DNA of 64,000 nucleotides from Halomicroarcula saliterrae (GTDB lineage Archaea > Halobacteriota > Halobacteria > Halobacteriales > Haloarculaceae). Of the stretch, positions 1 through 64,000 are shown in pieces. The notes under the pieces are model-generated. The model saw only the letters and a program-made list of their open reading frames with translations. It did not search any database and was not told the origin of the DNA. The position numbers and the translations under genes are program-made. How positions within the stretch are numbered: position 1 is the first letter of the stretch; each line of letters opens with the position of its first letter. The DNA lies in the NCBI RefSeq assembly GCF_031624395.1, contig NZ_JAMQON010000001.1, positions 434,001 through 498,000 of the forward strand, written 5' to 3'.

Positions 1-555
1 CGTGGCAACCCACGCCGCCAGGGCGACCATCAGGACGACGATACTGGGGACCATCACCTTCGTCGCCTTCTCGATGCCGTCTTCGATACCCAGCGCGACG
101 ATACCGACGACCAGGGCGAGGAAGACGGCCTGAGCCACCACCGCGTCGAGGCCCGCCGAGACCGACCCGAAGTAGCCCGCGGGGTCCGAGAAGTACGCCC
201 CTCGGGCGCTCCCGAGGATGTAGCGAAGCACCCACCCGCCCACGACGTTGTAGTACGAGAGAATCCAGAACCCGGTGAGGACGGCCAGGCCGCCGACGGC
301 TCGCCACTTCCGGTGGCCCAGCCGCGAGAAGGCGTCGACGGCGTTGACGTGGGTCCGCCGACCGAGGACGAACTCCGCGAGCATCGCCGGGAAGCCGACG
401 AGCGCGACGGCCACGAGATAGAAGACGACGAAGGCGGCCCCGCCGTTGGTCGCGGTCTTGAACGGGAACTGCCAGAGGTTCCCGAGACCGACTGCGCTGC
501 CGATGGCCGCGAGGACGAATCCCGGTCGGGTCGCCCACGTTTCTCGGTCCGACAT
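1..555 (-). CDS. Sodium-dependent symporter, NSS/SNF family (3' part outside window)
   Basis: This is the N-terminal 185 codons of a neurotransmitter:sodium symporter family protein; the gene runs off the left edge of the window. The protein begins MSDRETWATRPGFVLAA and carries the family hallmark GSAVGLGNLWQFPF in the first membrane helix, which forms the Na+ and substrate site in LeuT-type transporters. Further hydrophobic segments follow. The ATG reads from 555 toward 1. The likely role is Na+-driven uptake of an amino acid or similar solute, but the substrate cannot be read from sequence. The family call is firm. Confidence 0.9.
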   Translation of the reverse strand, partial: MSDRETWATRPGFVLAAIGSAVGLGNLWQFPFKTATNGGAAFVVFYLVAVALVGFPAMLAEFVLGRRTHVNAVDAFSRLGHRKWRAVGGLAVLTGFWILSYYNVVGGWVLRYILGSARGAYFSDPAGYFGSVSAGLDAVVAQAVFLALVVGIVALGIEDGIEKATKVMVPSIVVLMVALAAWVAT

Positions 556-973
556 TTTTCGTTCGGACCTACTCTCGTGTGGCTGTTAACAACTGCGGTT
601 GTTCTGTATTTTCGTCTCTCGACGGAACAGTGTCTCTGCCCGGTACGAACGCTTTTGTCGGTAGTAGTGACGAGTTGCAATCACCGTTGTGCGCGTCTCG
701 CGGTGTGTCGGGCCGTCTCTGTCAGCGTGGTCGACGGCCGGTCCGATCCCGGACCAGCAGCTTGCCGCCTCTGCTCGGTCTCACCCGTCCCGGCTCTGCT
801 CGGTCGCCGATGGGACGGCGACCGGGGCGCCGGGACGCGTCGTGCGCTACGCTTCGCCGTAGACCGGGACAGCGATTCCTTGCAAGCGGCGCCGCCTTTG
901 CTCGGTCTCACCCGTCCCGGCTCTGCTCGGTCGCCGATGGGACGGCGACCGGGGCGCCGGGACGCGTCGTGCG
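556..973. other. Intergenic stretch holding a tandem duplication
   Basis: About 418 bases separate the symporter start from the end of the SDR gene. No convincing gene is visible; frames here lack recognisable motifs. The right half holds the first copy and much of the second copy of a 111-base direct repeat. The left part (556-763) should contain the symporter promoter, but I cannot point to a clear TATA box. Confidence 0.6.
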
Positions 974-1001
974 CTACGCTTCGCCGTAGACCGGGACAGC
1001 G
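764..1001. repeat. Tandem 111-bp direct duplication (period 127 bp)
   Basis: Copy 1 spans 764-874 and copy 2 spans 891-1001. They differ at one base (c770 versus t897) and are separated by 16 bases. Copy 2 overlaps the last nine codons and stop of the SDR gene, so copy 1 is a duplicated 3' gene end plus downstream DNA. Each copy contains a hairpin with 9-bp arms and a 6-base loop, CGGTCGCCG / CGGCGACCG, at 801-824 and 928-951. The hairpin could act in 3' end formation of the SDR transcript. Confidence 0.9.
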
Positions 1002-1684
1002 GCGCCACTAGTAACCCCCGCCCCGTCCGAACAGAGAAACAGCATAACGGCGGCGATATCTCTGGGCTCGACCCACTGCTCGAAGTCGGCGTCGGGCATC
1101 ATATCGCGGTTCATCGGTGTGTCGATGACGCTCGGCAGCACGCTGTTTGCCCGTACGGAGCCGAGATTCTCCTCGGCGATCGTCTCGGTTAGAATCCGGA
1201 CCCCGGCCTTGGTCGCCCGGTAGAGCCCGTCGCCCTCGCCGCCTTCCAGTGAGGACCGCGCCGAGACCGAGACGATACTCCCTTCGGTCTCCTGTAGATG
1301 GGGCAGGGCGTGTTTCGAGGCCAGAAACATCGTCTTGAGATTGACGCCGAAGAGGAAGTCGAACGTGTCGGCCTCGGTCTCGTGTATCGGGTCGCCGCCG
1401 CGCCACGTCCCGGCGACGTTCAGGAGGTAGTCCAGCCGACCGTGTTCCGCGACGACAGCCTCGACAACGTCGGCCACGTCGCCCTCGTCGGTGAAGTCTC
1501 CCCGGTGGAACTCGATGCGGCCGGGGTCGGACAGCTGGAAGTCGTCGCTGTCTGGCTCGACCACGTCGGCACCACAGACAGTCGCCCCCGCCTCGATGAA
1601 GGCGTTAGCGACCGAACTCCCCAGCGCCCCGCCGACGCCGGTGACCAGTGCGACCTCGCCGTCGAAATCGAAGCTGACGGACAT
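974..1684 (-). CDS. Short-chain dehydrogenase/reductase (SDR)
   Basis: A 236-residue classical SDR. The N-terminal Rossmann motif TGVGGALGS, the acidic residue after beta-2 (VCGADV), the catalytic serine in SVSARSS and the YRATK catalytic Tyr/Lys motif are all present, so the enzyme should be an active NAD(P)-dependent oxidoreductase. The substrate is unknown. I chose the ATG giving MSVSFDFDGE rather than an in-frame ATG 42 bases upstream, because the family normally starts just before the first beta strand and a T-rich element lies about 27 bases upstream. The 3' end lies inside the duplicated repeat. Confidence 0.85.
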   Translation of the reverse strand: MSVSFDFDGEVALVTGVGGALGSSVANAFIEAGATVCGADVVEPDSDDFQLSDPGRIEFHRGDFTDEGDVADVVEAVVAEHGRLDYLLNVAGTWRGGDPIHETEADTFDFLFGVNLKTMFLASKHALPHLQETEGSIVSVSARSSLEGGEGDGLYRATKAGVRILTETIAEENLGSVRANSVLPSVIDTPMNRDMMPDADFEQWVEPRDIAAVMLFLCSDGAGVTSGAAVPVYGEA

Positions 1685-1857
1685 GTTCGGGGAGAGGTAC
1701 GGGGCCAGCAAAAAACTCCGGGCCACCGCGGTCGGCGCTCTGTCCGCTGACAGTCACAGCCCTGGTAGCACACCTGCGCGTCGAGTAGGTAAAGACCGAC
1801 TGAGGCGAAAAAGGGACGGGCAGTCCGTCCGGTCGTCCGGACCGGAACGCCGGTTGC

Positions 1858-2817
1858 TCAGTGGATGCCCATCGCTTCGATCTGTTCCTGGTACCGGTTC
1901 CGGATGGTGACTTCGGTCACCTGCGCCACGTCGGCGACCTCGCGCTGGGTCTTCTTCTCGTTGCAGAGCAGCGAGGCGGCGTAGATAGCGGCGGCGGCGT
2001 AGCCGGTCGGGGACTTGCCCGAGAGCAGGCCCTGCTCGGCGGTGGTGTCGATAATCTCGTTGGCCTTCGACTGGACCTCTTCGGAGAGGTCGAGTTCGGA
2101 GGCGAACCGGGGGACGTACTGCTTGGGGTCGACAGGCTCCATCTTCAGTTCGAGCTCCTGGGCCACGTAGCGGTATGTGCGCCCGATTTCCTTTTGCTCG
2201 ACGCGTGAGACGTCGGAGACTTCTTCCAGGCTCCGTGGGATACCCTCCTGCCGGCAGGCCGCATAGAGGCAGGCCGTGGCGACACCCTCGATGGAGCGGC
2301 CACGGATGAGGTCCTCGTTGAGCGCGCGTCGATAGATGACCGAGGCGACCTCCCGCACCGAGCGCGGGACACCCAGCGCGGAGGCCATGCGGTCGATTTC
2401 AGAGAGGGCGAACTGCAGGTTGCGCTCGCCCGCGTCTTTGGTCCGGATGCGCTCTTGCCACTTGCGCAGCCGATGCATCTGTGAGCGTTTCTCGGAGGAG
2501 AGCGAGCGACCGTAGGCGTCCTTGTCCTTCCAGTCGATCTGTGTCGTCAGCCCCTTGTCGTGCATCGTCTGTGTCGTCGGGGCCCCGACACGCGATTTCG
2601 ACTGCCGTTCGGAGTGATTGAACGCGCGCCACTCCGGCCCGCGGTCGATGTTCTCGTCCTCGATGACGAGGCCACAGTCCTCGCAGACGAGTTCGCCACC
2701 GCCATCGCTGGTGATCGACTCCGACTCACACTCGGGGCAGGTCTGCTGGCCCGTGCTCTCGGACTCCTGCTCACGCTCCTCTTGGTCCGTGTCCCGCTGG
2801 CGCGTCGGCCGTTCCAT
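1858..2817 (-). CDS. tfb: Transcription initiation factor TFB (TFIIB homologue)
   Basis: A 319-residue general transcription factor that bridges TBP-bound promoters and RNA polymerase. It has an N-terminal zinc ribbon (C27, C30, C45, C48), the B-reader/linker region with EWRAF and the R-S-x-M-H-R-L-R-K-W block, and two cyclin-fold repeats ending in helix-turn-helix-like segments that contact the BRE. Haloarchaea carry several TFB paralogues, so the suffix cannot be assigned. A clear TATA element precedes it. The family call is certain. Confidence 0.97.
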
Positions 2818-2845
2818 GTGTTCTTTTACGGAGAACAGCTAATTA

Positions 2846-2854
2846 CTTATAAAT
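2846..2854 (-). promoter_or_regulatory. TATA element of the TFB gene
   Basis: On the minus strand this reads ATTTATAAG and is centred about 33 bases before the TFB start codon. With the usual TATA-to-start distance this gives a 5' leader of only a few bases. The surrounding DNA is much lower in GC than the flanking genes. Confidence 0.7.
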
Positions 2855-3101
2855 GTTTGGGCGAAATCGGTCGTTACTCGGGGTACGCCCTTCCTACGAG
2901 GCGGCCCGACGGCGTCGAACAAAGCCTTAACCCATGGGCGTGCGGTGATACCGGGATGTATGAGGTCGCTCAGGGGGCCGGTTGTGGCGGTCGCACGTCC
3001 GCGCGACACTGTCCCGAACCGCGAGCGTCGCCCGACCGAGGGGTCCGAAGCGATGGCTAGCCCCGCACGGTCGACACCAGCGCGGGCGGGTTGGCCGACC
3101 G

Positions 3102-3683
3102 ATGAGTGACGGGCCACCGCCCGGAAAGGATGGTATCGGGGAGCTGTTCGACGAACTGGAGGAACTGGAAGACATCGTCGACGGCGAGGACGAGAAGCGA
3201 CAGGTCCGCGAGGCGATGCGGGCCGCGACGGAGGCACAGGACGGCGAGCCTGCGGTCTTCGGACGCGTCATCTGGGGGTTCGACCGCGAGGACTTCGCCG
3301 AGGCGGTGCTCGGCTCGCTGCTGTTTGGCATCCCGATGGCCGTCGAGAGCGGGACGCGCGACGCCGGACTCCACATCGCCCAGCACCCGCTGTATTTCCT
3401 CGGGACGCTCGCGACGGCGGTCGCGATAGTGGTCGGCATCCTCTACGTCGCCGACTTCCAGGACGTGCGCGTGGCCCACCGTATCCTCGGCGTCGTCCCG
3501 CGCCGGCTGGCCGGCGTGACGACGACGGCGCTGTTCACCTCGGTCGCGCTGTTGACCGCCTGGGGGATGGTCGAGTGGTCGACCGACCCACAGCACGTCT
3601 GGGAGTCGCTCTGTATCTGCAGCGTGGCGTTCGTCCCGATGTCTATCGGGGCGGCGCTGGGCGATATCCTCCCCGGGAGCTAG
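3102..3683 (+). CDS. Conserved haloarchaeal membrane protein (DUF2391-like)
   Basis: A 193-residue protein with an acidic, probably helical N-terminal 45 residues followed by about four hydrophobic segments. The segment FAEAVLGSLLFGIPMAVE resembles the first membrane helix of the DUF2391 putative integral membrane family; that link is from memory and moderate. The start MSDGPPPGKD is preferred because upstream in-frame sequence looks non-coding. It stands alone between TFB and the zinc-finger/EF1-beta unit. No function can be assigned. Confidence 0.6.
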   Translation: MSDGPPPGKDGIGELFDELEELEDIVDGEDEKRQVREAMRAATEAQDGEPAVFGRVIWGFDREDFAEAVLGSLLFGIPMAVESGTRDAGLHIAQHPLYFLGTLATAVAIVVGILYVADFQDVRVAHRILGVVPRRLAGVTTTALFTSVALLTAWGMVEWSTDPQHVWESLCICSVAFVPMSIGAALGDILPGS

Positions 3684-3903
3684 GGAGAGTTCGACCACCG
3701 GGGAGTCCGGAGCGGAACGGCTCGAACGCGAACAGGGAGGGATATCCGGTCTCTGGCGGTCGGGACGGGCTGTCGCCCCGACGACGGTGCCGTGAGCGTA
3801 GCGACCATGGGGCCAGCGAGCGTGCGAGCGTCTGGTGAGGGGTTCGCGCCGTCGAACCGGCGCGTGACACCGGCTGTCACGGGCCGACGGCGTTTGACAA
3901 CCG

Positions 3904-3909
3904 TTAAAA
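3904..3909 (+). promoter_or_regulatory. TATA element before the zinc-finger micro-protein
   Basis: The element TTAAAA is centred 26-27 bases upstream of the ATG at 3933, the spacing expected for a leaderless haloarchaeal transcript. It probably drives both the zinc-finger gene and the EF1-beta gene. Confidence 0.65.
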
Positions 3910-3932
3910 GCGACGGTCGGGTACGGGGTGGT

Positions 3933-4112
3933 ATGAGCGAGAGCCAGCAGAAACGAGCGCAGAAATGCGTCTCGTGTGGCATCAACATCGCCACGACGAA
4001 CGCGGCCGCGTTCAAGTGTCCGGACTGCGGACAGCAGATCTACCGCTGTTCGAAGTGTCGCAAACAGAGCAACCTCTACAAGTGCCCCGACTGCGGGTTC
4101 ACGGGACCATAA
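3933..4112 (+). CDS. Small double zinc-finger protein (HVO_2753-like)
   Basis: A 59-residue micro-protein with four CxxC knuckles (C12/C15, C29/C32, C39/C42, C51/C54), enough ligands for two zinc ions. Length, motif arrangement and position directly before aEF1-beta match HVO_2753 of Haloferax volcanii, a structurally characterised zinc-finger micro-protein that known work links to swarming and biofilm formation. The stop is two bases before the ATG of the EF1-beta gene, so the pair is almost certainly co-transcribed. Its binding partner is not evident. Confidence 0.9.
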
Positions 4113-4114
4113 CG

Positions 4115-4381
4115 ATGGGGAAAGTAGCAGCCAAAATCAAGATCATGCCGCAGAGCCCGGAAGTCGACCTCGACGCGCTCCAGGACCGTCTGGAGGGGGC
4201 GCTTCCCGAAGGAGCGAAGATCAAGGGATTCGAGCGCGACGACGTGGCCTTCGGCCTCGTCGCGCTGTTCCCGACGGTCATCATCCCCGACGAAGCCGGC
4301 GGCACGGACGCCGTCGAGGACGCCTTCGCCGACGTCGACGGCGTCGAATCCGTCGATGTAGACACTGTCGGCCGTCTGTAA
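4115..4381 (+). CDS. ef1B: Translation elongation factor aEF-1 beta
   Basis: An 88-residue protein corresponding to the catalytic C-terminal domain of eukaryotic eEF1B-alpha. It is the guanine nucleotide exchange factor that reloads aEF-1 alpha with GTP. The family pattern [17 protein letters not shown] at the N-terminus and the FGLVAL segment are present, and length is typical. It follows the zinc-finger micro-protein with a two-base gap. Confidence 0.95.
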
Positions 4382-4465
4382 CACGGCTTTCGTTCTCCGC
4401 GATTTCCCGCCTCGTGAGCGACAGCACCGCGCCACCCGGTTTCGGACGCGACCGCGGAACGCACG

Positions 4466-4473
4466 TTTTATAT
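4466..4473 (+). promoter_or_regulatory. TATA element of the L21e-Rpb4 unit
   Basis: TTTTATATG-type element centred about 31 bases before the L21e start codon at 4501, implying a leader of a few bases. A second ATG at 4491 opens only a five-codon frame and is not a plausible start. Confidence 0.65.
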
Positions 4474-4500
4474 GGGCGAGTAGACAAGCGATGAGCAAGA

Positions 4501-4794
4501 ATGCCTAGTTCGAACGGCCCCCTCGAAGGAACACGGAACAAGCTGAAAAACAAGCCACGCAACCGCGGCACGTCGCCGCCCCAGCGCGCCGTCGAGCAGT
4601 ACGAGGTCGACGAGAAAGTCCACCTGAAAATCGACCCCTCGGTCCCCGAAGGCCGATTCCACCCGCGGTTCGACGGCCAGACCGGCACTGTCACCGGCGA
4701 ACAGGGCGCGGCCTACAAGGTCGAAATCGTCGACGGCGGCAAGACCAAGACGGTCATCGTCAAGCCGGCACATCTCCGCCGTCAAGAGAACTGA
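4501..4794 (+). CDS. rpl21e: 50S ribosomal protein L21e
   Basis: A 97-residue archaeal/eukaryotic-type large-subunit protein. It starts with the basic [15 protein letters not shown] region and contains the SH3-like beta-barrel signature [16 protein letters not shown]. Length and motifs match the family. The Rpb4 gene starts four bases after its stop, so the two form an operon, the order seen widely in archaea. Confidence 0.97.
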
Positions 4795-4797
4795 GCG

Positions 4798-5154
4798 ATG
4801 ACGATCTTCAAAGAGAAGATCTCGGAGGAGTATCTCACCACCGCCGAGACCAAGGAGATACTGGCGGACCTGGAGATGGAGCGTGCGGCCGACGAGGACC
4901 GCGAGATGCGCTACGAGCTCAAGCGCTCTATCGAGCACGTCAACCACTTCGCCATGCTGGACGTCGAGGAGTCCCTGGAGTTCGTCGACGAACTGCAGGA
5001 CCTCGAGAAGGTCGACGAGGCGACCGCTTACAAGATCGCGAATCTGCGGCCGCTCGACCGCGACGAGCTGCGTGCCATCTATGCACAGGAGCGGTACTCG
5101 CTGTCGGGCGACGAACTGGACGCCATTCTCGCCGTCGTCAAGCAGTACGCCTAA
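4798..5154 (+). CDS. rpoF: DNA-directed RNA polymerase subunit Rpb4/RpoF
   Basis: A 118-residue subunit F. With subunit E it forms the stalk of archaeal RNA polymerase, which contacts emerging RNA. It contains the HRDC-like helical C-terminal region (KIANLRPLDRDELRAIYAQER). It sits directly after rpl21e and before the DUF655 gene, a conserved archaeal arrangement. Confidence 0.95.
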   Translation: MTIFKEKISEEYLTTAETKEILADLEMERAADEDREMRYELKRSIEHVNHFAMLDVEESLEFVDELQDLEKVDEATAYKIANLRPLDRDELRAIYAQERYSLSGDELDAILAVVKQYA

Positions 5155-5250
5155 CTCTGCCGACAGGTCCGTGCTGGGGCGGCCGACAATTTTAGCCGTC
5201 CGGCGTTTGCCGACGGGTCCGGCCGTCCAGCCGTGCGGTCATCCAATGCA

Positions 5251-5256
5251 TTAAGT
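5251..5256 (+). promoter_or_regulatory. TATA element of the DUF655 gene
   Basis: TTAAGT centred 27 bases upstream of the ATG at 5280, indicating a leaderless transcript separate from the rpl21e-rpoF unit. Confidence 0.55.
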
Positions 5257-5279
5257 GTACTCTCGTCATACAGTTCCGC

Positions 5280-5855
5280 ATGAGCAGCACCGAGAGCGGT
5301 GGTGAGGATTTGGTCGCGGCAGTGCTCGACGTTCTCCCGCACGGCCGGAGCGACGACGACCGCCCGCAACACCAGAAAGAGCCGCTCGCGTACGCCCTCG
5401 GAGTCGACGAGTTCCACATCTACGAGCTCTCGCTCGACGAGGACGACGACATCGCCTTCGGCGACCGCATCGACCTCACGGAGTTCGGTCGGTTGACCGA
5501 GGTGGCGTTCGAGGACCTGCCAAGCGGTGCCCGGCAGGAACTGGAGTACGCCGTCGAGGAAATCGTCGAGGCCGACGAACGGCGGTTCGTCGACTTCTAC
5601 AACGACGCCCAGCCGATTACGCTGCGACTCCACCAGCTGAACCTCTTGCCGGGTATCGGGAAGAAGCTCCGCAACACCATCCTCGACGAGCGCAAGCGAA
5701 AACCGTTCGAGAGCTTCGAGGACCTCGAAGAACGGGTCAACGGGCTCCACAACCCGAGGGAAGTGCTCGTCGAACGTATCCAGGAGGAGCTGCGGGACGA
5801 CGACCTGAAGTATCGGATCTTCGTGCGACGGAGTGAGCAGGGCGAGGAGACCTGA
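5280..5855 (+). CDS. DUF655 family protein, putative RNA-binding
   Basis: A 191-residue archaeal DUF655 protein. It has an OB-like N-terminal half (YALGVDEFHIYELSL) and a helix-hairpin-helix segment LNLLPGIGKKLRNTILDER in the C-terminal half, consistent with nucleic acid binding. It lies in the conserved archaeal order L21e-Rpb4-DUF655-KsgA, which suggests a link to ribosome biogenesis or translation. No biochemical activity is known to me. Confidence 0.88.
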   Translation: MSSTESGGEDLVAAVLDVLPHGRSDDDRPQHQKEPLAYALGVDEFHIYELSLDEDDDIAFGDRIDLTEFGRLTEVAFEDLPSGARQELEYAVEEIVEADERRFVDFYNDAQPITLRLHQLNLLPGIGKKLRNTILDERKRKPFESFEDLEERVNGLHNPREVLVERIQEELRDDDLKYRIFVRRSEQGEET

Positions 5856-5959
5856 GCGTCGCGGGTCGCCTCGTAGCACAGAGCAGGGCGAGGGTGCGCG
5901 ACCCGAGCCCCGGAGGCGAGTAGCCGACTTTTTCACGTCCCGACCGTCTACGGAGGGTA

Positions 5960-6814
5960 ATGACCGAGTATGGGAACCGCGACCCGGACGCGCTCGTCCG
6001 ACGGGCGGGCAAGCGGGCCGACACCAGACAGGACCAGCATTTCCTGGTCGACGACCGCGTGCTCGACCGGATTCCGAGCCACGCCGAGGGGATGGACCTG
6101 CGCCACGTGCTCGAAATCGGCGGGGGGCCGGGCGCGCTCACCGACCGGCTGCTGGCCGTCGCCGGCCGGGTGACCGTCGTCGAGCGGGACCCCGACTTCG
6201 CGGCGCACCTGCGCGAGGAGTTCGCCGACGCCGTCGCCGCCGACCGGCTGACCGTCGTCGAGGGCGACGCGCTCGACGTCGACCTCCCCGACTTCACCGC
6301 GAGCGTCTCGAACCTCCCCTACGGCGCCTCCTCGGAAATCGCCTTTCGCCTCCTCCCCGAGGGGAAGCCGATGGTCCTCATGTTCCAGCAGGAGTTCGCC
6401 GAGCGGATGGCCGCCGACCCGGCGACTGACGACTACGGCCGGCTGTCGGTGACGGCGGGTCACTACGCCGACGCGGAAATCGTCGAGACCGTTCCACGCG
6501 GTGCCTTCGACCCCCAGCCCCGCGTCACGAGCGCGCTGGTTCGGACCACGCCTCGCGAGCCGGACTACGAGGTCCCCAGCGACGAGTTCTTCATGGCCTT
6601 CCTGAAAGCGGTGTTCACCCAGCGACGGAAGACGATGCGCAACGCCGTTCGCAACACGGCCCACATCTCCGGGCTGAGGGACCCGGACGCCGTCGTCGCC
6701 GCCGCCGACGAGTCCCTGATGAGCGCCCGTGCCGGCAAGCTCACGCCGGCCGATTTCGCGGACCTCGCGACGCTCTCCTACGAGGTTGGCGAGCCGGAGC
6801 ACGGCGATGACTGA
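5960..6814 (+). CDS. ksgA: 16S rRNA dimethyladenosine transferase (KsgA/Dim1)
   Basis: A 284-residue S-adenosylmethionine-dependent enzyme that dimethylates two adjacent adenosines in the 3' terminal hairpin of 16S rRNA during small-subunit maturation. The SAM-binding motif EIGGGPG is at residues 52-58 and the catalytic NLPY motif at 118-121. The C-terminal helical domain is present. Its stop overlaps the start of the next methyltransferase gene by 8 bases, so the two are translated from one message. Confidence 0.96.
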   Translation: MTEYGNRDPDALVRRAGKRADTRQDQHFLVDDRVLDRIPSHAEGMDLRHVLEIGGGPGALTDRLLAVAGRVTVVERDPDFAAHLREEFADAVAADRLTVVEGDALDVDLPDFTASVSNLPYGASSEIAFRLLPEGKPMVLMFQQEFAERMAADPATDDYGRLSVTAGHYADAEIVETVPRGAFDPQPRVTSALVRTTPREPDYEVPSDEFFMAFLKAVFTQRRKTMRNAVRNTAHISGLRDPDAVVAAADESLMSARAGKLTPADFADLATLSYEVGEPEHGDD

Positions 6815-7406
6815 GGAGGACGCGGATAGCGGTCGCCCGGCGCTGGCCGACGAGCGCGGCGTCGAATCGGTGTACCAGCCGGCCGAGGACTCGGACCTGC
6901 TGGCCCGGACGGCCGACGAGCGCGTGACCGAGGGCGACCGGGTGCTCGACGTGGGAACCGGGTCGGGCTACGTCGCCGCGGTGGTGGCCGAGGCGGGCGC
7001 CGAGGCAGTCGGCGTCGACCTGAGTCCGCTGGCCTGCCGGGAGGCCGCCGATAACGGTGTTCCGGTCGTCCGCGGTGACCTCGTCGCTCCGTTCCGGGAC
7101 GCCGCGTTCGACCTCGTGGCGTTCAATCCGCCCTACCTCCCGACGCCGGCAGAGGCGGAGTGGGACGACTGGATGGAACACGCGCTGTCGGGCGGCGAGG
7201 ACGGCCGCCGGCTCGTCGATCCGTTTCTGGAATCGGTCGGTCGGGTCCTCGCGCCCGGCGGCGAGGCGCTTTTGCTGGTGAGCAGTCTCACCGCCCCCGA
7301 CGCAGTTCGCGCGTACGCCCGCGAGCGGGGGCTCGCCAGCGAGGTGCTTGCTACCGAGAAACACCCTTACGAGGAGCTCGTCGTCTTGCGGTTCTCCGAA
7401 TCGTAA
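6807..7406 (+). CDS. HemK2/Mtq2-type protein glutamine methyltransferase
   Basis: A 199-residue class I methyltransferase with the SAM motif DVGTGSGY (48-55) and the NPPY motif at 107-110, typical of enzymes that methylate a glutamine side chain. The absence of the N-terminal PrmC domain and the size fit the archaeal/eukaryotic HemK2/Mtq2 group, which targets the GGQ glutamine of release factor aRF1. The start MTEEDADSG overlaps the ksgA stop, and in-frame codons further upstream belong to ksgA in another frame. Confidence 0.88.
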   Translation: MTEEDADSGRPALADERGVESVYQPAEDSDLLARTADERVTEGDRVLDVGTGSGYVAAVVAEAGAEAVGVDLSPLACREAADNGVPVVRGDLVAPFRDAAFDLVAFNPPYLPTPAEAEWDDWMEHALSGGEDGRRLVDPFLESVGRVLAPGGEALLLVSSLTAPDAVRAYARERGLASEVLATEKHPYEELVVLRFSES

Positions 7407-7435
7407 TTACCGAAGTGCATTTTTACGAATGGAAA

Positions 7436-7443
7436 ATATTAAA
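7436..7443 (+). promoter_or_regulatory. TATA element of the metE pair
   Basis: ATATTAAA centred 29 bases before the ATG at 7469, in a short AT-rich spacer after the HemK2-type gene. I see no structured leader that would suggest a methionine or SAM riboswitch. Confidence 0.6.
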
Positions 7444-7468
7444 GCTCGTCATTTCATAGCCTCAGCTA

Positions 7469-8470
7469 ATGCCAGAGATAGTTGCGACGACACCTGGCCT
7501 GTTTCCGCTTCCGGACTGGGCCAAGGACGAGCTGTCCCACCTGAAAGGACACCAGAAGACCGATCTCATCAGCGGCGACGAGGGCGAGGCGATTCTCGAC
7601 GCCTACGACCGCGCCCGAAGCGAGGTCGTCGACGTACAGACCGACGCCGGCCTCGACCGCGTCAGCGAGGGCCAACTGCGCTGGGACGATATGCTCGCGC
7701 ACCCGCTCGCTGTCCACGACAGCGTGGAGACCCGCGGCATCGTCCGGTACTACGACAACAACAACTTCTACCGAGAGCCGGTCGTCACGGACGACCTGAC
7801 CGCCGACGGCGACGTCGCGGCCGAACTCGACGCCGCCGCCGAGCTGGTCGACTCCGGCCTGCAGGCCGTCCTGCCGGGCCCCTACTCGCTCGCGGACCTC
7901 GCGACCGACGAACACTACGGCGACGACGCCGCGTTCCTCGACGCCGTCGCGGAGTTCCTCGTCGGCGAGGTCGAGCAGTTCCCCGACGTGGAGACGCTGT
8001 TCCTGCTGGAGCCGTCGCTCGTCGAGACGCCGCCCGGAGACGGCGCGGACGAGCGCGCCAGCGAGGCCATCGACGCCGTCGCCACGGCCATCGACGCCGA
8101 GGTCGTCACCCACACCTACTGGGGCCCCATCGAGGAGAAGACCTACGCGCACCTGATGGACGCAGACGTCGACGCCATCGGCTTCGACCTCGTGGCCGAC
8201 CACGACAAGAACGTCTACAACGTACAGGAGTACGGCACGAAGGACGCTGTCGCACTGGGCCTCGTCGACGGCCAGAACACCCGCGTCGAGTCGCCCGAGA
8301 CCATCCGCGACCGCATCGACTGGTTCGAACAGCAGACGAACACGGTCTACGACACCGTCTACGCGACCACGAACACCGAGACGTTCTACCTGCCGGTCAA
8401 CAAGTTCGAGGACAAGATTCGCTCGCTGGCCAACGCCGCGACCCTGGAAGCCCCGGAGGCAGACCAATGA
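7469..8470 (+). CDS. Methionine synthase-related protein, N-domain-like partner
   Basis: A 333-residue TIM-barrel protein of the UROD/MetE superfamily. It has PGPYSLADLATDEHY and a VVTHTYWG segment, but lacks the His-x-Cys and Cys ligands of the catalytic zinc site that the next gene carries. Its stop overlaps the next start (ATGA). In haloarchaea the two genes usually occur together, so this half probably partners the catalytic half, binding substrate or methyl donor; that role is inference. Not a complete MetE on its own. Confidence 0.8.
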   Translation: MPEIVATTPGLFPLPDWAKDELSHLKGHQKTDLISGDEGEAILDAYDRARSEVVDVQTDAGLDRVSEGQLRWDDMLAHPLAVHDSVETRGIVRYYDNNNFYREPVVTDDLTADGDVAAELDAAAELVDSGLQAVLPGPYSLADLATDEHYGDDAAFLDAVAEFLVGEVEQFPDVETLFLLEPSLVETPPGDGADERASEAIDAVATAIDAEVVTHTYWGPIEEKTYAHLMDADVDAIGFDLVADHDKNVYNVQEYGTKDAVALGLVDGQNTRVESPETIRDRIDWFEQQTNTVYDTVYATTNTETFYLPVNKFEDKIRSLANAATLEAPEADQ

Positions 8471-9543
8471 CAGGACCACGAGAGCAGTTCCGACCCGAGG
8501 ACCACGACAACGACCACTTCCTGCTGACGACCGTCGTCGGCTCCTACCCCAAGCCCAAGTGGCACGACCGCGCCCGCGAGATGTTCGAGGACGACGAGGC
8601 CAACTTCGGCACGAAGGAGTGGGAAGAGTCGAAAGACGACGCCTCGCGGCTCATCACCCACGAGCACGAGCGCTGTGGCATCGACGTCGTCTGTGACGGC
8701 GAGATGCGCCGCAACGAGATGGTCGAGTACTTCGCCCACCGCATCGACGGCTACGAGTTCAACGGCCCCGTGAAGGTGTGGGGCCACAACTACTTCGACA
8801 AGCCAAGCGTCGCCGACGAGGTCGAGTACGGCGAACAGTGGCTCGTCGAGGAGTTCGAGTTCACCGACGAGGTCGCCGAGCGACCCGTCAAGGTCCCCAT
8901 CACGGGGCCGTACACGCTGGCCCGCTGGTCGTTCAACGAGGTCTACGACAGCGAGGAACAGCTGGCCTACGAGCTGGCCGAGCTGGTCAACGAGGAGATA
9001 GAGGCCCTCGTCGAGGCGGGCGCCCGCTACATCCAGATCGACGAGCCCGCGCTGGCGACGACGCCGGACGACCACGCCATCGTCGGCGAGTGTCTCGAAC
9101 GCATCGTCGCGGACATCCCCGACGACGTCCGTCTCGGGCTGCACGTCTGCTACGGCGACTACTCGCGCATCTACCCCGAGATTCTGGACTACCCGGTCCA
9201 CGAGTACGACCTGGAACTGGCCAACGGCAACTACGAGCAACTCGACGTGTTCAAAGACGACGAGTTCACCAAGGACTTCGCGATGGGTGTCCTCGACGCC
9301 CACACGGCCGAAGCCGAATCCGTCGAGGAGATAAAGGCCAACATCAAGAAGGGGTTGGAGGTCGTTCCGCCCGAGCGCCTGACCGTCTCGCCCGACTGTG
9401 GAATCAAGCTCCTCCCCCGGGAGGTCGCCCAGCAGAAACTGGCGAACATGGTCACGGCCGCTCGCGAAATCGAGTCGGAACTCGACGCCGGCGAAATCGA
9501 CGTCGTCGCGGACAGCGGTGCGGAAGCGAGCGCGGATGACTGA
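8467..9543 (+). CDS. metE: Cobalamin-independent methionine synthase, catalytic core
   Basis: A 358-residue core methionine synthase that transfers a methyl group to homocysteine. The zinc ligands of the MetE C-terminal domain are recognisable as H226 and C228 in LHVCYGDY and C311 in SPDCGIK. The N-terminal TTVVGSYPKP is a family signature, as is QIDEPAL (190-196). Bacterial MetE is a two-domain chain of about 750 residues; here the halves are separate genes. The methyl donor (folate or a protein-bound methyl group) cannot be decided from sequence. Confidence 0.9.
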   Translation: MTGPREQFRPEDHDNDHFLLTTVVGSYPKPKWHDRAREMFEDDEANFGTKEWEESKDDASRLITHEHERCGIDVVCDGEMRRNEMVEYFAHRIDGYEFNGPVKVWGHNYFDKPSVADEVEYGEQWLVEEFEFTDEVAERPVKVPITGPYTLARWSFNEVYDSEEQLAYELAELVNEEIEALVEAGARYIQIDEPALATTPDDHAIVGECLERIVADIPDDVRLGLHVCYGDYSRIYPEILDYPVHEYDLELANGNYEQLDVFKDDEFTKDFAMGVLDAHTAEAESVEEIKANIKKGLEVVPPERLTVSPDCGIKLLPREVAQQKLANMVTAAREIESELDAGEIDVVADSGAEASADD

Positions 9544-10020
9544 AACGACGAGCAGTCTCGTCTGCGAGTAGTCAGTCATCCGGGCAGCGGATGACTAGCG
9601 TGGTTCGACCGTAGGGAGAACCACGTTATACCGAACGGGGCACGAAGTGGCCCGTGAGGCACGAAACACCGAGCGGCCTTGTCCGCGAGCAGCGAGGTCG
9701 CGTCAGCCAGTTCCGCGACTGCACCAATTACCCACGAAAGAACTATTCTGGGAGCGAATTGGCTATAGTGGAGATGATAGTGAAGTGATAGATACTCTCC
9801 CTAGATTCGACGATAGTCGAAATACTAATCGACCTTCGCGAAAAATAATACATCGCTTAGAAATCAAAAATAACTGACTGATATTTTTCTGAATGTGGCT
9901 TTTAGACCTAATTGACCGACTTCTAGCGCAAATCCTTCGTGTGCAAATATACGTATGCTAACTACTGTCGCTGGGAAAGAGTTTAGTTGTACTCGACAGA
10001 TATATCGAACGAGATAATCG
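9544..10020. other. Gene-free spacer with an AT-rich right half
   Basis: This 477-base stretch contains two hairpins next to metE and then, from about 9720, a distinctly AT-rich segment. A plus-strand frame at 9647-9877 is open for 76 codons but its composition changes midway and no motif is visible, so I do not call it. No insertion sequence ends, tRNA or complete gene was found. It could be a decayed gene or acquired DNA. Confidence 0.5.
9575..9595 (+). terminator. Hairpin downstream of metE
   Basis: Perfect 8-bp inverted repeat GTCATCCG / CGGATGAC with a 5-base loop, 32 bases after the metE stop. A second stem, CGTGGTTC / GAACCACG, lies at 9599-9625. Neither is followed by a strong T run, so the terminator role is tentative. 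Confidence 0.4.
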
Positions 10021-10533
10021 ATGACCGACGATACACACCTTCGGGCGGAACTGTATCTCCGCGGGGACACGTACGGGACCTTCGATGCCCAGCAGCAGGT
10101 GTTGAACAGGGTCAACCGGCTCGAAGCCAACGGGGTCTTCACCGAGTCGATGGTGGCCGGCGAGTGGCAGCGAATCAGGACGATGGCCGAAGACACCCGC
10201 TCGGGGGCGCTGGCGACCTACGAGGAGTTCGCCGACTGGGCCGACCGCAACGGCTCGTCGCTGGAGCCGGCCTTCGAGCACCGCACGCGGACCTACGTCG
10301 GTATGGACCGCGTCGACGAGGTGGTCGTCTTCCCCGTCGTCTCGCTGGCTATCTACGACGAGAAACGCCTGCAAGCCGTCTTCCCCTGTGCCGACGGCGA
10401 GTACGTCTACACCGTCGGTGACGCGCTGGAAGCCTTCGAGCGCGGCGACGAAGCGTGGCTGGCCCAGTTCGATACGGTCGGGGTCGACCGGACCGAACCG
10501 TGGCTCGACGCCGGCGTCGAAGCGCTGCCCTAA
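10021..10533 (+). CDS. Conserved haloarchaeal protein of unknown function
   Basis: A 170-residue soluble acidic protein. The N-terminal half contains helical segments that could form a helix-turn-helix (LRAELYLRG... QQQVLNRVNRLEANGVF). The C-terminal half includes a VVVFPVVSLAIYDEKRLQAVFPC strand region. It resembles small haloarchaeal proteins annotated as HTH-domain proteins, but I cannot name a family with confidence. Its 3' end touches the convergent ABC permease gene with a 4-base overlap. Confidence 0.6.
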   Translation: MTDDTHLRAELYLRGDTYGTFDAQQQVLNRVNRLEANGVFTESMVAGEWQRIRTMAEDTRSGALATYEEFADWADRNGSSLEPAFEHRTRTYVGMDRVDEVVVFPVVSLAIYDEKRLQAVFPCADGEYVYTVGDALEAFERGDEAWLAQFDTVGVDRTEPWLDAGVEALP

Positions 10534-11675
10534 CCCCGCAGCGCCTCGACCGGTTCTTCGCTCGCTGCTTTCCACGCCGGGTAGAGTCCACTGAGGATAC
10601 TGACCATGACGGCGAAGCCGAACGCGGCGGCCAGATAGGCGGCGTTGGCGAGACGGAACACCGCGGTCGCGTCGTCGACCGTGTAGTGATTGATAGCGAG
10701 GCCGGCGCCGAAACTGAGCACGACTCCGACGAGGCCGCCGACGACGCCGAGCAACGCGGCCTCGGTCAGCATCACCTTCAGCACGTCCCGCTTCTGATAG
10801 CCGACCGCCCGCAGGACGCCGATCTCTTCGCGCCGCTCGACGGTCGACATCAGCATGACGTTGAGAATCGAGATGCCGGCCACGAGCAAGGATATGGAGG
10901 CGATGCCGACGAGGACAGTGTTGATGACCTGGAACGTCTGGTTCACCTGGTCGACGACGGAGCCGAGCTCCTGGACGTTGACCCGCTCCTCACGTTCGTT
11001 GAGCGCCGACCGGATGTCCATCGCCGTCTGGTTGGCCTGTGTCCCCGACTGTGCGGTGACGTACACCTGCTGGTAGCCCCGGAACTCGAAGGAACTCACG
11101 GGCAGGTAGATCCGGTTCTCGGGGTTGAGCTGTGAGAACGAGCCCGTGGATTCGAGGACGGCCCGGACTCGCATCGACGTCCCGTTGACCTGAATGGTGT
11201 TGCCCGGCTTGAGGTCGTGCTCCTCGGCGACGCCCTCACCGACGAGGACGCCGCTCTGGAAGGGCTCCGGAATCCGGCCGTCCGTGGCGTTGTACACCTC
11301 GGCGGGCTGTTCCAGCCCGTAGACTAGCTCGCTGCTGTTCCCGGAGCGGTCGTACGAGATGGGCTCTACGCGTCGTTTCTCCGGCGAGACGCTCACCCCC
11401 GCTCCGGCCACGCGCCGAATCTCCCGGACGTCCCGCTCGGTCAGGTTCTGGACGTCGGCCTCGCGGTTCGGCGAGACCGTCACCTGATTGCCGAGCTCAC
11501 CGAGGTTCTCGGAGATGGAGTACTGCAGGGCGACACCGAACATCCCCAGGGAAGCGATGGCGATGACGCCGATGACGATGCCCAGCGAGGCCAGCAGCGA
11601 CCGCATCCGGGTCCGGGTCAGATTCCGCCGTGCCATCAGCACCGCCGGGAACCGGCGGTAGAACGGCTCAAGCAT
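10530..11675 (-). CDS. ABC transporter permease, MacB/FtsX type
   Basis: A 381-residue permease of the MacB/LolC superfamily. It has one N-terminal membrane helix (LLASLGIVIGVIAIASLGMF), a large extracytoplasmic MacB-like domain of about 200 residues, and three C-terminal helices in the FtsX core with the family pattern ERREEIGVLRAVGYQKRDV. It pairs with the ATPase whose stop overlaps this start by 8 bases; that overlap supports the MLEPFYRRF start. Such systems export lipoproteins or peptides or act as mechanotransmitters; the substrate is unknown. Confidence 0.9.
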   Translation of the reverse strand: MLEPFYRRFPAVLMARRNLTRTRMRSLLASLGIVIGVIAIASLGMFGVALQYSISENLGELGNQVTVSPNREADVQNLTERDVREIRRVAGAGVSVSPEKRRVEPISYDRSGNSSELVYGLEQPAEVYNATDGRIPEPFQSGVLVGEGVAEEHDLKPGNTIQVNGTSMRVRAVLESTGSFSQLNPENRIYLPVSSFEFRGYQQVYVTAQSGTQANQTAMDIRSALNEREERVNVQELGSVVDQVNQTFQVINTVLVGIASISLLVAGISILNVMLMSTVERREEIGVLRAVGYQKRDVLKVMLTEAALLGVVGGLVGVVLSFGAGLAINHYTVDDATAVFRLANAAYLAAAFGFAVMVSILSGLYPAWKAASEEPVEALRG

Positions 11676-12348
11676 CCACCTTCTCCCGGCCGACGTGACC
11701 ATCGACCAGATGGACGGTCCGGTCGACGTACTCGTTGACCAGCTCGTCGTGGGTCACGGCGACGATAGCCACGTCCTCCTCGGTGGCGATACGCTGGAAC
11801 TCGTCGAGAATCTGCCTGCCGGTGTCGCGGTCCAGACTGCCGGTCGGCTCGTCCGCGAGGACGATGGTCGGGTCGTTGATGAGCGAGCGCGCGATGGCGA
11901 CGCGCTGTTTCTGCCCGCCCGAGAGCTGGTCGGGTCGGTGGTCGAGCCGGTCACCGAGGCCGACGCGCGTGAGCAGCTCCCGAGCGCGGGCCGCCCGGTT
12001 GGGGTCGCGGTCGAACAGCCGCGGGATTTCGACGTTCTCGGCGGCGGTCAGCGTCGGCAACAGGTAGAAGTGCTGGAAGACGAAGCCGATGGTCCGCTTC
12101 CGGAGCCTGGTCCGCTTGCGGTCACCGAGGTCAGTCACGTCCCGGCCGTTCAGTTCGACGCGGCCCTCGGTCGGCGTCGCGAGCAGCCCGAGGATGTTCA
12201 ACAGCGTCGTCTTCCCGCTCCCGCTCGGTCCCATGATGGAGACGAACTCGCCGCTCTCGAGCGAGAAGTCGATGCCTTTCAGCGCCTCCAGGGTCTGGCC
12301 GCCGGTCCGATATCGCTTGACCAGTTCCCGTGCGTCGATGACGGTCAT
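11668..12348 (-). CDS. ABC transporter ATP-binding protein, MacB/LolD type
   Basis: A 226-residue ATPase with Walker A GPSGSGKT, the LolD-like [20 protein letters not shown]-loop region, signature LSGGQKQR, Walker [10 protein letters not shown] and a switch histidine in VTHD. The 8-base overlap with the permease downstream and 4-base overlap with the CARDB-type protein upstream make a three-gene operon. It should energise that transporter at the cytoplasmic face. Confidence 0.95.
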
Positions 12349-13826
12349 ATTTCGTCGTCGTCATCGCCGCGCCGGTAGCGACGGACGAGGAGCCCGGCGA
12401 CGACCAGCAGTACAACGGCGCCGAGTCCGACCACCGCAAAGAGGCCGGCGCCCGGACCGCCGCTGCTGCCGGCTTGCTCTACCGGCTGTCCGGTGAGCCC
12501 CGGGTCCACGGGCGCGGAGAACTGCTGGCGGACGCGCGTCCCGTCGACGAGATAGCTCACTTCCAGCGGTATCGACGTGACGTTGCCGCTGGCCCGGGCG
12601 GTGAGGTCGAAGGAGCTGAAGTCACTGCCGGGCACTTCGCCGACGAAGAAGTCCCTGTTCGGCGCCGCCGGCTCGACGTTCTCGCCCGGGAGCACGCGCA
12701 CGACGACGCTGCGGACGGTCATCGCGCCGACGTTGCTGGTGCTGCCGGTAATCTGGAGCACGCCGCTTTCCCGTGTGACGTCGAGGCCGGTGAGGTCGAT
12801 CGAACCGGGCGCGGACCGGAGCGTGGTGGTCGTGTTGACCCGTCGCTGTGCCGACCCGCTCTCGTAGGCCGCGCTGACGAGCACCGTCGCGGACCGTTCC
12901 GAGAGCGTCGCGTTCAGCCTGACCCGCTTCGTAGAGCTCGCCGGGACCGAACGCACGATCGTCTGGCTCACGGTCGCGTTCTCGGAGACGCCCGTTACCA
13001 CGACGTCCTCGGCGGGCGTGTTCCCCTTGTTGACGACGTCGACGGCGAGCGTCTGGTCGGTCCCGGTGCCGGACCGCGACGTGTCCAGTACGACGCCGCC
13101 GCGGTAGGCTTCGGTCTCTATCGTGCGGTTCTGGGTCACCGTCCGCTCGGTGCCGCTGGGGAGCGTGTAGGAGACGGTCGCGGTCAGTTCGTGGGTCCCG
13201 GCTCGCTCGGGTCGGAAGCGGAACTCCGCTTGTGCCGTCTCGCCCTCGTCGAGCGAGGCGAACACGGAGCGGTCGTCGAGCACTCTGGCGCCGTCGCCGG
13301 AGACCGACACCTCGACGTTCGAGACGCTCGTATCGAGCCCGTTCGCCACCGTCACGGTCCCGTTCGAGGCCACGCCGGCGACCGAGTCGTCGGTCTGTAC
13401 GCCGACCTGTGGGTGGCGCTCCTCCACGGACAGGGAGACGGGGTAGCGCAACTCGACGTCCTTGCCGGTGTTTGCGTTCTCAGCGTAGACGTAGACGCGG
13501 AGGTCGCGGGTGCCCGCGTCCTCGAAGGTGTGGGTCAGCGGGAGCGAGACCTCCGCGCCCGGCGACAGCGTCCCGACGTTTGTCACGCGGGCGTACTCGT
13601 CGATTCCGTCGCCGCCGACGCCACGGATGGTGACGGCCCGAATCTCGAGGGGGTCGCCGCTGCTCTGGAGGTTCCGAATCGTCGGCGTGAACGTGACCGA
13701 TTCTCCGGGAGCCGGACTGGTAGGTGCGACCGTGACGTTAGTCACCGACGCGTTGATCTGAGCGCCTGCGACCACTCCGGGAGCGGCCGCCAGTACGACC
13801 AGTGTCACCACTAGCAACCGGCGCAT
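12345..13826 (-). CDS. Secreted, membrane-anchored CARDB-like protein
   Basis: A 493-residue protein with a signal peptide (MRRLLVVTLVVLAAAPGVVAGA), a long extracytoplasmic region of repeated beta-rich segments with patterns such as LSPGAEVSLPLTHTF and NKGNTPAEDVVVTGV, typical of CARDB/Ig-like adhesion or export-partner domains, and a C-terminal membrane helix followed by basic and acidic tails. It is the first gene of the ABC operon and probably acts with it outside the membrane. The exact domain family needs a profile search. Confidence 0.75.
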   Translation of the reverse strand: MRRLLVVTLVVLAAAPGVVAGAQINASVTNVTVAPTSPAPGESVTFTPTIRNLQSSGDPLEIRAVTIRGVGGDGIDEYARVTNVGTLSPGAEVSLPLTHTFEDAGTRDLRVYVYAENANTGKDVELRYPVSLSVEERHPQVGVQTDDSVAGVASNGTVTVANGLDTSVSNVEVSVSGDGARVLDDRSVFASLDEGETAQAEFRFRPERAGTHELTATVSYTLPSGTERTVTQNRTIETEAYRGGVVLDTSRSGTGTDQTLAVDVVNKGNTPAEDVVVTGVSENATVSQTIVRSVPASSTKRVRLNATLSERSATVLVSAAYESGSAQRRVNTTTTLRSAPGSIDLTGLDVTRESGVLQITGSTSNVGAMTVRSVVVRVLPGENVEPAAPNRDFFVGEVPGSDFSSFDLTARASGNVTSIPLEVSYLVDGTRVRQQFSAPVDPGLTGQPVEQAGSSGGPGAGLFAVVGLGAVVLLVVAGLLVRRYRRGDDDDEI

Positions 13827-13963
13827 CGGTTCGCTCCTATGGGTCGAACAGGTAGTTGTCGGACGAGACGGTTGGAGAGCGCCTCTGCGGGGGGTGTTCC
13901 CATAGCGGGTTTGCGGCGACCGATATGATAAATCCGACGAATTTTCACCTCGTCCGGGCGCGG

Positions 13964-13970
13964 TATTTTA
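13964..13970 (+). promoter_or_regulatory. TATA element of the R15P isomerase-kinase operon
   Basis: TATTTTA centred 29 bases before the ATG at 13996, consistent with a leaderless message. The divergent ABC operon starts at 13826, so its control region lies in the same 169-base spacer. Confidence 0.6.
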
Positions 13971-13995
13971 GGCGTGTGGCACGATAGCTGCCTCC

Positions 13996-14952
13996 ATGGA
14001 CAGGGCCGACCTCCAGCCGCGGGTACGCGACGTGGCCGGAGCCATCGAGACGATGGAGACGCGAGGAGCCGCAAACATCGCCGACGCGGCGGCCGATGCA
14101 CTCAGGGCACAGGCCGATGGGAGCGAGGCCGAGACGGCCGCGGCGCTACTGGCGGAGCTCCGGGCGGTCGCACGACTCCTGCTCGCGACGCGGCCGACGG
14201 CGGTCAGCCTCCCGAACGCCTGCCGGTACGTGTTGCGGCGGACCGGCGGCGACTCCGTCGAGGCGGTCCGGGCGAGCGCCGTCGAGAGCGTCGCGGAGTT
14301 CCGGGCCAGACTGGAGACGGCACAGCGCGACCTCGGCCAGGTCGGCGCCAACCGGCTCCGGGACGGCGACACCATCATGACCCACTGCCACTCGACCGAC
14401 GCGCTGGCCTGCGTCGAGGCGGCCGTCGACGACGGGAAGGCGCTGACAGCTCTCGTCAAGGAGACCCGACCCCGAAAACAGGGCCACATCACCGCCCGCG
14501 AGCTGACCGAGCTCGGCGTCGACGTGACGATGGTCGTCGACAGCGCCGCCCGGCGGTACATGAACGAGGTGGACCACGTGCTGGTCGGCGCCGACGCCAT
14601 CGCCGCCGACGGGAGTGTCGTGAACAAGATCGGCACCTCGGGACTGGCCGTCGTCGCCCGTGAGCGCGGGACACCCGTCGTGGTCGCCGCCGGGACGCTG
14701 AAGCTCGACCCGGCGACGATGACCGGTAACGCCGTCGAGATCGAGATGCGCGAGGAGAGCGAGGTGCTCGACGAGACGGAGCGAGAGGCCATCGGCGACA
14801 TCTCGGTCGAGAACCCGGCCTTCGACGTGACGCCGCCACGCTACGTCGACGCCATCGTCACCGAGCGCGGCCAGTTTCCGCCCGAGAGCATCGTGACGCT
14901 GATGCGCGAGCTGTTCGGCGAGGGGCCGACCGAGCCCTGGCAGGAGCCATGA
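13996..14952 (+). CDS. Ribose-1,5-bisphosphate isomerase
   Basis: A 318-residue member of the eIF2B-alpha/MtnA/R15P isomerase superfamily, converting ribose-1,5-bisphosphate to ribulose-1,5-bisphosphate. C131 in MTHCHSTD and D200 in VGAD fall where the catalytic Cys133 and Asp202 of the Thermococcus enzyme lie, and the KIGT motif (211-214) follows. The N-terminal helical domain (1-120) is typical. The PfkB kinase start overlaps its stop by 4 bases. With the RubisCO gene 2 kb away this places the gene in nucleoside-ribose degradation. Confidence 0.9.
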   Translation: MDRADLQPRVRDVAGAIETMETRGAANIADAAADALRAQADGSEAETAAALLAELRAVARLLLATRPTAVSLPNACRYVLRRTGGDSVEAVRASAVESVAEFRARLETAQRDLGQVGANRLRDGDTIMTHCHSTDALACVEAAVDDGKALTALVKETRPRKQGHITARELTELGVDVTMVVDSAARRYMNEVDHVLVGADAIAADGSVVNKIGTSGLAVVARERGTPVVVAAGTLKLDPATMTGNAVEIEMREESEVLDETEREAIGDISVENPAFDVTPPRYVDAIVTERGQFPPESIVTLMRELFGEGPTEPWQEP

Positions 14953-15830
14953 GCGACGAGCCGTTGCGCGTCATCTGTGCCGGCCACGTCAACTGGGACG
15001 TCACGCTGCAGGTCGACCGGCTCCCCGAGCCCGACGGCGAGGCCAGCATCGCCGACCAGTACCAGTCCGGCGGCGGGAGCGCGTCGAACGTGGCCGTGGC
15101 GCTCGCGGGACTGGACGCCAGCCCGCTCCTGCTCGGAAGCGTGGGCCGCGACGAGAACGGCCTGCTGGTGCGGCGCGAACTGGACAGCGCGGGCGTCGAA
15201 ACGGCCCTCGTCGAGACCGACGGCGAGACGGCCGTCAAGTACCTCGTGGTCGACGATTCGGGCGAGCTGATGATGTTCGGGAACGAGGGGGCAAACGAGG
15301 CCTACGCCGCCGCGGACCTCTCGGCGGCCCAGCTCGCCGGTGCCGACCACCTCCACCTGACCAGCCAGTGCCCCGAGACGGCAGTCGAACTGGCCCGCGC
15401 CGCGTCCGAGGCGGGACTGACGGTGAGCTTCGACCCCGGTCGACGGCTCGCGGACCGGGACTACGCGGCGACCATCCGCAACACTGACATCCTGTTCTGT
15501 AACGAGCGCGAGGCGACTGTGCTCCGGGACGAAGCCGACGCGGTTGACACGCTGGTCGTCAAACAGGGCTCCGGCGGTGCGACGGCCTTCGACGGGGACC
15601 GGGACGTGGCCCATCCGGGATTCGCCGTCGACCCGGTGGACACGACGGGTGCCGGCGACGCGTTCGCCGCCGGATTTCTCGTGGCCCGCGCCGACGGCGA
15701 CGCTATCGAGCGGGCGCTCGCAGTGGGCAACGCCTGTGGTGCGCTCGCGGCCCGGACGCCCGGCGCTCGGGTCCAGATAGAGTGGCGCGACGTGGACGCG
15801 CTCCTCGATATCGGCCCGAGTGAGCCGTGA
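14949..15830 (+). CDS. PfkB-family sugar kinase, probable ribose-1-phosphate kinase
   Basis: A 293-residue ribokinase-fold kinase. The substrate-binding GGGSASN motif is at 41-47, NERE at 185-188, and the anion-hole/catalytic DTTGAGDAF at 231-239 with D237 as base. It is translationally coupled to R15P isomerase. Known haloarchaeal work describes a PfkB-family ATP-dependent ribose-1-phosphate kinase that makes ribose-1,5-bisphosphate next to this isomerase; I infer the same here. Without that context only 'carbohydrate kinase' would be justified. Confidence 0.8.
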   Translation: MSDEPLRVICAGHVNWDVTLQVDRLPEPDGEASIADQYQSGGGSASNVAVALAGLDASPLLLGSVGRDENGLLVRRELDSAGVETALVETDGETAVKYLVVDDSGELMMFGNEGANEAYAAADLSAAQLAGADHLHLTSQCPETAVELARAASEAGLTVSFDPGRRLADRDYAATIRNTDILFCNEREATVLRDEADAVDTLVVKQGSGGATAFDGDRDVAHPGFAVDPVDTTGAGDAFAAGFLVARADGDAIERALAVGNACGALAARTPGARVQIEWRDVDALLDIGPSEP

Positions 15831-15947
15831 GTCGTCGCGAGTCGTCTCACTCACCGAACGGTCGCCCCTTTCTGGCCCGACCGAGGTGTCGAGAGCGACT
15901 GCCAGCGGCGCTTTTGACGCTACAGAGCGCTCGAAACCCAGCGGTCG

Positions 15948-16961
15948 TCACTCCGGAACCGCTTCCAGCAGCCGCTCGAACTGCTGGCGGTACTGGGCCT
16001 CGGCGCGGGCCTTGACCAGCCCGGAGTCGTCGTCGAACACCGCGTCGAAGCCGGCCATCCGCCACAGGAGCGTCGAGAGCTGGTACAGCGGCCGGCGGTC
16101 GGCGTAGCCGTCCTCGAAGTCCATCGGCCGGTGGGCGGTGTACCCCTCGTGGAACTCCGAGCGGAGCGACTCGCGCACCTCGGGGTCGGTGAAGGACGAG
16201 TCGATGAAGAGAAACTCCGTCTGTGCGAGGTTGTATTCGGGGAGCGCCGCGAGCACGTCCTGCCAGTCGAGCACCGCCGTAATCGGCTGGTCGGCGCCGG
16301 CCTCGAACAGCAGGTTCGCCGGTCGGAAGTCGTCGTGGACGAGCCGGGGGACGCCGTCCTCGGGGACGAACTCCAGCGCGGGCTCGATTTTCGTCACCGC
16401 CCGGTCTCTCACGTCCGAAAACGGCGTATCGTCGAGTCGCGAGAGGTGGGCCCGCGTCAGCTGCTCGAAGTACTCCCGCCAGCTCCCCATCCAGTCACGG
16501 ACGATGAGCCGGCCGTTGTGGAGATCAAGCCGTCCGAACGCCTCGAACCCGATTTCGGAGTGGAGGTCCCCGAGGATGTGGCCCGCCTGGTGCATGACGT
16601 GACGGCGGTCCGCCGACGAGAGCGTCGCGAACTCCTGGGAGAGGTTCTCCCCGTGGACACGCTCGGTGACGAAGTAGGGGCGCACGTCGACGGTGGGTTT
16701 CTGTTTGAACACGAGGATGCGGGGCACCGGCACGTCGGTCCGGTTGGCGACGTACTCGTGGAGCTTCGGCTCGATGTCGAAGGGGATGTCGCCGGCCGGT
16801 TTGAACTTCACGACCACCTCGTACTCCTCGCCGCCGTGGTCCAGTGTCACCATGTAGACATCGCTCTGGTGACCACCGCCCGGCGTCTCGAAGGTGAACC
16901 CGTTGTAGTCCGGCCCCGACTCGTCGAGGACAGCGCGGATATCGTCTTCCGGCGTCGACAC
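15948..16961 (-). CDS. Aminoglycoside phosphotransferase (APH)-like kinase
   Basis: A 337-residue protein-kinase-like small-molecule kinase. It has an N-lobe lysine in VVVKFK (around 50), the catalytic loop HDDFRPAN (209-216) and the metal-binding aspartate in LDWQD (D232). Such enzymes phosphorylate aminoglycosides, choline, fructosamine or other hydroxyl compounds; the substrate is unknown. It lies in the same direction as RubisCO and just downstream of it, between RubisCO and the R15P isomerase/kinase operon. A role in pentose metabolism is possible but unproven. Confidence 0.82.
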   Translation of the reverse strand: MSTPEDDIRAVLDESGPDYNGFTFETPGGGHQSDVYMVTLDHGGEEYEVVVKFKPAGDIPFDIEPKLHEYVANRTDVPVPRILVFKQKPTVDVRPYFVTERVHGENLSQEFATLSSADRRHVMHQAGHILGDLHSEIGFEAFGRLDLHNGRLIVRDWMGSWREYFEQLTRAHLSRLDDTPFSDVRDRAVTKIEPALEFVPEDGVPRLVHDDFRPANLLFEAGADQPITAVLDWQDVLAALPEYNLAQTEFLFIDSSFTDPEVRESLRSEFHEGYTAHRPMDFEDGYADRRPLYQLSTLLWRMAGFDAVFDDDSGLVKARAEAQYRQQFERLLEAVPE

Positions 16962-17029
16962 TGGGAGCGGCTAAGAGGGTTGGCTAAATAAAACTGTCAG
17001 TGTCCGGCCGCCGGCGGTGTGTCCGACAC

Positions 17030-18304
17030 CTACCGCGGCGTCTCCGTCCCCCACTGCTCCAGTGCGACGGCTAGCTCCGGGGTCTCCGCCGCTGCGTCCT
17101 CGATGTCGCGGCCCGCGGCCACGGCGTCGACGGCGGCTCTGAGCGCTTTCGCGCCGGCGTGGGTCCCGTCGGGGTGACCGTGGACCCCGCCGCCGGCCTG
17201 CACGCCGATGTTCGTCCCGCAGCGCTCGACGAGTTCGGGGACGAGCCCCGGATGCAGGCCGCCCGAGGCCATCGGGAGCACGTCGGTGAGCCCGTGCAGG
17301 TCCGAGTAGAGCCACTCGTTGATGCCGACAGTGTCCTCGTTGGCCAGCTTCCCGAGGTCCGCGGTCCCGGTGTGGATCTGGTCGACGCCACAGAGCCGGG
17401 CGACCTGTGCGACGACGCGCATCGAGACGCCGTGGTCGGGCAGGCGGTCGAAGGCGGCGTGCATCGCGCGGTGGGCGTGGATGGCCAGCCCGTGTTTCTC
17501 ACAGCGCTCGCGGACCTGCTGGACCGCGGCCCACCCCGTCGTCACCACGTCGACCATCACGTACTCACAGCCGTGTTCGGCGGCCAGGTCCACTCGCTCC
17601 AGCATCTCGCCCCCCGCGGCGGTGACGTTCAGCAGGTAGGACTTCGTCTCGCCGGTCTCGTCTTCGGCCCTGTCGCGCATCGCCAGCGACTCGGTCAGGC
17701 GGTCCTCGAAGGGGTTGAACGACTGGTCCGTGAGGTTCTCGTCGTCTTTCAGCAGGTCGAGCCCGCCCGTCCAGGCCTCGTAGCCGATCTGGGCGTGCTG
17801 GTCGGTCGAGAGCCCGACCTTCGGTTTCGGGACCGTCGCGGTAATCGGCCGGTCGCCCGCGTCGAAGATGTCGGTTCGGACACCGGTACCGAACTGCGGC
17901 CCGGGAAAGGAGGTCGCCAGCGGCTCGGGCCACGTGCAGTCTTGCAGGCGGATGCGGTCGACGGCCTTCATCCCGAGGATGTTGCCGGCGATACAGGACA
18001 GCACCTGGGGCATGTTCCCCGGCTCGAAGAGGGCGTCGGGGTAGGCGACGGTGACGCGGTAGCCGTCGCGGCCCTCGCTCACCGTCGCGTCCTCGATGCC
18101 ACAGGCCGTCGCCGAGAGGTCCGTCACCGACCCCTCGACCTGCAGCTCGGCCCAGGTGCCGTTGGAGGACTCGCTCGCGACCCGGCTGGCCGCGGACTCC
18201 GGGGTCTGATCGGCGGCCGGCTCGACGTAGAACGCACAGACGAGTTCGGTCTCGTCGGGCTCGTGGTCCAGGTCGAGGAAGTCCTCGTAGGTAATTCCTA
18301 CCAT
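17030..18304 (-). CDS. rbcL: RubisCO large subunit, form III
   Basis: A 424-residue archaeal RubisCO that carboxylates ribulose-1,5-bisphosphate to two 3-phosphoglycerates. All key residues are visible: K160 and K162 in PKPKVGLS, the carbamylated K186 with D188 and E189 in GGLDLLKDDEN, H278 in AHRAMH, H311 and loop-6 K319 in TADLGK, S347 in ASGG and the phosphate-binding GGG at 371. The start MVGITYEDF is chosen over an ATG 15 bases upstream because a TATA element lies exactly 27 bases before it. No small subunit or phosphoribulokinase is seen, as expected for form III. Confidence 0.95.
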   Translation of the reverse strand: MVGITYEDFLDLDHEPDETELVCAFYVEPAADQTPESAASRVASESSNGTWAELQVEGSVTDLSATACGIEDATVSEGRDGYRVTVAYPDALFEPGNMPQVLSCIAGNILGMKAVDRIRLQDCTWPEPLATSFPGPQFGTGVRTDIFDAGDRPITATVPKPKVGLSTDQHAQIGYEAWTGGLDLLKDDENLTDQSFNPFEDRLTESLAMRDRAEDETGETKSYLLNVTAAGGEMLERVDLAAEHGCEYVMVDVVTTGWAAVQQVRERCEKHGLAIHAHRAMHAAFDRLPDHGVSMRVVAQVARLCGVDQIHTGTADLGKLANEDTVGINEWLYSDLHGLTDVLPMASGGLHPGLVPELVERCGTNIGVQAGGGVHGHPDGTHAGAKALRAAVDAVAAGRDIEDAAAETPELAVALEQWGTETPR

Positions 18305-18326
18305 GATAACAGTACGCACGCTGGCG

Positions 18327-18334
18327 TGATAAAT
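18327..18334 (-). promoter_or_regulatory. TATA element of the RubisCO gene
   Basis: ATTTATCA on the minus strand, centred 27 bases upstream of the ATG at 18304. It supports a leaderless RubisCO message and decides between two candidate start codons. Confidence 0.65.
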
Positions 18335-18487
18335 CTGGGGCGGTGCTACGAGCCGTCTCCTCTCGCGACTCCCACTGCTTTTGAGAGCCAGCTGTCCCTT
18401 TCTGGCTGTTCAATCCGCGGTGGCCGAGTCCGCTGTGAGGGCACCCAGCGGCGACACTCGCTTAGGCGGCGCACCCGAACACCGCCC

Positions 18488-18985
18488 ATGGTGGAACTCA
18501 GACTCATCGCGGGCGTGGCCCGCACTGGCGTCATCGGCGACGGCGAGACGATACCGTGGCACTACGACGCGGACGAACAGCAGTACAAGGACCGCGTCGC
18601 CGACCACCCGGTCGTCGTCGGCCGCAAGACCCACGAGGGGATGACCCGCATCCGCGGCACCCACCCCGTCGTCGTCACCGGCAGCCCCGAGGAGTACGAC
18701 GAGGACGGCGCCACCTTCGTCTCGACCGTCGGAGACGCCGTCGACGCCGTCGCCGCCGAGGGCGACACCGGCTGGGTCATCGGCGGCCAGTCGATCTACG
18801 CCATGTTCCTCCCCTACGCACACCGGGCGTTCGTCTCGGAGCTGCCCGAGACGGCGGTCGCGAGCCGCGTGTTCCCCTATCTCGGGACGGACTGGTCGGT
18901 CGAGGCGCGCCACGAGTACGACCAGTTCGAGGTCGTCGAGTACGAGAACCAGGCCCCGCTCGACCCCGAGAACGCGTCGGCCTGA
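18488..18985 (+). CDS. folA: Dihydrofolate reductase
   Basis: A 165-residue DHFR reducing dihydrofolate to tetrahydrofolate with NADPH. Visible hallmarks are VIGDGETIPWH (15-25) near the active-site acid, the cofactor-binding GRKTHEGM (45-52) and the WVIGGQSIYAMF segment (96-107). Length is typical for haloarchaeal DHFR. The dihydropteroate synthase gene follows 61 bases later in the same direction, so the two form a folate cluster. Confidence 0.94.
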   Translation: MVELRLIAGVARTGVIGDGETIPWHYDADEQQYKDRVADHPVVVGRKTHEGMTRIRGTHPVVVTGSPEEYDEDGATFVSTVGDAVDAVAAEGDTGWVIGGQSIYAMFLPYAHRAFVSELPETAVASRVFPYLGTDWSVEARHEYDQFEVVEYENQAPLDPENASA

Positions 18986-19046
18986 CCCGCCTGACGGCGG
19001 TGCCGCAATCACCAACGCTTACCGTGACCAGTCCTTGGTGACGGCT

Positions 19047-20237
19047 ATGCAAACGGTCGACGCGGCAGGGCTGCAGATCGGTGACGACCAGCCACCACGC
19101 ATCATGGGCGTGCTGAACGTCAGCAAGGAGTCGCCGTACTCGCCCTCGGTGTACGACGACCCGGCGGAGGCCGCAGCCTACGTCGACGAGGAGCTCGTCG
19201 GCGAGGGGGCCGACATCGTCGATATCGGGCTGGAGTCGGCCAACAAACGGCTCGACGTGCTCTCCGCCGAGGAGGAGCTCGACCGGCTGGACATCGCCCT
19301 CGAAACCATCGAGTCCGTCAGCGGCGACGCCGTCTACTCCATCGAGACCCGCTACGCCGAGGTCGCCGAGGCGGCCATCGAGGGCGGTTTCGACATGGTC
19401 AACGACATCTGTGGCTTCGCCGACCCCGAGATGCCCGCGGTCTGCCGGGAGTACGACGTGGCCGTCGCCAAGATGGCGAGCCCGCCGGACCTCGAACGGC
19501 CCGGCGCCGTCGAGGAGACCGACTGGGCCGCCCGCCGCTCGCCGGAGTGGGCCGAGTCGGCCGACTACGTCGACCAGGTGTACGAGGCGCTGAAACAGAA
19601 CGGCCTCACCGAGAAGACCATCGTCGACCCGGCCTTTGGCGGCTGGAGCGAGGCCAAGACGATTCGGGACGACCACGCGACCTTCGAGCGCCTGCGGGAG
19701 TTCCGCGGGTTCGGTCGCCCCATCCTCGTCTCCATCAACCGGAAGAACTTCCTCCGGACCATCGCCGACCGCTCGACAGAGGCGGCCCTGCCCGTCTCTC
19801 TGGCCGCGACGGCGATGGCCGTCGAACGGGGCGCACACATCGTCCGGACCCACGACGTCGCTGAGACGGTCGACGCGGCCCGCATCGGCGAGGCGTTCAC
19901 CGAGCGCGCCTACGAAGCGGACGACGGCGTGACCGTCACCGAACTCGACGCCCGCCACTCGGGCGAGGTGTCGCGCCATCTGGAACGGCTTGGCGCGGCG
20001 ACGGGCGTCAGCGAGGCCTACGTCGGCCGCGTCTTCGAGGTCGCAGGACTGGCTCCCGAGGCCGCCTCGACGCTCGCCGCCGTCGCCGAAGAGACCGGCC
20101 TCGTCGTCAGTGCCGGTGACGGCGGGGCAGTCGTCGGCGGCCGGCCGGACACGCTCCGGGCCGTCGCGACGGAGCTGTCGGGGACGGCGGCCTTCGAGCC
20201 GCTCGTCGAAGCGATTCACACGACGCTGTCGGAGTGA
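19047..20237 (+). CDS. folP: Dihydropteroate synthase-like protein with C-terminal extension
   Basis: A 396-residue protein with a DHPS TIM barrel (about 1-285): IMGVLNVSKESPYSP at 20-34, ADIVDIGLESANKR, a VNDICGF motif, the substrate-binding RKNFLR and the RTHDV close to the barrel end. The second motif reads ESANKR where bacterial enzymes have ESTRPG. About 110 extra residues follow the barrel with no motif I recognise. In-frame TTG and GTG codons lie just upstream; the ATG is preferred. It joins pterin pyrophosphate to p-aminobenzoate in folate synthesis. Confidence 0.88.
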   Translation: MQTVDAAGLQIGDDQPPRIMGVLNVSKESPYSPSVYDDPAEAAAYVDEELVGEGADIVDIGLESANKRLDVLSAEEELDRLDIALETIESVSGDAVYSIETRYAEVAEAAIEGGFDMVNDICGFADPEMPAVCREYDVAVAKMASPPDLERPGAVEETDWAARRSPEWAESADYVDQVYEALKQNGLTEKTIVDPAFGGWSEAKTIRDDHATFERLREFRGFGRPILVSINRKNFLRTIADRSTEAALPVSLAATAMAVERGAHIVRTHDVAETVDAARIGEAFTERAYEADDGVTVTELDARHSGEVSRHLERLGAATGVSEAYVGRVFEVAGLAPEAASTLAAVAEETGLVVSAGDGGAVVGGRPDTLRAVATELSGTAAFEPLVEAIHTTLSE

Positions 20238-20241
20238 CCGC

Positions 20242-21339
20242 ATGGACTACCTACAGGAACGCATCACGACGCTGCACGACCTGACCGACGAGGTCCCCGA
20301 GATGCCGGCGGGCGACAGCGCGGTCGTCGTCCCCATCGCCGGGGAGTGCGAGGCCGCCGTGACACCGACGAACGTCTTCGAGGCTCTATCGACGGTCGGG
20401 CCGAGCGAGGTCGTCGTGCCCCTTCGCGGGCCGCCCGAGGTCGCTGCGGCCTTCGAGGGCTGGGTGGAGCGGTTCGACCTCGACGTGACGACGCTGTGGT
20501 GTAACGCGCCGACGGTGGCGCCGCTGCTCGACGCGCACGGGCTCGACGGCGCGATGGGGAAAGGCCGGGACGTGTGGCTCGGACTGGGGCTGGCCGCGAG
20601 CCGCGCCGACTACGTCGCGGTGCACGACGCCGACGCCTCGACGTACTCGGCCGCGCACGTGCCGCGCCTGCTCGCCCCGCTGGGGATGGGACACGCCTTC
20701 GTCAAGGGGTACTACGCCCGCGTCGAGGACGGCCAGCTCTACGGCCGGCTCGCCCGGCTGTTCGTCGCGCCGCTGTTGCGTGCGCTCTCTACTACCCACC
20801 ACGACCCGCTGCTCGCCTATCTCTCCGCCTTCCGCTACCCGCTGGCCGGCGAGTTCGCGTTCACCGCCGAGGCCGCCCGCTCCATTCGGGCCCAGCGGGC
20901 GTGGGGGCTGGAGATAGGCATGCTCGGCGAAGCCTACGACGTGGTCGGCGAGGCCGCGACCGCGCAGGTCGACCTCGGGATGCACCGCCACGACCACCGG
21001 CCCGTCGGCGGCCGGGGCGGGCTGTCGACGATGGCGGAGGAAGTCGGCGAGGCGCTGTTCCGCGTCCTCGAAGACCACGGTCTCTCGCCCGACTACGACA
21101 GCCTGCCCGGGGCGTACCGGGACGCGGCGGCCGAACTCGTCCGACAGTACGGGGCCGACGCGGCGGTCAACGGGCTGGCCTACGACGCCGAGGCCGAGCG
21201 CTCGCAGGTGGCCGCCTACGCCGAGCGCATCCGACCGCCCGGCTCGGACGACCGACTGCCGGCGTGGACGGAGACGACGCTCCCGCCGACGGCGGTGCTC
21301 GACGCCTCTCGGGAGGCGCTCGGGTCGCGACCGGGCTGA
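20242..21339 (+). CDS. Glucosyl-3-phosphoglycerate synthase-like glycosyltransferase
   Basis: A 365-residue GT-A glycosyltransferase. The metal-binding region VAVHDADAS, then FVKGYYARV, PLAGEFAFTAEAARSI, WGLEIGMLGE and AQVDLGMHRHDHRPV match, in order, the conserved blocks of GpgS/GT81 enzymes. Those enzymes transfer glucose from a nucleotide sugar to 3-phosphoglycerate, the first step to the compatible solute glucosylglycerate. It starts four bases after the DHPS stop, so the two are co-transcribed. The phosphatase that would finish the pathway is not in this window. Confidence 0.78.
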   Translation: MDYLQERITTLHDLTDEVPEMPAGDSAVVVPIAGECEAAVTPTNVFEALSTVGPSEVVVPLRGPPEVAAAFEGWVERFDLDVTTLWCNAPTVAPLLDAHGLDGAMGKGRDVWLGLGLAASRADYVAVHDADASTYSAAHVPRLLAPLGMGHAFVKGYYARVEDGQLYGRLARLFVAPLLRALSTTHHDPLLAYLSAFRYPLAGEFAFTAEAARSIRAQRAWGLEIGMLGEAYDVVGEAATAQVDLGMHRHDHRPVGGRGGLSTMAEEVGEALFRVLEDHGLSPDYDSLPGAYRDAAAELVRQYGADAAVNGLAYDAEAERSQVAAYAERIRPPGSDDRLPAWTETTLPPTAVLDASREALGSRPG

Positions 21340-21413
21340 GCGCCGAGCGACTGCGGCAACGCGAGCCGGGTTGGAATCCGTTTCAACGGGGCCCGATCCG
21401 GCGCCCGTGTGAT

Positions 21414-21419
21414 TTTATA
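21414..21419 (+). promoter_or_regulatory. TATA element before the 28-codon ORF and LLM oxidoreductase
   Basis: TTTATA centred 27 bases upstream of the ATG at 21444 but about 110 bases upstream of the oxidoreductase start. The spacing argues that the transcript begins at the short ORF. Confidence 0.65.
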
Positions 21420-21443
21420 CCATGGGCGGGCACAGCTATAGCT

Positions 21444-21530
21444 ATGCCGGCGACACGCTTTCGGACTCCGTCACGAGCCGTCTTCACCACAGGACTGTCC
21501 CGACTGCGACACGACACCAGTGACCGATGA
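21444..21530 (+). CDS. Short 28-codon ORF, possible leader peptide
   Basis: A basic 28-residue frame beginning MPATRFRTPSR and ending at a TGA that overlaps the downstream oxidoreductase ATG (ATGA). Its start sits 27 bases after a TATA box, as expected for a leaderless message, so it would be the first frame translated. It may be a small protein or a device that couples ribosomes into the next gene. No homologue is known to me; coding status is a prediction. Confidence 0.5.
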   Translation: MPATRFRTPSRAVFTTGLSRLRHDTSDR

Positions 21531-22525
21531 CGGACAGAGACATCTATCTCCCCGTCGCCGCACAGCCGTCCGTCGAGACGCTGGTCGGTCTGGGCCAGCT
21601 CGCCGAGGCCCACGGCTACGAGCGGCTCTGGCTCCCGGAAACGTGGGGCCGCGACGCCGTCACAGCGCTTTCGAGCATCGCCCGGGAGACCACCGACGTG
21701 GGTATCGGGTCCTCCCTCCTGAACGTCTACTCGCGCTCGCCGGCGGTCATCGGCCAGACCGCGGCCACGCTACAGGAGGTCGCCGACGGACGCCTGCGCC
21801 TCGGCCTCGGCCCCTCCGGACCGCGCGTCATCGAGGGGTGGCACGGGGCCGCCTTCGAGCGGCCGCTGCGCCGGACCCGCGAGACCATCGATATCGTGAA
21901 ACGGGTGCTGTCGGGCGACACCGTCGAGTACGACGGCGATATCTTCCAGCTCTCGGGCTTTCGGCTCCGCTGTGAGCCGCCGTCACCGGCCCCGCCAATC
22001 GACGCCGGCGGGCTGGGCCCGAAATCGGTGGAGCTCGCGGGGCGCTTTGCAGACGGCTGGCACGCCATCCTCTTTACCGCCGACGGGATGGCCGACCGGC
22101 TCGGCGACTTCGACCGCGGGACCGAGCTGGGCGACCGCGACCGGGGGAGCCAGCGGGTGACGCTGTCGGTCCCCTGCTGTGCGCTGGAGGACCGTGAGCG
22201 GGCCCGGGAGCTGGCCCGCCAGCACGTCGCGTTCTACATCGGCGGGATGGGCACCTACTACCGGGACGCGCTCGCCAGACAGGGGTACGAGGCGACCGCC
22301 AGCGAGGTGTTCGAGCGGTGGAACAACGGCGAGCGCGAGACCGCCGTGGCCGCGATCGACGAGGAGCTGCTCGACGCGCTGGCCGTCGCCGGCACGCCCG
22401 AGGAGTGTCGGGACCGGATCGGCGAGTTCGAGGCTATCGACGGAGTGGACGCGCTCAACATCTCCTTCCCGCGGGCGGCCGAGCGGGCCGACATCGAGGC
22501 GACGATGGCCGTGCTCGCGCCGTAG
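21527..22525 (+). CDS. F420-dependent LLM-class oxidoreductase (TIGR04024-like)
   Basis: A 332-residue luciferase-like TIM-barrel flavin/F420 enzyme. Typical blocks are GYERLWLPETWGRDAVT, IGSSLLNVYSRSPAVIGQTAATL, RLRLGLGPSGPRVIEGWHG and the C-terminal AGTPEECRDRIGEFEA. The overall pattern matches the haloarchaeal group annotated as TIGR04024 F420-dependent oxidoreductases. Its substrate is unknown; position in a folate/pterin cluster might suggest a reduced pterin or one-carbon substrate, which is inference only. Confidence 0.85.
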   Translation: MTDRDIYLPVAAQPSVETLVGLGQLAEAHGYERLWLPETWGRDAVTALSSIARETTDVGIGSSLLNVYSRSPAVIGQTAATLQEVADGRLRLGLGPSGPRVIEGWHGAAFERPLRRTRETIDIVKRVLSGDTVEYDGDIFQLSGFRLRCEPPSPAPPIDAGGLGPKSVELAGRFADGWHAILFTADGMADRLGDFDRGTELGDRDRGSQRVTLSVPCCALEDRERARELARQHVAFYIGGMGTYYRDALARQGYEATASEVFERWNNGERETAVAAIDEELLDALAVAGTPEECRDRIGEFEAIDGVDALNISFPRAAERADIEATMAVLAP

Positions 22526-22543
22526 GCGGTCCGGGCGAGCGCC

Positions 22544-23239
22544 CTACTGGGCCCCGGCCAACGGGCTGATGTCGCCGCGGCGCCCGTCCAGCACGGCGAA
22601 GCGCTCGTCGCGGCGCCGTTCGAGCCAGTGGAGCAGCCGCTCGGCCCAGCGGAGCTTCTCGCGTTTGGCCGGGGGCACGTCCGGGTCCTCGAAGTCCCAG
22701 CCGGCAAACACCAGCTCGGCGGCCCCGAAGTGGTCGGCGGTAAAGGCCGCCCTGTCGCCGTCGGTGAACCCGCCGAAGTTGTGGACGGCCCCGGTCGGGG
22801 CGGCCTGCGTCGTCGGGACCACGAAGTCGGCGTCGTAGGTCGGGACGTGCCGTTCGACCGCCGGGACGTTGTCGCCGTGTGCGTGGGCGAACACGGGCGT
22901 GCCCGATTCGGTGAGCGAGCGACCGGTCTCGGGGTTCTTGTCGAGGTCGGTCACCATCGCGTCGACGGTGACGCCGACCGACTGCAGGCGGTCGACCGCC
23001 GTCGACGCCGCGAGCACGCGGTCGGCCTCGGCCGCCCGGTCTGCCTCGGCCTCCAGCGAGGGGCCGGCGCCGGCGATAGCGACTGTTCGCCCGTCCAGAC
23101 CGAGCCGGTCGGGGTGGTACGTCTCCGCGTCGGCCAGCAGCTCACCGAGTCTATCCCGCGCCCGTTCGTCCCCGTCACGGGGGTAGCCAAACGCCGCGAG
23201 CAGCCCCTCGTACACCGGTTCCCACGTGTGAAATTCCAT
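22544..23239 (-). CDS. mptE: 6-hydroxymethylpterin diphosphokinase MptE-like (DUF115)
   Basis: A 231-residue DUF115 protein. The family pattern VAIAGAGPSLEAE, then VMVTDLDKNPE-like MVTDLDKNPETG and HAHGDN match MptE, which pyrophosphorylates 6-hydroxymethyl-7,8-dihydropterin ahead of DHPS. The start MEFHTWEPVYEG is supported by a TATA element 28 bases upstream; longer in-frame upstream sequence is poor. With DHFR and DHPS close by, it completes three steps of a folate route in 5 kb. Confidence 0.88.
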   Translation of the reverse strand: MEFHTWEPVYEGLLAAFGYPRDGDERARDRLGELLADAETYHPDRLGLDGRTVAIAGAGPSLEAEADRAAEADRVLAASTAVDRLQSVGVTVDAMVTDLDKNPETGRSLTESGTPVFAHAHGDNVPAVERHVPTYDADFVVPTTQAAPTGAVHNFGGFTDGDRAAFTADHFGAAELVFAGWDFEDPDVPPAKREKLRWAERLLHWLERRRDERFAVLDGRRGDISPLAGAQ

Positions 23240-23263
23240 AGCTATCGCTGAACGATTCGTTCC

Positions 23264-23271
23264 AGATAAAG
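23264..23271 (-). promoter_or_regulatory. TATA element of mptE
   Basis: CTTTATCT on the minus strand, centred 28 bases before the mptE ATG at 23239; consistent with a leaderless transcript. Confidence 0.6.
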
Positions 23272-23470
23272 CGGGTTGAGCCGAAATGGCACGTCCGTGT
23301 ACCCCTACCCGGGTGCCCTTCCGGCTTTCACGCCAGTGTTTTGACGCCTCCGGTATAAGCTTTCTCTTACTCACACCTGCGAACGAGTAGTGCTCACCTC
23401 GACACCAGTCGTCTCCGGCGGGCTACCGCGGCTCCGCGGTGGCGCCGCGACAACGCCCGACATCGCGCCC

Positions 23471-23477
23471 TTTTAAT
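23471..23477 (+). promoter_or_regulatory. TATA element of the 23.5-kb gene pair
   Basis: TTTTAAT centred 26 bases before the ATG at 23500; probable promoter for the unknown protein and the SpoU-type methylase that overlaps it. Confidence 0.6.
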
Positions 23478-23499
23478 CTCGCTGTCGGCAACACGGGGT

Positions 23500-24024
23500 A
23501 TGGGCAAGGTCAACATCGGGTTGCGCGGCTGGCGATTCGACGAGGACGTGCTGGGCGAGGACGGACGCGTGCGGCCGCTGGCGACGATGGAGCCCGAAGA
23601 CCGCCAGCGTCTGCTCGTGCTCGCAGACCGGGTCGTCGACCCCTGTGACGCCTGCTGGCTGGCCTACGGGGAGGACCGAATCGACGAGTGCAACGTCGCC
23701 GAGGCCATCTACGGCGAGCCACGCGGCGAGGTCGTGCTGTGTTCGGCCCACGAACCCGACTTCCTCTACTGGTTCCGTGAAGAGGGCGGGACTGACTTCG
23801 CCGGCGAGCTCGAACTTCGGGACGCCTTCCACCAGTGGTTCCTCGACGGCAACCGCGCCCCCGACGGCTACGAGGGGCTGGAACACGTCGACGAGGACCC
23901 CACGTCGCTGCCGGAGGCCCCCGGCCGAAACGAGGCCATCCCCGGCTTCGAGGAGGAGATAGCGGGCATCGACGAGTCGGACCTCGACGCGATGGACCTG
24001 AACCTCGACGACCTCGACGTATGA
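23500..24024 (+). CDS. Conserved haloarchaeal protein with Cys/His cluster
   Basis: A 174-residue acidic protein. The central part holds C49, C52, C64, C81 and H84 (PCDACW ... DECN ... VVLCSAHEP), which could bind zinc. The C-terminal 70 residues are strongly acidic and probably disordered. Its stop overlaps the ATG of the SpoU-type methylase (ATGA), so the two are translated together and may act together on RNA. I do not recognise the family. Confidence 0.7.
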
Positions 24025-24743
24025 TATCGGTCGCCGTCGTCGACGCCGAGACGCCGGGCAACGTCGGCACTATCGCCCGGTCGATGAAGAACTTCGGCCT
24101 GTCGGAACTGCTGCTCGTGGACCCGCCGGAACTCGACCCCGACGGGGAGGCCTACGGGTTCGCGGGGCAGGCCCGGGAGGACATCCTCCCCGGTGCCCGC
24201 GAGGTGAGCTTCGACTATCTCGTCGAGAACTACCACACCGTCGCCTGCACCGCGACGACCAACGAGGACGACTCCAGCCACGTCCGCTACCCCGCGAAGA
24301 CACCGGCCGAACTGGCCGACTCGCTCCGGGGCGTCGACAGCGATAGCTGCCTCGTCTTCGGCCGCGAGCGGGTCGGGCTCACGAACGACGAACTCGCCCG
24401 GCTGGACGAGATCTGTTCGATTCCCGCGAGCGGCGACTACCCGGTCCTGAACCTCGGGCAGGCCGCGACTATCGTCCTCTACGAACTGCGGGAACTGACC
24501 GTCGAGCGCGACCAGCACCCGGAAGAGCTCCACGCCCGGGCCGACGAGCCGGCCGTCGAGGGACTCCACGAGGAGTTCTCGACGTTCCTCGACAGCATCG
24601 ACCACCCCGAGGAGAAGCGCCACCGCGTCCGGCGGCTGTTCCGTCGGCTGGTGGGCCGTGCCCACCCGACCGGTCGCGAGGCCAAGACGCTCAGGGGCGT
24701 GTTCCGGCGGGCCCGACAGCGCATCGAGCGGGAGAGGGAGTGA
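24021..24743 (+). CDS. SpoU/TrmH-family RNA 2'-O-methyltransferase (TrmJ-like)
   Basis: A 240-residue SPOUT-fold methyltransferase. The three SpoU motifs are visible: [17 protein letters not shown] near the start, [16 protein letters not shown] in the middle and [17 protein letters not shown], which form the knotted SAM site. The arrangement matches TrmJ, which methylates the ribose at position 32 of tRNAs. The C-terminal helical extension (about 165-240) is also found in TrmJ proteins. The exact RNA target is inferred. Confidence 0.9.
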
Positions 24744-24755
24744 CCGCGGGACGGC

Positions 24756-26258
24756 TCAGTTCCCGGCCCGCTCCGACGGGGTCGCGTCACCGAGATAGGT
24801 CGCCGTGAGGTAGGCGTCGATGTCGGCGACGATGTCGCCCTCGTAGGTCCAGAACCCGTCGTACTCGTTGTCGCCGTCGAGTTCGTGGGCCAGCAGGGCC
24901 GCCCGCCGGTCCGGGTCCCCACCGCCGTCGTAGACGACGAACCACGAGTTCGCTATCTCCTCGTTGGCTATCTCGTGGATGGTCACGCCCGGCACCGTCG
25001 TCTCCGTGTCCGGGGTGCCATAGACGTGCACGTCGACGCCGCTCGCGGCGAGGCGCTCGTAGATACGGGCGGCCCCGTCGTCGCCGACCAGATTCGAGAG
25101 CCGCTGGAAGCCGGCGTGTAGCGTGCCGGAACCGGTCCGGTTGGCAAGCAGTTCCACGCTGTGGCTCACGTCGACGAGGAGCCCCTTCTCGGCGGTCGAG
25201 GCGCCAAACACCGACCGTTCGAGCTTCGTCAGCAGGTCGCTCGTGTGTCGCTTCCCGAGCCCGTCGGTCGTCGCCGACTCGATGTCGATAGCCCCCCGGA
25301 GCGCGGGGACGGATTCGCTGGCCAGCAGATTGTCGCCGTGGTGCAACAGCGCCACCGACCGGGGCTGGTCGACATCGAGCGAGGCCGTCCGAACGTCGAC
25401 CCCGTGGCGCCCGACGTACCGCTCGACGACGGCCAGCTCCTCCGGCGGGCCGCTGTAGTTGCACACGGTCAGAGTCGGTGCGTCGGCTCGCACGCCGGCC
25501 AAGATATCCCGGAGCGAGTCGGCGATTGGACCGTCGGCCGGACGGGTGACACGCGACTGCTCGGTGTCGTCGACGCCCGCCGGGCCGTCGGCCGCGTCGG
25601 CTGACTGTCGGCCCGGCTGGAACGGTGTCCAGTCCGTGGTCCCACTGGGGTGGCCGAGCACGCGGAGCTGCGCGCTCTCCTCGGTCTCGCGGACCTCGAT
25701 AACGCCGTCGACGAACGACCGGAGCTGCTGGAGGTGCTCCTCGTCTATCGTGTCGGCGTGGGCCACGACGAAGCCGACGCCGTCGGCGTCGCTGATGCGG
25801 CTGGTGACGACGTGGAGAAAGCGGACGACCTGCTCGGGCGCGGCGTACATCGACATCGTCGTCAGGGAGAGCAGGCCAAAGCGGAGCCGGGAGGAGTGGT
25901 CGGCGTAGAGCCGCTCCAGCAGCGTCGTCAGCTCCATCCCGATGCCCGTGAGGTCGGCGGGCGAACTCACGCGGCTGTCGAGCGGCCCGACCCCCTCGGA
26001 CCCGTGTGAGTCTCCGACGCAGTCCACCACGCCGAGGGGGAGCGCCTCGGCCGGTCCGTCGGTGAACTCGGCCAGCGAGGTCCGCACGTCGGCGGCGCTG
26101 GCGTCCGTCGAGACCACGGCCACGCCCTCCTCGTCGAACCCCGCCGCCAGCAGCTCCATGGTGAGTGTCCGTTTCCCGGTCATCGGCGGGCCGACGACGA
26201 GCATCGTCGAGCCGGGAGGGATTCCCTCGACGGGCAGTAACGATCCGACAGTAAACAT
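24756..26258 (-). CDS. HTR-like protein: RecA/KaiC-type ATPase with DICT domain
   Basis: A 500-residue two-part protein. The N-terminal 220 residues are a RecA/KaiC-like ATPase with Walker A GPPMTGK (23-29) and a sensory-rhodopsin-transducer-neighbour type layout. After an acidic linker the C-terminal part (about 340-490) reads like a DICT sensory domain: GTLHAGFQRLSNLVGDDGAARIYERLA, VDVHVYGTPD, SWFVVYDGGGD and DGFWTYEGDIV. This combination is what haloarchaeal annotations call HTR-like proteins. A signalling role is likely; partner and signal are unknown. Confidence 0.75.
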   Translation of the reverse strand: MFTVGSLLPVEGIPPGSTMLVVGPPMTGKRTLTMELLAAGFDEEGVAVVSTDASAADVRTSLAEFTDGPAEALPLGVVDCVGDSHGSEGVGPLDSRVSSPADLTGIGMELTTLLERLYADHSSRLRFGLLSLTTMSMYAAPEQVVRFLHVVTSRISDADGVGFVVAHADTIDEEHLQQLRSFVDGVIEVRETEESAQLRVLGHPSGTTDWTPFQPGRQSADAADGPAGVDDTEQSRVTRPADGPIADSLRDILAGVRADAPTLTVCNYSGPPEELAVVERYVGRHGVDVRTASLDVDQPRSVALLHHGDNLLASESVPALRGAIDIESATTDGLGKRHTSDLLTKLERSVFGASTAEKGLLVDVSHSVELLANRTGSGTLHAGFQRLSNLVGDDGAARIYERLAASGVDVHVYGTPDTETTVPGVTIHEIANEEIANSWFVVYDGGGDPDRRAALLAHELDGDNEYDGFWTYEGDIVADIDAYLTATYLGDATPSERAGN

Positions 26259-26320
26259 AGCGGCGTTACGAGAGGGTGTATTAGAAGTGTATCGCCCGAA
26301 GGTGTCGCCCGGCGTACCTG

Positions 26321-28195
26321 TTAGGCGCGTTTCTGTATCTCCTCGCGCAAGACGTTACTGACGGTGTCCCCGTCGGCTTTCCCCCGCAGCGCGCCCATAC
26401 ACTCGCCCATCAGCCCGGAGAACGCACCCATCCCCTCGCTCTCGACCTGGTCCGCGTTGCGCTCGACGACGTCGGCGACGGCCTCGCGCACTTCCGCATC
26501 GTCGACACCGCCCAGCCCCTCCCGCTCGACCGCTTGCGCTGCGGTCAGCTCGGGGCTCTCGGCCAGCGCCGCGAGCAGGTCCTCGATGCCCTCCCGGGGC
26601 ACGTCGCCGCCGTCGACCAGTTCGAGCGTCTCGCGGAGGTGGTCGTCGGTCAGCGCCCCGACGGCCACGCCGTCGCGGCGCAGTTCCGTCAGCGTCGATT
26701 CGAGCGTCCCGGCCGCGAGCGTCGCGTCGACGCCGCTCTCGACCACCGACTCGAACAGCGGCCACCGCTGTCCGTAGGCCACCTGCTCGGCGAGCCCCGA
26801 ATCGAGGCCGAACGCCGCCTCGTAGCGCGCGACCTTCTCGGTGAGCAGCTCCGGCGTCGCCACCTCGCTTGGGTCGGGTTCGACCGGCGGCACGTCAGTC
26901 TCGGGGTACATGCGGGCCGCGCCGGGCAGGGGCCGGAGGTACCGGGAGGTGCCGTCCTCCATCGCGTCGCGGGTCTCCTCGGGCACGCCGTCCATGGCCG
27001 TCTCGGCCCGCTCGACGACCGCGTCGATAGCCAGCTCGGCGGTTTCGGGGTCGTCCGCGACGAGGGCGACGGCGTCCTCGGGACCGGCCCCGACGGCCGC
27101 TCGCAGGGACTCGACTTCAGCCTCGGTGACGCCGTAGGCCGGCAGTTCGTCCGTGTGGAAGATGCCGCCGGCACCGTGGCGCTTGGCGTGGTCGGAGAAC
27201 TCCGTACCGAGCCGGCGGTCGGGCTGTATCTCCCGGCCGACGAGGCCGTCGAACCCCTCCAGCAGGACCGCCTGCACGCGCCCGCCGCTGTCGAGGGCAC
27301 CGCCGATGACGCCCGAGTCGGTCCCCTCGAACACGTCGGTCACGTCCTGTGGGTCGCCGACCGCGGCGTCGCGCTCGCCCAGCTCCGCCGCGATGTCGAT
27401 GAGTTCGACCTGCCTGCGGACCTCGTTGCGGACCAGGTCGTCGATGTCGTCGAGGCTCTGGACGCCCTTCAGCTCGATGCGGGCGCCCTCGGCGATGGAG
27501 ACGTTCACGTCCTGGCGAATCGTCCCGAGGCCGCGCTTTACCTTCCCCGTCGAGCGAAGCAGCATGCCGATGCGCTCGGCGGCCTCGCGGGCCTGCTCGG
27601 GCGAGCGGATGTCGGGCTTGGTACCGATTTCGACCAGCGGAATCCCGAGCCGGTCGAGCGAGAAGCGAACGCCCGAGTCGGTCTCCTCGACGCGCTGGCA
27701 GGACTCCTCTTCCAGCAGCATGTCCTCGATGCCGACGGGTCCCTCGCTCGTCTGTATCTCGCCGTCGTTGGCCACCAGCATGGACCGCTGGAACCCCGTG
27801 GTGTTCGAGCCGTCGACGACTATCTTCCGCATCACGTTCACCTGGTCGACCACGTGCATCTCCATCAGCTGGCCGATCTCCATGGCCGTCTCCATGGCCT
27901 CGCGGTCGACCCGGTGGGGCGGCTCGTCGTCTTCCTCGACCAGACAGGTGGTGTCGTAGGCGAGGTACTCGAACTCGCGGTCGACCATGCTCTCCTCCAG
28001 GGCGGCGTCGTCTATCTCGCCCAGCTCGCTTTTCGTCGGGTGGAGATATCTGGTGAAGGTGTGGTCGGCGGCCTCCGGCTCCCGCAGCGCGGTCGGACAC
28101 GCACAGAACAGCTTCGTGGCCGTATCCAGCTGCTGGTGGATTTCAAGCCCGGCTACGAGTCCGAGCGCCTCGTAGTCGAAATCGGCGTCAGTCAT
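26321..28195 (-). CDS. gatE: Glu-tRNA(Gln) amidotransferase subunit E
   Basis: A 624-residue archaeal GatE. With GatD it converts Glu-tRNA(Gln) to Gln-tRNA(Gln). The GatB-like cradle domain starts with GLVAGLEIHQQLDT and contains the CACPT zinc-type cysteines, GTIRQDVNVSI and an inserted AspRS-like domain (about 270-400); the C-terminal helical/YqeY part binds tRNA and ends with GECMGALRGKADG. The start MTDADFDYEALG is chosen because 17 upstream in-frame codons do not fit the family. Haloarchaea lack a dedicated glutaminyl-tRNA synthetase route, so this is essential. Confidence 0.96.
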   Translation of the reverse strand: MTDADFDYEALGLVAGLEIHQQLDTATKLFCACPTALREPEAADHTFTRYLHPTKSELGEIDDAALEESMVDREFEYLAYDTTCLVEEDDEPPHRVDREAMETAMEIGQLMEMHVVDQVNVMRKIVVDGSNTTGFQRSMLVANDGEIQTSEGPVGIEDMLLEEESCQRVEETDSGVRFSLDRLGIPLVEIGTKPDIRSPEQAREAAERIGMLLRSTGKVKRGLGTIRQDVNVSIAEGARIELKGVQSLDDIDDLVRNEVRRQVELIDIAAELGERDAAVGDPQDVTDVFEGTDSGVIGGALDSGGRVQAVLLEGFDGLVGREIQPDRRLGTEFSDHAKRHGAGGIFHTDELPAYGVTEAEVESLRAAVGAGPEDAVALVADDPETAELAIDAVVERAETAMDGVPEETRDAMEDGTSRYLRPLPGAARMYPETDVPPVEPDPSEVATPELLTEKVARYEAAFGLDSGLAEQVAYGQRWPLFESVVESGVDATLAAGTLESTLTELRRDGVAVGALTDDHLRETLELVDGGDVPREGIEDLLAALAESPELTAAQAVEREGLGGVDDAEVREAVADVVERNADQVESEGMGAFSGLMGECMGALRGKADGDTVSNVLREEIQKRA

Positions 28196-28296
28196 TATGG
28201 TCGTCTGCGGGACCGGGGGCCAAAAAACGCTCCCTTCGGCTTCCACTCCCGGGACGCGGAACGGTCACAGTCCCGGCGAAAACTGTAAATCGCCTC

Positions 28297-28316
28297 TCGT
28301 ATAACTGAGTATACGA
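28297..28316. promoter_or_regulatory. Palindromic operator at the vapBC start
   Basis: Perfect inverted repeat with 7-bp arms, TCGTATA and TATACGA, and a 6-base spacer; the last A is the first base of the vapB ATG. VapB-type antitoxins commonly autoregulate by binding such repeats at their own promoter. A TATA-like element TGTAAAT lies at 28284-28290, so a bound repressor would cover the transcription start. The operator role is inferred. Confidence 0.55.
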
Positions 28317-28555
28317 TGAGTAAAACGATTCGTGTCTCCGAGGAGTTTCACGAACTCGTTCGTGCGCACAACCACGAGGGCGAGACGATGGAGGAGACGC
28401 TCCGACGGCTCACCCGCGGGCCGGACCCCGACGTGCTCGCCGAGGTCATCAGCGGGGGTGACGAGCGGGCGGCAGCCGCGCTGCGAGACGCTGTCGAACG
28501 GAGACGCGAGCGCGGTCGGGAGCGACGTGATGGGGTTCGTGAACGGTTCGAATGA
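28316..28555 (+). CDS. vapB: VapB-type antitoxin
   Basis: A 79-residue protein whose first 45 residues (KTIRVSEEFHELV, then TMEETLRRL) have the ribbon-helix-helix/antitoxin pattern common in haloarchaeal VapB proteins. The C-terminal part is Arg/Glu-rich and likely wraps the toxin. It overlaps the PIN-domain toxin start by 4 bases (ATGA), the usual toxin-antitoxin arrangement. Confidence 0.85.
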   Translation: MSKTIRVSEEFHELVRAHNHEGETMEETLRRLTRGPDPDVLAEVISGGDERAAAALRDAVERRRERGRERRDGVRERFE

Positions 28556-28947
28556 TACTTGACACCTCGTTTTTGCTCGACCTCAAGGACGGCGACGAAG
28601 CCGCGTTCGACCGAGCGGTCGCGCTGTACGACCGGGGAGTCGTCCAGCGGGTCGCGATGCCGTCGGTGTGGGAACTCCACTACGGTGCGGCATACACTGA
28701 CTCGGCGGACGAACGCCGTCGTGTCCGGAATCTCCTGTTGATGTATCCCCACGCCGATATCGACCAGGAGACGGCTCGGCGCGGGGCCGAACTGCTGGCG
28801 AGAGCCGACAGTGGGGCTGGTGGCGCGAACGGCGTCGATACCGAGGACGGGCTAATCGGGGCCGTTGCGGACAGACTTGGCGAGCGAGTTCTGACCGACA
28901 ACGTCGACGACTTCGACCGGTTGGGCGTCGAGTACGAGACCTACTAA
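28552..28947 (+). CDS. vapC: VapC-type PIN-domain ribonuclease toxin
   Basis: A 131-residue PIN-domain protein. The metal-binding acidic residues are in place: D4 in MILDTSF, E41 in VWELHYG, D99 in TEDG and D116/D119 in LTDNVDDFDRLG. Such toxins cleave specific RNAs, often tRNA or rRNA, and are held inactive by VapB. The protein appears complete and catalytically competent. The target is unknown. Confidence 0.9.
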   Translation: MILDTSFLLDLKDGDEAAFDRAVALYDRGVVQRVAMPSVWELHYGAAYTDSADERRRVRNLLLMYPHADIDQETARRGAELLARADSGAGGANGVDTEDGLIGAVADRLGERVLTDNVDDFDRLGVEYETY

Positions 28948-29023
28948 TCGCTGGTCATCGCTCACGGCTCGCTTCGCTCGCTGCTCGCCATTTCCGAGAG
29001 CCCGAGCGAAGCGAGGGGTCCCG

Positions 29024-30430
29024 CTACTCGTCTCCGAGAATCCCCCGATGGGTCATCTTCTCCGGGTCGAGCACCTCGTCGACCTCGTCCTCGTCGAGGT
29101 ACCCCTCTTCGAGGACGACCTCACGGATGGTCTTGTCCTCCGCGAGCGCCTTCTTGGCGACCTTGCTGGCCTTGTCGTAGCCGATAGCCGGATTGAGCGC
29201 CGTCGCCAGTGCCATCGACTGCTCGACGCGCTCGGCGCAGTGTTCGGCGTCGGCTTCGAGCTTGGCGACGAACTTCTCGGCGAACACCTCCGACCCGTTG
29301 GCGATGAGCCGTGCGGACTGCAGGAAGTTCGAGGCCAGCACGGGTTTGTAGAGGTTCAGGTCTATCTGGCCCTCGGCGGCGCCCGCCGAGACCGCGGCGT
29401 CGTTGCCGACGACCTGCTTGTGGAGCTGGTTGACCGACTCGGCGACGACGGGGTTGATCTTCCCGGGCATGATGGAGGAGCCGGGCTGGTTCTCCGGCTG
29501 GTCTATCTCGCCGAGCCCGTTGCGCGGCCCGGAGGCGAGCAGCCGGAGGTCGTTGGCGATCTTGTTCAGCGAACCGGCGACGGTGCGCAGGGCGCCGTGG
29601 GCCTCGCTCATCGCGTCGTGGGCGGCCTGGGCCTCGAAGTGATTGTCGGCCTCGCGGAAGTTCAGGTCGGTCTCCTCGCTGATGTACTCGGCCGCCTTCG
29701 CGGGGAACTCGGGGTGGGTGTTCAGCCCCGTGCCGACGGCGGTCCCGCCGAGTGCGAGTTCCGAGAGCCGACTGTGGGTGTCCTCGACGCGGGCGATGCC
29801 TTTCTCGACCTGCGTGCGGTAGCCCGAGAACTCCTGTCCCAGCGTGATGGGCGTGGCGTCCTGCAGGTGGGTGCGGCCGGTCTTGACGACGCCGTCGAAC
29901 TCGTCCTCTTTGTCGGCGAGCGCGTCTCGGAGCGTCTTCAGCCCGGGAATCACGTCTTTCTCGACGGCCTCCAGCGCGGCGACGTGCATCGCCGTCGGAA
30001 TCACGTCGTTGCTCGACTGCCCGAAGTTGACGTGGTCGTTGGGGTGTATCTCGCGGGTCCCGATGTCGCCGCCGTAGATTTCGGTCGCGCGGTTGCTGAT
30101 GACCTCGTTCGCGTTCATGTTCGAGGAGGTGCCCGACCCGGTCTGGAACACGTCGACCGGGAACTGGTCGTCGTGGTCGCCGGCGATGACCTCGTCCGCG
30201 GCCTCGACGATGCAGTCGGCCTTGTCGTCGGGAATCATCCCGAGGTCGCGGTTGGCCTCTGCGGCGGCCTTCTTCACGACACCGAGCGCGCGGACGAACC
30301 GCCGCCCGAAGGTCACGTCGCTGATAGGGAAGTTCTCGATGGCTCGCTGTGTCTGTGCCCCCCAGTAGGCGTCGGCCGGCACCTGCATCTCTCCGAGGCT
30401 GTCCCGTTCGGTCCTGAACTCGTCGCTCAT
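29024..30430 (-). CDS. fumC: Class II fumarate hydratase
   Basis: A 468-residue homotetrameric iron-independent fumarase interconverting fumarate and malate in the citric acid cycle. The superfamily signature GSSIMPGKINPV and TGSGTSSNMNANEV, GRTHLQDATP and the N-terminal GEMQVPADAYWGAQTQR are all present. Length is normal. It is monocistronic between vapC and FEN1, with a short GC-rich inverted-repeat region downstream of it. Confidence 0.97.
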   Translation of the reverse strand: MSDEFRTERDSLGEMQVPADAYWGAQTQRAIENFPISDVTFGRRFVRALGVVKKAAAEANRDLGMIPDDKADCIVEAADEVIAGDHDDQFPVDVFQTGSGTSSNMNANEVISNRATEIYGGDIGTREIHPNDHVNFGQSSNDVIPTAMHVAALEAVEKDVIPGLKTLRDALADKEDEFDGVVKTGRTHLQDATPITLGQEFSGYRTQVEKGIARVEDTHSRLSELALGGTAVGTGLNTHPEFPAKAAEYISEETDLNFREADNHFEAQAAHDAMSEAHGALRTVAGSLNKIANDLRLLASGPRNGLGEIDQPENQPGSSIMPGKINPVVAESVNQLHKQVVGNDAAVSAGAAEGQIDLNLYKPVLASNFLQSARLIANGSEVFAEKFVAKLEADAEHCAERVEQSMALATALNPAIGYDKASKVAKKALAEDKTIREVVLEEGYLDEDEVDEVLDPEKMTHRGILGDE

Positions 30431-30509
30431 ACCCGAGGGGTCGGCCGCCCGCTCGTAAAAGCCACCGGTCCACGTCGCCGTCGCCAGTTCTGCCGGCCTA
30501 CGGGGGAGC

Positions 30510-31490
30510 TCAGGTCCAGCGGTCCAGCCCGGTCTGGACGACCGACTCGTCGATTCGCTCGAAGCCCCGCCGGACCTCCTCGGCGTCGACCTCCCACTCC
30601 TCGGTGACGAACGCGCGGGCGGCGTCGAGGTCGGGGTCGATATCGTCTGGAATCTCGTAGTCGTCGCTCACGGCGGGGTCGAGAAACAGCGAGCGGATGC
30701 GGTCGGCGTGGTCGATATGTTCGCCTCGCTCCTCCAGGACCGCAAAGAGGTCTCCGTGTTCGTCGAGTAGCTTGACCGCGGTTTTGGGCCCGATACCCGA
30801 GATACCCTCGTTGAAGTCCGTCCCCATGAGGATGGCGGCGTCGACCAGTTGCTCCCAGGTGAGTCCGGTCGCGTCGAGCGTGGCCTCGAAGTCCATCAGC
30901 TCGGGGTCGCCCTTCGAGGTGAGCTGGCGCAGGGTGTAGGGCGCGCCAAAGAGCAGGGCGTCGTAGTCCTCGGTGCCGACGTAGTCAACGTCGCCCTGCC
31001 GGGCCATGTAGGCGGCCTGCCCCTCCCCTTCGGCTGGGGCGTCGACGACGGGGACGTCGAGCAGGGAGAGCAGTTCGCGGGTCGTCTCGACGATCGTCTG
31101 TGTCAGTCGCTGGGTCCGAGAATCGAGCTTCGCGACCCGGACCGAATCGCCGGACTCGCGGGCGTCTGCCAGTTGCTCCTCGTACTTCTCGCGCTGGTCG
31201 CGGCGCTTCTGGACCTCGTCGTCCTTGAGCTCGGTGACCGCGCCGTCGAAGACGAACACGGGCGTCAGGTCGTGCTCGAAGAACTTCGGCAGTCCCTGGA
31301 CGACGCCGATGAGGTTCGCCACTTCGGCGCCGTCGTCGGTGGTGTACTTGTGGTCGCTCGTGAACTTCACCGTCGTCGTGAGATACCGGTAGAGCCAGTT
31401 GTGGGCGTCGACCGCGACCACAGTCCCGTCCAGGTCCTCGAAAGCGACGTCTTCGAGCGCCGCCAGCGAGCGCAGGTCAGCGTTTCCCAT
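30510..31490 (-). CDS. fen: Flap endonuclease FEN1
   Basis: A 326-residue structure-specific 5' flap endonuclease that processes Okazaki fragments and repair intermediates. The N-domain starts MGNADLRSL with the [12 protein letters not shown] and FVFDG metal-site strands, the I-domain has [12 protein letters not shown] and GTEDYD, and the helix-hairpin-helix [10 protein letters not shown] follows. The C-terminus QTGLDRWT is a PIP-box-like PCNA-binding tail, though with Thr instead of the usual aromatic at the last position. Start chosen at MGNADL, as in the family. Confidence 0.95.
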
Positions 31491-31583
31491 TGGACGGGCG
31501 TTGGGTGGACAGCGATTTGAATCATCCGGGTCCGACTCCGGACGAAGCGTGCCCCGTACTGGGGCGCGGCCGAGCAATCCCGG

Positions 31584-32108
31584 TCAGGTGGGCGCGTCGA
31601 GGACGTCTGGCGGCTCGCCGTCTATGTGCTCGTCCAGGAAGGCCTGCTCCTCGTCGGACAGGTCCCGCTCGCGGAACACCGCCAGTCCCGCTCGGTAGCG
31701 TTCCGCGCTCCGGTCGCCGGGCCATTCGAGTGTCAACTCGGCCAGCCCGTGTTCCACACCGGTAAAGGAGAAGCCGGCGCGATAGGCCGCCTGATACGAG
31801 AACGGGTTGTTCACGCTGATGGTGACCCGCTCGTAGCCCCGCTCGCGGGCCCGCTCGCGGACGAACCGGAGTAGCCGCGGTCCGAGCCGCTCGCCTCGGC
31901 GGTCTCTCCGGACAGTGACGTAACGGACACACAGCGTGTCCGGGTCGGTCCGGTCGGCGTCGAACGCCACCGCGGCCACGACGCCGTCGTCGCCCACGAC
32001 GGCTTTCCCCGTCGAGGTCATCACGAACTTCCCCGCGTAGGCGAACTGTCGGTGGTCGAGCCGGAGCCGGTGGTCGTCCTCGGGCCAGCCCAGCAGCGCG
32101 AACTCCAT
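31584..32108 (-). CDS. GNAT-family N-acetyltransferase
   Basis: A 174-residue GNAT protein. The acetyl-CoA-binding motif A is seen as VRYVTVRRDRRGERLGPRLL followed by VTISVNNPFSYQAAYRAGF. Start MEFALLGWPEDD is supported by the divergent neighbour about 75 bases away. Haloarchaeal proteins of this type are often annotated simply as GNAT enzymes; the substrate cannot be inferred. Confidence 0.85.
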   Translation of the reverse strand: MEFALLGWPEDDHRLRLDHRQFAYAGKFVMTSTGKAVVGDDGVVAAVAFDADRTDPDTLCVRYVTVRRDRRGERLGPRLLRFVRERARERGYERVTISVNNPFSYQAAYRAGFSFTGVEHGLAELTLEWPGDRSAERYRAGLAVFRERDLSDEEQAFLDEHIDGEPPDVLDAPT

Positions 32109-32183
32109 ACGGTGTGTTCCCGCGCGGGCCATGTAGTTCCCCGCGACCCGGCCGGCTTTACCCGCGGCGGGCCAACGTCGGGT

Positions 32184-32765
32184 ATGCACGGCGATATCGG
32201 ACCGTTCGACCGGTTCGCGCCGCTGTACGACCTGCTGATGCCCCGCGCCCGCGCGAGCACGCTCCGGGCCGGGCTGGCGTGTGCCGACCGCGAGGTCGAG
32301 CGGGCGCTGGACGTCGGCGGTGGGCCGGGTCGGGCGATACGCCGGCTGGCTCTCCCCGAGCGTGTCGTCCTCGACGCGGCCCCGGGGATGACCCGCCGTG
32401 CCCGGACCCACGGCCTCGACGCGGTGCTCGGCGACGCGAGTCAGTTGCCGGTTCGCTCCGGGAGCGTCGACGCGGTGCTCGTCGTCGACGCGCTCCACCA
32501 CATGGGGCCCGTCGACGACGTGCTGTCGGAGGCGGCCCGCGTGCTCGCTCCGGGCGGCGTTCTCGTCGTCAGGGAGTTCGACCCGGGGACGCTCCGGGGC
32601 CGCGGGCTGGTCGCCGCCGAACACCTCGTCGGCTTCGACTCGGTGTTTTACCGGCCGGCGGCGCTGGCAGAACGGCTGCAGCGGGCGGGACTGGCCCCGA
32701 GAACCGTCGAGAGCGGCGTTGGCTACACGGTCGCCGGCGTCGCCGAAAACGGGGAAGCGAAGTAG
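32184..32765 (+). CDS. SAM-dependent class I methyltransferase
   Basis: A 193-residue methyltransferase of the UbiE/type 11 group. The SAM motif ALDVGGGPGRAIRRL, the second acidic strand VLDAAPGM and the VLVVDALHHM post-motif are visible. It begins MHGDIGPFDRFAPLYD. It is followed by a DUF3054-type membrane protein gene 20 bases later. The substrate is unknown; small lipids or quinones are typical for the group. Confidence 0.85.
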   Translation: MHGDIGPFDRFAPLYDLLMPRARASTLRAGLACADREVERALDVGGGPGRAIRRLALPERVVLDAAPGMTRRARTHGLDAVLGDASQLPVRSGSVDAVLVVDALHHMGPVDDVLSEAARVLAPGGVLVVREFDPGTLRGRGLVAAEHLVGFDSVFYRPAALAERLQRAGLAPRTVESGVGYTVAGVAENGEAK

Positions 32766-32785
32766 GCTGAGTCCAAAGTCGGGGC

Positions 32786-33205
32786 ATGAGCGTTGCGAGG
32801 GCGGACCTGACTCCCATCGACCTCTCCTCGAAGACGGCCACACTGGCGGCCGGCGACATCGGCGCGATACTGCTGTTCGTCGCCGTCGGTGAGTACACAC
32901 ACGGCTACAACCCGCTCGTCGACGTGGGGCGGGTCGCCGGGACCCTCGCGCCGTTTCTCATCGGGTGGCTGGCGGTGGCCGTCTTCGCCGGGCTGTACGA
33001 CAGCGACGCCCCGGGGACACTCGTCAGTTCGATTCCGGTGACGCTTCTGAGCTGGATCGGTGCAGTGTACATCGCACAGGTGCTTCGAGCGACGGCCGTC
33101 TTCCACGGGGACGCGGCGCTTACGTTCGCTATCGTCTCGGTTCTCGTCGGGGGCGCCCTGCTCTGTCTGTGGCGAGGCGGTGCGACGGTGCTACTCGACG
33201 GATAG
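32786..33205 (+). CDS. DUF3054-family membrane protein
   Basis: A 139-residue protein with four predicted membrane helices: LAAGDIGAILLFVAVGEYTHG, AGTLAPFLIGWLAVAVFAGLY, VSSIPVTLLSWIGAVYIAQVL and FAIVSVLVGGALLCLW in order. The layout and the GE(Y/x)THG region match the DUF3054 family of unknown function. It is probably co-transcribed with the methyltransferase upstream. Confidence 0.8.
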   Translation: MSVARADLTPIDLSSKTATLAAGDIGAILLFVAVGEYTHGYNPLVDVGRVAGTLAPFLIGWLAVAVFAGLYDSDAPGTLVSSIPVTLLSWIGAVYIAQVLRATAVFHGDAALTFAIVSVLVGGALLCLWRGGATVLLDG

Positions 33206-33246
33206 ACGGGTGTAGAACTGGGCGGTCGCTGGCCCGGGGCGTAGCG

Positions 33247-33414
33247 CTACCGGAGGTCGGCTACGTCGAGGGACATCGACGACTGGATCCACGCCTGGTG
33301 GTTCTCCCGGTCGTAGATGACGAACTCCTCGTCACCGATGTTCAACTCGGCGTATCGCCGTGCCGATTCCTCGCTTTGGGCGTCGTTCGTGTCGTTCGTG
33401 GCGTTCGTACTCAT
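33247..33414 (-). CDS. Small acidic haloarchaeal protein (DUF7331-like)
   Basis: A 55-residue acidic protein beginning MSTNATNDTNDAQ and ending IQSSMSLDVADLR, with a core EEFVIYDRENHQAWIQS. The pattern resembles small proteins grouped as DUF7331; that name is from memory. An in-frame ATG at 33483 is rejected because a TATA element overlaps it. The predicted transcript has an unusual 35-40 base leader with a hairpin. Function unknown. Confidence 0.65.
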   Translation of the reverse strand: MSTNATNDTNDAQSEESARRYAELNIGDEEFVIYDRENHQAWIQSSMSLDVADLR

Positions 33415-33854
33415 TGGTTTCGCCGGGGCAAGCCCCGGGACACTCCCTCCACTCTGTGATATCTCGTTACCGATTATAAGCACTCGGACCCAGTTATCAT
33501 TCCGTAAAATAACTCAGCCCAATCCCCAAGCCGACCGATATCCGATTTCAGATGCTGAAAATACCGGCTCACCCGGACCGGGTGGGCTCCTCCCGACACG
33601 GTCCGACCGCCCGTCACTCGGGTCTGCAGTCTGTCGACACTCGATAGTGAGATGCCGACAAAAGCCGTTTTGAGGCCGTACTACAGCGGTTTCGGGGGTC
33701 GAATAACGCCCCCTCGGAGTCGCGCTATATTCTCATAACTTATGGATATGCCACATCGATTAATCCAAGGAAGTATCTGGTGCCTACACAAAATACTATA
33801 CAGGATTTACGCGAAACGCTTATGTACCCATCGGCCATACTATAATTTACAATC
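33415..33854. other. AT-rich spacer between two small genes
   Basis: This 440-base spacer holds the promoter and leader of the minus-strand 55-residue gene, an interrupted palindrome CACCCGG-A-CCGGGTG at 33570-33584, and the probable promoter of the plus-strand small membrane protein (a CTTATG-type element near 33819-33825 and an AT-rich block just before the start). The middle has no gene I can support. Confidence 0.5.
33423..33438. repeat. Inverted repeat in the leader of the 55-residue gene
   Basis: CCGGGGC-AA-GCCCCGG, a perfect 7-bp arm palindrome ending 9 bases upstream of the ATG at 33414 and downstream of a TATA element (minus strand GCTTATAATC, 33474-33483). It would fold in the mRNA leader or serve as a protein-binding site. 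Confidence 0.55.
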
Positions 33855-34082
33855 ATGACGGGTTATTACGACATTGTCCTTGGACTTATCCCCCTCGCGA
33901 TGGCAGGAATCACTGGTAGTCTCGTCGTCGCCGGCTTCGCTCTGACGACAGCTATCCCGATGGCGTCGGTCGTCGCGGTCGGTCTCATCGGCCACGCGAT
34001 GTTCGTGCGTGCGCCGGTCGACCCCGTCCCCACCGAGCCCACCGAGTCCGTCCAGTCCGACCCAGTGCAGGCCACGGAGTAG
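33855..34082 (+). CDS. Small membrane protein with two helices
   Basis: A 75-residue protein with two hydrophobic helices (IVLGLIPLAMAGITGSLVVAG and a second IPMASVVAVGLIGHAMFV) and a short Pro/Glu-rich tail. It resembles small haloarchaeal membrane proteins of unknown role, and the GC and codon pattern look coding. A promoter-like element lies about 33 bases upstream. No function assigned. Confidence 0.65.
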   Translation: MTGYYDIVLGLIPLAMAGITGSLVVAGFALTTAIPMASVVAVGLIGHAMFVRAPVDPVPTEPTESVQSDPVQATE

Positions 34083-34159
34083 CCCGTCGGCGACCCGTCA
34101 GTTTTCTCTCTGCTGTTTCTGCCACCGGCGTTAAGGCGCCGTCGGTCCTATCACCGCGC

Positions 34160-35155
34160 ATGTCGACCGCCCTGTTTCTTTCGAGTGCCGAAATCGCCGA
34201 CCTCGCCAGTCCCGAAGAGTACGTCGCCCCCGTCCGTGCCGGATACCGGGAGCGCGGCCACGGCGCGCCGGCGGAACCCCGTACGACGCTGTTCAACGAG
34301 GCACCGGCGGGGATGCTGACGGGGTATCTCGCTATCCTTCCCGACACCGGCGCGATGGGAGGCTACACGTACGCAGCCGGCTTCTCGGGGCGCGACGCCC
34401 ACTTCGCGCTCCCGATTTTCGACGCCGACTCGGGGGACCCGCTCGCTCTGCTCGACGGCGCGAGCATGAACCCACACAAGACGGGCGCGGCCGGTGCCGT
34501 CGGCGTCGACGCGCTGGCACCGGTCGACGCCGCCGATCTCGCTATCATCGGTAGCGGCACACAGGCCCGCGGACAGCTCCGGGCGACCGCGACGGTTCGC
34601 GATTTCGACCGCGTCGAGGTGTACTCGCCCACACAGGAAAACCGCCAGTCGTTCGCCGCCGAGATGAACGAGGAACTGGACGCGACCGTCGCCGCGGTCG
34701 CGTCGTCGGCGGCGGCCGTCGAGGGGGCCGACGTGGTCGTCACCGCGACGAACGCCGCCGAGCCGGTGTTCGACGGCGAGATGCTCGACCCGGGCACGCA
34801 CGTCACGGCGATGGGTCAGTACCACCCCGAGAAGCGCGAACTCGACACTACGACTATCGAGCGCGCGACGTACGTCCCGGACCTCCGTGCCCGCGTCACG
34901 CGGGACGCTGGGTCGTTCATCGCGGCGCAGGAGGACGGGGCCGTCGACGAGACGCATATCCACGCCGAACTGGGCGAGGTCCTCGTCGGCGACGCGCCCG
35001 GCCGGGAGTCCCCGGACGACATCACGGTGTTCGACTCGGGGGGCACCGCTATCGAGACGGTGGCGTCGGCGAAGCTGCTCTACGACCGCGCAGTCGAGGA
35101 GGGCGTCGGCGAGGAGATCTCTTTCGCCCCCGCGAGCGACGCGATGGGTCGCTAG
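34160..35155 (+). CDS. Ornithine cyclodeaminase / mu-crystallin family dehydrogenase
   Basis: A 331-residue NAD(P)-binding protein. The family's DGASMNPHKTGAAGAVG segment (Lys as substrate ligand), the dinucleotide-binding LAIIGSGTQARGQL and VVVTATNAAEPV are clear. Members include ornithine cyclodeaminase, alanine dehydrogenase of archaeal type and ketimine reductase; sequence alone does not choose between them. Archaeal alanine dehydrogenase is a reasonable alternative. It stands alone upstream of a convergent protease gene. Confidence 0.88.
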   Translation: MSTALFLSSAEIADLASPEEYVAPVRAGYRERGHGAPAEPRTTLFNEAPAGMLTGYLAILPDTGAMGGYTYAAGFSGRDAHFALPIFDADSGDPLALLDGASMNPHKTGAAGAVGVDALAPVDAADLAIIGSGTQARGQLRATATVRDFDRVEVYSPTQENRQSFAAEMNEELDATVAAVASSAAAVEGADVVVTATNAAEPVFDGEMLDPGTHVTAMGQYHPEKRELDTTTIERATYVPDLRARVTRDAGSFIAAQEDGAVDETHIHAELGEVLVGDAPGRESPDDITVFDSGGTAIETVASAKLLYDRAVEEGVGEEISFAPASDAMGR

Positions 35156-35165
35156 CGGCGCAGCC

Positions 35166-36197
35166 TCAGATGTACGGCGGGAGTCCGATGGCCTCGACGA
35201 GGCCGATGCCGGCCGCTACCGAACCGACGATGTAGCCAGCGATGGTCCCGCCGTTGAGCAGCGGGAGGCCGGCGTGGGCCCGGCCCTTGAGCACCATCCA
35301 GAGCAACACCGCGAGACCGACGAACGTCCCGACCATCGCCGTCACGGCCGGCAGTGGCACCCCGAGTACGGTCCGGACGCCGGCGGGCGCGAAGAAGGCG
35401 GCGCTGGCGACCAGCACCGTCGGGATGATTGCGTCACCGAGCCCGATGAACAGCGCGTCCCGGTCCAGGGGCCCCTCGTCGGTCGTCGCTGCTTCGTCGG
35501 TATCGTCGGCGTCCGCCGATTCGGTCGCATCCTCGTCGGTATCGTCGGCGTCCGCCGATTCGTCCGCGCTCTCCGTCGGGTCCGGCGTCGTCGCGTCCAG
35601 ATAGGAGTACGACAGCGACAGTGGAATAACCAGCACCACGGGGACCTTCAGGTCCATGACGCCGGAGGCCAGCGTCAGCATGTGCTCGGTGCCGTAGACG
35701 CTGATGGCGTCGTAGACGGCGAGTACCGACAGCAACACCAGGGCGGGGAGGACACCGAAGCTGATACCGAACAGGCCGGCGGCGGCGGCACCCATCACCG
35801 TGCCGGCGGTGTCGATGACGTACCACTCGGGGTGGACGAGCAGTCCGACGCCGAGCAGTGTCGCGAGGCCCACCGCGAGCACGTTGAACCCGCCCACTAC
35901 GTACACCGGGGGTACGACCAGACGGAAGATGTACAGCGAGAGCCACGCGCTCGAAAAGACGATGAGGCCCCGTATCAGCTGGTCGGCGTCGTACCGGAAG
36001 GCGAGCAACATCCCGGCCGTCGCCAGCAGGATGGCCCCGATGTAGACGATGCTGTTTGTCGGGTCGGACGGGTCCTCGACGGCCTGATAGCCGGCGGTCT
36101 CGAAGGGTTCGACGAGTGCGAGCGCGCCGAGCTGGACGAAGAGGAAGATGAGTGCGATGAGCGTACACCCGGCGAGGGCACGCCAGCGTCGGTCCAT
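35166..36197 (-). CDS. Presenilin/SPP-type intramembrane aspartyl protease
   Basis: A 343-residue A22-family membrane protease with about nine hydrophobic segments. The two catalytic [13 protein letters not shown] D163 in AVYDAISV and D255 in FIGLGDAI, and a PAL-like GLPLLNGG follows at 310-317. The cytoplasmic loop between the catalytic helices (about 201-245) is highly acidic and contains a 13-residue tandem repeat. It would cleave substrates within the membrane; haloarchaeal substrates are unknown. Confidence 0.9.
   Translation of the reverse strand: MDRRWRALAGCTLIALIFLFVQLGALALVEPFETAGYQAVEDPSDPTNSIVYIGAILLATAGMLLAFRYDADQLIRGLIVFSSAWLSLYIFRLVVPPVYVVGGFNVLAVGLATLLGVGLLVHPEWYVIDTAGTVMGAAAAGLFGISFGVLPALVLLSVLAVYDAISVYGTEHMLTLASGVMDLKVPVVLVIPLSLSYSYLDATTPDPTESADESADADDTDEDATESADADDTDEAATTDEGPLDRDALFIGLGDAIIPTVLVASAAFFAPAGVRTVLGVPLPAVTAMVGTFVGLAVLLWMVLKGRAHAGLPLLNGGTIAGYIVGSVAAGIGLVEAIGLPPYI
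35494..35562. repeat. 39-bp period tandem repeat inside the presenilin gene
   Basis: A 30-base block at 35494-35523 recurs exactly at 35533-35562. It encodes two copies of a 13-residue unit ESADADDTDE(D/A)AT in the acidic loop between the two catalytic helices. The exact DNA identity suggests a recent slippage or unequal-crossover expansion. Confidence 0.85.
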
Positions 36198-36254
36198 GAC
36201 AAGCCGTCCGACAGGACCGGCTTTCAGCGTTACGGACTCACGCTGCCGGCAGTG

Positions 36255-36482
36255 TCAGCGGGCGTACAGCGGCGAGCCGAGAACGGCGGGGAGATGAACG
36301 CTACTGCCGGGTGAGACGGCCATGTACGGACTGTCGACCGGGCCGAACACGTCGACGACTTTTCCGACGGTCCGGAGTTCGTCGTCGACGAGCCGGGTCC
36401 CGATAGCCGCGAACTCCTCGTCGGCCGACCGGACCACGGCCAGCCCCTGCGCGAGTCGCTCGACCGACCCGACGCGTCTCAT
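36255..36482 (-). CDS. gar1: H/ACA RNA-protein component Gar1
   Basis: A 75-residue Gar1-like beta-barrel protein that, with Cbf5, Nop10 and L7Ae, forms the RNA-guided pseudouridylation complex. Typical strands are [27 protein letters not shown], the family core. Its start overlaps the SRP19 stop by 4 bases, the archaeal gene order SRP19-Gar1. Confidence 0.9.
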
Positions 36483-36757
36483 TCGCGCAGCACCTGGATG
36501 TACGCGGCGACGGCCCCCAGCAGGTCCGTCTTCGTGGCGTCGTCGGCGTCCTTGACGACGACGCGTCCGCGCTGTTCGTGTTCGCGCGGGTACGTCTTCT
36601 CCCGCTCGATGACGGCGTCGTATCCGACCTGTTGGACTGCCTTGGCTATCTCGTCGGCCGTCGGCTCGGCGACCGCGAGGTCACGCGGGACCCGACGCCC
36701 CTCGCTCCGTGAGCGGTCCGCATCGAACGCGACCGGCCAGATGACGTTCTCGACCAT
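36479..36757 (-). CDS. srp19: Signal recognition particle subunit SRP19
   Basis: A 92-residue SRP19 that binds 7S RNA helices and promotes SRP54 loading. The N-terminal [19 protein letters not shown] with its basic loop and the later [18 protein letters not shown] match the family. First gene of an operon with Gar1; a TATA-like element CTTATG on the minus strand lies about 27 bases upstream. Confidence 0.93.
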
Positions 36758-36849
36758 GTCACCCAGTCGCCACCGCGGGCTTATGTGCTTTTCCGACGGC
36801 CCCAGTGAGGCTATACACTTACATGAATGTACACGTAACTGGGAGCCAG

Positions 36850-37602
36850 ATGGTCAACAAAGCCTTCCTCAGTCTCGCTGCAGTAGTGCTGTTTGCCGTG
36901 TTCGGCACCGGGATTTTCGTCGGCATGCAGGTCGGCGGTCCCGACGTCAGTGGACCGCCGGCCGCCGAAACCACCGAGGCGGACGAGCCGGCGGCGACGG
37001 CCACACCAGTGGCCCCGGCCTCCACGCCGACGCCGACGCCGGCGTCCGAGCAGGACTCGGACCCAGAACCGGCGGGCGAGCGCGAGTCGATACCAGCGCG
37101 TGAGTTCAACGGGGCCAACATCAGCTCCTACATCGTCCAGTACGTCAACGATGCGCGCGCCGATGACGGGCGTGAAGAGCTCTCCACCGAGGGTACCACG
37201 GCCGGTACGGTACGCAGGATGGCGCAGAGGCACGCCGATTCGATGGCCGAGGCGGGGCGGGTGAACCACACGATCGACGGCGTCACCAGCGCGGACCGCT
37301 ACGAGAACAACGGGCTGTTTCAGACCTGTGGGGTCAACGTCAACGGGAACTACGTCGTGAGCCCGGATAACGACGACCTGGAAGTGGTCGGTGGGACCGT
37401 CGCCGGCGACACGTACACCGAAGACGGGACCGAGCAGTTCAACGCTGACGACGCGGCCGTCGCCCGCGCTCTCGTCGACGGGTGGCTGTCGACGAGGGGC
37501 GCACAGAGCAAACTCCTCATCCCCGACGCCGGTCGAATCGGTGTCGGCGTCACGGTCAACAACCGAGGGGTCGTCTACGCGACGGTCAACCTCTGTAGCT
37601 GA
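36850..37602 (+). CDS. Membrane-anchored CAP/SCP-domain extracellular protein
   Basis: A 250-residue protein with an N-terminal signal anchor (about 5-30), a 55-residue Ala/Thr/Pro/Glu linker typical of haloarchaeal surface proteins, and a CAP-superfamily C-terminal domain: [31 protein letters not shown] with the conserved histidines, then [13 protein letters not shown] and [18 protein letters not shown]. The ATG at 36850 is preferred over one at 36823 because the TATA-like CTATACAC at 36811-36818 would place transcription start near 36842. CAP proteins have varied roles; function here is unknown. Confidence 0.75.
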
Positions 37603-37608
37603 GGCCGG

Positions 37609-38040
37609 CTAGCGCCGTTCCCACAGCACCTGTCCGACCATCGAGAGGACGGTGTCGCCGCTGTCGGTGGTCGTCGTCACGTCGATAGCGACCCGTCCCC
37701 GCTCGTCGTCGAACGGTTCCTTCTCGCTGATCTCGGTGTGCACGGAGAGCCTGTCGCCGGGCCTGACTGGTTCGGGCCAGCGGAGCGAATCGACGCCGAG
37801 TGCCCCCAGTGCCCGCGAGTCGGCCAGCTGGTGGTCGACGAGGAGCCGCATCGTCATCGCCGCCGTGTGCCAGCCGCTGGCGACGAGCCCGCCGAACATC
37901 GACTGGGCCGCCGCGTCCGGGTCGGTGTGTATCGGCTGTGGGTCGTACCGACCGGCGAAGGCCGTCAGCTCCTCGCGCGTGACCTCGTAGTCGCCGAAGC
38001 TATCGGTGTCGCCGACAGCGAGCGCCTCGAAGTACTCCAT
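37609..38040 (-). CDS. MaoC-family (R)-hydratase-like protein
   Basis: A 143-residue hot-dog-fold protein. The hydratase-2 motif with catalytic Asp/His is visible in GRYDPQPIHTDPDAA, followed by FGGLVASGWHTAAMTMRL. Such proteins hydrate enoyl-CoA thioesters in fatty-acid or polyhydroxyalkanoate metabolism. Single gene, 3' end only 7 bases from the convergent CAP gene. Confidence 0.88.
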   Translation of the reverse strand: MEYFEALAVGDTDSFGDYEVTREELTAFAGRYDPQPIHTDPDAAAQSMFGGLVASGWHTAAMTMRLLVDHQLADSRALGALGVDSLRWPEPVRPGDRLSVHTEISEKEPFDDERGRVAIDVTTTTDSGDTVLSMVGQVLWERR

Positions 38041-38093
38041 ACGGCTGCTACGGAACTACGGCGCCTAACAGTACCGGAGAAGAGACCGTCCGT

Positions 38094-38912
38094 TCAGGCC
38101 GGGGTGGCCGTGCCGGTCGGCGTCTGCGTGGTGTTCGACTGCGTGCTGTCGGCGCTCGTCGAGTTCCCGCTACCCTCGGCCGAAGCGCGCTGGTCGCTCA
38201 GCCACTGCTGGTACTCGTCCTGCGGGACCACTTCGACGGTGCCCAGCATCTGGGAGTGACCCGAGCCACAGTACTCGGCACAGTACAGCTGGTAGGTCCC
38301 CGTCTCGGTCGGCACCGTCCGGAGGTTGTTGTACTGCCCCGGGAAGGCGTCGGCTTTCAGCCCCAGGCTCGGCACGTGGAACGCGTGGAGCCAGTCACGC
38401 GAGGTGACCCGTATGTTCACCTCTTGGTTCGCCGGTAACTTGAGCGTCCCCGTTTCGCTCACGGCGGTCGTCCCGTCGAAGCTCGACCCGTTGTGGTAGA
38501 ACGTCCAGCCGTAGCGGTACGCCTGCACCTCGACGTGTGCGACGTCCTCGGTCTGTAACTCCACCTGATTGGTCGATTCGGCCGTGACGAAGGGGTTCGC
38601 AAGCACCTGATAGGAGGCGACCCCGACGAACAGGAGGATGATGGCCGTCGCGATGGTCCACGTGATCTCCAGTCGGCGGTTCTCCATGGTCGGCAGTGGT
38701 TCCTCCTGATTGCGGAACCGCCAGACCGTGTAGATGAGGATTCCCTCGACCAGCACGGTAATCGGGATCGCGACGTAGAGCAGATTCATGTTGAGGTTCC
38801 AAATCTCCTCGACCGTCGTGGATGCCGATGGCTGTGCTGCGACGGGTTCGGCGGCGAGTGCGAACAGCGCAGCGCCGAACAGCGCGACCAGACCGGCGCG
38901 TCTCCGATTCAT
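38094..38912 (-). CDS. coxB: Cytochrome c oxidase subunit II
   Basis: A 272-residue subunit II with a signal peptide, two membrane helices (about 43-66 and 84-104) and a cupredoxin domain. The CuA ligands are complete: H176, C211, E213, C215, H219 and M222 in WLHAF and CAEYCGSGHSQM. The C-terminus is a Ser/Thr-rich tail. Electrons would come from a halocyanin or cytochrome. Divergent assembly genes lie upstream; subunit I is not in the window. A TATA element GATAAATAA (38935-38943) lies 27 bases before the start. Confidence 0.95.
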   Translation of the reverse strand: MNRRRAGLVALFGAALFALAAEPVAAQPSASTTVEEIWNLNMNLLYVAIPITVLVEGILIYTVWRFRNQEEPLPTMENRRLEITWTIATAIILLFVGVASYQVLANPFVTAESTNQVELQTEDVAHVEVQAYRYGWTFYHNGSSFDGTTAVSETGTLKLPANQEVNIRVTSRDWLHAFHVPSLGLKADAFPGQYNNLRTVPTETGTYQLYCAEYCGSGHSQMLGTVEVVPQDEYQQWLSDQRASAEGSGNSTSADSTQSNTTQTPTGTATPA

Positions 38913-39147
38913 GTGCGCGGCTTAGGATTTCGGGGATAAATAACTGCTGTCTCACCTCCCGGAACGGTCTGCGTTTTCAGTGCCGCCCCGTGTCGACTGC
39001 CCGCTAGTCTTTGCTGCCACCAGTCCGCACAGCCGGCCGGATGTGACACTTCACTCACACTCCCGACTCCCGGCTGACTTCCATCCACACCGCGCCACTG
39101 GGCGGAAAAGCGAGGAGTCTAAGTGTCCGTACTCAAAGGATACACCA

Positions 39148-40545
39148 ATGGCAGAGAGCCGGACCTTCACCGGGCTACTGGCCGCGACGGCCGTCGGCGT
39201 CTACCTGCTCGTCATCGCGGGCGCGACGGCCGCGATCACCGACGCCGTCGCCGCCTGCAGCTCCTGGCCGCTGTGTCAGGGGCCGGTGACGCTCGCCGAG
39301 CCCGACCTGCTGATAGCGCGGGGCCACCGGCTGACCGCTGCGGCGGTCGGCCTCCTCGCGCTGGGCACAGTCGCACTGGGGCTCCGGACAGCGACCCGGG
39401 GCCGGGTGAAAGCGGCGTTACTCGCCGCCATCGCACTGTACCCGGTCCAGATAGCGCTGGGCGCGTTCGTCGCTACCTCCGGGGCTGCCGGCGTGCTCCC
39501 CGGCGCCCATCTGGGTGTCGGGATGGCGATTTTCGTCTCGTTCGTCCTCGCGCTCGCGTGGCATCTCGAAGCCGAGACCGGCAGCGACGACGAGGAACCG
39601 GTCGACGACCTCTCGCCCGCACCGATGCCCGAGGAGACCGACGAGCCCGCGGCGCCGACGGCCCAGCTCTCGACGCGCCAGCGCGTCCTGGGCACGGCGA
39701 ACGCCTACTTCCGGCTGATGAAACCCCGGCTGATGTGGCTCCTGTGTCTGGTCGCCGCCGCCGGGATGGCGCTCGCGTCCGGTCCCGGGCTCTCGATTCG
39801 GACCGTCCTCCTGACGCTGGGGGGCGGCGTGCTGGCTATCGGCTCCTCGGGGACGTTCAACCACGTGCTCGAACGCGACATCGACAAGCGGATGGACCGG
39901 ACCTCGGACCGACCTATCGCGACGCACACGATTCCGGTCCGGAACGCGATGGCCTTCGGCCTCGCGCTCGCGGCGGCCGCGCTGTTCCTGTTCTGGCAGG
40001 TCAACGTACTGGCCGCGGCGCTCGGGCTGACGGCCATCCTCTTTTACAGCGTCATCTACACGCTCGTGCTGAAACCCAACACGGTCCAGAACACGGTGAT
40101 CGGCGGGGCCGCGGGTGCGCTTCCGGCGCTCATCGGCTGGGTCGCTATCGACGGGAGTATCGGCCTGCCCGGGCTGGCGCTCGCCGGCGTCATCTTCCTG
40201 TGGACGCCCGCGCACTTCTACAACCTGGCGCTCGCGTACAAGGACGACTACGAGAAAGGGGGCTTCCCGATGATGCCGGTCGTCCGCGGGGAGACCGAGA
40301 CGCGAAAACACATCGTCTACTATCTCGGGGCGACGCTCGTGGGGTCGGGCGTGCTCGCGGCGCTGACCTCGCTTGGCTGGGTGTACGCGCTCACCTCGGC
40401 CGTCGTGGGGGCCGTCTTCCTCTGGGCGGTCATCCGACTCCACCGTGAACAGACCGAGGGCGCGGCGTTCCGCGCGTTCCACGCCTCGAACGCCTATCTG
40501 GGCCTCCTGCTGGTGGCCGTCGTCGTCGACGCCCTCGCGATATGA
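39148..40545 (+). CDS. ctaB: Fused heme A synthase-like (CtaA) and heme O synthase (CtaB)
   Basis: A 465-residue fusion. Residues 1-135 are a half-length CtaA-like domain with about four helices, the cysteine pair C37/C43 in ACSSWPLCQG and heme-ligand-type histidines in RGHRLTA and GAHLGVG. After a 45-residue acidic linker, residues 180-465 are a CtaB prenyltransferase with NHVLERDIDKRMDRTSDRPI-type Asp-rich motif and a second KDDYEKGGFPMMPV motif. The enzyme would farnesylate heme b and perhaps oxidise heme o for the terminal oxidase. Confidence 0.9.
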   Translation: MAESRTFTGLLAATAVGVYLLVIAGATAAITDAVAACSSWPLCQGPVTLAEPDLLIARGHRLTAAAVGLLALGTVALGLRTATRGRVKAALLAAIALYPVQIALGAFVATSGAAGVLPGAHLGVGMAIFVSFVLALAWHLEAETGSDDEEPVDDLSPAPMPEETDEPAAPTAQLSTRQRVLGTANAYFRLMKPRLMWLLCLVAAAGMALASGPGLSIRTVLLTLGGGVLAIGSSGTFNHVLERDIDKRMDRTSDRPIATHTIPVRNAMAFGLALAAAALFLFWQVNVLAAALGLTAILFYSVIYTLVLKPNTVQNTVIGGAAGALPALIGWVAIDGSIGLPGLALAGVIFLWTPAHFYNLALAYKDDYEKGGFPMMPVVRGETETRKHIVYYLGATLVGSGVLAALTSLGWVYALTSAVVGAVFLWAVIRLHREQTEGAAFRAFHASNAYLGLLLVAVVVDALAI

Positions 40546-41228
40546 GCACGCTCGATGGGGACCTGCGCGGGCTGGTTCCCGAGGGGCGCTCGCTCGCGCT
40601 GTGGGCCGTCGTTTTGAACACGGAGCTACTTGCGGTCATGCTGTATCTCCTCTTGCTCCCAGGTGCCGCGACGGACCCGGTGTTGCTCGGCTTCCCGTTC
40701 GTCTGGCTCAACGTCGCCGGCTGGGTCCTCCTCCGGGTCCGGGCGGCGCCCGCCTCCGCCCGGCGCCGCGCTGTCGCCGCCGCCGTCGCCGTGGGCTACG
40801 GGCTGGTGCTCGGGTACGTCGGCGGCGTCGTCGGTCTCGGCGGCACGGGCGGCGGACTGCGAGTCGTCCTCGCGGCGCCGCCGGGCTTTGCGCCGTCGTT
40901 CGTCTACAGCGGTTCGAGCCTCGCCGTCGTCGTCACGCCCTGGAAGGTCGCGGGCTACCTCGCGCTCTCGTATCTGGTGTACGTCACCGTCGTCGACGCC
41001 AGCGGCGGCGTCGCCGGCGGTCTGCTCGGGCTCTTCTCGTGTGTGAGCTGTGTCCTCCCCATCGTCGCCTCCGTCGTTGGCGGCTTCGCCGGCGTCGGCG
41101 CGACGCTGTATCAGGCCGCGCTCTACCAGTCCTACGGGCTCTCGACGGCGGTGTTCCTGGCGTCGGTCGGTCTGCTCTACGCCGTCCACCGGTTCGACGT
41201 CACCCTCGTCGGCTGGCTGCGGAGCTGA
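40542..41228 (+). CDS. Conserved haloarchaeal membrane protein near oxidase genes (DUF7546-like)
   Basis: A 228-residue protein with about six membrane helices. It starts inside the stop of the CtaA-CtaB gene (ATGA overlap), so expression is coupled. A CVSC pair sits in the fourth or fifth helix (LGLFSCVSCVLP) and might bind copper or heme, which is speculative. Haloarchaeal homologues usually occupy this position in oxidase assembly clusters. No function known. Confidence 0.75.
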   Translation: MSTLDGDLRGLVPEGRSLALWAVVLNTELLAVMLYLLLLPGAATDPVLLGFPFVWLNVAGWVLLRVRAAPASARRRAVAAAVAVGYGLVLGYVGGVVGLGGTGGGLRVVLAAPPGFAPSFVYSGSSLAVVVTPWKVAGYLALSYLVYVTVVDASGGVAGGLLGLFSCVSCVLPIVASVVGGFAGVGATLYQAALYQSYGLSTAVFLASVGLLYAVHRFDVTLVGWLRS

Positions 41229-41278
41229 CTGCCGGCCGGTCCGGTGCCTTTGTCACGGCCGCCGCCGTAGCGCCGCCC

Positions 41279-41509
41279 ATGACCGACGTCGAAATCGAGT
41301 ACTGCGTCCCGTGTGGCTTTCGCGAACGGGCGCTGGACGTGGAGCGAGCGATTCTGACCGGCCTGGAGACGGACCTCGACCGCGTGAGTCTGGTGATGGG
41401 CGACCACGGCGTCTTCCGCGTCACCGTCGACGGCGAGGCGGTGTACGAGAAGGGCGAAGACGACTACGGCGTCGACGACATCGTCCGGCGGGTCCGCGAG
41501 CGGCTCTGA
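41279..41509 (+). CDS. Rdx/SelW-like thioredoxin-fold protein
   Basis: A 76-residue protein with an N-terminal CxxC (C9 and C12 in YCVPCGF) in the beta-alpha-beta pattern of the Rdx family, which includes selenoprotein W-like redox proteins. Lying between a membrane protein and an ABC exporter in the oxidase cluster, it may maintain thiols or copper sites during assembly; that is inference. Confidence 0.85.
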   Translation: MTDVEIEYCVPCGFRERALDVERAILTGLETDLDRVSLVMGDHGVFRVTVDGEAVYEKGEDDYGVDDIVRRVRERL

Positions 41510-41558
41510 CCCGCCGGAGAACGGAACGGCTTTCGGCGACCGAATCTGACGGTGCAAC

Positions 41559-42497
41559 ATGACCGAGGTACTCGTCGCTGAAGACGTTCGCCGGAGCTAC
41601 GGCGACACCGTCGCACTCGACGGGGTGTCGCTGTCGGCGACGGCGGGCGAGGTGCTGGCGCTGGTCGGACCGAACGGGGCCGGAAAGACGACGCTCGTCC
41701 GGGCGTTGACCGGGACGACCGACGCCGAGGGACGCGTCGAACTGTTCGGCGAACCGCCGACGGCGGTCGACCGGGCCCGCATCGGCCTGCTCCCGCAGTC
41801 GTTTACCCCCCACGAGCGACTGACCGCCCGCGAGCTCGTGGCCTACTACGCCGGCCTCTACGACGAGACGCGCGACGTCGACGACGTGCTCGCCGACGTG
41901 GGTCTCGCTGACACCGCCGACACGCACTACGAGAACCTCAGCGGCGGGCAACAGCGCCGGACCTGCGTGGCGACGGCGCTCATCAACGACCCGGACCTGC
42001 TCGTGCTGGACGAGCCGACGACGGGTATCGACCCCGCCGGTCGACAGGCCCTGTGGGGGTTGCTCGAAGGGCTCGCGGACCGCGGCGTCACCATCCTCGT
42101 GACGACCCACTACATGGAGGAGGCCCAGCGACTGGCCGACCGCGTCGGCCTGCTGGCCGACGGGCGGCTCGTCGCGCTGGACGCGCCCGAGGCGCTGGTC
42201 GCCGAACACGGCGCCGATAGCCAGCTCGTCGTCGACGGGGAGTTCGACGACGGGGCGCTCGACGCTATCGACTACCCGGCCGAGACGGCGCTGCGGAACG
42301 GGCGCCTCGTCGTCTACGGCGTCCGGCCCGAGTCAATCGGGGGCGTCGTCGACGCACTCGACGCGGCCGGGCTGGCATACGACAGCCTGACGTGGAAACA
42401 GCCGGACCTGGAGGACGTGTATCTGGAACTCACCGGCACCGGCGTCGGCCGCGCGGGCGAGCCCCGCGAGACGGCCCCTGCAGGGGGTGCCAGATGA
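41559..42497 (+). CDS. ABC transporter ATP-binding protein (CcmA/NosF-like)
   Basis: A 312-residue ATPase with Walker A GPNGAGKT, signature LSGGQQRR, Walker B LLVLDEPTTGIDP and switch H in VTTHYMEEAQ. The C-terminal 80 residues are the regulatory extension usual in ABC-2 exporters. Its stop overlaps the permease start. Position among oxidase assembly genes suggests a role in export for respiration (for example a copper or heme related system), but the cargo is unknown. Confidence 0.92.
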   Translation: MTEVLVAEDVRRSYGDTVALDGVSLSATAGEVLALVGPNGAGKTTLVRALTGTTDAEGRVELFGEPPTAVDRARIGLLPQSFTPHERLTARELVAYYAGLYDETRDVDDVLADVGLADTADTHYENLSGGQQRRTCVATALINDPDLLVLDEPTTGIDPAGRQALWGLLEGLADRGVTILVTTHYMEEAQRLADRVGLLADGRLVALDAPEALVAEHGADSQLVVDGEFDDGALDAIDYPAETALRNGRLVVYGVRPESIGGVVDALDAAGLAYDSLTWKQPDLEDVYLELTGTGVGRAGEPRETAPAGGAR

Positions 42498-43234
42498 GTC
42501 GCCTCGGCCGCCTGCGCTCCGAGTCACGCGCCGCGAGCCGCGCGTTCCTGCGCCGTCGGACGGCGGTCTTTTTCACCTTCTTCTTCCCGCTCATCATCGT
42601 CGTCATCTTCGGCGTGCTGGTCCAGACACGGCCCGGCGGCGGCGGGCTGTTCACCCGCGAGCCAGCCTACTACGTCTCGGGGTATCTCGCTGTGGTCGTC
42701 CTCTTTACGCCGCTGTCGCGGGTGGGCAGCGAGGTCGCCCGCCACCGCGACGGCAACCGGTTCGAGAAGCTGGCGACCACGCCGCTGACCCGACCCGAGT
42801 GGCTGCTGGCCCAGACGCTGGTCAACACGGTCATCATCGGGCTCGCGGGGCTCGTTCTGCTGGGGCTGATGGTGGTCCTGACCGGTGCGGACATCGTGTT
42901 CTCGCCGCTGCTCCTGCCCTTCGTCGTGCTGGGCGTCGCGCTGTTCTGTGGCGTCGGCGCGATGCTCGGCAGCCTGGCGAGCTCACAGGACGGCGTCATC
43001 TCCGCGAGCAACGGTATCGCGCTGCCGCTCCTCTTCCTCTCGGAGACGTTCGTGCCCCCGGAGCTACTGCCGTCGTGGTTCCCGACGTGGCTCTCGCCGC
43101 TGACCTACTTCTCCCGCGGCGTGCGAGCGGTCAGTACCGGGAGCGGCGAGGTATTCGGGCCGCTGGCGGTGCTCGGCGTCTGTGCCGTCGTCGGTTTTGC
43201 GATCGGGGCGGCGCTGTTGCCGCGGACGGACTGA
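42494..43234 (+). CDS. ABC-2 type transporter permease
   Basis: A 246-residue ABC-2 permease with six membrane helices. The N-terminal cytoplasmic helix RTAVFFTFFFPLIIVVIFGV and the conserved GNRFEKLATTPLTRPEWLLAQ segment before helix 3 match the family, as does LPLLFLSETFVPPELLP near the end. It forms the channel for the ATPase encoded by the overlapping upstream gene. Confidence 0.9.
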   Translation: MSRLGRLRSESRAASRAFLRRRTAVFFTFFFPLIIVVIFGVLVQTRPGGGGLFTREPAYYVSGYLAVVVLFTPLSRVGSEVARHRDGNRFEKLATTPLTRPEWLLAQTLVNTVIIGLAGLVLLGLMVVLTGADIVFSPLLLPFVVLGVALFCGVGAMLGSLASSQDGVISASNGIALPLLFLSETFVPPELLPSWFPTWLSPLTYFSRGVRAVSTGSGEVFGPLAVLGVCAVVGFAIGAALLPRTD

Positions 43235-43315
43235 CGCTCCGGAGGCGTAGGGCGAACCGTCCTCCTGCCGAACTACCCGCTCGTCGCGGGTGTCTCGTCG
43301 AAAAACGCGTGGCCG

Positions 43316-43807
43316 TTAGGATTCGGCCATCCCCTGATACGCGAGGACGGCCCCGACCACGAACACTATGGTGGCGAGGTAGATGGGCCCGAGATGGGTC
43401 AGCCAGTCGTGGGCGAACGCCCCGCCGGTCCAGTGCATCGGGAGCGCGAGGGCGAGGGAGACGACCGCGGCGACCACGGCGGTGGCCCACGCCCACCGCA
43501 GGCGCTGGTGGACGCCGTACCACGAGAGCGCCGTCACCGCGATGCCGGTCGAGATGATAAAGGCCGCCGTCGCGACGTGCAGGTGGCTGATGTAGTACGC
43601 GACGGCCGGGTTCAGCTCCGCCGGCGTCAGCCCGCCCAGTGTACTCACCCCGATTTCGAAGCCGCCCCCGACGAAGTTCAACACCAGAAAGACGACGCCG
43701 TAGCCGACGAACGCGACCCCGGCGAGCGTCATCAGGATGGAGCCGAGCTGGAGCCTCGAACCGCGTTCGACTTCGGTCCCCGTGAGCGTTTGTTCTGTGG
43801 ATTCCAT
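43316..43807 (-). CDS. Four-helix membrane protein of unknown function
   Basis: A 163-residue protein with four membrane helices; histidines occur in or near helix ends (YYISHLHVATAAF, LPMHWTGGAFAHDW). Such histidines and its place beside oxidase-assembly genes hint at a respiratory or heme-related role, without proof. The start MESTEQTL is preferred to a second ATG three codons upstream. The DUF1059 gene lies just upstream in the same direction. Confidence 0.7.
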   Translation of the reverse strand: MESTEQTLTGTEVERGSRLQLGSILMTLAGVAFVGYGVVFLVLNFVGGGFEIGVSTLGGLTPAELNPAVAYYISHLHVATAAFIISTGIAVTALSWYGVHQRLRWAWATAVVAAVVSLALALPMHWTGGAFAHDWLTHLGPIYLATIVFVVGAVLAYQGMAES

Positions 43808-43812
43808 CGCTC

Positions 43813-43986
43813 TCACACCGTCTGGAGGTGTTCCTCGCGGAGTTCGTCGTCGGTGAAATCCTTCCCGTGGGCCTCCCGCATGTGGCTCTGTGCCAGGCTG
43901 ATGGCCTCGGTTTCGTCCTCTGACTGGACGATAAATCGGCAGTCGTTGGCCTGGGCCTCACAGTCGAGCCGGTGTGCGTCAGTCAT
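43813..43986 (-). CDS. DUF1059-family small protein
   Basis: A 57-residue protein with the DUF1059 pattern: an N-terminal DCEAQANDCRFIVQSED segment and then ISLAQSHMREAHGKD, with two cysteines and two histidines that look like a small zinc-binding site. DUF1059 proteins are widespread and uncharacterised. It ends five bases before the start of the four-helix protein gene, so the two form an operon. Confidence 0.85.
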   Translation of the reverse strand: MTDAHRLDCEAQANDCRFIVQSEDETEAISLAQSHMREAHGKDFTDDELREEHLQTV

Positions 43987-44101
43987 TGTCTATCACTATA
44001 TCGAACGGACGGGCGCCTGCGTCAGGTAGCTACCGACTGACACGAGCGCAGCGACTGACGGGTTCCCAGTCCCTGCCCGCCGGGCGGTGGCTGCCTCCGA
44101 G

Positions 44102-44914
44102 TTACCGGCCGCCGGGCGATTCGAGCGCGAGCGGCGACCGCTCCTGCCGGTAGCGCTCGAAGCGTGATTTCACCCATTCTCGTGCCTCCGGCGCGTCGGT
44201 ATCGATAATCACACGCACTGTCCCACTCTCGGCGTCGTACCCTGTGACGGCGACGCGGTCGCCGAAGACGCCAAAGCCGTACGGCGGCAGGTCGTCGTGT
44301 GTCCGGACCACGAGATTCCCGCTGTTCAGGGCCCGGGCTGACCGCTCCGGATAGGTCGAACGGAGGGACTCGACGACGGCCGGCGCCTCGATAATCTCCG
44401 CGTCCGCACCGTCGATAACTCGGTCACAGATATCCGCCAGACACGGTTCGAGCACCGCGAGGTCGAACCCGACGAGCCGAAACCGGTCGGCTGTACCGAG
44501 CAACGACAGGAATCTGTTCACCGGGCGGTACGGGTTCTCCGACGCTGCGGTCGTCACGACCGCGTCCGACCACATACCGACGGTGAATCCGCGCTCCTCG
44601 GTCGGCAACAGCTCCCAGGTGTCACGCAGCAGCCGTTCGGTTTCCAGTCGGTCGAGCAGCTGTGTCAGCCCCGCCGTGACGAAGGCCCCCAGCTCCGTCG
44701 CCTCGTATCGCCCGTCCCGACGGTGGACCCAGCGACGCTCCTCGAACGCCCGCAACGTTCGCCGCATCGTGGAGGGAGAGACCCCGGTCAACGACAGGAG
44801 TTCGTCCCGACTCCGCGGCCGCTTGGTCAGGGCGGTAAGCGCCGTCACACGGTGGGCGGACCGAGCGAGGTACTCGACGTCGTCGAGTGGTGAACTGGTA
44901 GCGCTCGCGTCCAT
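44102..44914 (-). CDS. Winged-helix transcriptional regulator (FilR1-type)
   Basis: A 270-residue regulator. The N-terminal 80 residues form a winged helix (SAHRVTALTALTKRPRSRDELL, SPSTMRRTLRAFEERRWVHRRDGRYE). The C-terminal 170 residues read like the archaeal FilR1/methanogenesis-regulator ligand-binding domain (NLVVRTHDDLPPYGFGVFGDRVAVTGYD). It is encoded next to oxidase-assembly genes and could control them, but its target is unknown. An alternative start lies five codons upstream. Confidence 0.85.
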   Translation of the reverse strand: MDASATSSPLDDVEYLARSAHRVTALTALTKRPRSRDELLSLTGVSPSTMRRTLRAFEERRWVHRRDGRYEATELGAFVTAGLTQLLDRLETERLLRDTWELLPTEERGFTVGMWSDAVVTTAASENPYRPVNRFLSLLGTADRFRLVGFDLAVLEPCLADICDRVIDGADAEIIEAPAVVESLRSTYPERSARALNSGNLVVRTHDDLPPYGFGVFGDRVAVTGYDAESGTVRVIIDTDAPEAREWVKSRFERYRQERSPLALESPGGR

Positions 44915-44987
44915 AGTAAATGTACACACACGAACAAGTTAGCTGATTCGATTGGCCGAACCGATAGCCGTTCGCGCGACCGCCGAC

Positions 44988-45617
44988 TCAGTCGCGCAGT
45001 TTCGGTCCCACGAAGGCGAGCAGCAACGCCGCCTCGCCGCGCGGTTCCCACATGTAGATGTGGTTCAGCATGACGTAGGTGACGATACCGAGGAAGAGCG
45101 AGAGGCCCCACGCGGCGACCGCGACGCGACCGACCTTCGCGTGGGCGGTCTGACGAAGTTCGCTGGGGCTGTGTGAGAGCCCGAGGACGACGGCGTGGAC
45201 GACCACCGGGACGGAGACGGCCGACAGGATGATGTGGACGGCGAGCATCGCCAGATACGCCCAGTAGACCGGCCCTTCGACCAGAATCGCCTTCTCGAAG
45301 CCGCCGCCGACTTTCAGGAGATACATCGCGAGGAAGGCGATGATGAGCCCGAACGCGGTCAGCATCGCGGCCCGGTGTTTCGCGACCTGGTCGGTCCGGA
45401 TGAAGTAGACGCCGGCGACAATCGCCGACAGCGCCGCGGTGTTGACCACGGCGATGGCGTCACTGAGGAGGATAACGGTCTCGTTACTGATGGACGGGAA
45501 CGGGAAGACACCCCCGAAGGTCCCGAAGACGAGCACGTAGCCGACGAGCGATAACACGGCGGTGACACGGCGCGGGGACGCTTTCGCGTGCGACTGGAGT
45601 CTGTCTGCGACGGCCAT
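44988..45617 (-). CDS. DUF420-family membrane protein
   Basis: A 209-residue protein with six or so membrane helices and the DUF420 pattern (AKHRAAMLTAFGLIIAFLAMYLLK, YLAMLAVHIILSAVSVPVV, HAKVGRVAVAAWGLSLFLGIVTYVML). The family is linked to cytochrome oxidase clusters such as CtaM/YozB, believed to help form the oxidase. Histidines in helices may bind heme or copper. It is consistent with the surrounding oxidase cluster. Confidence 0.88.
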   Translation of the reverse strand: MAVADRLQSHAKASPRRVTAVLSLVGYVLVFGTFGGVFPFPSISNETVILLSDAIAVVNTAALSAIVAGVYFIRTDQVAKHRAAMLTAFGLIIAFLAMYLLKVGGGFEKAILVEGPVYWAYLAMLAVHIILSAVSVPVVVHAVVLGLSHSPSELRQTAHAKVGRVAVAAWGLSLFLGIVTYVMLNHIYMWEPRGEAALLLAFVGPKLRD

Positions 45618-45681
45618 ACTGGCTCTGAGAATCGCGGAGGTTTCCGTGTTCTGGAACGCGAGTCGAATCCGCTCGGCGAGT

Positions 45682-46896
45682 TTAGGCGAAGGTGCGGGAG
45701 ACGTCTTCGTCTTCGTCTTCTTCCTGCTGTATCTTCGCCCAGGCGTCGTGGAAGTCGGTCATCCGGACCTCGGTGCGGTCGTCGCGGATGGCGAACATGC
45801 CGGCCTCGGTACAGATGGCCTTCACGTCGGCCCCGGAGGCGTCCTCGACCTGTTCTGCCAGCTCGGCGAACTCGACGTCGTCGGCGACGTTCATGCTGCG
45901 CGTGTGAATCCGGAAGATCTGCTCGCGGCCCTCGACGTCGGGGTTTGGCACCTCGATGAGGCGGTCGAACCGGCCCGGGCGCAGGATGGCGCGGTCGAGC
46001 ATGTCGAAGCGGTTCGTCGCCGCGATGATGCGGATATCACCGCGGTCGTCGAACCCGTCCATCTCCGAGAGCAGCTGCATCATCGTCCGCTGGACCTCGG
46101 CGTCGCCGCTGGTCTTCGAGTCGGTCCGCTTGGCGGCGATGGCGTCTATCTCGTCTATGAAGACGACGGCGGGTTCCTCCTGGCGGGCGAGCTCGAAGAG
46201 GTCACGAACCAGCTTGGCGCCCTCGCCGATGAACTTGTGGACCAGTTCGGAGCCGGCCATCTTGATGAAGGTGGCGTCGGTCTCGTTGGCGACGGCTTTC
46301 GCGAGCATCGTCTTGCCGGTGCCGGGCGGACCGTGCAGCAGGACGCCGCTCGGGGGCTCGATGCCCACGTCCTCGAACATCTCCGGGCTGACGAGGGGCA
46401 TCTCGACGGTCTCGCGGACCTCTTCCATCTGCTCCTCGATGCCGCCGATGTCGGCGAAGGTCACGTCGGGCGACTGGTCGACCTGCATCACGCGGGCCCG
46501 CACGTCGGTCTCGTCGTTGAGCTGTTTGACGATAGAGAGAGAGTTGTTGACGGCGACCCGGTCGTCCGGCGAGAGGTCGTCGCGCATCTCGTCGGTGACC
46601 TCGGTCAGGGCCTCCTGGTTGTTGCCGTGTTGCTTGATGATGGCACCGTCGTCGTTGAGTTCCTGTACCGTGGCGACGAACAGCGGCGACTGTTTGAGCT
46701 TCTTGTTCTCGTGAGTCAGCCGTTCGAGCTTCTGCTGGTACTTGTTGTTCTCCGCGTTGGCGTCGAGGAGCTTGTCCCGCATCTCCTCGTTTTGCGATTC
46801 GAGCACCTCCAGCCGTTCCTGTAGCGCCTCGATTTTCTTCTGCATAGAGGCGCCCTCGTCGTACGGTAGGTCCACCTCGTCGACGGTGTCGGTCAT
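45682..46896 (-). CDS. pan: Proteasome-activating nucleotidase PAN
   Basis: A 404-residue AAA+ ATPase that unfolds substrates for the 20S proteasome. It has an N-terminal coiled coil (about 16-68), an OB ring domain, Walker A GPPGTGKT (189-196), Walker B VVFIDEIDA, and an arginine finger region GRFDRLIEVP. The C-terminus ends in SRTFA: Phe replaces the Tyr of the docking motif HbYX, a feature to compare with other haloarchaeal PAN proteins. Starts MTDTVDEVDLPYDEG. Confidence 0.96.
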   Translation of the reverse strand: MTDTVDEVDLPYDEGASMQKKIEALQERLEVLESQNEEMRDKLLDANAENNKYQQKLERLTHENKKLKQSPLFVATVQELNDDGAIIKQHGNNQEALTEVTDEMRDDLSPDDRVAVNNSLSIVKQLNDETDVRARVMQVDQSPDVTFADIGGIEEQMEEVRETVEMPLVSPEMFEDVGIEPPSGVLLHGPPGTGKTMLAKAVANETDATFIKMAGSELVHKFIGEGAKLVRDLFELARQEEPAVVFIDEIDAIAAKRTDSKTSGDAEVQRTMMQLLSEMDGFDDRGDIRIIAATNRFDMLDRAILRPGRFDRLIEVPNPDVEGREQIFRIHTRSMNVADDVEFAELAEQVEDASGADVKAICTEAGMFAIRDDRTEVRMTDFHDAWAKIQQEEDEDEDVSRTFA

Positions 46897-47050
46897 TATG
46901 GGCCTTCTAGTGGGTGTATCGTTATGAGGCTTCGGGTAGCGCCAGCTTTCGATACCGGGGGTAGCGGCCCGGAAACGACCGGTGACGGCGTTCCAGCTCG
47001 ACCGGTGCGAATCGGCAGCTTTCTGTCCGGTCGTAGGCAACGTGTCCAGT

Positions 47051-47797
47051 ATGGCAGCGGACACCCCTTCGGTGGTCGTCGTCGGCGGCGGTGTCGCCGG
47101 GCTCTCCGCGGCGCTGTTTACCGCCCGTGCCGACCTCGCCACCACCGTCGTCTCGACCGGCGAGTCGATTCTGAACCGCAACGCCCACCTGGAGAACTTC
47201 CCCGGCTTCCCGGCGGGTATCAACCCCCGGCTCCTGCTCGACCTCCAGCGTGAACAGGCCGAAAGCGCCGGTGTCGAGTTCGAGGACGGGCGAATCCAGC
47301 GGGTCACCGCTGTGGACTCCGGGTTCGAGTTGCTCGCCGCCGACGGCGACCGCTACACCGCGGACTACGTCATCGCGGCCTCGTGGTCGGACCCGACGTA
47401 TCTCGACGGGCTCGACGTGGACCTCCTGGACCGCGGGTCGAAGACGTTCGTCGGCGTCGACGAGTTCGGTTCGACGGGCGTCGACGGGCTGTACGCCGCC
47501 GGCCGACTGGCCGAGAAACACCACCAGAGCATCGTCGCCGCCGGCCACGGCGCGCAGGTCGGCATCGCCGTGGTCGAGGACAGCGACGTGGACTTCTACC
47601 ACGACTGGACCGTCCCGGAGGGTTACTTCACCGGCCGCGACCGCGAGGTCCCACCCGGGTGTGAGGAGATAGGCGACGAAGAGCGCGAACGTCGGGAGGC
47701 CGAATCCCTAGAGCGGATGCGCGAGGCGTTCGCGGCACCATATCCCGACGAGCCGACGATGCACCCGAGCGTCACAGCGGACGAGCAAGCGCGGTAA
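47051..47797 (+). CDS. Thioredoxin-reductase-like FAD protein lacking the CxxC
   Basis: A 248-residue flavoprotein with the FAD-binding VVVVGGGVAGLSAALFTAR and the C-terminal GLYAAGRLAEKHHQSIVAAGHGAQVGI motif of the thioredoxin-reductase family. The redox-active CxxC is absent and the NADPH domain is missing or heavily reduced, so it is shorter (normal about 310). An acidic 50-residue tail follows. It may bind FAD and reduce or sense another partner; function is unknown. Confidence 0.8.
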   Translation: MAADTPSVVVVGGGVAGLSAALFTARADLATTVVSTGESILNRNAHLENFPGFPAGINPRLLLDLQREQAESAGVEFEDGRIQRVTAVDSGFELLAADGDRYTADYVIAASWSDPTYLDGLDVDLLDRGSKTFVGVDEFGSTGVDGLYAAGRLAEKHHQSIVAAGHGAQVGIAVVEDSDVDFYHDWTVPEGYFTGRDREVPPGCEEIGDEERERREAESLERMREAFAAPYPDEPTMHPSVTADEQAR

Positions 47798-47896
47798 GAC
47801 CGCCCCCGTCTCGGGGTTCGGCGAGCTTACGCCGGATACTGGAGTCATAACCAAGCCGTCGTCCGTCCACCCTGTGAGTATCTGGGACGATAGCCG

Positions 47897-48814
47897 ATGA
47901 CACAGCGTTCGACGGACACCGTCGTCGTCCTGAACCCCGAGAGCGGGAGCGGGACCCACGGCGCCGCTGTGCGGACCCACGCGGAAGCGCTCGGGTACGC
48001 GCTCGTAGAGACGGGTCCGGACACCGACGCGGTCGCGCTGACGGCGGCGGCCGCCGACGGCGGCGCTTCGACGGTGGTCGCCGCCGGCGGCGACGGCACG
48101 GTAAACGAGGTGGTTCGGGGCATCCACCGCGCCGGCGCCTTCGACCGTGTCACGCTCGGTGTCGTCCCCGTCGGGACGGGCAACAACTTCGCGAAACGGC
48201 TCGGTATCACCGGCGTGGACGCGGCGTTCGACGTCGTCGAGTCCGGCGAACGCCGCCGTATCGACGTCGGCGAGGCCGACGGTCACATCTTCGTCAACTC
48301 CTGTGTCGCCGGGCTGACAGCGGATTCCAGCAGTCAGACCTCCGCCGCGATGAAACGCCGGTTCGGCGTTCTGGCGTACGTCGTGACGACGCTGCGGACT
48401 GTACGGGACTTCGAGTCCCTCCGGCTGTCCGTCACCATCGAGGGCCGAGAGCGGGCGGCGCCGATGTGGACCGGCGACGCCCTCAGCGTCCTGATAGGGA
48501 ACGGGCGACAGTTCACACCGGGCACGAACGGGCCGGCCGACGTCGAAGACGGGCTGTTCGACGTGACGGTCATCGAAGACGTGCCGGTTCTCAACCTCAT
48601 GAGCGAGGCCATCGTCGAGCGGCTGCTCGGCCGCGAGTCCGAGTATATCACCCGGTTTCGCGCTCGCTCGCTCTCCATCGAGGTCCACCACCCGGCGTCG
48701 GTTCGGTTCAGTCTCGACGGCGAGATACTCCAGGAACAGCGCCTCTCGTTCTCGAACCGGCCGCGGACGCTGTCGGTGGCCGTCGGCGAGACGTATCGCC
48801 CGGGACCGGACTGA
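47897..48814 (+). CDS. Diacylglycerol-kinase-like lipid kinase (YegS/DAGK family)
   Basis: A 305-residue lipid kinase. The nucleotide-binding VVAAGGDGTVNEVV and VPVGTGNNFAKRL motifs are intact, and the C-terminal beta-sandwich with VRFSLDGEIL is typical. These proteins phosphorylate diacylglycerol or related lipids; archaeal substrates are unknown and archaeal lipids are isoprenoid ethers. Single gene. Confidence 0.88.
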   Translation: MTQRSTDTVVVLNPESGSGTHGAAVRTHAEALGYALVETGPDTDAVALTAAAADGGASTVVAAGGDGTVNEVVRGIHRAGAFDRVTLGVVPVGTGNNFAKRLGITGVDAAFDVVESGERRRIDVGEADGHIFVNSCVAGLTADSSSQTSAAMKRRFGVLAYVVTTLRTVRDFESLRLSVTIEGRERAAPMWTGDALSVLIGNGRQFTPGTNGPADVEDGLFDVTVIEDVPVLNLMSEAIVERLLGRESEYITRFRARSLSIEVHHPASVRFSLDGEILQEQRLSFSNRPRTLSVAVGETYRPGPD

Positions 48815-48866
48815 GCGGGTCCCCCGACCGGGCGAACTTTTAGGCCGGGACAGCCAAGAGCAGAGC

Positions 48867-50045
48867 ATGTTGGAGGGAGTGAACGTCGTCCTCGGGGTCT
48901 CGGGCTCCATCGCGGCGGTCAAGACCGTGGAACTCGCCCACGAACTGCGCCGGCGGGGGGCCACCGTCCGGGCGGTCATGACCGACAGCGCGACGGGTAT
49001 CGTCCACCCCTGGGCCGTCGAGTTCGCCACCGAGAACGACGTCGTGACCGAACTCACGGGTCGGGTCGAACACGTCGAGCTGTGTGGCGTCGACGGCTGG
49101 GGCGACGTGCTCTTGCTCGCGCCCGCGACGGCGAACACCGTCGGCAAAGTCGCGGCGGCCGTCGACGACACGCCGGTGACGACGACGGCGACGACGGCGC
49201 TGGGGGCCGGCGTGCCGGTCGTCGTCGCGCCCGCGATGCACGAGCCGATGTACGACCACCCCGGCGTGCTGGACGCTCTCTCCCGGGTCGAATCGTGGGG
49301 CGTCGACTTCGTCGACCCGCGTATCGAGGAGGGGAAAGCCAAGATAGCCACCGAGGACGCCATCGTCACCGCGGTCGCGCGGGCGGCGGGCGAGCGGCCC
49401 CTCGGCGGTCGTCACGTGGTCGTCACGGCCGGCGCGACGACCGAATCGGTCGACCCCGTCCGGACCCTCTCGAACCGCGCCTCGGGGCGGACCGGCCGGG
49501 CGGTCGCCCGGGCCTGTCACGTCCTCGGGGCCGAGGTGACGCTCGTCCACGACGGGCCCGCGGTTCCCTACGCCGCCGTCGAGCCGGTCGAGTCGGCCGC
49601 CGAGATGACCGCTGCCGTCGCCGATATCGCCGACGAGGCCGACGCGCTCGTCTCCGCGGCCGCCATCTCCGACTACACCGTCTCCGCGGCCGACGAGAAG
49701 ATACGGAGCGGCCAGTCGGGACTGACGCTGGAACTCGAACCGACGCCGAAGCTCATCGACACCGTCCGGGCCGACCACCCCGACCTGCCCATCGTCGGGT
49801 TCAAGGTCGAATCGGCGGGCGACGACGAGGCGCTGTGCGCCCGTGCCCGCGAGCTCCGCGACCGGGTCGACCTCGCCTTCGTCGTCGCCAACGACGCGAG
49901 CGTGATGGGCGCGACACGCACCCGCGCGCTGCTCGTCGAGGCCGCCGACTACCGGGAGTACACCGGCGACAAACAGGGGCTGGGACTCGCCGTCGCCGAG
50001 AAACTGGCCGCAAAACTGGGCGAACAATCATCGGCGACCGACTAA
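48867..50045 (+). CDS. coaBC: Bifunctional CoaBC: phosphopantothenoylcysteine decarboxylase/synthase
   Basis: A 392-residue coenzyme A biosynthesis enzyme. The N-terminal decarboxylase half starts VVLGVSGSIAAVKTVELA and has the PAMHEPMYDHP segment; the C-terminal synthetase half has VVTAGATTESVDPVR and SAAAISDYTVSA with the K-x-K-(S) region DEKIRSGQ. It makes 4'-phosphopantetheine from phosphopantothenate and cysteine. Length is normal. Confidence 0.95.
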   Translation: MLEGVNVVLGVSGSIAAVKTVELAHELRRRGATVRAVMTDSATGIVHPWAVEFATENDVVTELTGRVEHVELCGVDGWGDVLLLAPATANTVGKVAAAVDDTPVTTTATTALGAGVPVVVAPAMHEPMYDHPGVLDALSRVESWGVDFVDPRIEEGKAKIATEDAIVTAVARAAGERPLGGRHVVVTAGATTESVDPVRTLSNRASGRTGRAVARACHVLGAEVTLVHDGPAVPYAAVEPVESAAEMTAAVADIADEADALVSAAAISDYTVSAADEKIRSGQSGLTLELEPTPKLIDTVRADHPDLPIVGFKVESAGDDEALCARARELRDRVDLAFVVANDASVMGATRTRALLVEAADYREYTGDKQGLGLAVAEKLAAKLGEQSSATD

Positions 50046-50137
50046 TTGCGAAATAGTTTTGCGTATCCCGACGTTCGCTACCGGTAACGACTGTAGCGCC
50101 TCTCAACCACACAGATACAGGATTCTCACAAACTATC

Positions 50138-51184
50138 GTGACTGCTCCCGACACGTTTCGTCTGCTGGTCCCGGTCGCCGACTCCGTGACGGTGCGCAAC
50201 ACCGTCGCCTACGTCGTCGACGTCGCCACTGCGGCGGCCGAAGACCGCCCGGTCGAACTCCACTTCGTCGACGTCGCCAGTACCCGCGCCGTCGACCCAG
50301 ACGCCCCCGAAGAACTGGCCGCGGCCAGCGACCTGCTGGAACGCGTCCAGGCGTGGGTCGACGAGGATACGGGCGGGACACCGCCCGCGGACCTCTCGGT
50401 CGTCACCGACGTGCTCGGCGCGAACCGATACCTGTTCAGCCCCGGTGACTACGCCGACGTGTTGCTCGAATACGCCGCGGAGTCCGCCATCGACCGAATC
50501 GTGCTGGACCCCGAGTACAGCCCCGGCGGCGCGGCGCCGATGTTGCGCCCGCTCACAATCGAGCTGTCCCGCGGCGAGCCGGCGGTCGAGGAGGCGCCCG
50601 TCGACCGCCGGACGGAGCGAACCGTGCTGGCTCGCGCGGCGTCGCTGCCGAAGTACCTCACCGTCTTCGGGAGCTCCTACCTGTTCTACATGCTGCTGTC
50701 CTCGTGGAAACCCCTCGATTTCTTCACCGGCTTTCTCACCGCGACGCTGGTCGCCGTGTTGCTCGCCCCGGTCGCGTTCAGCGAGCAGCCCTCGGTCCGC
50801 CGGGTCGGCAAGCAGCTCGTCCGGATGGTCATCTACGCCCCGTATCTCCTGAAGGAGATCGCCGTCGCGAACCTCCAGATAGCCTACGTCGTCCTCCACC
50901 CGGACCTGCCAATCGACCCCGAGGTCGTCGAGCTCCGGGCGGCCGTCTGGGGCGACGCCGCGGTGACGACACTCGCAAACAGCATCACGCTCACGCCCGG
51001 AACGCTCACTATCAGCGTCTCCGACCGGGCCTTCGACATCCACTCCCTCACCGCCGGCTCACGCGAGGACCTCTTCGACGGCGGGCTGGAACGGGCCGTC
51101 AGGTTCGTCTTCTACGGCCGCGAGGCGGCCGCAATCGCCACGCCGCGGGAACGCGGCGACGACGGGGGACGGTCGGATGGTTGA
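50138..51184 (+). CDS. mnhE: Na+/H+ antiporter subunit MnhE with N-terminal UspA-like domain
   Basis: A 348-residue protein that starts at a GTG. Residues 1-165 resemble a UspA-like nucleotide-binding domain (RLLVPVADSVTVRNTVAYVVDVA, GANRYLFSPGDYADVLLEYA, SPGGAAPML). Residues 175-330 are the MnhE part with two helices and the conserved ANLQIAYVVLHPDLPIDPEVVEL and TLANSITLTPGTLTISV. Stand-alone MnhE is about 160 residues. First gene of the Mrp operon; the Usp part may sense nucleotide or stress. Confidence 0.88.
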   Translation: MTAPDTFRLLVPVADSVTVRNTVAYVVDVATAAAEDRPVELHFVDVASTRAVDPDAPEELAAASDLLERVQAWVDEDTGGTPPADLSVVTDVLGANRYLFSPGDYADVLLEYAAESAIDRIVLDPEYSPGGAAPMLRPLTIELSRGEPAVEEAPVDRRTERTVLARAASLPKYLTVFGSSYLFYMLLSSWKPLDFFTGFLTATLVAVLLAPVAFSEQPSVRRVGKQLVRMVIYAPYLLKEIAVANLQIAYVVLHPDLPIDPEVVELRAAVWGDAAVTTLANSITLTPGTLTISVSDRAFDIHSLTAGSREDLFDGGLERAVRFVFYGREAAAIATPRERGDDGGRSDG

Positions 51185-51452
51185 GTTCTCGACCGCGCTG
51201 CTGGCCATCGCCGCGGCGTTCGTTCTCTTCGCCGTCGTCGCCCTCTATCGGGTGTTCGTCGGCCCGACCATCCACGACAGAGTCATCGCGGTCAACGTCG
51301 CCGGCACGAACACGGTCATCGCCATCGCGCTGGTGGCCGCGGCCTTCGAGGAGTCGACGTTCCTCGACGTGGCGCTCGTCTACGCCCTGTTGAACTTCCT
51401 GCTCTCGATAGCGTTCTCGAAGTTCAACGTCGAGCACGGAGGGGTGCTATGA
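51177..51452 (+). CDS. mnhF: Na+/H+ antiporter subunit MnhF
   Basis: A 91-residue three-helix subunit. The family pattern YRVFVGPTIHDRVIAVNVAG and the helix VALVYALLNFLLSIAFSKF are present. It overlaps MnhE by 8 bases and MnhG by 4 bases, so the operon is translationally coupled. MrpF-type subunits are small structural parts of the antiporter. Confidence 0.93.
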   Translation: MVEFSTALLAIAAAFVLFAVVALYRVFVGPTIHDRVIAVNVAGTNTVIAIALVAAAFEESTFLDVALVYALLNFLLSIAFSKFNVEHGGVL

Positions 51453-51760
51453 CGCCGGTCGAGTGGGCCATCGTCGCGCTCGCGCTGCTTGGCGCCTTCT
51501 TCGGGGCCGTCGCCGCGATAGGTATCGTCCGGATGCCGGATATCTACACGCGCGCGCACGCGGCATCGAAAAGCGATACGCTGGGCGCCGTGCTCACAAT
51601 CGCCGCGGTGGCGCTGGCCCTGGAGTCGAATCTCTCGACGGTCAAATCCGTCTTCCTCATCGTCTTCATGTTCATCACGAACCCGACGGCCGCCCACGCC
51701 ATCGCTCGGGCCGCACAGGAGCAGGGTATCGAGCCGTGGACAAAGGAGGGCGACGGATGA
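51449..51760 (+). CDS. mnhG: Na+/H+ antiporter subunit MnhG
   Basis: A 103-residue three-helix protein with the MnhG signature GIVRMPDIYTRAHAASKSDTLG and NPTAAHAIARAA. It overlaps the neighbours at both ends by 4 bases. Confidence 0.93.
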   Translation: MTPVEWAIVALALLGAFFGAVAAIGIVRMPDIYTRAHAASKSDTLGAVLTIAAVALALESNLSTVKSVFLIVFMFITNPTAAHAIARAAQEQGIEPWTKEGDG

Positions 51761-52296
51761 GCCTGACTGCGCTGCAGGCCGCCCTGCTCGTGTTCGTCGT
51801 CGGCTGTGCGCTGGGGGCGGCCCTGCTGAAAGACACGCTGGCGTCGGTCATCGCCTTCGCCGCCTACAGCCTCGGCATCTCCATCATCTGGCTCGTCCTT
51901 CAGGCCCCGGACGTGGGGTTGACCGAGGCCGCCGTCGGCGCGGGTATCATGACGATTCTGTTCCTGCTGGCGCTCGCCAACACGGTCACGCCGGACGCCG
52001 ACAGCCTGTTCGAGTCGGTCCGCTGGCGGACGGTGGCGTTCGTGGGCGCGTTCGTCCTCGTCATGGGGGCGACCGTCCCGTCGCTGCCGGCCATCGGCGA
52101 CCCGACCGCGCCGGTCGTGGGCGGCGAGGTCACACAGTACTACCTGGCGAACGCCTACGAGGAGACCCAGGTCAAAAACGCGGTGACGGCGGTGCTCGCG
52201 GCCTATCGAGGCTTCGACACGCTCGGCGAGGCCGTCGTCGTCTTCTCCGCCGGCGTCGTCGCGCTGTCGGTGCTGCGCCGGGAGGTGTTCGCATGA
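51757..52296 (+). CDS. MnhA C-terminal-type subunit (DUF4040 plus MbhE-like)
   Basis: A 179-residue protein with about five helices. The first half is a DUF4040/MbhD domain (LKDTLASVIAFAAYSLGISIIWLVLQAPDVGLTEAA), the second an MbhE-like segment ending AAYRGFDTLGEAVVVFSAGVVAL. In bacterial Mrp these parts are fused to the end of MrpA; here they are a separate gene. Homologues are also annotated MnhB. Confidence 0.88.
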   Translation: MSLTALQAALLVFVVGCALGAALLKDTLASVIAFAAYSLGISIIWLVLQAPDVGLTEAAVGAGIMTILFLLALANTVTPDADSLFESVRWRTVAFVGAFVLVMGATVPSLPAIGDPTAPVVGGEVTQYYLANAYEETQVKNAVTAVLAAYRGFDTLGEAVVVFSAGVVALSVLRREVFA

Positions 52297-52763
52297 GCGT
52301 CGACGACGAGCCGGGGCTGTACGTCGAGTCGACCATCATCATGACGACGGTCCGCGTCGTGGCCCCCTTCGTCCTCACCTTCGCCCTCTTTATCATGTTC
52401 CACGGCGCGGACACGCCCGGGGGCGGGTTCCAGGGCGGCGTCATCGCGGGCTCGGTCGTGATGATGCTGGCGTTCGCGTTCGGTATCGACTCGACGCGAC
52501 AGTGGGTGGACGTGCGGGTCGTCGCGGCGCTCGCGTCCGGCGGCGTCCTCCTGTTTGCGGCTATCGGGCTCGGCGCGATGGCGCTTGGCGGACAGTTCCT
52601 CCAGTACAACGCGTACATGCCCTACTACTCCAAAGCCAGCAAGTACGGTATCGAGCTGGTCGAACTGGGTATCGGCGGCATCGTCGCCAGCGTCGCAATC
52701 GGCCTCTTTTTCCTGCTCGCGGCCGGTTTCGGCCACGTCACCGACGCGGAGGGCGACCAATGA
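52293..52763 (+). CDS. mnhB: Na+/H+ antiporter subunit MnhB
   Basis: A 156-residue MnhB-domain protein with four helices. The family pattern TTVRVVAPFVLTFALFIMFHGADTPGGGFQGGVI is clear. It overlaps both neighbours by 4 bases. Confidence 0.92.
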   Translation: MSVDDEPGLYVESTIIMTTVRVVAPFVLTFALFIMFHGADTPGGGFQGGVIAGSVVMMLAFAFGIDSTRQWVDVRVVAALASGGVLLFAAIGLGAMALGGQFLQYNAYMPYYSKASKYGIELVELGIGGIVASVAIGLFFLLAAGFGHVTDAEGDQ

Positions 52764-53134
52764 CGCTCTCCGCGCTCCAGCTCGACCTGCTGACGAGCCG
52801 GTACAACTACTACGCCGTCGTCCTGTTGCTCGGCATCGGGCTGTACATGCTCGTCGAGTCGCCCAACCTCGTGAAGAAGGTCATCGGGATGAACATCTTC
52901 CAGACCGGTATCTTCCTGTTTTTCATCACGCTGGCCTACCGGGCCGGCGGGAACCCGCCGGTCGTGACGAAAGGCGGTGGCCCCTACGTGAGCCCGCTGC
53001 CCCACGTGCTCATCCTGACCGCTATCGTCGTCGGGGTGAGCCTGACGGCGGTGGCGCTCGCGCTCATCGTCCGCATCTACTCGGAGTACGGCACGCTCGA
53101 CGAAGACACACTGGAGCAACTCTACTATGATTGA
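52760..53134 (+). CDS. mnhC: Na+/H+ antiporter subunit MnhC (NuoK-like)
   Basis: A 124-residue NuoK/MrpC-type subunit of three helices with GIGLYMLVESPNLVKKVIGMNIFQTGIFLF and the long PLPHVLILTAIVVGVSLTAVALALIVRI helix. Acidic residues in the helices may form part of an ion path. It overlaps the D-subunit by 8 bases. Confidence 0.92.
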   Translation: MTLSALQLDLLTSRYNYYAVVLLLGIGLYMLVESPNLVKKVIGMNIFQTGIFLFFITLAYRAGGNPPVVTKGGGPYVSPLPHVLILTAIVVGVSLTAVALALIVRIYSEYGTLDEDTLEQLYYD

Positions 53135-54605
53135 ACACCTCCCCGTCCTGCTCGTCGTCGTACCGATTATCGGCGGCGCCGTCCCGCTGGTGGCCAGTCT
53201 GGTCACCGACCGCGCCGGCTGGTCGATAGCCCTCGCGACCACGCTCGTCCACGCCGCCCTCGCCGGCCTCCTCGCCCGGCAGGTGTGGACCGACGGCGTC
53301 GTCAGCTACGCTGTCGGCGGCTTCGCGCTGCCCTACGGTATCGAACTCGTCGTCGACGGTCTCTCGGTCGCCGTCGTCGCCCTCATCAGTGCCATCTCGC
53401 TCGGCGTCCTCGCCTACGCGCGACACGCCGGCCCACACGAGAACACGTTCTACAGCCAGTTCCTCCTGCTCGTCACCGGGCTTACGGGGATGACGGTGAC
53501 CGGCGACGTGTTCAACCTCTACGTCTTCCTCGAAATCACGGGTCTGGCGGCGTACGGCCTCGTCGCCAGCGGGCGCGACGCCAGCGCCGCGGTCGCGGCC
53601 CTGAAGTACCTCGTCATCGGCACCGTCGGCGCGTCGCTGTACCTGCTGGGCGTCGGCTACGCCCTCGCCGCGACTGGGACGCTCAACATGGCGGACATGA
53701 GCGCGAAGCTCGCCGCGGTCGGCTACGACTCGACGCTCGTCCTGACCGCGTTCGGGCTGATGGTCGGCGGGCTCACCGTGAAGGTCGCGCTATTCCCCCT
53801 CCACACGTGGCAACCGGACGCCTACGCGAACGCCCCGGACAGCGCCAGCGCGTTCATCTCGGCGCTGGTCTCGACGGTGTCGGCCTACGCGCTGGCGCGC
53901 CTGCTGTTCTCGGTCTTTACCGTCGACTTTCTCACCGCGGTGCCCGCCGCCCGCTGGGCGCTCGTCGCACTGGCCTCGCTGAGCATCGTCGCCGGCAGCG
54001 CGCTGGCCGTCTCACAGCGCAACGTCCAGCGGATGCTGGCGTACTCCTCGGTGTCGCAGTTCGGCCTCGTCATCGCCGGCTTCACCGTCGCGACGCCCAT
54101 CGCCGTCGTCGGTGCCACGGTCCATCTGGTCGGCCACGCCGTCATGAAAGGCGGCCTCTTCGCCGCGACCGGCATCATCGAACGGGAGACGGGCGCGTCG
54201 ACCGTCGGCGGCTACGCCGGGATGGGGACTCGCACCCCGCTGGCTGCCGGGGCCTTTACCGTCCTCGCGCTGGCGATGGTCGGCGTCCCGCCCGCCATCG
54301 GCTTCGTCGGGAAGTGGTACATCCTCGTCGGCGCCGTCGAGGCCGAGATATGGCCGGTCGTCGCCGTCTTGCTCGTCAGTACGCTGCTGACGCTGGCCTA
54401 TTTCGCCCGCCTCGGTGAACGGCTCTACTTCGCCGAGGCGACCATCCGCGAGGAGGCGCCGGTCGCCGACGGCGGGGCGAGCGTCTCCACCGGGATGCTC
54501 GCCGTCGTCGTCGTCGCCGCCGTGCTGGCGGTGGCCCTGACCGCCGCCGTCCCCGCGCTCGACCAGCTTCTGGAACAGACGCTGCCACCTCTGCTCAACC
54601 AATGA
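53127..54605 (+). CDS. mnhD: Na+/H+ antiporter D-type subunit 1
   Basis: A 492-residue NuoN/MrpD-like subunit with about 14 helices. Conserved lysines in FGLMVGGLTVKVALFPLHTWQPDAYANAP and a glutamate in FNLYVFLEITGLAAYGL mark the family's proton channel, as does GHAVMKGGLFAATG. First of three D-like subunits in the operon. Confidence 0.94.
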   Translation: MIEHLPVLLVVVPIIGGAVPLVASLVTDRAGWSIALATTLVHAALAGLLARQVWTDGVVSYAVGGFALPYGIELVVDGLSVAVVALISAISLGVLAYARHAGPHENTFYSQFLLLVTGLTGMTVTGDVFNLYVFLEITGLAAYGLVASGRDASAAVAALKYLVIGTVGASLYLLGVGYALAATGTLNMADMSAKLAAVGYDSTLVLTAFGLMVGGLTVKVALFPLHTWQPDAYANAPDSASAFISALVSTVSAYALARLLFSVFTVDFLTAVPAARWALVALASLSIVAGSALAVSQRNVQRMLAYSSVSQFGLVIAGFTVATPIAVVGATVHLVGHAVMKGGLFAATGIIERETGASTVGGYAGMGTRTPLAAGAFTVLALAMVGVPPAIGFVGKWYILVGAVEAEIWPVVAVLLVSTLLTLAYFARLGERLYFAEATIREEAPVADGGASVSTGMLAVVVVAAVLAVALTAAVPALDQLLEQTLPPLLNQ

Positions 54606-56317
54606 CTGACGTTGCCTCCATCCGACCGCTGGCCGCCGTGCTCGTGAGCGCCCTCGCTATCCCCGTGATTCTCTCGTTGAAAACGCGGCCGAACGTCCGC
54701 GAGGGCGTCACCCTGACCGTGGCCGGGACGAAGTTCGCTATCGTCGCCAGCATGCTCCCGGGCGTGCTCTCGGGGACCGTCTACGAGACGCAACTGGCCA
54801 CCCTCGGCCCCGGGCTCTCGCTGGTCCTGCGGGCCGACGCGCTGGGCATCCTCTTTGGCCTGCTGGCGAGCCTGCTGTGGATCGTCACCAGCTTCTACTC
54901 CATCGGCTACATGCGCGGGCTGGCCGAACACGCCCAGACCAGGTACTTCGCCTCGTTCGCGGCGAGTCTGGCCTCGGCGATGGGCGTCGCCTTCGGCGCG
55001 AACCTGCTCACGGTGTTCGTCTTCTACGAACTACTGACGGTGTCGACCTACCCCCTCGTGACCCACGACGAGACCGACGGGGCCCGCGCGGCCGGCCGGA
55101 AATACCTCGCGTACACGTTCGGCGGCGGCGTCGCCGTCTTGGGCGGGACGCTGCTCGTGTTCTTCCTGACCGGGACTACGGCCTTTACCCCCGGCGGTAT
55201 CGAGACGCTCGCGACGGCGGACCCGACGCTCGCCCGGGCCGCGTTCGCCCTGCTCGCGGCGGGCTTTGGCGTGAAAGCCGCGCTGATGCCGGCCCACTCG
55301 TGGCTACCCGACGCCATGGTCGCGCCGACGCCCGTCTCCGGACTGCTCCACGCCGTCGCGGTCGTCAAGAGCGGCGTGTTCGGTATCGCTCGCGTGGTGC
55401 TCGACGTTTACGGCACCGACCTCATGGTCGACCTCGGCGTCGCGCTCCCGCTGGCCGCGGTGGCCGCCTTCACGCTGCTGACCGCGAGCGTAATCGCCCT
55501 GCGTCAGGACAACCTCAAGCGCCGGCTGGCGTACTCGACTATCAGCCAGCTCTCCTACATCGTGCTGGGTCTCGCCCTGCTGGAGGGGAACGCTCTGATA
55601 GGCGGACTACTCCACATCCCCGCCCACGCGTTCATGAAGCTCACGCTGTTCTTCTGTGCCGGGGCCATCCACGTCGAGACCCACACGGACGACATCAGCG
55701 ACATGGCCGGTATCGGCAGACGGATGCCGCTGACGATGGCCGCGTTCGCCGTCGCTGCGGCGGGGATGGCCGGTATCCCCCTCGTCGCGGGCTTCGTCAG
55801 CAAGTGGTACATCGTCATCGGCGCCCTGCAGGGCGAGCAGTTCGTCTTCGCCGCCGCCCTGCTGTTCTCGGGCATCCTGAACATCGCCTACTTCTGGCCA
55901 ATCGTCTATCAGGCGTACTTCGAGACGCCGGAGGGCCACGACGAGAAGCCCCTCATCAGCGCGGTACTGGGCGGTCGCGAGGCCGTGCGGACCGACGGCG
56001 GCGAGGGGCGGGAAGAACCGCTCTCCGAAGGCGACGGTTCGGACGCCGAGATGGGTGACCCCGACGAGTCGGTTCCCCGGCCCGAACAGGTCGACCACCT
56101 CGGCAAGCGCCACGAGGACGTCGAACACCACGGGGGCCCACCGGAGGGCGGCTGGGACCGACGTGGCTGGCAGGGGCAGGAGAGCACCTGGTTCATGCTC
56201 GGGCCTATCCTGACCGCGGCGACGCTGTCGCTGGCGCTGGGCATCGCGCCCCGGCTCGCGGTCTTCCTGCGCATCGTCGAGACCGTCGTCGTCGGGCTCC
56301 CGGGGGTGGCGCTCTGA
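54602..56317 (+). CDS. Na+/H+ antiporter D-type subunit 2, with acidic loop
   Basis: A 571-residue D-like subunit. The channel motifs FGVKAALMPAHSWLPDAMVAPTP, FVFYELLTVSTYPLV and HIPAHAFMKLTLFF are intact. Before the last helix lies an 80-residue hydrophilic, charged loop (about 455-535, GREAVRTDGGEGREE ... GKRHEDVEHHGGPPEG) not found in typical MrpD. It overlaps its neighbours by 4 and 1 bases. Confidence 0.92.
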   Translation: MTDVASIRPLAAVLVSALAIPVILSLKTRPNVREGVTLTVAGTKFAIVASMLPGVLSGTVYETQLATLGPGLSLVLRADALGILFGLLASLLWIVTSFYSIGYMRGLAEHAQTRYFASFAASLASAMGVAFGANLLTVFVFYELLTVSTYPLVTHDETDGARAAGRKYLAYTFGGGVAVLGGTLLVFFLTGTTAFTPGGIETLATADPTLARAAFALLAAGFGVKAALMPAHSWLPDAMVAPTPVSGLLHAVAVVKSGVFGIARVVLDVYGTDLMVDLGVALPLAAVAAFTLLTASVIALRQDNLKRRLAYSTISQLSYIVLGLALLEGNALIGGLLHIPAHAFMKLTLFFCAGAIHVETHTDDISDMAGIGRRMPLTMAAFAVAAAGMAGIPLVAGFVSKWYIVIGALQGEQFVFAAALLFSGILNIAYFWPIVYQAYFETPEGHDEKPLISAVLGGREAVRTDGGEGREEPLSEGDGSDAEMGDPDESVPRPEQVDHLGKRHEDVEHHGGPPEGGWDRRGWQGQESTWFMLGPILTAATLSLALGIAPRLAVFLRIVETVVVGLPGVAL

Positions 56318-58101
56318 TGGCGGGGCCCCTGACGATGGTCCCGCCCGGCGTCGCTCTGCTCGCCGTGGCCGTCCTCATCGCGTTTCTGCCCCGCAAAGCC
56401 GGGCACGCCCTCGGTATCGTCGCTTCCGCGGCGGCGCTCGCCTGGGCGTGGGTCGTCCCCTCGGGTGCGTACCTCGACGAGACGATGTTCCTCGGCTTCG
56501 AGACGGTCCTGTTGAACGTCGACGAGTTCTCCCGGCTGATGGGGATTATCTTCGGCATCATCGGCATCGCCGCGGTGCTGTATTCCTACGCCAGCGAGGC
56601 CGAGAGCGTCCAGACCGCCTTCGCCTACTCCTACGTCGCCACCAGCTTCGGCGCGGTGTTCGCCGGCGACTGGCTCACCCTGCTGTTCTTCTGGGAGCTG
56701 ATGGCCGTGACGAGCACGCTGCTGGTGTGGCACTACCGAGGGAAGGCGGTCCGGGCCGGCTTCCGATACGCCGTCTTCCACGGCATCGGCGGGACGCTGC
56801 TGATGGCGGCCATCCTCCAGAACTACGCTATCAAAGGCACCTTCCTCTTTGGCTCGGTCCCCGGCGGACCCGAGACGGCCGGTATCGCACCGGGCCTGCC
56901 CGCGGCGCTCGCAGCGGTGGGCATCGGCGTCAACGTCGGCTTCATCGGCCTCCACGCCTGGCTCCCCGACACCTACCCGCGACCCCACATCGCCGCCAGC
57001 GTCTTCCTCTGCGTGTTCACCACGAAGACCGGCGTCTACGGGATGTATCGGGCCTTCCCGGACGGCCACGTCGCCATCGCGTACATGGGCGGCGGGATGG
57101 CCGTCTTCGGCGCGACCTTCGCGCTGTTCCAGAACGACATGCGCCGGCTCCTCTCCTATCACATCCAGTCCCAGGTCGGCTACATGATAGCCGGCGTCGG
57201 CATCGGGACGGCGCTGTCGCAGGCCGGCGCCTTCGCCCACGTGTTCAACCACATCCTCTACAAGGGGCTGCTGTTCATGACCGCCGGCGTCGTCGTCTAC
57301 CGCACCGGCGAGGAGAACCTGAAGAAACTCGGCGGGCTGGCCCGCCAGATGCCGATTACGGCAGGGTCTTTCACCGTCGCGGCGCTGTCGATTGCCGGCT
57401 TCCCCGGCTTCAACGGCTTCGTCAGCAAGGGTATCGTCATCGACGGCGCTCACTACACCTTCGCCAAGGGACCGCTCCCACTCTACGAGTGGACCACACT
57501 GGAGTGGCTCCTCCTGCTTGGCGGGGTCGGCACCTTCATGTCGTTCATCAAGTTCGGCTACTACGCCTTCTTCCACGGGGAGTACGACGGCGACGTCGAG
57601 GACGCCAACCGCGGACAGGCCGTCGCGATGGTCGGGGTCGCCGCACTCTGTGTGTTCTACGGCCTGTTCGACGGCGCGCTGTTCGCCCTGCTGCCCTTCG
57701 ACGTGACCGACCCGGCCGTGGTCGAGGAGGTCTACACGACCTACACCGTCCCCCACGTCGTCGAAGGTGTCGCTCTGGCTCTCATCGGGCTGGTCGGCTT
57801 CTATCTCACGAAGAAACCGCTCTCGAAGCTGGGACGTGTCCCCGACGTCGACTCGCTGTACAACCCCGCCGTGTTCTACGGCACGCGCGGGCTCGTCGTC
57901 GGCGTCACCGACCTCTATGCCGCCGTCGACCGGGCGACAGTCGCCGGGACGCGGACGGCAGTCAACTCGATTACAAATCCTGAAACCGTATACGACCGTT
58001 TCGTCGGCGGCGAGGACGCCAACCCCCTTCGGGCCGGTATCGGCTTTAGCATCCTCGTACTGGCCGTCTTCGTGACAGTTGCGCTGCTGTTGCTCCCTTG
58101 A
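56317..58101 (+). CDS. Na+/H+ antiporter D/A-type subunit 3
   Basis: A 594-residue subunit of about 16 helices, closer to MrpA/NuoL N-terminal parts. Key blocks are FFWELMAVTSTLLVWHYRG, GVNVGFIGLHAWLPDTYPRPH and HVFNHILYKGLLFMTAGVV. It starts at the A of the previous gene's TGA. Last gene of the operon; functional assignment between A and D types needs a phylogeny. Confidence 0.92.
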   Translation: MAGPLTMVPPGVALLAVAVLIAFLPRKAGHALGIVASAAALAWAWVVPSGAYLDETMFLGFETVLLNVDEFSRLMGIIFGIIGIAAVLYSYASEAESVQTAFAYSYVATSFGAVFAGDWLTLLFFWELMAVTSTLLVWHYRGKAVRAGFRYAVFHGIGGTLLMAAILQNYAIKGTFLFGSVPGGPETAGIAPGLPAALAAVGIGVNVGFIGLHAWLPDTYPRPHIAASVFLCVFTTKTGVYGMYRAFPDGHVAIAYMGGGMAVFGATFALFQNDMRRLLSYHIQSQVGYMIAGVGIGTALSQAGAFAHVFNHILYKGLLFMTAGVVVYRTGEENLKKLGGLARQMPITAGSFTVAALSIAGFPGFNGFVSKGIVIDGAHYTFAKGPLPLYEWTTLEWLLLLGGVGTFMSFIKFGYYAFFHGEYDGDVEDANRGQAVAMVGVAALCVFYGLFDGALFALLPFDVTDPAVVEEVYTTYTVPHVVEGVALALIGLVGFYLTKKPLSKLGRVPDVDSLYNPAVFYGTRGLVVGVTDLYAAVDRATVAGTRTAVNSITNPETVYDRFVGGEDANPLRAGIGFSILVLAVFVTVALLLLP

Positions 58102-58142
58102 TTTCGCACGGGTGTTTTCAGAACAGATAATTGGTGCTGTAC

Positions 58143-58150
58143 CTTTATAC
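58143..58150 (+). promoter_or_regulatory. TATA element of the first pilin gene
   Basis: CTTTATAC, which would start transcription near 58174 and give a 5' leader of about 65 bases before the pilin ATG at 58240. Long leaders are uncommon for this genome, where most elements lie 27 bases before a start. Confidence 0.6.
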
Positions 58151-58239
58151 ACTCATACGCCGATTTTGTGCCAAGGGCACGACTGGGACACAGGTGGTTC
58201 CCACGTGGCAGCCACTGTTCCACCGTGCCGGACACAACC

Positions 58240-58605
58240 ATGGATTTGAAAACACTGCTTCAAAACGACGACGCGGTGTCGCCGGTCATCGGGGTCATCC
58301 TGATGGTCGCGATCACCGTCATCCTCGCGGCCGTCATCGCGACGTTCGTGCTCGGACTCGGCGACTCACTTAGCAATCAGGCGCCACAGGCGAGTTTCAG
58401 CTGTGACGGCGATTCACTGATTCACGACGGTGGGGACGAACTCGACGGCAACAACCTGTTTCTGGCAAACGACTCCTCGAACACGCGTGGCCCTGACCAG
58501 TATTCCGCCGGAGACATCATCGTCGGGTCTTTCGGTGACGCTCAGGCGCCGCTCACTTGGCAATCAGACGGGAGCTCAGCAACGCTTCGGTCCGACGCCT
58601 GCTAA
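58240..58605 (+). CDS. Type IV pilin 1 (adhesion pilin family)
   Basis: A 121-residue class III-like pilin. It begins with a short basic-then-acidic leader, [11 protein letters not shown] with the PibD cleavage region, then the hydrophobic helix shared with PilA pilins ([18 protein letters not shown]). The mature body is small, and there are two cysteines, C55 and C121 (the last residue), which is unusual for haloarchaeal pilins. The element GGACACAACC abuts the start. Probable surface-adhesion filament subunit. Confidence 0.92.
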
Positions 58606-58655
58606 TCGACTTACCCACTGAATTCGCCCGCTGTCCCGGTCACCTATTCAATCCA

Positions 58656-59141
58656 ATGCAACTAAAACAACTACTCAACGACGACGACGCAGTATCGCCG
58701 GTCATCGGGGTCATCCTGATGGTCGCTATCACAGTCATCCTCGCGGCCGTCATCGCGACGTTCGTGCTGGGACTCGGAGATTCACTCAGCAATCAGGCAC
58801 CACAGGCTACGTTCACGTTCGACTCTAACAACGATCCGGGCGGCACGACTACCGATACGGTAAACATCACGCACGACGGCGGTGACGACGTGGCGCCCTC
58901 GAACGTTCAAATCAAAATCGGTGGTGCTGACTTCGTCAACGCAGATGGGACCGACTACAAATCGGGGCAAGTCACAGCTAGCCGATCTATCTTCCCGAGT
59001 GACCCCGTTAGCGCAGGTGATACATTCGTTATTGCGGAGAGCAGTGACTCCATCCAAGACGGTGACTCTATCCGCGTAATCTGGTCCGACTCTGACGGTG
59101 GAAGCAGTGCCGTGCTCAGTGAATCCACGGTCAATCTGTAA
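58656..59141 (+). CDS. Type IV pilin 2
   Basis: A 161-residue pilin. The N-terminal leader and helix ([18 protein letters not shown]) are nearly identical to pilin 1 at DNA level through LSNQAPQA, whereas the mature C-terminal body differs. Acidic beta-rich body with a NITHDGGDDV core common to the family. It follows pilin 1 by 50 bases and may share its transcript. Confidence 0.93.
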   Translation: MQLKQLLNDDDAVSPVIGVILMVAITVILAAVIATFVLGLGDSLSNQAPQATFTFDSNNDPGGTTTDTVNITHDGGDDVAPSNVQIKIGGADFVNADGTDYKSGQVTASRSIFPSDPVSAGDTFVIAESSDSIQDGDSIRVIWSDSDGGSSAVLSESTVNL

Positions 59142-59304
59142 CACCGACCGCTGACCGGGCCGCTATGGTCCGGATGGCCACTTTCCGTCGCGCTTCTCCT
59201 TCGACGAATCCGGGTGTATTATGCCACACTCGACAATTATTCTACAGCTCCTAATAATCATATAACAGTAGAGCGAGATACGAACAATTCGGTCTGGGGA
59301 CACA

Positions 59305-59760
59305 ATGATGACGGGACTGGACTTTCGCTCCGATGCCGACGCAGTCTCCCCAGTCATCGGCGTCGTTCTGCTGGTAACTATCTCGGTCCTCCTCGCCGCC
59401 GTTATCGGGGCGACAGTGCTGGGGGCCGAGGACGCGCTCATCACGACGACTCCGCAGGCGTCGTTCGAGTTCGACTACGCGGCCGGCGAGAGCGGCAGTG
59501 AGGACCTCTCTACCGGCGGCGACGACGGCGCGCTGGCTATCACCCACGTCGGCGGCGACAGCATCGACGCGTCGACCCTCCAGATACGAGCCGCTCCGGG
59601 TGGAACCGCGGGCGAGGGCGACCTCCCCTCCTGGAGCGGGGACATCTCCGCCGGGGTGAGCGCGTCCGTCACGGTCGACGCCGACGCGACGGTCCGCGTC
59701 GTCCACTCGACAAGCGGGTCGTCGACCGTCGTCGCGAGCTGGGTCGGGCCCGATGCCTGA
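59305..59760 (+). CDS. Type IV pilin 3, divergent leader helix
   Basis: A 151-residue pilin whose signal segment reads [24 protein letters not shown], clearly changed from the other five. It has its own promoter-like TATA (59258-59266) about 43 bases upstream, with GGACACA directly before the ATG. Starts at MMTGLDF or one codon later. The ADAVSPVIG cleavage region and the SFEFDYAAG start of the body keep it within the family. Confidence 0.88.
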   Translation: MMTGLDFRSDADAVSPVIGVVLLVTISVLLAAVIGATVLGAEDALITTTPQASFEFDYAAGESGSEDLSTGGDDGALAITHVGGDSIDASTLQIRAAPGGTAGEGDLPSWSGDISAGVSASVTVDADATVRVVHSTSGSSTVVASWVGPDA

Positions 59761-59910
59761 CGACGGGTCGATCCGATTTCGAAGCGCGCCGAGCGCGACC
59801 GAAACGACCGGTCGCATTTTATTTGCCCGGACGACCATCAGGATTATTAGCTACTGTGACTCACACCGTGGTAGGATGGCACAGCCTTGGGGTCGAGGTG
59901 AGCGTGTCGG

Positions 59911-60480
59911 ATGAGCCAGCAGCTGCGACGGGAGACGACGGGCGAGGGGTTGTCCAACGAGGAGATATTCGACGTGCTCCAGAACGAGCGCCGGCGTCAC
60001 GTCCTGCAGTATCTCCGCCAGCACGGCGGGCCGGTCGCGCTCGGTGACCTGGCGGACCACGTCGCCGCCGCGGAGTACGACTGCCCCACCGACGCGGTGA
60101 CGAGCGCCCAGCGCAAGCGTGTCTACACTACGCTCCAGCAGTCACACCTCCCACAGATGGACGAGGTGGGCATCGTCGACTACGACAGCGACGAGGGCGT
60201 TATCGGAACGACGGACCAGACCGAAGAGCTGACCGTCTATCTGGAAATCGTCCCCGAAGGCGAGTTCCCGTGGCGCGAGTACTACCTCTCCTTCGGCGCT
60301 ATCAGCCTCGCCGTCGTGACGGTGCTGTGGGCCGGGGTCTACCCCTTTACGCTCATCCCGCCGCTCGTGTGGACGACGCTGTTTGCCATCGTTCTCACCA
60401 TGTCCGCCGTCTATCACACGCTGGTCGCCCGCGAGATGACATTGACCGAGTTCGCCGACGACGGCGACGAGCGGCCCTGA
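59911..60480 (+). CDS. Winged-helix protein with two membrane helices (DUF7344-like)
   Basis: A 189-residue protein with an N-terminal winged helix (IFDVLQNERRRHVLQYLRQHGG, then VYTTLQQSHLPQMDEVGIVDYD) and two C-terminal membrane helices. The helix pattern is like haloarchaeal DUF7344 proteins. Encoded within the pilin array in the same direction, it could be a membrane-tied regulator of pilin genes; that is inference from position only. Confidence 0.8.
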   Translation: MSQQLRRETTGEGLSNEEIFDVLQNERRRHVLQYLRQHGGPVALGDLADHVAAAEYDCPTDAVTSAQRKRVYTTLQQSHLPQMDEVGIVDYDSDEGVIGTTDQTEELTVYLEIVPEGEFPWREYYLSFGAISLAVVTVLWAGVYPFTLIPPLVWTTLFAIVLTMSAVYHTLVAREMTLTEFADDGDERP

Positions 60481-60619
60481 ACGGCCCGGCAATCAGCGGT
60501 GATAATTCAACTTCCAATCGCCTGAAAGCCCCGGCTCCGTCTCGAAACCGAATTCCGGCAGTACAGGCCCTTCTTGACCACGTTCAAGGCGGTGTTGAAT
60601 CCGTGAAACGTAGGGTGGG

Positions 60620-60625
60620 TATAAG
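60620..60625 (+). promoter_or_regulatory. TATA element of the pilin 4-6 operon
   Basis: TATAAG followed by a leader of about 80 bases to the ATG at 60730, similar to the arrangement upstream of pilin 1. The leader ends with GGACACAAACC before the start. Confidence 0.5.
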
Positions 60626-60729
60626 TCTGGACACGACATGGGGAGTAGACAACACACCCACGGGGTCCACCTTGCGGGTTACGGGTGCATGCCTGGATAC
60701 AACGCGGTGTGTTGGCAAGGACACAAACC

Positions 60730-61242
60730 ATGGATATCAAAGAACTATTACAAGACGACGACGCTGTGTCGCCGGTCATCGGGGTCATCCTGATGGTCGC
60801 GATCACAGTCATCCTCGCAGCCGTCATCGCGAGCTTCGTGCTCGGGTTGGGCGATACACAACAGACAACGCCGCAGGCGAGTTGGAGCTTCAATTACGAT
60901 TCGAGCCTAGATGGTTCAGGAAGTGTTGCTGCTAATCATGATTTCAACACTGATGCAGGGAATATGAGTGGCTCAAGTGCATCTGACACGGGTATTCTCA
61001 CTCTCACACACGATGGCGGTGATTCAATCAATGAAGACCGTTTATCTATCGAACAAGAAGGCGCTAGTGAATCACGCCCGAATCTTCAGGATGCTGATGG
61101 TATCTCGGATGCTGCCGATATCTCAGCCGGCACGTCCATTGACTTCGGTATCGATAACGACGATACGATCCGAATTGTCTATACGGCAGAATCGGGAGAT
61201 TCATCGTCAACCTTAGCAACCTACGAGGCACCAGGGGCGTAA
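60730..61242 (+). CDS. Type IV pilin 4
   Basis: A 170-residue pilin beginning [18 protein letters not shown] with the common signal helix. The mature body starts PQASWSFNYDSSLDG, has a low-GC variable middle, and ends ATYEAPGA, as does pilin 5. Three bases separate its stop from the next ATG, so pilins 4 to 6 are an operon. Confidence 0.93.
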   Translation: MDIKELLQDDDAVSPVIGVILMVAITVILAAVIASFVLGLGDTQQTTPQASWSFNYDSSLDGSGSVAANHDFNTDAGNMSGSSASDTGILTLTHDGGDSINEDRLSIEQEGASESRPNLQDADGISDAADISAGTSIDFGIDNDDTIRIVYTAESGDSSSTLATYEAPGA

Positions 61243-61245
61243 TCG

Positions 61246-61737
61246 ATGAATCTGAAAAAGCTATTCAGAGATGACGACGCAGTATCGCCGGTCATCGGAG
61301 TCATCCTGATGGTCGCGATTACCGTCATCCTCGCTGCTGTCATCGCGAGCTTCGTGCTGGGACTCGGGGATACAACCCAAGAAACACCACAGGCAAGCTG
61401 GAGCTTTGATTATGACTCAAGTCTGGATGGTACCACTAATGGCGACTTTGGTGGCGGGGCTCTCCAAGGCTCAGGGTCTGGTGATGGAGTGCTTACTGTA
61501 ACCCACGATAGTGGAGATAATATTGATGGGGCCAAGCTAACACTGAACGATGGCAATGGGGACGGTCCTACGGTGTCGTTCGAGGACTCTTCCACTGGGC
61601 CGGATATTGATACTGTCAATTCAGGTACTAGTGCTGATGTGGGTATCGATAATGACGACACTGTTCGTATCATTTGGGCCTCTGAGTCGGGCGAAAACAC
61701 CGCAACGCTATCCACCTACGAAGCACCTGGAGCATAA
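61246..61737 (+). CDS. Type IV pilin 5
   Basis: A 163-residue pilin with signal segment [19 protein letters not shown], a body start [15 protein letters not shown] nearly the same as pilin 4, a different Gly/Asp-rich middle and a C-terminus STYEAPGA. The middle is richer in A and T than the flanking genes. Confidence 0.93.
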
Positions 61738-61740
61738 ACC

Positions 61741-62142
61741 ATGAGTCTAAAAAACCTATTCCACGACGACGACGCAGTATCGCCGGTCATCGGAGTCATC
61801 CTGATGGTCGCAATTACGGTTATTCTCGCGGCCGTTATCGCGAGTTTCGTTCTGGGTCTAGGTGACCAACAACAGCAAACACCGCAAGCGAGCTTCGAAT
61901 GGGAATATAATTCGGATGATAGTACATTCACCGTCACGCATGATGGCGGAGACAGTATCGATTTAGCCCGAATATCGATTGAGGGTGCTACCGTAAGTAC
62001 TGACTTCAGTGATCCGGTAACTGCCGGATCGACAGCGGAACTTGACTTTAGCTCCGTCAGCTCAGGCGATACCGTCACTGTTGTTTGGGAAGATGCAGAC
62101 GAAGAGACCAGTACGACCCTCGCGACATACGAAGTGCCCTAA
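61741..62142 (+). CDS. Type IV pilin 6
   Basis: A 133-residue pilin, last gene of the pilin 4-6 operon, starting three bases after pilin 5. The signal helix is again near identical, and the body is compact: QTPQASFEWEYNSDD, FTVTHDGGDSIDLARISIEG and an end TTLATYEVP. Third-position base use is less GC-rich than most of the window. Confidence 0.92.
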   Translation: MSLKNLFHDDDAVSPVIGVILMVAITVILAAVIASFVLGLGDQQQQTPQASFEWEYNSDDSTFTVTHDGGDSIDLARISIEGATVSTDFSDPVTAGSTAELDFSSVSSGDTVTVVWEDADEETSTTLATYEVP

Positions 62143-62158
62143 TCTCCTAATCACCTAA

Positions 62159-62171
62159 TTTTTCATTTTTT
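62159..62171 (+). terminator. T-rich terminator after the pilin operon
   Basis: Two T runs (five and six T's) separated by CA, about 17 bases after the stop of pilin 6. This is the T-tract type of archaeal terminator. Confidence 0.6.
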
Positions 62172-62262
62172 GCGCCGGTGACTGTAGCACTACGCAGCAC
62201 ACCGTATAGCGGCCCTTATAACACTGTTCTCAAGGCAGCGGTAACGAGGACGACAGTAGAAC

Positions 62263-62458
62263 CTACGGCTTCAGAATCCGGTGTACAACATTGCTGACAG
62301 CCGGCCGTTCACGGTAGGCAACGGACTCGAGTTCAGCGTCAGTCGATGCGATACTCGGGAAGCGAGTGGCACAGTCCTGATCGGTTTGTTCATCTTCGTC
62401 GAGTATGACTCGTAACGGACAGATCGAGATTTTACAAATGACGCGGAGGCTTTTTCAT
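62263..62458 (-). pseudogene. Frameshifted small gene (about 64 codons)
   Basis: On the minus strand an ATG at 62458 is followed by five A's (62451-62455 as T's), then a frame that is open for 63 codons to a TAG at 62263-62265. With four A's instead of five, the ATG joins the open frame without interruption: MKSLRVICKIS..., then LDEDEQTD and AELESVAYRERPAVSNVV. The long frame looks coding in base pattern and residue content. It is either a frameshifted gene, a programmed-frameshift gene or a sequencing error; no family recognised. Confidence 0.45.
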
Positions 62459-62539
62459 CACTAAACAGTTCTCTCCGAAACCAAACACTGTTTGACTCGC
62501 TGACGACGAACTTTAGTGCCCCCTCACAGAACCCCTCGC

Positions 62540-63109
62540 ATGGACAAACTCAAGCAATCGCTCCTGGAGGCGCCGATCATCGAGAAAGACGGCTATCACT
62601 ACTTCGTCCACCCCATCAGCGACGGCGTGCCGATGTTGCGGCCGGAGCTGCTGCGGGAGATCGTCATCAAGATAATCCGCAAGGCCGAGCTGGACGACGT
62701 CGACAAGATCGTCACGCCGGCGGCGATGGGTATCCACCTCTCGACGGCGGTGTCGCTGATGACCGACATCCCGCTGGTGGTCGTGCGAAAGCGCAAGTAC
62801 GGGCTGGACGGCGAGGTCGCCCTGTCGCAGGTCACCGGCTACTCCGAGAACGAGATGTACGTCAACGACGTCTACGAGGGCGACCGCGTGCTCGTCCTCG
62901 ACGACGTGCTCTCGACCGGCGGGACGCTGGCGGCGCTGACCGGCGCGCTGGAGGATATCGGCGCCGACATCTGTGACATCGTCTGTGTCATCAAGAAAGA
63001 CAACGGTCAGAACAGGCTCGACGACGCCGGCTACGACGCCAAGACACTCATCAACGTCCTCGTCGAGGACGGCGAGGTCGTGGTGACGGACGCACACGGC
63101 GACGGATAG
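62540..63109 (+). CDS. hpt: Hypoxanthine/guanine phosphoribosyltransferase-like (HGPRTase-like)
   Basis: A 189-residue type I phosphoribosyltransferase. The PRPP-binding motif [13 protein letters not shown] is at 117-129, the N-terminal [15 protein letters not shown] and [15 protein letters not shown] match archaeal HGPRTase-like proteins. It salvages purine bases with PRPP. The start ATG at 62540 has a TATA-like element at the expected distance. Confidence 0.92.
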
Positions 63110-63436
63110 TCTGAGCCTGGAGAACTCCTCTGCCCCTGTGGATGCAGTAGAGCCGATTGGCCACTAGGCTTGGTTTTCGTGAGGTACGCTGTCGCCGACA
63201 GCAGTGCTACATACGGCAGTTTCGGGCGTGCTCTTGGACAGTAGCGCTGGAGTCATATCGGCGTGCAATTGGCCTGAATGACTCCAACGAGAGTGATTGT
63301 GCCCGTAGTGGTATTTAAAAATGAGGCTGGCACTCTCAGGTACGCAGATAGAAGAAGCCTCAAAAGACGACTTTCGAGGCCCTGCACTCTCTTGGAGTAC
63401 TGAACTTCGTGAGAGATGTAAGCCGCCCGAGGGGAG
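63110..63436. other. Spacer with a TATA element and hairpin before tRNA-Met
   Basis: A 327-base gap. A strong TATTTAAAA element at 63312-63320 and a hairpin at 63357-63380 (10-bp arms with one mismatch, 4-base loop) suggest a plus-strand non-coding transcript running toward the tRNA gene. A 42-codon frame from 63321 has no support. Otherwise I see nothing. Confidence 0.4.
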
Positions 63437-63511
63437 TAGCGGGAGGTAGATTTGAACTACCGATCTGCGGGTTATGAGCCCGCCGGAATCTCCTGGCTAT
63501 CCCATCCCGCT
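63437..63511 (-). tRNA. tRNA-Met (initiator, anticodon CAT)
   Basis: A 75-base tRNA gene. The 5' AGCGGGA pairs with 3' TCCCGCT (A1-U72 pair), the discriminator is A, the anticodon stem carries the three G-C pairs that mark initiators (CGGCGGGCTCATAACCCGC), and the T arm has GTAGTTCAAATCTAC. CCA is not encoded. No intron. Confidence 0.95.
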
Positions 63512-63579
63512 ACCTGTTCATACCCGAGTCCCCTCATTAAGACTTGTGATTCGGCTGCCGTCCGTGAGTTTGTAACGCG

Positions 63580-64000
63580 CTAGTGCGACTCGCCCTGATG
63601 GACTTCCCAGGTGAAGATGCTCTCGAAGACGTAGTTGACCACCATAGCGATGCCGACGCCCACGGCTTTGGCGAACAGCGACCAGAGGTCGATACCGGAA
63701 ATCGACAGGGAGACGAACAGGAACCGGTAGATAGTGACGAAGACGACGAACTGCGTCGTCGCGCCACCGATGCGGACGGCGTGTGAGCGCAGCAAGCGCC
63801 GGCCGAGCGAATCCCGTTCGTCGGACCGCTCGTCGGCGAACGTCCAGTTGTCGTTGACGAGAAACATCACGAGGATGGCCGTCTCGATGCCGACGATGAG
63901 GCCGACCTCGCGGAGGATGCCGAGCCCTTCGGTGAGGAAGACGAACATCGCCGTGTCACAGACGAAGCCGATGACGCCCACGGAGACGAACTGTCCGAAC
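63580..64000 (-). CDS. GtrA-family membrane protein (5' part outside window)
   Basis: A partial gene; the frame stays open to the end of the window and the visible protein begins FGQFVSVGVIGFVCDTAMFVFL and ends with TWEVHQGESH. Four helices with NDNWTF, ATTQFVVF and VVNYVFESIFTW match GtrA-like flippase/accessory proteins that help transfer sugars on lipid carriers. The real start lies beyond 64000. Confidence 0.9.
   Translation of the reverse strand, partial: FGQFVSVGVIGFVCDTAMFVFLTEGLGILREVGLIVGIETAILVMFLVNDNWTFADERSDERDSLGRRLLRSHAVRIGGATTQFVVFVTIYRFLFVSLSISGIDLWSLFAKAVGVGIAMVVNYVFESIFTWEVHQGESH

Follow-up and report, generated by a model that had tools for sequence, protein, structure and literature searches.

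The carboxylating pentose bisphosphate pathway of Thermococcus kodakarensis leads from ribose-1-phosphate (R1P) through ribose-1,5-bisphosphate (R15P) and ribulose-1,5-bisphosphate (RuBP) to 3-phosphoglycerate (3-PGA), with a form III RubisCO, an NMP phosphorylase and an ADP-dependent R1P kinase (PMC12628685; PMC9700705). In halophiles, according to Sato et al. (2022; PMC9700705), an ATP-dependent R1P kinase (ATP-R1PK) takes the place of the ADP-dependent enzyme, and its biochemistry was shown for Halxa_1682. Three haloarchaeal variants are described there: RubisCO with NMP phosphorylase; RubisCO without it, fed by ATP-R1PK, in 11 of 63 species; and a non-carboxylating route. The last of these, found in Halobacterium and relatives, has the R15P isomerase (R15Pi) gene beside that of R1PK and a phosphorylase of the guanosine type, needs a ribulose-1-phosphate (Ru1P) aldolase (FucA) and an RuBP phosphatase, and has no RubisCO. 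Genomes with an R1P kinase but no isomerase were left open in that work.

The window, by which we mean the whole stretch of 64,000 nucleotides analysed, belongs to the second of these variants. As in Fig. 5b of PMC9700705, its genome has ATP-R1PK, R15Pi, RubisCO and nucleoside phosphorylase and lacks NMP phosphorylase, and against that figure there is no difference in gene content. It shares with Thermococcus the sequence of intermediates and the form III RubisCO, while its kinase belongs to the ATP-dependent family of halophiles. From the non-carboxylating pathway it differs in having RubisCO, and no class II aldolase was found in the genome. The initial annotation saw the joining of a kinase-fed route to a carboxylating RubisCO as unusual. 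This view was not upheld, since the route has already been published (PMC9700705) and the combination is therefore not new; among the 145 genomes of the order compared here, 27 lack NMP phosphorylase and carry RubisCO, R15Pi and R1PK, and a further 17 carry all four genes. Of some interest beyond the published route are the recurrent convergent gene cluster, a conserved kinase of the APH family and a probable gene loss in Haloarcula. Neither the convergent RubisCO cluster nor the APH gene was found in the available text of PMC9700705, where gene arrangements are drawn only for species that lack RubisCO.

Features of the RubisCO locus (positions in the window; TATA boxes are candidates read from the sequence)
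Feature	Position	Strand	Remarks
Candidate TATA box TATTTTA	13964..13970	+	about 29 bases 5' of the R15Pi ATG
R15Pi (ribose-1,5-bisphosphate isomerase)	13996..14952	+	318 aa
R1PK (PfkB-type R1P kinase)	14949..15830	+	
APH-family kinase	15948..16961	-	337 aa; 68 bases downstream of RubisCO, same strand
Form III RubisCO large subunit	17030..18304	-	424 aa; ATG at 18304
Candidate TATA box ATTTATC	18328..18334	-	about 27 bases 5' of the RubisCO ATG

The isomerase, kinase and RubisCO genes had been described as one locus, and all three lie where they were placed. They do not form one operon, and a fourth gene, that of the APH-family kinase, had been omitted. R15Pi and R1PK, whose genes overlap by 4 bases, are encoded on one strand and RubisCO and the APH-family kinase on the other, and the locus therefore consists of two convergent units. 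If the motif upstream of R15Pi is indeed a TATA box, the R15Pi transcript would possibly be leaderless. The RubisCO start agrees with those of its orthologues.

The initial annotation had identified the three enzymes by an isomerase with catalytic C131 and D200, a kinase with a DTTGAGD motif and a RubisCO with all of its active-site residues, and each of these readings was confirmed. R15Pi scored 447.7 bits against TIGR00511, above the curated cut-off of 314.1, and in an alignment to the T. kodakarensis R15Pi structures C131 and D200 coincide with the catalytic residues. The kinase scored 394.1 bits (cut-off 330) against NF053626, the curated R1P kinase family, and carries DTTGAGD at residue 231. 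In a tree with 10 other haloarchaeal PfkB kinases, two of them from this genome, a branch supported at 94/98 separated all the R1PKs from these kinases, so that the kinase is not placed among other sugar kinases, in agreement with its proposed function. As a member of the ATP-dependent halophile R1PK family, it is predicted to phosphorylate R1P with ATP. RubisCO scored 605.1 bits against the form III model TIGR03326 (cut-off 497.45), and the motifs K-P-K, KDDEN, HAHR, IHTGT, GK, SGG and GGG were all located; it would be expected to carboxylate RuBP. The gene is single-copy, PF00016 matching once in the genome, and its product is 91% identical to a RubisCO of Haloarcula rara. Chance is excluded as an explanation of these matches, because the E-values are 1e-118 or better and the cluster is conserved in other genera.

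Three other sources or fates of RuBP were searched for in the genome. AMP (NMP) phosphorylase is absent; the sole match reached 46 bits against a cut-off of 535 and was rejected as TrpD, the anthranilate phosphoribosyltransferase. Phosphoribulokinase is also absent, and the only match to the PRK family was rejected as a uridine kinase. No class II (FucA-type, Ru1P) aldolase was detected, PF00596 having no match in this genome and matching in 12 of 14 control genomes. The initial annotation had proposed looking for AMP phosphorylase and Ru1P aldolase, and neither AMP phosphorylase nor a class II aldolase of the Ru1P type was found. There are two uridine-phosphorylase-type genes. One of them, unlinked to the cluster, is approximately 70-77% identical to phosphorylases encoded beside R1PK in other haloarchaea, and for this reason we assign it to the guanosine phosphorylase group (Urdpase1 in the terms of PMC9700705). 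With AMP phosphorylase, phosphoribulokinase and class II aldolase absent and a guanosine phosphorylase orthologue present, the only route that can be assembled runs from guanosine to R1P, R15P, RuBP and two molecules of 3-PGA.

In this route, the nucleoside phosphorylase, whose gene lies outside the cluster, would release R1P, the PfkB kinase would convert R1P and ATP to R15P, as its family suggests, and R15Pi, judged by its family and catalytic residues, would isomerise R15P to RuBP. Form III RubisCO would then carboxylate RuBP to two molecules of 3-PGA. The presence, arrangement, conservation and co-occurrence of the genes were observed directly, as was the lack of those competing enzymes that were looked for. 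Judged from sequence, the locus very probably belongs to a carboxylating pentose bisphosphate pathway of the haloarchaeal type that does without NMP phosphorylase, and the earlier proposal that nucleosides are led to 3-PGA through the kinase and a carboxylating RubisCO is likewise very probable, given the kinase family, its clade and the missing alternatives. The supply of RuBP by phosphoribulokinase or NMP phosphorylase, with a different job for the kinase, is highly improbable: each of these routes is known from other archaea, and NMP phosphorylase occurs in 19 of the 47 RubisCO genomes of the order, but neither enzyme was found here, and the kinase gene overlaps that of R15Pi, its product being a member of the R1P kinase family. 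R15Pi and R1PK are common to the carboxylating and non-carboxylating pathways (PMC9700705), and in one comparison genome (G021) they come after HAD-hydrolase and FucA-type genes, so they might serve the non-carboxylating pathway here too. This reading is largely refuted by the absence of a class II aldolase from the whole genome; moreover, the RubisCO gene is intact and lies in one cluster with the others, and in the survey of Sato et al. the species with one route are distinct from those with the other (PMC9700705). We regard it as very unlikely. As a single-genome case, the locus supports the idea that a RubisCO which looks intact can, in haloarchaea lacking AMP phosphorylase, be supplied with substrate derived from nucleosides by way of an ATP-dependent R1P kinase.

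Of the 47 genomes of the order that encode RubisCO, 45 also have R15Pi (Fisher p 1.5e-10; the counts are not phylogenetically independent). The neighbourhoods of 80 named haloarchaeal or near-haloarchaeal RubisCO loci were compared, as had been suggested at the outset, and the cluster was found to recur. RubisCO, R1PK and R15Pi occur together in 20 of these loci, convergent in every one, from Haloarcula, Halomicrobium, Salinibaculum, Halorientalis, Halomarina, Halovenus, Natronocalculus, Halohasta and relatives; R15Pi is nearby without R1PK in 16 further loci.

Within Haloarcula, R15Pi and RubisCO are present or absent together: 4 of 32 genomes have both, and 28 have neither. R1PK scores above its cut-off in 19 of the 32. 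The four complete clusters come from genomes of a single clade. Fifteen of the 28 genomes without R15Pi and RubisCO keep R1PK and the APH-family kinase at the same site, where the neighbours, read in all 15, are metE, an ABC transporter, a membrane protein and the APH-family kinase, the metE or ABC gene being outside the stretch read or weakly matched in some. Halomicrobium, the nearest outgroup used, has the same order of R15Pi, R1PK, APH and RubisCO, and its RubisCOs form one clade with those of Haloarcula (support 95). The simplest reading is that the cluster was inherited in Haloarculaceae and that R15Pi and RubisCO were lost in a large part of Haloarcula, as it looks from these data. Their rarity in the genus could instead suggest a recent horizontal gain of the two genes at this site; the gene order shared with Halomicrobium, the common RubisCO clade and the persistence of R1PK and APH in place in the 15 genomes where the other two genes are missing argue against such a gain, which we consider unlikely. 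If loss is accepted, the Haloarcula comparison amounts to a natural gene-loss experiment that links R15Pi, RubisCO and R1PK functionally, and loss of R15Pi and RubisCO is a likely origin of at least some of the genomes with R1P kinase but no isomerase noted in PMC9700705.

R1PK has evolved faster where its partners are missing. In the 15 R1PK-bearing genomes that lack both R15Pi and RubisCO (loci L053-L055 and L157-L168), which represent one lineage, R1PK lies in the tree, on average, 0.43 substitutions per site farther from the outgroups than in the 4 genomes with both. The distance to Halomicrobium is 1.199 against 0.773, and to the other outgroups 1.714 against 1.288. No similar excess was seen in APH, metE, the ABC protein or the membrane protein, compared at the same Haloarcula site. 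The gene is still constrained: the median dN/dS among 8 of the 15 genomes is about 0.11, which indicates purifying selection, and 72 of 80 invariant columns are kept. At four positions where genomes with R15Pi show no variation, 13 or more of the 15 carry a substitution (Q37R, S139G, H222N and F225Y). These observations fit a change in the job of R1PK after its partners were lost and support its link to R15Pi and RubisCO. Outside the genus, in other families, genomes with R1PK and without R15Pi give both high and low family scores, and the rate shift is not put forward as a general pattern. The joint presence and absence of R15Pi and RubisCO in Haloarcula, their absence from the same site in 15 genomes and the faster evolution of R1PK there are apparently new.

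The locus also points to an uncharacterised kinase. The APH-family protein scored 89 bits against PF01636, and the catalytic motifs HDDFRPAN and LDW are conserved in all, or all but a few, of the 17 orthologues compared. Its gene adjoins RubisCO in 10 of the 80 named loci, is a conserved neighbour in Haloarcula, Halomicrobium, Salinibaculum and Halovenus, and stays with R1PK where R15Pi and RubisCO are missing. The AlphaFold2 model is poor (mean pLDDT 57.6), and a sequence search found only remote APH relatives among solved structures. A speculative and rather doubtful suggestion is that this kinase is an unrecognised member of the pathway, for example phosphorylating free ribose at C1 and so feeding R1PK, and that R1PK and APH were re-employed together after the loss of R15Pi and RubisCO. 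If true, this new role would explain a speed-up under purifying selection that is confined to R1PK.

Several other observations were made at these and related loci. In G021, HAD hydrolase, FucA-type aldolase, R15Pi and R1PK genes are consecutive on one strand (L179:4951-8363), which is the gene set of a non-carboxylating operon; the HAD hydrolase gene there (L179:4951-5664) is a candidate RuBP phosphatase. Beside RubisCO in the window there are a DHFR gene and a dihydropteroate-synthase-like gene (18490-20237); in Haloarcula without RubisCO, the dihydropteroate-synthase-like protein at the corresponding site is only about 45% identical. Low-scoring RubisCO matches in G138, a Haloarcula (L056:7416-8618), and in G085 (L058:7203-8405) are not form III; these RubisCO-like proteins are closest to OiaX, the 3-oxo-isoapionate-4-phosphate decarboxylase, with 490 and 484 bits, respectively, below the curated cut-off of 700. 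Finally, two records of DPANN archaea, titled Candidatus Nanohalalkaliarchaeum and Nanohalarchaeota (L147 and L149), contain a RubisCO 66-67% identical to that of the window, which could reflect gene transfer from haloarchaea or a binning error.
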